A model generated the notes under the pieces. The model worked only from the letters and a program-made list of their open reading frames with translations. It did not search any database and was not told where the DNA came from. A stretch of DNA of 14,417 bases. It comes from Bacteroidota bacterium (GTDB lineage: Bacteria; Bacteroidota; Bacteroidia; Chitinophagales; Chitinophagaceae). The stretch spans positions 1 through 14,417 of the forward strand of contig JAEWWO010000129.1 in the NCBI GenBank assembly GCA_023396345.1. Reading direction: 5' to 3'. Positions 1 through 14,417 of the stretch are shown here, in pieces. Each line of letters opens with the position of its first letter. Position 1 is the stretch's first letter. The position numbers and the translations under genes were made by a program.

Positions 1-1690
1 GTCCCGGATTGATAGGTGTTGTCCACTCCAGCGTGTTGGCATCCCATGGGTTTGTGCTTCTTACTCTTCTGCCTTTGAAAATAGAATAGAAGAAGTTGTA
101 AAGGAATAAAAACTGCGCTGCAAATACTATAAACACCACTATCGATATAAATTTGTTTAGCTCTGCAAATTGCTTAAAGCTTTCCCAGTTGCTGTAGTCG
201 TAATATCTTCTTGGCATACCTGCAAAGCCTTCGTAGTGCATTGGCCAGAAAATAAGATAAGCACCTATTAAAGTAATCCAGAAATGTATATCTCCTAAAC
301 TCTTGTTCATGTGTCTGCCATACATTTTAGGGAACCAGTGATACACCCCTGCAAACATTCCGAAGAATGCAGCTACACCCATTACCAGATGGAAGTGTGC
401 AATTACAAAATAGGTATCGTGCAAATGAATGTCGATTGCCGAATTACCCAGATAAATACCCGTTAAACCTCCTGAAATAAACAGGCTTACAAACCCTATA
501 GCAAAAAGCATAGGCGTTGTAAAACGAATATTACCTTTCCAGAGTGTGGTGAGCCAGTTAAATACTTTAATGGCAGATGGCACGGCAATTAATAAAGTTA
601 ACAATACAAATATAGATCCGAGGAACGGATTCAGTCCTGTTACAAACATGTGATGCGCCCACACAAGAAAGGCAAGAATCACAATGGCAAACATAGACAA
701 TACCATGGCGGTATAACCGAATATAGGTTTGCGTGCGTTTACTGACATTACTTCAGAAACCAGTCCCATTGCCGGAAGTATTACAATATAAACTTCAGGG
801 TGACCAAGGAACCAGAATAAGTGCTGGTATAAAATTGCATTACCTCCTTCGTGAGACAAAGCCATACCGTTGATAAAGATATCAGACAAGTAAAAACTTG
901 TACCAAAGTGTCTGTCAAAAATCAATAATATAAAGCCTGCAAATAATACCGGGAAAGAAAGTACACCCAATATTGCCTGAAGGAAAAGCGACCAAATGGT
1001 TAACGGCATTCTGTTCATGCTCATTCCTTTGGTACGCATATTCAATACAGTAGAAATATAGTTAAGTCCGCCCAGCAACTGCGATACCACAAAAAGAATA
1101 AGCGATATCATCCACAAATCCATGCCCACCCGTGAGCCGATTGAGGCTTCGCCGAGGGCACTCAATGGCGGATAAGCCGTCCACCCTCCTGCAAATGGAC
1201 CTGTTTCTACAAAGAAAGATGCAAGCATTACAATTCCGGCTACAAAAAACAGCCAGTAACTCAGCATGTTCATAAACGGAGAAGCCATATCTCTCGCACC
1301 AATCTGTAACGGAATAAGAAAGTTGGCAAATGTACCACTCAACCCTGCCGTTAATACAAAGAAAATAAGTACGGTACCATGTATGGTAGTCAGCGCATAA
1401 TAAGCGTCAGGCGTGAGCCTTCCGCCTTTTGCCCATTTACCCATTAATGTTTCAAGAATCGGGAAAGATGAATCGGGAAAACCCAACTGTAAACGGAAAA
1501 GCACCGACATCAATCCACCTAAAATAGCCCATATAATACCTGTAATAAGGTATTGCTTGGCAATCATTTTATGATCCTGGCTGAATATATATTTTGTTAT
1601 AAAATTTTCATGAGGATGATGATGACCTGCTTCGGGATGCTGGGCAGTCCATAAATCACTTTGTAAAGCTGGTGTCGCAGTATTGCTCAT
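1..1690 (-). CDS. coxA: Cytochrome c oxidase subunit I, A1-type (3' end outside window)
   Basis: This is the catalytic subunit of a haem-copper oxidase, which reduces O2 to water at a haem a3-CuB site and pumps protons across the inner membrane. The frame is open from the ATG at 1690 to the window edge, giving 563 codons; only a short C-terminal tail is missing. Visible ligands are H104 (IHG, low-spin haem), H297 and Y301 in GHPEVY (CuB ligand and cross-linked Tyr), H346/H347 in WAHHMF (CuB), and H432/H434 in AHFH (haem a3 and haem a). The Glu in HPEVY marks the A1 subfamily. The last visible residues, NPWDANTLEWTTP, are the usual subunit I C-terminal motif. A His-rich N-terminus (GHHHPHE) precedes the first helix. 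It follows coxB by 56 bp, presumably in one operon. No Shine-Dalgarno site is evident, as is usual in Bacteroidota. Identification is secure. Confidence 0.97.
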   Translation of the reverse strand, partial: MSNTATPALQSDLWTAQHPEAGHHHPHENFITKYIFSQDHKMIAKQYLITGIIWAILGGLMSVLFRLQLGFPDSSFPILETLMGKWAKGGRLTPDAYYALTTIHGTVLIFFVLTAGLSGTFANFLIPLQIGARDMASPFMNMLSYWLFFVAGIVMLASFFVETGPFAGGWTAYPPLSALGEASIGSRVGMDLWMISLILFVVSQLLGGLNYISTVLNMRTKGMSMNRMPLTIWSLFLQAILGVLSFPVLFAGFILLIFDRHFGTSFYLSDIFINGMALSHEGGNAILYQHLFWFLGHPEVYIVILPAMGLVSEVMSVNARKPIFGYTAMVLSMFAIVILAFLVWAHHMFVTGLNPFLGSIFVLLTLLIAVPSAIKVFNWLTTLWKGNIRFTTPMLFAIGFVSLFISGGLTGIYLGNSAIDIHLHDTYFVIAHFHLVMGVAAFFGMFAGVYHWFPKMYGRHMNKSLGDIHFWITLIGAYLIFWPMHYEGFAGMPRRYYDYSNWESFKQFAELNKFISIVVFIVFAAQFLFLYNFFYSIFKGRRVRSTNPWDANTLEWTTPINPG

Positions 1691-1746
1691 AAATCTTGTG
1701 TTTTATCTTGTCTCTAACTTCGGTTAAAAGTGAATTTTTATTAGTT

Positions 1747-2841
1747 TTATTTTTTTGCTGTTGCAGTGCTGTCAATTACTAACTCTGTAGCCACAGAATC
1801 GGCAAACTGTGCCGGCATATTGGTTTGAGTATCCGGGTCAGGATAGGCCAGCTTATAAGCCGGCGACATAGCTGCAATTTTTTCGTTGTATTCTTTTTCG
1901 TCTACAACCAAAATGGTTGCCTTCATGGAGTAGTGTCCATTTCCGCACATTTGGTCGCAGGCAATTTCGTAAGCAAAATTAGGATTGCCGGTTCTCACCT
2001 TCATCTCTTCCGTTGTGTATTTTGGTGTGAACCAAAGCGTGGTAGGCGTACCGGGAACAGCATCAGCCTTTAATCTGAAATGCGGTAAACCTACATTGTG
2101 TATTACATCTCTTGAACCAATGATGAATTTTACGGGTCTTCCTTTTATAATCATCATAGTACCTTCCACTACAATATCGTCCTGTGCGGCAGGATCGGCT
2201 TTCTGATTAAACTCTGCATTATCAGTCCAGTTAAGACCTAAAGAATTGGTTGCATCAATATTTTTAAAATATTTTTTACCAAATACATTATCCGCTCCCG
2301 GATAACGGATAATCCAGCCAAATTGTTTACCTGTAATTTCTACTTCCAGCGCACCTTTTGGCGCCTCACCGGTAAATAAAAACCAACTGCGTAAACCAAA
2401 GATTATCAATACGGTTAAAACAATTGTAGGAACTACTGTCCATATAATTTCCAGCTTATTGTTGTGCGGAAGAAACTTAATTTTACGATCTTCTTTGTAC
2501 TGGTATTTATAAGAAAACCAGAAAAGTAAAATCTGCGTAATCACAAATACAATCATACATATAATAGTAGTGATTATAAGCATGGAATCTACTCTTTCTC
2601 CTTCAATACTGGAAGAACCCTGAGCAAACAAAGTCTTATCATACAGCAACTTATGACAAGCATATACACCTATCAATCCTAAAACCAAGAAAGCAATCAT
2701 CAATTTTGCATTGACACGATTGCCGTCTCTGAAAGACTTTTCCTTTCCTCTTAAAATGGATACATATTCTCCTGCTTTTGCAATTTGAAAAATTACAAAA
2801 AACAACATTAAAATGGCGGTTACCGCAAGTAGAACTGACAT
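1747..2841 (-). CDS. coxB: Cytochrome c oxidase subunit II with CuA centre
   Basis: This subunit accepts electrons from cytochrome c, or directly from the ACIII haem c subunits, at a binuclear CuA site and passes them to subunit I. The protein has 364 residues. Hydrophobic segments lie near residues 3-21, 47-66, 87-110 and 132-156, two more than the two-helix textbook subunit II but seen in Bacteroidota homologues. The periplasmic cupredoxin domain carries the CuA ligands H248 (VIHNVGLPHF), C295, C299, H303 and M306 in CDQMCGNGHYSM. A complete CuA set argues for a cytochrome c oxidase rather than a quinol oxidase. No haem c motif follows the domain, so this is aa3-like in this subunit and not a fused caa3 subunit II. 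The upstream 5' region is AT-rich and no convincing promoter was recognised. coxA follows after 56 bp. Confidence 0.97.
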   Translation of the reverse strand: MSVLLAVTAILMLFFVIFQIAKAGEYVSILRGKEKSFRDGNRVNAKLMIAFLVLGLIGVYACHKLLYDKTLFAQGSSSIEGERVDSMLIITTIICMIVFVITQILLFWFSYKYQYKEDRKIKFLPHNNKLEIIWTVVPTIVLTVLIIFGLRSWFLFTGEAPKGALEVEITGKQFGWIIRYPGADNVFGKKYFKNIDATNSLGLNWTDNAEFNQKADPAAQDDIVVEGTMMIIKGRPVKFIIGSRDVIHNVGLPHFRLKADAVPGTPTTLWFTPKYTTEEMKVRTGNPNFAYEIACDQMCGNGHYSMKATILVVDEKEYNEKIAAMSPAYKLAYPDPDTQTNMPAQFADSVATELVIDSTATAKK

Positions 2842-3187
2842 ATATTATTTATCTCTTTTCTAAACGTTGTATTTAATAAATACCTTTTTATATTAAAATA
2901 TTACCAAACAATTTTATACATATATGATATTTTATAATAAAAGACTTACATCAGACAGTTTCATGACAAATATCATATTTTTGGTAAAGAAAAGAAAAAA
3001 TTGAATACAGAAGAAAAAAATTGTTATTTTTTTTATTAAAATTTTGAGTGTGCGGTCGTTTTTTATAGAAATAGAAAAGTGAGTATATTTGGTATTTTAA
3101 TAATGTTGACAGAATACAGTTTAAAATTTTAAATTTTCGGATATAAAAGCAACCCAAACACAACGCAACCCTTAATTTAATAAACCG
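2842..3187. other. AT-rich divergent spacer between coxB and the restriction-enzyme relic
   Basis: These 346 bp are strongly AT-rich and hold no gene I can support. The coxB promoter (minus strand) and the promoter of the former plus-strand restriction gene must lie here or be lost. On the minus strand I found no good match to the Bacteroidota -7 box TAnnTTTG. A 111-codon minus-strand open frame crosses this spacer, but its Phe/Tyr/Lys-rich product is what translated poly-A/T DNA gives, and it overlaps the relic. I treat it as non-coding. Confidence 0.6.
3106..3137 (+). promoter_or_regulatory. Possible Bacteroidota-type promoter of the relic
   Basis: A TTG at 3106-3108 is followed after 21 bp by TAAATTTT at 3130-3137. 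This approximates the Bacteroidota housekeeping promoter, which has TTG near -33 and TAnnTTTG near -7; the last base of the -7 box differs. It sits about 50 bp ahead of the ATG at 3188, in the right orientation. In DNA this AT-rich such matches occur by chance, so confidence is low. Confidence 0.25.
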
Positions 3188-3543
3188 ATGCAAAAACAGG
3201 TAGCACTTGACAAAATAAAATCGTTGGTAGAAAGATTTGACGAACAAAAAGAATTTTATAAACAAACTCAATACAATGAAACACAAACCAGACGCGATTT
3301 TATTGATCCGTTTTGGAAAGCCCTCGGTTGGGACATAGACAATTAGTTCAACAACAAAACGAAATTATCCAACTTGTTGACCAACTTTTACAACTCAATA
3401 AAGAGAAACAGCATACAACCTTGCCCGGTCAAAAAGAAATGATTGAAAACAGAATTGCCTACGCAGAAAATAAAATTAATCAAATTGTGTATAAATTGTA
3501 TGAGTTCACGGCGGAGGAAATTCAATTGATAGAAGGAAAATAA
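3188..3543 (+). pseudogene. Internally deleted type IIG (Eco57I-like) restriction-modification enzyme: N- and C-termini only
   Basis: The ATG at 3188 opens a 52-codon frame that stops at 3344-3346. It contains YNETQTRRDFIDPFW followed by KALGWDIDN, the characteristic N-terminal start of large single-chain type IIG restriction endonuclease/adenine methyltransferases. From about 3347, in another frame, the sequence reads QQQNEIIQLVDQLLQLNKE and ends KLYEFTAEEIQLIEGK with a stop at 3541-3543. That is the typical extreme C-terminus of the same family, after the target-recognition domain. Intact enzymes are roughly 1000 residues, so the nuclease remainder, the methyltransferase core (no NPPY or FxGxG motif is present) and the specificity domain are all missing. 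The two pieces meet between about 3343 and 3352 with a frame change, so no fused protein is made from the ATG. It is the only gene remnant on the plus strand. Family assignment rests on recognising both termini, not on a search. Confidence 0.85.
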
Positions 3544-3580
3544 CCCTTAAAAAACCTCAACAGGGATAAACGAAAAACAG

Positions 3581-3735
3581 AGATTGCTTCGTGTTTTCAA
3601 TGCTGCGCTTGAAAACCCTCGCAATAACGCTCTCCGTCTGTTCGTCATTTCCATGAGCGAGAACCTATCATAGGATTTATAATCCGTAATAACCCGGCCG
3701 TTGCACATTCTTCGCTACGCTACGTTCAGAACGAT
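3581..3735. repeat. Hairpin-rich intergenic repeat-like sequence
   Basis: This non-coding block lies between the relic and the GH130 gene. It starts with an imperfect hairpin. The outer arms are ATTGC (3583-3587) and GCAAT (3621-3625). The inner arms GTTTTCAA (3593-3600) and TTGAAAAC (3609-3616) are perfect, with an 8-nt loop. Further on are CCTATCATAGG, GGATTTATAATCC, and a TTCGCTACGCTACGTTCAG stretch. The block is more GC-rich than its flanks. Words such as GATTGCTTCG...TCGCAATAACG resemble dispersed palindromic intergenic repeats common in Bacteroidota; that resemblance is from memory. Only one copy lies in this window. It could also slow or end convergent transcripts, but no T-run follows closely. 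Confidence 0.55.
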
Positions 3736-3807
3736 AAATAAACAACATAACCTCATAACAACGTAACTTGATAACACCTAAACACCTACACAAATCAACA
3801 AATAAAC
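3736..3807. repeat. Nine degenerate 8-bp tandem units, consensus NNNATAAC
   Basis: Reading the plus strand in steps of eight from 3736 gives aaataaac, aacataac, ctcataac, aacgtaac, ttgataac, acctaaac, acctacac, aaatcaac, aaataaac. Every unit ends in AC and eight of nine end in AAC, while the first three bases vary freely. The array stops 2 bp before the GH130 stop codon (3810). On the GH130 transcript the unit reads GTTATNNN. No protein or RNA gene explains the period, and 8 is not a multiple of 3. A second copy of the same motif family lies at 10188-10219. Confidence 0.75.
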
Positions 3808-3809
3808 AT

Positions 3810-4778
3810 TTACAGCGAATCATTTTTTACAAAATCAAGAATCTCATCAATATACCCAAATGCCATGCAAACAGAGGTGTCTGCCGCACCGTAATATACT
3901 GCTACTTTTTCTCCGTCTTCCAATGCTGCACAGGGAAACACTACATTTGGCACATCGCCCGCCAATTCATAAGGAGCTGCGGGTGCCAGTAAATAAGGTT
4001 TGCTTCTGTATAATACTTTTTCAGGATTATCTTTGTCTAAAACAGCAGCACCCATAGAATAACGAAAACCATTAGCAGTATTGATAACGCCATGATAAAA
4101 CATTAACCAGCCGTCTTTTGTGAGAAAGGGTACGGTACCCGCTCCAATCTTGGTACATTGCCAGGCACTTTGATCAAACGGAGCTACTTTCATTAGGCAG
4201 CGGTGTTCGCCCCAATATTTCATGTCAGGACTAAAGCTGATATAGATATCTCCAAAAGGCGTATGACCATTATCACTCGGACGACTTAGCATGGCGTATC
4301 TGCCATTGAATTTTTGTGGAAACAATACCCCGTTTCTGTTGAAAGGTAAAAAGGCATTTTCGCACTGAAAAAATTCTTTGAAATCAAATGTGTAGGCAAT
4401 CCCTATAGTTGGTCCGTGATAACCATTGCACCAGGTAACCCAATAGCGGTCTTCAATAAATGTTACACGCGGATCGTATTTGTAAGCAGATTCTATCATT
4501 TCTGTATTTCCTGCCTGCATTACTATAGGTTCATGGTTGATATCCCAGTTGATACCATCTTTGCTGAAACCCGCAAAGATATTCATTTGTACAGCTTTGT
4601 TGTCGCAACGGAACACACCTGCAAAACCATCTTCAAAAGGCACAACCGCACTGTTGAAAATACTGTTGGATGTAGGTATATGATATCTGTCAATTACAGG
4701 ATTGTTGCTATTGCGCCACATTACATCGTTGCTGTCTGCTGGTCTGTCCTGCCAGGGAATGGTAATTTTATTTGTCAT
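3810..4778 (-). CDS. GH130 family beta-mannoside phosphorylase
   Basis: GH130 enzymes phosphorolyse beta-1,4- or beta-1,2-linked mannosides to mannose 1-phosphate and a shortened sugar. This 322-residue protein has the five-bladed propeller pattern of the family and no signal peptide, so it should act in the cytoplasm. The candidate proton donor is D102 in YDPRVTF. Likely phosphate-binding residues are R57 (FRCDN), R166 (LSRPSD), K210 (CTKIGAG) and H229 (FYHGV). Retention of this basic set suggests a phosphorylase rather than a GH130 hydrolase. The substrate cannot be fixed from sequence; overall it resembles the subgroup that includes mannosyl-beta-1,4-GlcNAc and mannooligosaccharide phosphorylases. 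It follows the MFS carrier by 14 bp and the NagX-like gene further upstream, which favours a GlcNAc-containing disaccharide imported intact. The family is confident; the substrate is inference. Confidence 0.92.
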
Positions 4779-4792
4779 TATTATAATATATT

Positions 4793-6154
4793 TTAATTAG
4801 ATTTTGTGTCATCGTAAGTAAAAGGAACGAAATACGTAATCAATAAAGCCGGGATAGTACATAAGATTACAAAAATAAAAAAAAGTTCATATCCCCATAA
4901 ACCATCGAGCGATGGAATAAGTGAAGAAAGATTTATTTTTTTGAGCAGTTCTATCTGAGAAGATTCAGTACTAAGATATCCACTAATGTAACCCGGAATA
5001 AGTACTCCTAAATTCATAATACTGTTTGCAAAAGCATAATGCGTCATCTGATGTTTTCCCGGAGCTATTTGCTGCATCATAAATAAAATAAGCCCTACAA
5101 ATCCAAAGCCGTATCCAAAATATTCAAATACAATTCCCGAAGCTATAAGCCAGATACTTTGTGGCTGAAAAATTGCAAAAAACAGATATACTGCAAATGG
5201 GATATTAAAGCATAAGGCTAATATGAATAATGTTTTCTTGAGTCCCCACTTAGAAACAAAGTGTCCTGCAGCAATGGAACCTCCTATAAAAGCTAATGCT
5301 CCAAACGTGCCATATACCAATCCATATTGTTCATTACTCAACCCTAAACCTCCTGCACTTATGTCGTCTTTCAGAAACAGGGGAACAATCTTCATTGTCA
5401 GCCCTTCTGCAAAACGATAAAGAATAATGAAAAATAAATAATAGAGGATATATTTCTTAGTGAAAAAACCTAAAAATACAGTAAGTAATTCCTTTAATTT
5501 ATCACCTAACTTTCCGGATTGTTCTTTCTTTACATCCTTAGGAAGAAAAAACAGATGATAGATGGCAAGCCCCAGCATAATTATACCGCTGACAGCCATT
5601 ATAATCTGCCAGGACTGTGCAACAGTAAAGTCGAGCTTTGACGTTAACCATCCTGCTAAAAAGACAAGACCTCCGTTTGCAAGCACTTTTGCCATATTAT
5701 AAAAGGCTCCCTGCCATCCGGAAAATTTGCTCTGTGTGTCTGTATCCAACTGCTCCATATACACGCCATCTCCTGCAATGTCATGAACCGAACCACTTAT
5801 TGCAATAACAAACATCAATCCTATTGCTATCATAAAAAAATCAGGAACAGGAAGACTTACTACTATTGCACCAAACATAAGCGCACTAACTATTTCTGTA
5901 ATTATCAAATAACTTCTTTTGGTTCCAAATATCTCCATAAAAGGACTAAACAGCGGTTTCAAAGACCAGGGAATAACAAGCAGTGAAGTATATTTTGCAA
6001 TTTCTATATTACTTATACCTAAATCCTTGAACATTATAACAGAAACAAGAGAAAGAGCAATGTAGGGAAATCCCATTGCAAAGTAAACTGTTGGTATCCA
6101 CCTGAGCGGATTTTTATTTGACTTTGATTTTATCGTTTGTGAAGATTTTTCCAT
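4793..6154 (-). CDS. MFS transporter, AmpG-like
   Basis: This 453-residue inner-membrane carrier has about 12 hydrophobic segments. It starts with a short polar N-terminus (to residue 16) and then [18 protein letters not shown], with [20 protein letters not shown] near residues 60-80. That layout resembles AmpG-type permeases of the major facilitator superfamily, which bring GlcNAc-anhydromuropeptides into the cytoplasm. A polar loop rich in Lys ([15 protein letters not shown], about 209-223) separates the two six-helix halves. It lies 75 bp after the acyltransferase and 14 bp before the GH130 phosphorylase, so cotranslation or co-regulation is likely. The context suggests it imports a mannose- or GlcNAc-containing disaccharide for phosphorolysis. 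A true AmpG role in cell-wall recycling is the main alternative, but no recycling gene is nearby. MFS membership is certain; the cargo is inferred. Confidence 0.9.
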
Positions 6155-6175
6155 GAACTTGAATAGTTGAATTTC

Positions 6176-6227
6176 GATGGTGAAATTAATCTTTTAGCAA
6201 AAGAAAAGGAAATATTAATTTACCATC
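6176..6227. repeat. Inverted repeat in the spacer between the NagX-like and MFS genes
   Basis: The left arm GATGGTGAAATTAAT (6176-6190) pairs with the right arm ATTAATTTACCATC (6214-6227), leaving one bulged G and a 23-nt purine-rich loop. It fills most of the 75-bp spacer and starts 3 bp from the NagX-like stop codon. No T-run follows on the minus strand, so it is not a standard terminator. It could be an mRNA stem-loop that protects or processes the message, or split half-sites for a regulator. Confidence 0.5.
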
Positions 6228-6229
6228 AT

Positions 6230-7372
6230 CTATAATTTAAAGAATATTTTTTTCTTGTATAACCAGTAACAAATATACCATTCAATCAATAAAACAATAA
6301 GAGCCGTTATCAGCAACATCAGGTTTTCAGGAATACCCAAAAAGCTCATTAAACCATTGGTAAACACTCCTACAGCACCGTTGAACCACATAACTCCTAC
6401 AGTTTGAAAAAACATATAAATAAATATAGAGTTCATGCCTACCACTATGCAGATCCATGCATATTTATTGTATTTTAAAATATCCGTAATCCAGTACAGG
6501 AGTGCCAGTATTAATAACACCCAACCTCCTGAAGCTAACACAAACGACGATGTACTTATTCTTTTTATTATGGGTGTAATGTTGGCAATATCCATTCCAT
6601 AGCCTGCAACCAGACCTGCAATACCTGCAACTAACAGCCATTTTATTTTGCTGAATTCCGGTCGGTTCTCTATCAATAATTTTCCTGCCATTGCGCCCCA
6701 GATAGTGTGTGCTGCCGTTGGAATAATGTTGATTGCAACCCATCCGTCTCCGTTGATTTTACCCATCAATATCATGTCCATCCAGGTGCCAAAATTTTGG
6801 CCCATAACAAAGGGCTGGTCATAACCGGGCAAGGAAAAAGTTCTGTATAATACTTCCGTTAAAACCAAAAGCAGAATAGATACAACAAACTGCAATAAGT
6901 AAGATTTTTGAATAATTAAATAAGCAATAATGGTTGTAACTGCCAGTTGCGTTAATATATTCCACAGCTCCCACACAGGCTTTCCTGCATGCAGGCAATG
7001 AATAACTATTCCCAGAAAAAAAAGCTTTACACATCGTATAAAAATATGTTTGAAATTCTGCGACCAGCTTATTCCTTTTTTTGTTTTGTAATAATAAGAA
7101 ATATACATGGCAGAGCCTGCCATCAGCATAAATGCGGGTTGTATTAAATCCCAGAAGTACAAGCCGTTCCATGGGTGATGGTTAAACTGCTCTACAATTT
7201 TTTCTCCAAAGCCTGAAAAATTAAAATTCCTTAGAGCAATGTACACTCTGCTGCTTTCGGCTGCAAGCAATATCATTATCAAACCACGCATTACATCTAA
7301 AGATGCGAGACGCTGTGGTTTGTTTTCAACAGGAAGTGAATTATTCATAATTATTACGCATGTAAAATTCAT
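6230..7372 (-). CDS. NagX/HGSNAT-like membrane acyltransferase (DUF5009-like)
   Basis: This polytopic membrane protein has about ten hydrophobic segments. The hallmark LASLDVMRGLIMILL at residues 22-36 and NHHPWNGLYFWDLIQPAFM at 64-82 match the family of heparan-alpha-glucosaminide N-acetyltransferase and bacterial NagX proteins. HGSNAT transfers an acetyl group from cytosolic acetyl-CoA to glucosamine on the other side of the membrane. Bacterial members occur in N-acetylglucosamine and N-glycan use clusters, but their reaction is not settled. The frame can start at 7372 (380 residues) or at Met9 (7348, 372 residues); the second begins MNNSLPVENKPQRLASLD and is more like family N-termini, so I favour 7348. 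Neither start has a Shine-Dalgarno site. It is the first gene of the cassette, just after the act terminator. Related acyltransferase-3 proteins are a less likely alternative. Confidence 0.85.
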   Translation of the reverse strand: MNFTCVIIMNNSLPVENKPQRLASLDVMRGLIMILLAAESSRVYIALRNFNFSGFGEKIVEQFNHHPWNGLYFWDLIQPAFMLMAGSAMYISYYYKTKKGISWSQNFKHIFIRCVKLFFLGIVIHCLHAGKPVWELWNILTQLAVTTIIAYLIIQKSYLLQFVVSILLLVLTEVLYRTFSLPGYDQPFVMGQNFGTWMDMILMGKINGDGWVAINIIPTAAHTIWGAMAGKLLIENRPEFSKIKWLLVAGIAGLVAGYGMDIANITPIIKRISTSSFVLASGGWVLLILALLYWITDILKYNKYAWICIVVGMNSIFIYMFFQTVGVMWFNGAVGVFTNGLMSFLGIPENLMLLITALIVLLIEWYICYWLYKKKIFFKL

Positions 7373-7404
7373 ATAAAGTTACTCATTCTGCAATTCAGAA
7401 ACAG

Positions 7405-7433
7405 AAAAAAGGTACAGTAAAGTTTACCGTACC
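7405..7433 (-). terminator. Intrinsic terminator of the act operon
   Basis: On the minus strand GGTACGGTAAAC is followed by TTTACTGTACC and then six T residues (7410-7405). The 11-bp arms pair fully in RNA through one G-U wobble; on the plus strand the same position is an A-C mismatch, so the signal is directional. The hairpin begins about 26 bp after the actF stop codon. It separates the respiratory genes from the sugar cassette, which must therefore have its own promoter in the roughly 60 bp before 7348, or depend on read-through. Confidence 0.88.
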
Positions 7434-7459
7434 TTAAATTATATTTCAATAAACAAATA

Positions 7460-8680
7460 TTACGTATGGTGTATAATACTCTCTTTTAAGAATGGATGAT
7501 ATTTTGGAACCAAAGGTTTCGATGCAAGGAACTTTCCTACAAAGAAAATAATTAATCCAACAAAAATAGCGGCAATACCAAAATCCCACCAGCCGATGGT
7601 TACATGATCTTTGCTGATGCTTGCCATAATCATCTGATAAAAATCTAACCAGTGACCAAAGATGATTAATACTGCCATAAAGGTCATGATTGTGTAGTTT
7701 CTTTTAGAGTCTCTGGTCATCAAAATTAAAATCGGACAAACAAAGTTGATAATAAGATTGATGTAGAAAATTCCTCTGTATGGCCCCTGTACTCTGTGTT
7801 TGAAATAAACTGTTTCTTCCGGAATGTTGGCATACCATATCAGCATATACTGAGAAAACCATACATAGGTCCAGAAAATAGAGAACGCAAACATAAACTT
7901 ACCTAAATCGTGCAGATGCTCCTGATTGGTTAGTTCAAGATAGCCTTTGTTTTTAAGATAAATTACAAAAAGTACTATCAAAGCTATTCCGGCTACAAAG
8001 CTGCTGATAAATGTGTACCAGCTGTACATGGTAGAATACCAGTGGGAATCAATACTCATTTGCCATAACCATGGCGTAACAGAACCTGCGGTTAATGCAA
8101 ACCATACTAAGAACAAAGAAGCGTTTACGGTACTTTTGTATATATATCTTCTGCCCTCTTCTTTAGTCATTTTTTCATTATCAGTCTGGTCAATTGTTTT
8201 ACGCATTCTGTATCCTAAAAACGCCCATAAAACTACAGTGAGAATAGACCATATAACAAACATAGGAATATTTAAGAATCCTACTTTATGCTGAAGAATG
8301 GTGTCATGTGCTACGGCAGCAGGATCGTTCCAGTGATAAATGTGACTGCCTGAGAATATTAAATACAACAATACAATCAGCAAAATTGTACCGAAAATGG
8401 GAACCATTCTGGAAATTGCATCAGCCACTCTTATAAATACTATCTGCCATCCGCCCATTGCCAGCGTACATACGCAAATAAAGAACATAGCCGCATTACA
8501 GATTAATGTAAAGTAAATACTGTTGTACAATAATGTTCCCCAGAATATATCGCCTGCGTGGTCGTCACCTGAATGGGTAAAAAATCCTATAATGGTAAAT
8601 AAAATTCCCAATCCCAGCACACCAAATGCCCAAGTTTTCATTTTTCCGGGAACTTCAAATTGTGTTTTAATAGATGCCAT
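7460..8680 (-). CDS. actF: Alternative complex III subunit ActF
   Basis: ActF is one of the two large integral membrane subunits of ACIII and shares its fold with ActC (NrfD/PsrC-like helices). It carries no redox cofactor and is thought to help proton movement or complex stability. The 406-residue product has about ten membrane segments, a soluble N-terminus with FEVPGKMKTWAFG, and the segment FWTYVWFSQYMLIWYANIPE near residues 270-289, typical of the family. RVQGPYRGIFYIN and HWLDFYQMIM follow. It ends SIIHHT. It starts 57 bp after actE and is the last gene before the operon terminator. The position and motifs leave little doubt. Confidence 0.95.
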   Translation of the reverse strand: MASIKTQFEVPGKMKTWAFGVLGLGILFTIIGFFTHSGDDHAGDIFWGTLLYNSIYFTLICNAAMFFICVCTLAMGGWQIVFIRVADAISRMVPIFGTILLIVLLYLIFSGSHIYHWNDPAAVAHDTILQHKVGFLNIPMFVIWSILTVVLWAFLGYRMRKTIDQTDNEKMTKEEGRRYIYKSTVNASLFLVWFALTAGSVTPWLWQMSIDSHWYSTMYSWYTFISSFVAGIALIVLFVIYLKNKGYLELTNQEHLHDLGKFMFAFSIFWTYVWFSQYMLIWYANIPEETVYFKHRVQGPYRGIFYINLIINFVCPILILMTRDSKRNYTIMTFMAVLIIFGHWLDFYQMIMASISKDHVTIGWWDFGIAAIFVGLIIFFVGKFLASKPLVPKYHPFLKESIIHHT

Positions 8681-8737
8681 TTCTAACTATATTGAGTGTT
8701 AAATGCTATTGTATTATAATTTATACTTTCTAAGTTT

Positions 8738-9421
8738 TTAATTTACGGAAGCCACTACTGCGCTATCCTGTGCGGCTGCCGGTTCAGCAGTTGCTGCAGA
8801 CCCCTCCTGTACAGATCTGATATAATGAATAATCTGCCATCTCTGTTTTACGGTTAACTGCGAAGCGTAGCTGCCCATAGTGTTTCTTCCGTATGTAATG
8901 GAATAAAACATTTGTCCGTCGGGCATTGCCAGCATAAGCGGATCTGATGCCAGATTCTTTGGAGCAGCTATAAATGGTCCGTTTCCGCCGTTATACAAAG
9001 GTCCGTTTCCGTCTAATTTAGTTCCGTGACAAATTCCACAGTTAATCAAATATATACGTTCAGTTTCTTTTAGCTGAGCTGCGGTAAGCTGCGGTTCAGG
9101 ATTGGGTATTGCTTTAGAGGCTTCATAGTTTGTAAAGCTTCCTACTGAATCTTTTGGTAATGGGAAAATATCAGCAGGCGTTACAGATCTTGACACTGTA
9201 CCATGTACAGGCATATTGTTATAAAATATTAATCTTCCCGCTTTGTTGGTATCTGTAGTAAATACATTAGAATCTCTTTCGGCATATGTTTCATAAGCAC
9301 GGCTGTATGCCATATCCGGCATATACACTCTTCCCGGATCGCGTTTTATACCATCGCCGCAACTCACCATAAGTGTAATTCCTGAAGTAATCAGTATTGC
9401 TGTGATTAATAATTTTTTCAT
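8738..9421 (-). CDS. actE: Alternative complex III monohaem cytochrome c lipoprotein ActE
   Basis: ActE carries electrons from the pentaheme subunit ActA towards the oxidase on the periplasmic side. The 227-residue precursor has a lipoprotein signal peptide, with MKKLLITAILITSG and a lipobox LMVSC in which C21 would be the lipidated residue. The haem site is C128-G-I-C131-H132, and M182 (NTMGSYA) is a likely sixth ligand. The Ala-rich tail (after about 207) is probably disordered. The start at 9421 is set by the signal peptide. Spacing to actD is 86 bp and contains a short 7-bp repeat directly at the start codon. Identification is strong from haem motif, lipobox and place between actD and actF. 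Confidence 0.95.
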   Translation of the reverse strand: MKKLLITAILITSGITLMVSCGDGIKRDPGRVYMPDMAYSRAYETYAERDSNVFTTDTNKAGRLIFYNNMPVHGTVSRSVTPADIFPLPKDSVGSFTNYEASKAIPNPEPQLTAAQLKETERIYLINCGICHGTKLDGNGPLYNGGNGPFIAAPKNLASDPLMLAMPDGQMFYSITYGRNTMGSYASQLTVKQRWQIIHYIRSVQEGSAATAEPAAAQDSAVVASVN

Positions 9422-9441
9422 TCGTAATTCGTAATTATTAA
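9421..9441. repeat. Short 7-bp repeat at the actE start
   Basis: Plus-strand units ttcgtaa, ttcgtaa and ttattaa run in register from the actE start codon into the actD-actE spacer. On the mRNA this places TTACGAATTACGA directly before the ATG, where a ribosome-binding site would sit. It is related in period to the heptamer arrays between actC and actD. Only three units are present, so it is modest evidence. Confidence 0.5.
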
Positions 9442-9507
9442 TTTTTTATATTGTTACCGATAGATTATTCCTTATTGCGGATAACTTATCAGTAATTATT
9501 TAATTTT

Positions 9508-10119
9508 TTATTTATTGTCTAAAGCTGCCCATTCTTCAGGCACTTCAGGTTCTTTTATCAATTGTTCGTCTTTGTCGTAGCGACCCCACCACCAGCCGGG
9601 TTCAGCTATTTGTACATTTACATCAATAGTTCCCATCTCTTTCATTCTGTTTACCAGTTCGTCTTCTTTTGTAGCGTCTGTACATTCCAATACCATTACA
9701 AACTGATCGTCGGTAGACCTTAAATTGAAATGATGTTTTTTTACAAAAGGAGCTAACTGACAAAGCCAGCAATAAGTTAATACCATACCTACCGCAGAAA
9801 ACAAAACTGTAAGCTCAAATGTGATAGGAATGAAGGCAGGTAATGCAAAATGCGGCTTACCACCGTATACCTGCGGCCAGTCTTTTACAAATATCCAACC
9901 CATACCGGCAAGAGCCGTTATGGTTCCGGTAATACCGTAAATAAACCCTGCTGTGTGCAAACTGGTTTCTCTTAATCCCATCGCATGGTCAAGACCATGT
10001 ACAGGATATGGAGTATAAACATCGTGAAGCTTGTAGCCTTCCTTGCGCACGTTTTTAACAGCTTCGAACAACGGAGCTTCATCATCAAAACTGGCTACTA
10101 CAAATTTCTTTTTTGCCAT
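9508..10119 (-). CDS. actD: Alternative complex III subunit ActD (DUF3341)
   Basis: ActD is a small cofactor-free ACIII subunit with two membrane helices. The 203-residue protein begins with a soluble domain (KKKFVVASFDDEAPLFEAV) leading to YPVHGLDHAMGLRETSL, the typical DUF3341 signature. Helices lie near residues 57-79 and 93-120. A soluble C-terminal part follows, with WWWGRYDKDEQL near the end. The conserved HGLDHAMGL region and its place between actC and actE identify it. It is preceded by an unusual 200-bp repeat-filled spacer and followed by an 86-bp spacer, so its translation cannot be coupled to actC. Confidence 0.95.
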   Translation of the reverse strand: MAKKKFVVASFDDEAPLFEAVKNVRKEGYKLHDVYTPYPVHGLDHAMGLRETSLHTAGFIYGITGTITALAGMGWIFVKDWPQVYGGKPHFALPAFIPITFELTVLFSAVGMVLTYCWLCQLAPFVKKHHFNLRSTDDQFVMVLECTDATKEDELVNRMKEMGTIDVNVQIAEPGWWWGRYDKDEQLIKEPEVPEEWAALDNK

Positions 10120-10154
10120 ATTTATATTTTATCTTAAATCTCTTTTTTAATTAA

Positions 10155-10182
10155 ATTACAAATTGCAGATTACAAATTGCAA
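10155..10182. repeat. Four 7-bp units ATTRCAR in the actC-actD spacer
   Basis: The plus strand reads attacaa, attgcag, attacaa, attgcaa, which can also be seen as two copies of a 14-bp unit differing at one base. The next bases, attatg, begin a fifth partial unit. It lies 35 bp upstream of the actD start, within the 5' side of that gene's leader. Confidence 0.7.
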
Positions 10183-10187
10183 ATTAT

Positions 10188-10219
10188 GTTATCGAGTTAT
10201 CTTGTTATCAAATTATCAT
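10188..10219. repeat. Four 8-bp units GTTATCNN in the actC-actD spacer
   Basis: The plus-strand units are gttatcga, gttatctt, gttatcaa, attatcat. The third and fourth units also form a hairpin with the following bases: TTATCAAA (10205-10212) pairs with TTTGATAA (10221-10228). The core is the reverse complement of the NNNATAAC unit at 3736-3807, so both arrays belong to one motif family but face opposite ways relative to transcription. Confidence 0.7.
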
Positions 10220-10230
10220 CTTTGATAAGG

Positions 10231-10317
10231 TAAAATACTCTTCATCTCCCAATTTTCCATTTTCAATTTTCAATTTTCAACTTTCCACTCTCATCTATCC
10301 TCTCTTATCTATCCTCT
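10231..10317. repeat. G-free tract (C-free on the mRNA) with 7-bp period
   Basis: No G occurs on the plus strand over these 87 bp. From 10253 to 10315 the sequence falls into nine 7-bp units: ttttcca, ttttcaa (three times), ctttcca, ctctcat, ctatcct, ctcttat, ctatcct. The array touches the actC stop codon (10320). The minus-strand mRNA here is purine-rich and C-free, so it cannot form G-C pairs and should stay unstructured. Confidence 0.75.
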
Positions 10318-10319
10318 GA

Positions 10320-11765
10320 CTAATGGTGTGCATACTCCTGCACAAATTTCTCAGGCTCTACCTCTTCTACATGATTCACATCCAGTTTATGATTATCCCC
10401 TGATGTTTTCACTATCGATTTAATTTCCGCAATAGCTATCACCGGTGCATATTTAGCAAAGAGGAAGAAGCAGGTAAAGAATAATCCGAATGTACCCAGA
10501 TAGAATCCTATTTCCCAAATGGTAGGACTATAATAAATAGACCAGGAAGAAGGAAGATAATCTCTATACAATGAGGTTACGATAATTACAAAACGCTCGA
10601 ACCACATACCTACGTTTACGATAATACTCATAAAGAAAGTAAACCATATATTTCTTCTCAGTTTTCTTGACCAGAACAACTGCGGACTCACCACATTACA
10701 GAACATCATACCCCAGTAACTCCATCCATATGGACTGAACAGATTGGCACGGCTGTAGAAGAAAGCATACCCTTCGTATCTGTTGGCACTATACCAGGCC
10801 ATAAACAATTCGGTAAGATAAGCTACGCCCACAATAGACCCTGTGAGTACAATTACTTTATTCATTGCTTCAATGTGTCCGATAGTAATGTAATCCTGCA
10901 GATTCATTACTTTTCTTACAATAATCAATAAAGTCTGCACCATTGCAAATCCGGAGAATACCGCACCCGCAACAAAGTAAGGCGGGAAGATGGTAGTGTG
11001 CCATCCGGGAATAACCGAAGTAGCAAAGTCAAAAGATACGATAGTGTGTACAGAAAGTACAAGTGGTGTAGACAAACCTGCCAACACTAATGCCAAAGCT
11101 TCGTTTCTTTGCCAGTGTTTTACAGAACCCGTCCAGCCGAAAGCTGTAATACCGTATACTAATTTTCTGAATTTTGTTTTTGCTCTGTCTCTCACGGTAG
11201 CAAGGTCAGGAATAAGACCTGTGTACCAGAATAAAAGAGAAACGGTAAGATAAGTACTGATGGCAAATACGTCCCACAACAAAGGAGAGTCAAAGTTTGG
11301 CCACAATGGTCCTCTTGTGTTTGGATAAGGCAGCGTAAAGAAAGCCAGCCATACACGACCCATGTGCCATATCGGAAACTGACCCGCACACATTACGGCA
11401 AAGATTGTCATGGCTTCCGCAGCTCTGTTCACCGCTGTTCTCCAACCCTGACGGAACAACAACAGGATGGCTGATATAAGTGTACCGGCGTGACCAATAC
11501 CTACCCACCATACGAAGTTGGTGATATCCCAACCCCAGCCGATGGTTTTGTTAAGGTTCCACTGACCTGTACCGTATATTACTTCTACCGTTACACTGAT
11601 TACACCTAATAGCAGCAATACCAATGAAATAAAAAAACCTATGTACCACAATTTTGTGGGTTTGGCTTCAATGGGCTTTACAATATCCTCAGTAATTTGA
11701 GCATAACTTTTTTCGCCCCTCACCAGCGGTTCTCTTAGCTCCGATTCGTACTTAAATAATGACAT
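10320..11765 (-). CDS. actC: Alternative complex III quinol-binding membrane subunit ActC (NrfD-like)
   Basis: ActC is the NrfD/PsrC-family membrane subunit that binds and oxidises menaquinol and passes electrons to the Fe-S clusters of ActB. The 481-residue protein has a soluble N-terminus (SELREPLVRGEKSYAQIT, about 8-25) and then about ten helices. GWDITNFVWWVGIGHAGTLI at 78-97 holds H92, and QFPIWHMGRVW at 129-139 holds H134, both in the region expected near the quinol site. Charged residues within helices (for example D165) are candidates for a proton path. It begins 37 bp after actB. The stop is followed by the 200-bp repeat-filled spacer before actD. Identification is secure. Confidence 0.96.
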   Translation of the reverse strand: MSLFKYESELREPLVRGEKSYAQITEDIVKPIEAKPTKLWYIGFFISLVLLLLGVISVTVEVIYGTGQWNLNKTIGWGWDITNFVWWVGIGHAGTLISAILLLFRQGWRTAVNRAAEAMTIFAVMCAGQFPIWHMGRVWLAFFTLPYPNTRGPLWPNFDSPLLWDVFAISTYLTVSLLFWYTGLIPDLATVRDRAKTKFRKLVYGITAFGWTGSVKHWQRNEALALVLAGLSTPLVLSVHTIVSFDFATSVIPGWHTTIFPPYFVAGAVFSGFAMVQTLLIIVRKVMNLQDYITIGHIEAMNKVIVLTGSIVGVAYLTELFMAWYSANRYEGYAFFYSRANLFSPYGWSYWGMMFCNVVSPQLFWSRKLRRNIWFTFFMSIIVNVGMWFERFVIIVTSLYRDYLPSSWSIYYSPTIWEIGFYLGTFGLFFTCFFLFAKYAPVIAIAEIKSIVKTSGDNHKLDVNHVEEVEPEKFVQEYAHH

Positions 11766-11802
11766 TGAACTTCTTTTATTACCTAAAAATTATTTTTATA
11801 AA

Positions 11803-14417
11803 TTAATGATGAGCGGCAGGAGCAGCGGGTGTAGTGCTTACTTCTACTTCATCTGTATTTCTAACTTTAGCCAGATAATTCACATTTGGTAAAACGTGTA
11901 ACTGCTCAAGAGAGAAGAATGTTCTTAATGAATTATCATGGCGCAAAATAGATATTGCACTATGAGAATCATTGATATTACCAAACACAATACTCTGACT
12001 TGGACATGCCTGCTGACAAGCAGTCTGTACATCAACCTTAGCTAAATCAGTACCTGTATTCAGTGTTCTTCCTTCTTTTTTTGCTTTTAATTTTCCTGCC
12101 TGTAAACGTTGTACACAGAATGAACATTTTTCCATCACACCACGTGAACGAACTGTAACATCCGGATTCAACACCATTCTTGATAAGTGGTCATTCATAT
12201 CTATTACGATATCGTCCAGTTTACCCACCAGTTTCTGATCCTGATTATCAGAGAAACTGTCGGAGCCTGTATAATCAGCCCAGTTGAAACGACGTACTTT
12301 ATACGGACAGTTATTGGCACAATATCTTGTACCGATACAACGGTTGTATGCCATCTGGTTCAATCCTTCAGAACTGTGGTTTGTTGCGTTTACGGGACAT
12401 ACGTTTTCGCAAGGTGCATTGTCGCAATGCTGACACATCAAAGGCTGAAATACCACTTTCGGATTATCCATATCACCGCTGTAATATCTGTCAATACGCA
12501 ACCAGTGCATATCGTGGAAACGTGCTACTTCATTTTTACCAACAATCGGCACGTTATTCTCAATATGACAGGCTACCACGCAAGCTCCACAACCCGTACA
12601 GGAGTTAAGGTCTACGCTCATCGCCCAGTGAATACCCGGCTTATCATGATAAGGATACAATGTTCCTTCTTTTTCAAAGTTTTCCAATCCGCCCCATGGA
12701 GCTAATTCATGTGCTCTGCCGGCAAGAATTTTTTGAGGATCCTGTTTGAAAGTAGCAAGAGACATTTCTTTCATAATCTCTTTTCTTTCGCCGCCTGTTT
12801 TAGGATCGTAACGGTCGTGCGTCTGCACCTGAGCAATTGTGCTTTTTTTACCCGTTCTTTCTACTTTAACATCGGTTAATGTATAAGAAACCGTATTGCC
12901 GTTTAATGCGGCTAACGGATATGCATTTTTTCCGTAAATACCCGCTTTACCGGTTTCTTTAGATCTGCCATATCCAACAGCTATTCCGATTACATCGGGA
13001 TGCGTACCCGGAACAATCAGGAATGGTAATTCTATGGATTTACCGTTTGCGGTTACTTTTAATATTTCTTTTTCTGGATTTACTTCGTAACTGTCAGCCT
13101 GACCTTCTTTATTTAAATCTATGTTCAGATTCTTTCTTGCAAAATCAGGAGAGATGATAATGTAGTTGTCCCAAGTGGAACGAGTTACAGGATCCGGCAT
13201 TTCCTGAAGGTATGGATTAGTAGCACCCTGACCTTCGCCAATAGCCACTTTTTGATACAGTACCAGTTCAATTTTTCCGCTTCCGGCAGGAGCTGTAGTT
13301 GTCGCTGCTGCGGTAGTTGCCGCAGGCGCTGCCGTAGCAGCAGTATCAGTGGCATAAGCCGTAGTAGTAGCCGTAGCTACAGCAGCTACAGCGGCAGAAC
13401 CGCTTAATGTATCTGTCACTAAAGTTCTTAATGAATCGCTGATGGAAGAAGTAACACCACCTCCAACAGGATTTAATACACCATCAGCCAAAGCTTTGTA
13501 CCAGCCCTGATCGCCTCCTAATGTAGCAGCGTATTTATTCTTGATAAAATCCGCATAAGTTAAAGGATTATCACTCCATTTTAAAAGAGAGTCTTCCCAC
13601 TGACGTGTTTTAAACAAAGGATTAATGGTAGGCTGTAACAGAGATACAGAGCCACTTACAGCTTCTGCATCGCCCCAGCTTTCAAGATAATTATGTGAAG
13701 GAACTACGTATTTACACAATTGTGTAGTTTCGTCATTCTTTTCATTTAAGGCAACTGTTACCGGCACTTTGGCAAAAGCATCTTTCACAGCTTTTTCGTT
13801 ATGCCATGTGTATGCAGGATTAGCGCCATGTACGATTAATGTTCTAACGGCACCTGCATTCATATCATTTAACAACTGAACAAAATCAGCGTCGATTCCT
13901 TTTTTAGTATTGTTTGTTCTGCCGAAATCTATTGTACTTCCATTGGCTCCTATCGCCTGATTAATGGAATTTACCGTTGTTTGCACGGCAACATCGTTGC
14001 TGGCACAAACAACAAGAGCTTTTCCTCTGTTCTCACTTAATGCTTTAGCAGCTCTCTGAATGCCTTCCTGCAATCTTGCATCTCCAACAGATGCTGACTG
14101 ACCATTTAAAGCACCCTGTAAAGCATTGGCAATGGCACCCCATTCTGAAGGACGACATAAATATCTTTCATCAGCACTTGCACCGGTAGTAGTCAATACA
14201 CTTTCAAACTGAAAATGTTTACTCATTGCCGGGCTTTTCTCATTGATTTTTCTGTTTTTAGCGTAACCTCTTGTGTATTCTACGGGAGAAATCCATGTAC
14301 CTAAAAAGTCAGCACCAATACTTACTATAACAGCGGCATTTTCAAATTTATAAGAAGGCAATGCTCTTCTTCCGAAGCTGGCTTCATTGGCCAGTAACAT
14401 ACCACTGTAAGAAACAC
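11803..14417 (-). CDS. actB: Alternative complex III iron-sulfur subunit ActB (5' end outside window)
   Basis: ActB fuses a molybdopterin-oxidoreductase-like domain with a ferredoxin-like domain and sits on the periplasmic face, taking electrons from ActC to ActA. The frame stays open through the right edge, where VSYSG precedes the Met at 14400, so 870 residues are visible and roughly 150 N-terminal ones are missing. Numbering from that Met, the catalytic-like domain covers about 1-330, an Ala/Thr-rich linker 336-371, and a second part to about 590. Cluster cysteines are C601/604/607/611, C656/659/664/668, C688/694/698 and C759/762/795/799. T691 replaces the second Cys in CIGTRYCANNCP, the known sign of the [3Fe-4S] cluster, leaving three [4Fe-4S] sites. 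The C-terminus is APAAHH. The start at 14400 is not the real one. actC follows after 37 bp. Confidence 0.96.
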   Translation of the reverse strand, partial: VSYSGMLLANEASFGRRALPSYKFENAAVIVSIGADFLGTWISPVEYTRGYAKNRKINEKSPAMSKHFQFESVLTTTGASADERYLCRPSEWGAIANALQGALNGQSASVGDARLQEGIQRAAKALSENRGKALVVCASNDVAVQTTVNSINQAIGANGSTIDFGRTNNTKKGIDADFVQLLNDMNAGAVRTLIVHGANPAYTWHNEKAVKDAFAKVPVTVALNEKNDETTQLCKYVVPSHNYLESWGDAEAVSGSVSLLQPTINPLFKTRQWEDSLLKWSDNPLTYADFIKNKYAATLGGDQGWYKALADGVLNPVGGGVTSSISDSLRTLVTDTLSGSAAVAAVATATTTAYATDTAATAAPAATTAAATTTAPAGSGKIELVLYQKVAIGEGQGATNPYLQEMPDPVTRSTWDNYIIISPDFARKNLNIDLNKEGQADSYEVNPEKEILKVTANGKSIELPFLIVPGTHPDVIGIAVGYGRSKETGKAGIYGKNAYPLAALNGNTVSYTLTDVKVERTGKKSTIAQVQTHDRYDPKTGGERKEIMKEMSLATFKQDPQKILAGRAHELAPWGGLENFEKEGTLYPYHDKPGIHWAMSVDLNSCTGCGACVVACHIENNVPIVGKNEVARFHDMHWLRIDRYYSGDMDNPKVVFQPLMCQHCDNAPCENVCPVNATNHSSEGLNQMAYNRCIGTRYCANNCPYKVRRFNWADYTGSDSFSDNQDQKLVGKLDDIVIDMNDHLSRMVLNPDVTVRSRGVMEKCSFCVQRLQAGKLKAKKEGRTLNTGTDLAKVDVQTACQQACPSQSIVFGNINDSHSAISILRHDNSLRTFFSLEQLHVLPNVNYLAKVRNTDEVEVSTTPAAPAAHH

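Follow-up and report, generated by a model that had tools for sequence, protein, structure and literature searches.

Two ends of one type IIG-like gene

A 14,417-nucleotide stretch of a Bacteroidota contig (the window, here always the whole stretch) holds two short pieces of a restriction-modification gene lying end to end, which raises the question of what removed the rest and whether what is left can still act. Type IIG-like enzymes combine nuclease, N6-adenine methylase and target-recognition domains in one polypeptide. We consider it very probable (roughly 0.88) that the locus is a dead remnant of a type IIG-like restriction-modification gene, its ends joined out of frame by a single internal deletion. 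This deletion, of about 2.4–2.7 kb, would have removed everything between approximately residue 53 and a point some 64 residues short of the C terminus, and joining the ends out of frame would make the N-terminal frame stop right at the joint. From the comparisons below we infer one event, no residual function and neutral drift since.

Table 1. Coordinates of the relic and of its surroundings in the window.
Feature	Position	Strand	Basis
First 52 codons of a restriction-modification gene of type IIG-like kind (N piece)	3188..3343	+	PDLC03604, positions 8–52 of 1011
Joint: TAG stop plus two bases	3344..3348	+	N homology to 3343, C homology from 3347–3350
About 64 final codons plus stop of a type IIG-like gene, in another frame (C piece)	~3349..3543	+	PDLC03604, positions 945–1001 of 1011
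76-codon open frame across the joint	3313..3543	+	P0001 95% identical, joint common to both
Insertion of 4,618 bases between two respiratory genes	2842..7459	.	genes at most 346 bases apart in 79/79 relatives
Cytochrome oxidase subunit II gene	1747–2841		
ActF-like gene	7460–8680		no Pfam or NCBIfam match

The N piece opens with an ATG at 3188 and closes with a TAG stop at 3344–3346, and the C piece, read in a different frame, closes with a TAA stop at 3541–3543. Both are free of stops except at the joint and align without gaps to intact relatives. Against the PADLOC type IIG model PDLC03604, the N piece matched near the start (E 9e-15) and the C piece near the end (E 1.1e-4); the C piece also reached the very end of a second model, PDLC03612 (positions 1196–1246 of 1247, E 5.8e-7). 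Judged by E-values, order, strand and spacing, the match of the pieces is far above chance. Pfam returned sub-cut-off matches only, to HSDR_N for the N piece and to Mrr_N for the C piece, and the window contained no Rfam match and no tRNA genes.

In DNA comparisons (blastn) the N match to most close relatives stops at 3342–3343. The C match sets in at 3347 (L103), 3349 (L109) or 3350 (L104 and L105), or later in others; by protein comparison, C homology begins at 3349. We therefore placed the joint at about 3344–3348, bases that can be assigned to neither gene end. A preliminary description of this DNA had put a frame change at 3343–3352, and the joint falls inside that interval with the pieces in different frames.

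For comparison we assembled 41 full-length or nearly full-length reference proteins: 11 genes taken from a genome search with the N piece (which matched 25 of the 394 genomes of the family of G002), 29 matches from a protein search that used the C-terminal part of P0047 as query, and P0047 itself. The set includes near-identical entries, and P0047 and P0048 equal L104. The pieces matched opposite ends of 39 of the 41, the N match lying within residues 1–61 and the C match ending at most 5 residues from the C terminus; P0060 and P0064 were matched by the C piece only. The relic is colinear with both ends of single homologues in these 39, as expected of two ends of one type IIG-like gene, and the halves led to one enzyme family and not to unrelated ones, which bears out the preliminary description. 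At the protein level the N piece is 80–87% identical to the N termini of its closest full-length relatives and the C piece 66–73%; the highest value for the C piece belongs to the last 64 residues of P0052, its best relative (N 84%, C 73%), followed by P0053, P0049 and L104. The closest intact relatives by DNA (L102–L105 and L108) are 81–83% identical for the N piece and 67–77% for the C piece.

About 868 codons are missing by comparison with P0052, 890 with L104 and 809 with P0063, so that the lost stretch measures about 810–890 codons (2.4–2.7 kb): nearly the whole gene, as the preliminary description held, if slightly less than its 3 kb. In L104 the PD..EAK motif (78 and 94, spanning 78–96), which we take to be the nuclease motif, DPACGSG (401) and NPPY (609) all fall in the missing part, and the two intact relatives that we checked, P0047 and P0052, carry HSDR_N, N6_Mtase, Eco57I and TaqI_C. 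The type IIG label comes from PADLOC (P0047, E 6.6e-186); the best NCBIfam match of P0047 is the BREX methylase PglX, far below cut-off, and PglX is also the name that some relatives carry in their source. Both ends of such a type IIG enzyme (PDLC03604; for example P0052 or P0047/L104) align to the relic without gaps, whereas the relic has no nuclease, methylase or specificity domain and its ends are out of frame. Residues 1–52 are all that is left at the N end, without the PD-(D/E)XK nuclease domain; the N6-adenine methylase motif I and NPPY both lie within the missing part; and the continuous reading frame of a functional type IIG enzyme is interrupted by the TAG at 3344–3346, with the C piece out of frame.

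An insertion in a respiratory gene cluster

The relic sits in an insertion that interrupts a cluster of respiratory genes (alternative complex III / cytochrome oxidase). We compared the best 80 of 209 matches to the cytochrome oxidase subunit II gene on one side. The gene on the other side, presumably ActF-like to go by its position and size, was also present in 79 of these 80 loci (Table 1); one locus, L012, begins at a contig end. None of the best 80 loci, the closest of which has an oxidase subunit II 66% identical to that of the window (the best match in the genome collection), carries a type IIG gene at the insertion site, matches there being at chance level.

Besides the relic on the plus strand, the insertion contains NagX-like, MFS (AmpG-like) and GH130 genes on the minus strand, the NagX-like and AmpG-like labels both lying below NCBIfam cut-offs. 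GH130 (E 1e-60) was found in only 3 of the 394 genomes of the family of G001, where it is 78–85% identical over its whole length, versus only 52–59% for the cytochrome oxidase subunit II of the same three genomes. Because GH130 is rare and so much more similar than the oxidase, we infer that the insertion was probably acquired horizontally, and the relic may once have been part of the acquired insert. Just beyond the relic, a non-coding stretch at 3570–3740 contains GATTGCTTCG-type words that perhaps resemble dispersed repeats; those examined are present once each in the window and 0–5 times in the compared loci.

The same joint in a second sequence and the age of the loss

A search with the 76-codon frame that crosses the joint returned 4 matches among 5.8 billion proteins. 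The best, P0001, has 76 residues and is 95% identical to the window's frame over 100% of its length, with four amino-acid differences; it stands for a cluster with 5 members (source 'lgn') and is encoded on a contig of 82,742 bases. Over its first 19 residues it is identical to the window's frame, and the first ten of these are the N piece read out of frame. The other three matches (P0002–P0004) are, by eye, C ends of other genes. The 52-residue N stub itself, P0005, is listed in 5 contigs, one of which may be the window's own record and the longest of which measures 82,742 bases. The joint is thus found in more than one sequence, P0001 and P0005. It is clear from its differences that P0001 is not the window's sequence, though it perhaps does not represent an independent sample or assembler.

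These matches bear on the rival that the preliminary description had named, an assembly collapse in which an intact gene is present in the genome and its ends were joined by the assembler. The type IIG-like family has up to three copies per genome, which can mislead assemblers. Yet P0001 has the identical joint despite four amino-acid differences in 76, and P0005 recurs in several contigs, so that collapse at one identical base would be needed in contigs of different sequence variants. With a diverged variant carrying the same joint on another contig, we regard a collapse as unlikely.

Because P0001 carries the identical joint, the loss would be older than the split between the window and P0001. 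We examined where the two differ against 39 relatives (P0047 and P0048 left out, some near-identical entries still in). The window has F where all 39 relatives and P0001 have L, and Q where 34 of 39 have K; P0001 has F where 38 of 39 have I or L; and at the fourth position the K of the window is rare (2/39) and the I of P0001 common (13/39). Each lineage has changed at conserved positions, and thus both seem to have drifted after the deletion. Rare residues in the relic (3 in the N piece, 9 in the C piece) lie within the ranges of intact genes (0–16 and 2–28, respectively; 29 references for N and 33 for C after removal of near-identical entries). The dN of the relic shows no excess over intact genes, so decay is invisible at this distance, and dS is mostly saturated, which makes a dN/dS test of decay uninformative. 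The age that these comparisons suggest is only relative: the loss appears young beside the divergence of the compared relatives and older than the P0001 split. The word 'recent' in the preliminary description therefore fits the lack of excess amino-acid change, but the loss would predate the split from P0001, and conserved positions have changed since.

Similar deletions elsewhere in the family

We searched for other broken genes of this kind by N-terminal scans with the N piece (E 1e-3) and with a profile of 12 sequences, A1 (E 1e-4, 1e-8 and 1e-6). Six scans gave 141 rows; after 14 rows of the E 1e-8 scans that repeated places from an E 1e-4 scan were dropped, the rest merged into 119 places in 97 genomes, counts that are lower bounds because some candidates were unscored in some genomes in the scans at E 1e-4 and 1e-6. 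Open frames of at least 850 codons account for 88 of the 119 places, classed by frame size. Of the 31 others, 16 run into or sit close to a contig end, those in G954, G1242, G1310, G1233, G1375 and (twice) G1278 being judged from coordinates and contig size alone; the contig-end case in G402 may also have an inner stop. Four match divergent proteins only weakly (L149, L161, L162 and L165), and five keep all or nearly all of their length but have frameshifts (L117, L152, L154, L155 and L172). L156 is an N stub that reaches residue 107 and contains frameshifts, for which a C end was looked for and not found, and L150 shows homology to residue 342 followed by other DNA on a small contig. Genome G1020 has three copies of one IIG 5' end (L150 and L151, on G1020:C14 and C60, and one on G1020:C7), two of them on small contigs; they could be recombining copies or assembly fragments.

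The remaining four of the 31, from at least 119 N-terminal matches scanned, have large internal deletions. In L148, the strongest two-ended case, residues 3–41 are followed in another frame by the last 47 (C-profile E 2e-18). L171 fuses roughly the first 56 residues (matched at about 10–55) to about the last 40 (C-profile E 2e-8); its open frame of 94 codons lies at 4468–4187 (minus strand) and gives about 90 residues from the first ATG. L147 (4670–3362, minus strand) breaks off near residue 39 as judged by eye (at 47 by tblastn) and resumes at residue 593 to the end, in frame; the part with the nuclease and the SAM-binding motif is gone and the NPPY motif region is kept, the rest being further broken. 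L116, the weakest two-ended case, retains residues 2–67 and roughly the final 15, which lie in another frame. Its tail was missed by C-terminal profiles of the last 62 and 21 residues and found by a 13-residue profile, for which chance alone would give 1.7e-4 matches per 100 bases of a single strand, a favourable figure because the shorter profile was chosen after the tail had been seen. L116, L148 and L171 belong to the same family as the window relic, with deletions that run from residue 41–67 to the last 15–47. Because their break points differ from each other and from those of the window, we take these three and the window's as separate events, five with L147.

The same survey bears on stepwise decay, in which multiple deletions and frameshifts would have eroded the window gene down to its ends. 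Early stages of such decay do exist in the family, since five of the ten broken genes, contig-end cases aside, are full-length or nearly so with frameshifts, yet both pieces in the window are stop-free outside the joint and gap-free against intact relatives, and we think such a history improbable here. A single deletion, the preliminary description's proposal, is the simplest reading, though a more complex event is possible, with bases 3344–3348 assigned to neither end.

A surviving piece might also be functional, as an N-terminal peptide or, by way of frameshifting, as a mini-protein that runs from end to end. L171 could make such an end-to-end protein with its in-frame fusion of 94 codons, and several contigs longer than 20 kb have N stubs listed in them. 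In the window, by contrast, the two ends lie in different frames, changes have occurred at conserved positions and no slippery site is evident by eye, and function of this kind seems very improbable.

The 5' breaks of all four deletions and of the window (residue 52) fall at residues 39–67, before the PD..EAK motif at 78–96. Under a random-break model the chance of a 5' break at or before 67, given one at or after 39, is about 0.064, and that of four out of four 1.7e-5; this clustering is a lead and not a test, the limit of 67 being derived from the data, the cases four and the uniform model crude. It is not easily a search artefact: longer stubs are easier to find, and stubs below about residue 39 would be missed. 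P0033, a 46-residue N stub ending in ...DFIDPF plus four residues and listed in 15 contigs, is possibly another early-break relic. At the C end, only about the last 15–64 residues are left in four of the five cases (the window, L116, L148 and L171).

Why the ends stay

We considered three ideas for why the ends are spared: (a) a deletion would be tolerated best if it removed the nuclease and did not reach the neighbours; (b) a downstream gene would need the upstream promoter and coupling; or (c) sequence repeats at both ends would promote the loss. We tentatively favour idea (a).

For idea (b), an open frame begins 14, 6 and 12 bases past the relic end (set by eye) in L116, L148 and L171, respectively, and 1 of 11 intact genes has a downstream open frame within 50 bases. 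The window relic differs from these three in having no such frame and L147 has no such close downstream gene, so downstream coupling cannot be the whole reason. In L148 the gene directly after the relic (4116–2662, minus strand) encodes a Schlafen AlbA_2 protein (AlbA_2/HATPase_c_4), for which the top PADLOC model, labelled pAgo, is matched only in part (positions 27–459 of 1121). The 353-aa open frame downstream of L171 had no Pfam (E 0.01) or PADLOC (E 0.001) match, and that downstream of L116 no Pfam match.

Idea (c), a repeat built into the gene ends, was an early one and was dropped. When the first and last 260 bases of 11 intact genes were compared, with interior windows as controls, the longest exact repeats were 7–11 bases and never above the controls; the highest, 11 bases in L104, was equalled by 3 of 21 interior windows. 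The ends of these intact relatives thus hold no unusual repeats of the short direct kind that the preliminary description had proposed to look for, and idea (c) is unsupported. Within 2842–3809 a repeat search found short two-copy pairs only, none bracketing the joint convincingly, although one pair (3265–3283 / 3392–3410) has a copy on each side of it.

We also rejected a mobile-element derivative that would have kept its ends for movement, there being no conserved DNA outside the coding ends. The flanks at 2842–3187 and 3544–3809 had no blastn match at E 0.01 to loci that included 11 intact genes with flanks and the relic L116 (L147, L148 and L171 left out); with the low-complexity filter switched off, a single weak match to 3544–3809 came up (E 0.11). 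A search of viral contigs for the exact joint pattern found none, an N-profile scan of viral contigs gave two loci, each a full-length gene, and phage (2) and plasmid (33) records gave N-piece matches only, each below 60% identity.

Truncated or corrupted restriction-modification genes have been catalogued before, in a survey of solitary restriction enzymes of Types I–III and of frameshifted or truncated partners (PMC3488263). Like the window relic, these are loss-of-function restriction-modification genes left in genomes, many of them ascribed there to genome rearrangements; the portion of the survey's text considered here mentions no two-ended genes. Two-ended loss of type IIG genes did not appear among the titles and abstract openings of our literature search, which is no proof of absence.

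A lone relic of a restriction gene is ordinary, and it is the recurrence of end-sparing deletions that deserves attention. Such deletions may persist because they do away with the nuclease and with the burden of a large dead gene, yet leave the promoter region and the neighbours untouched. The selected loss of a toxic core that the preliminary description proposed is a candidate reading that would fit the four other deletions, all of which remove the nuclease motif. That end-sparing internal deletion is a repeated route by which Bacteroidota lose type IIG-like genes, maybe a selected one-step disarming that keeps promoter, downstream genes and neighbours, is a tentative idea that we hold possible but doubtful. 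If it is a rule for single-chain restriction enzymes, it would show how bacteria discard a gene able to kill them. It would also leave a countable signature, two short ends with a joint before the nuclease motif, from which the frequency of gain and loss of restriction systems could be measured.
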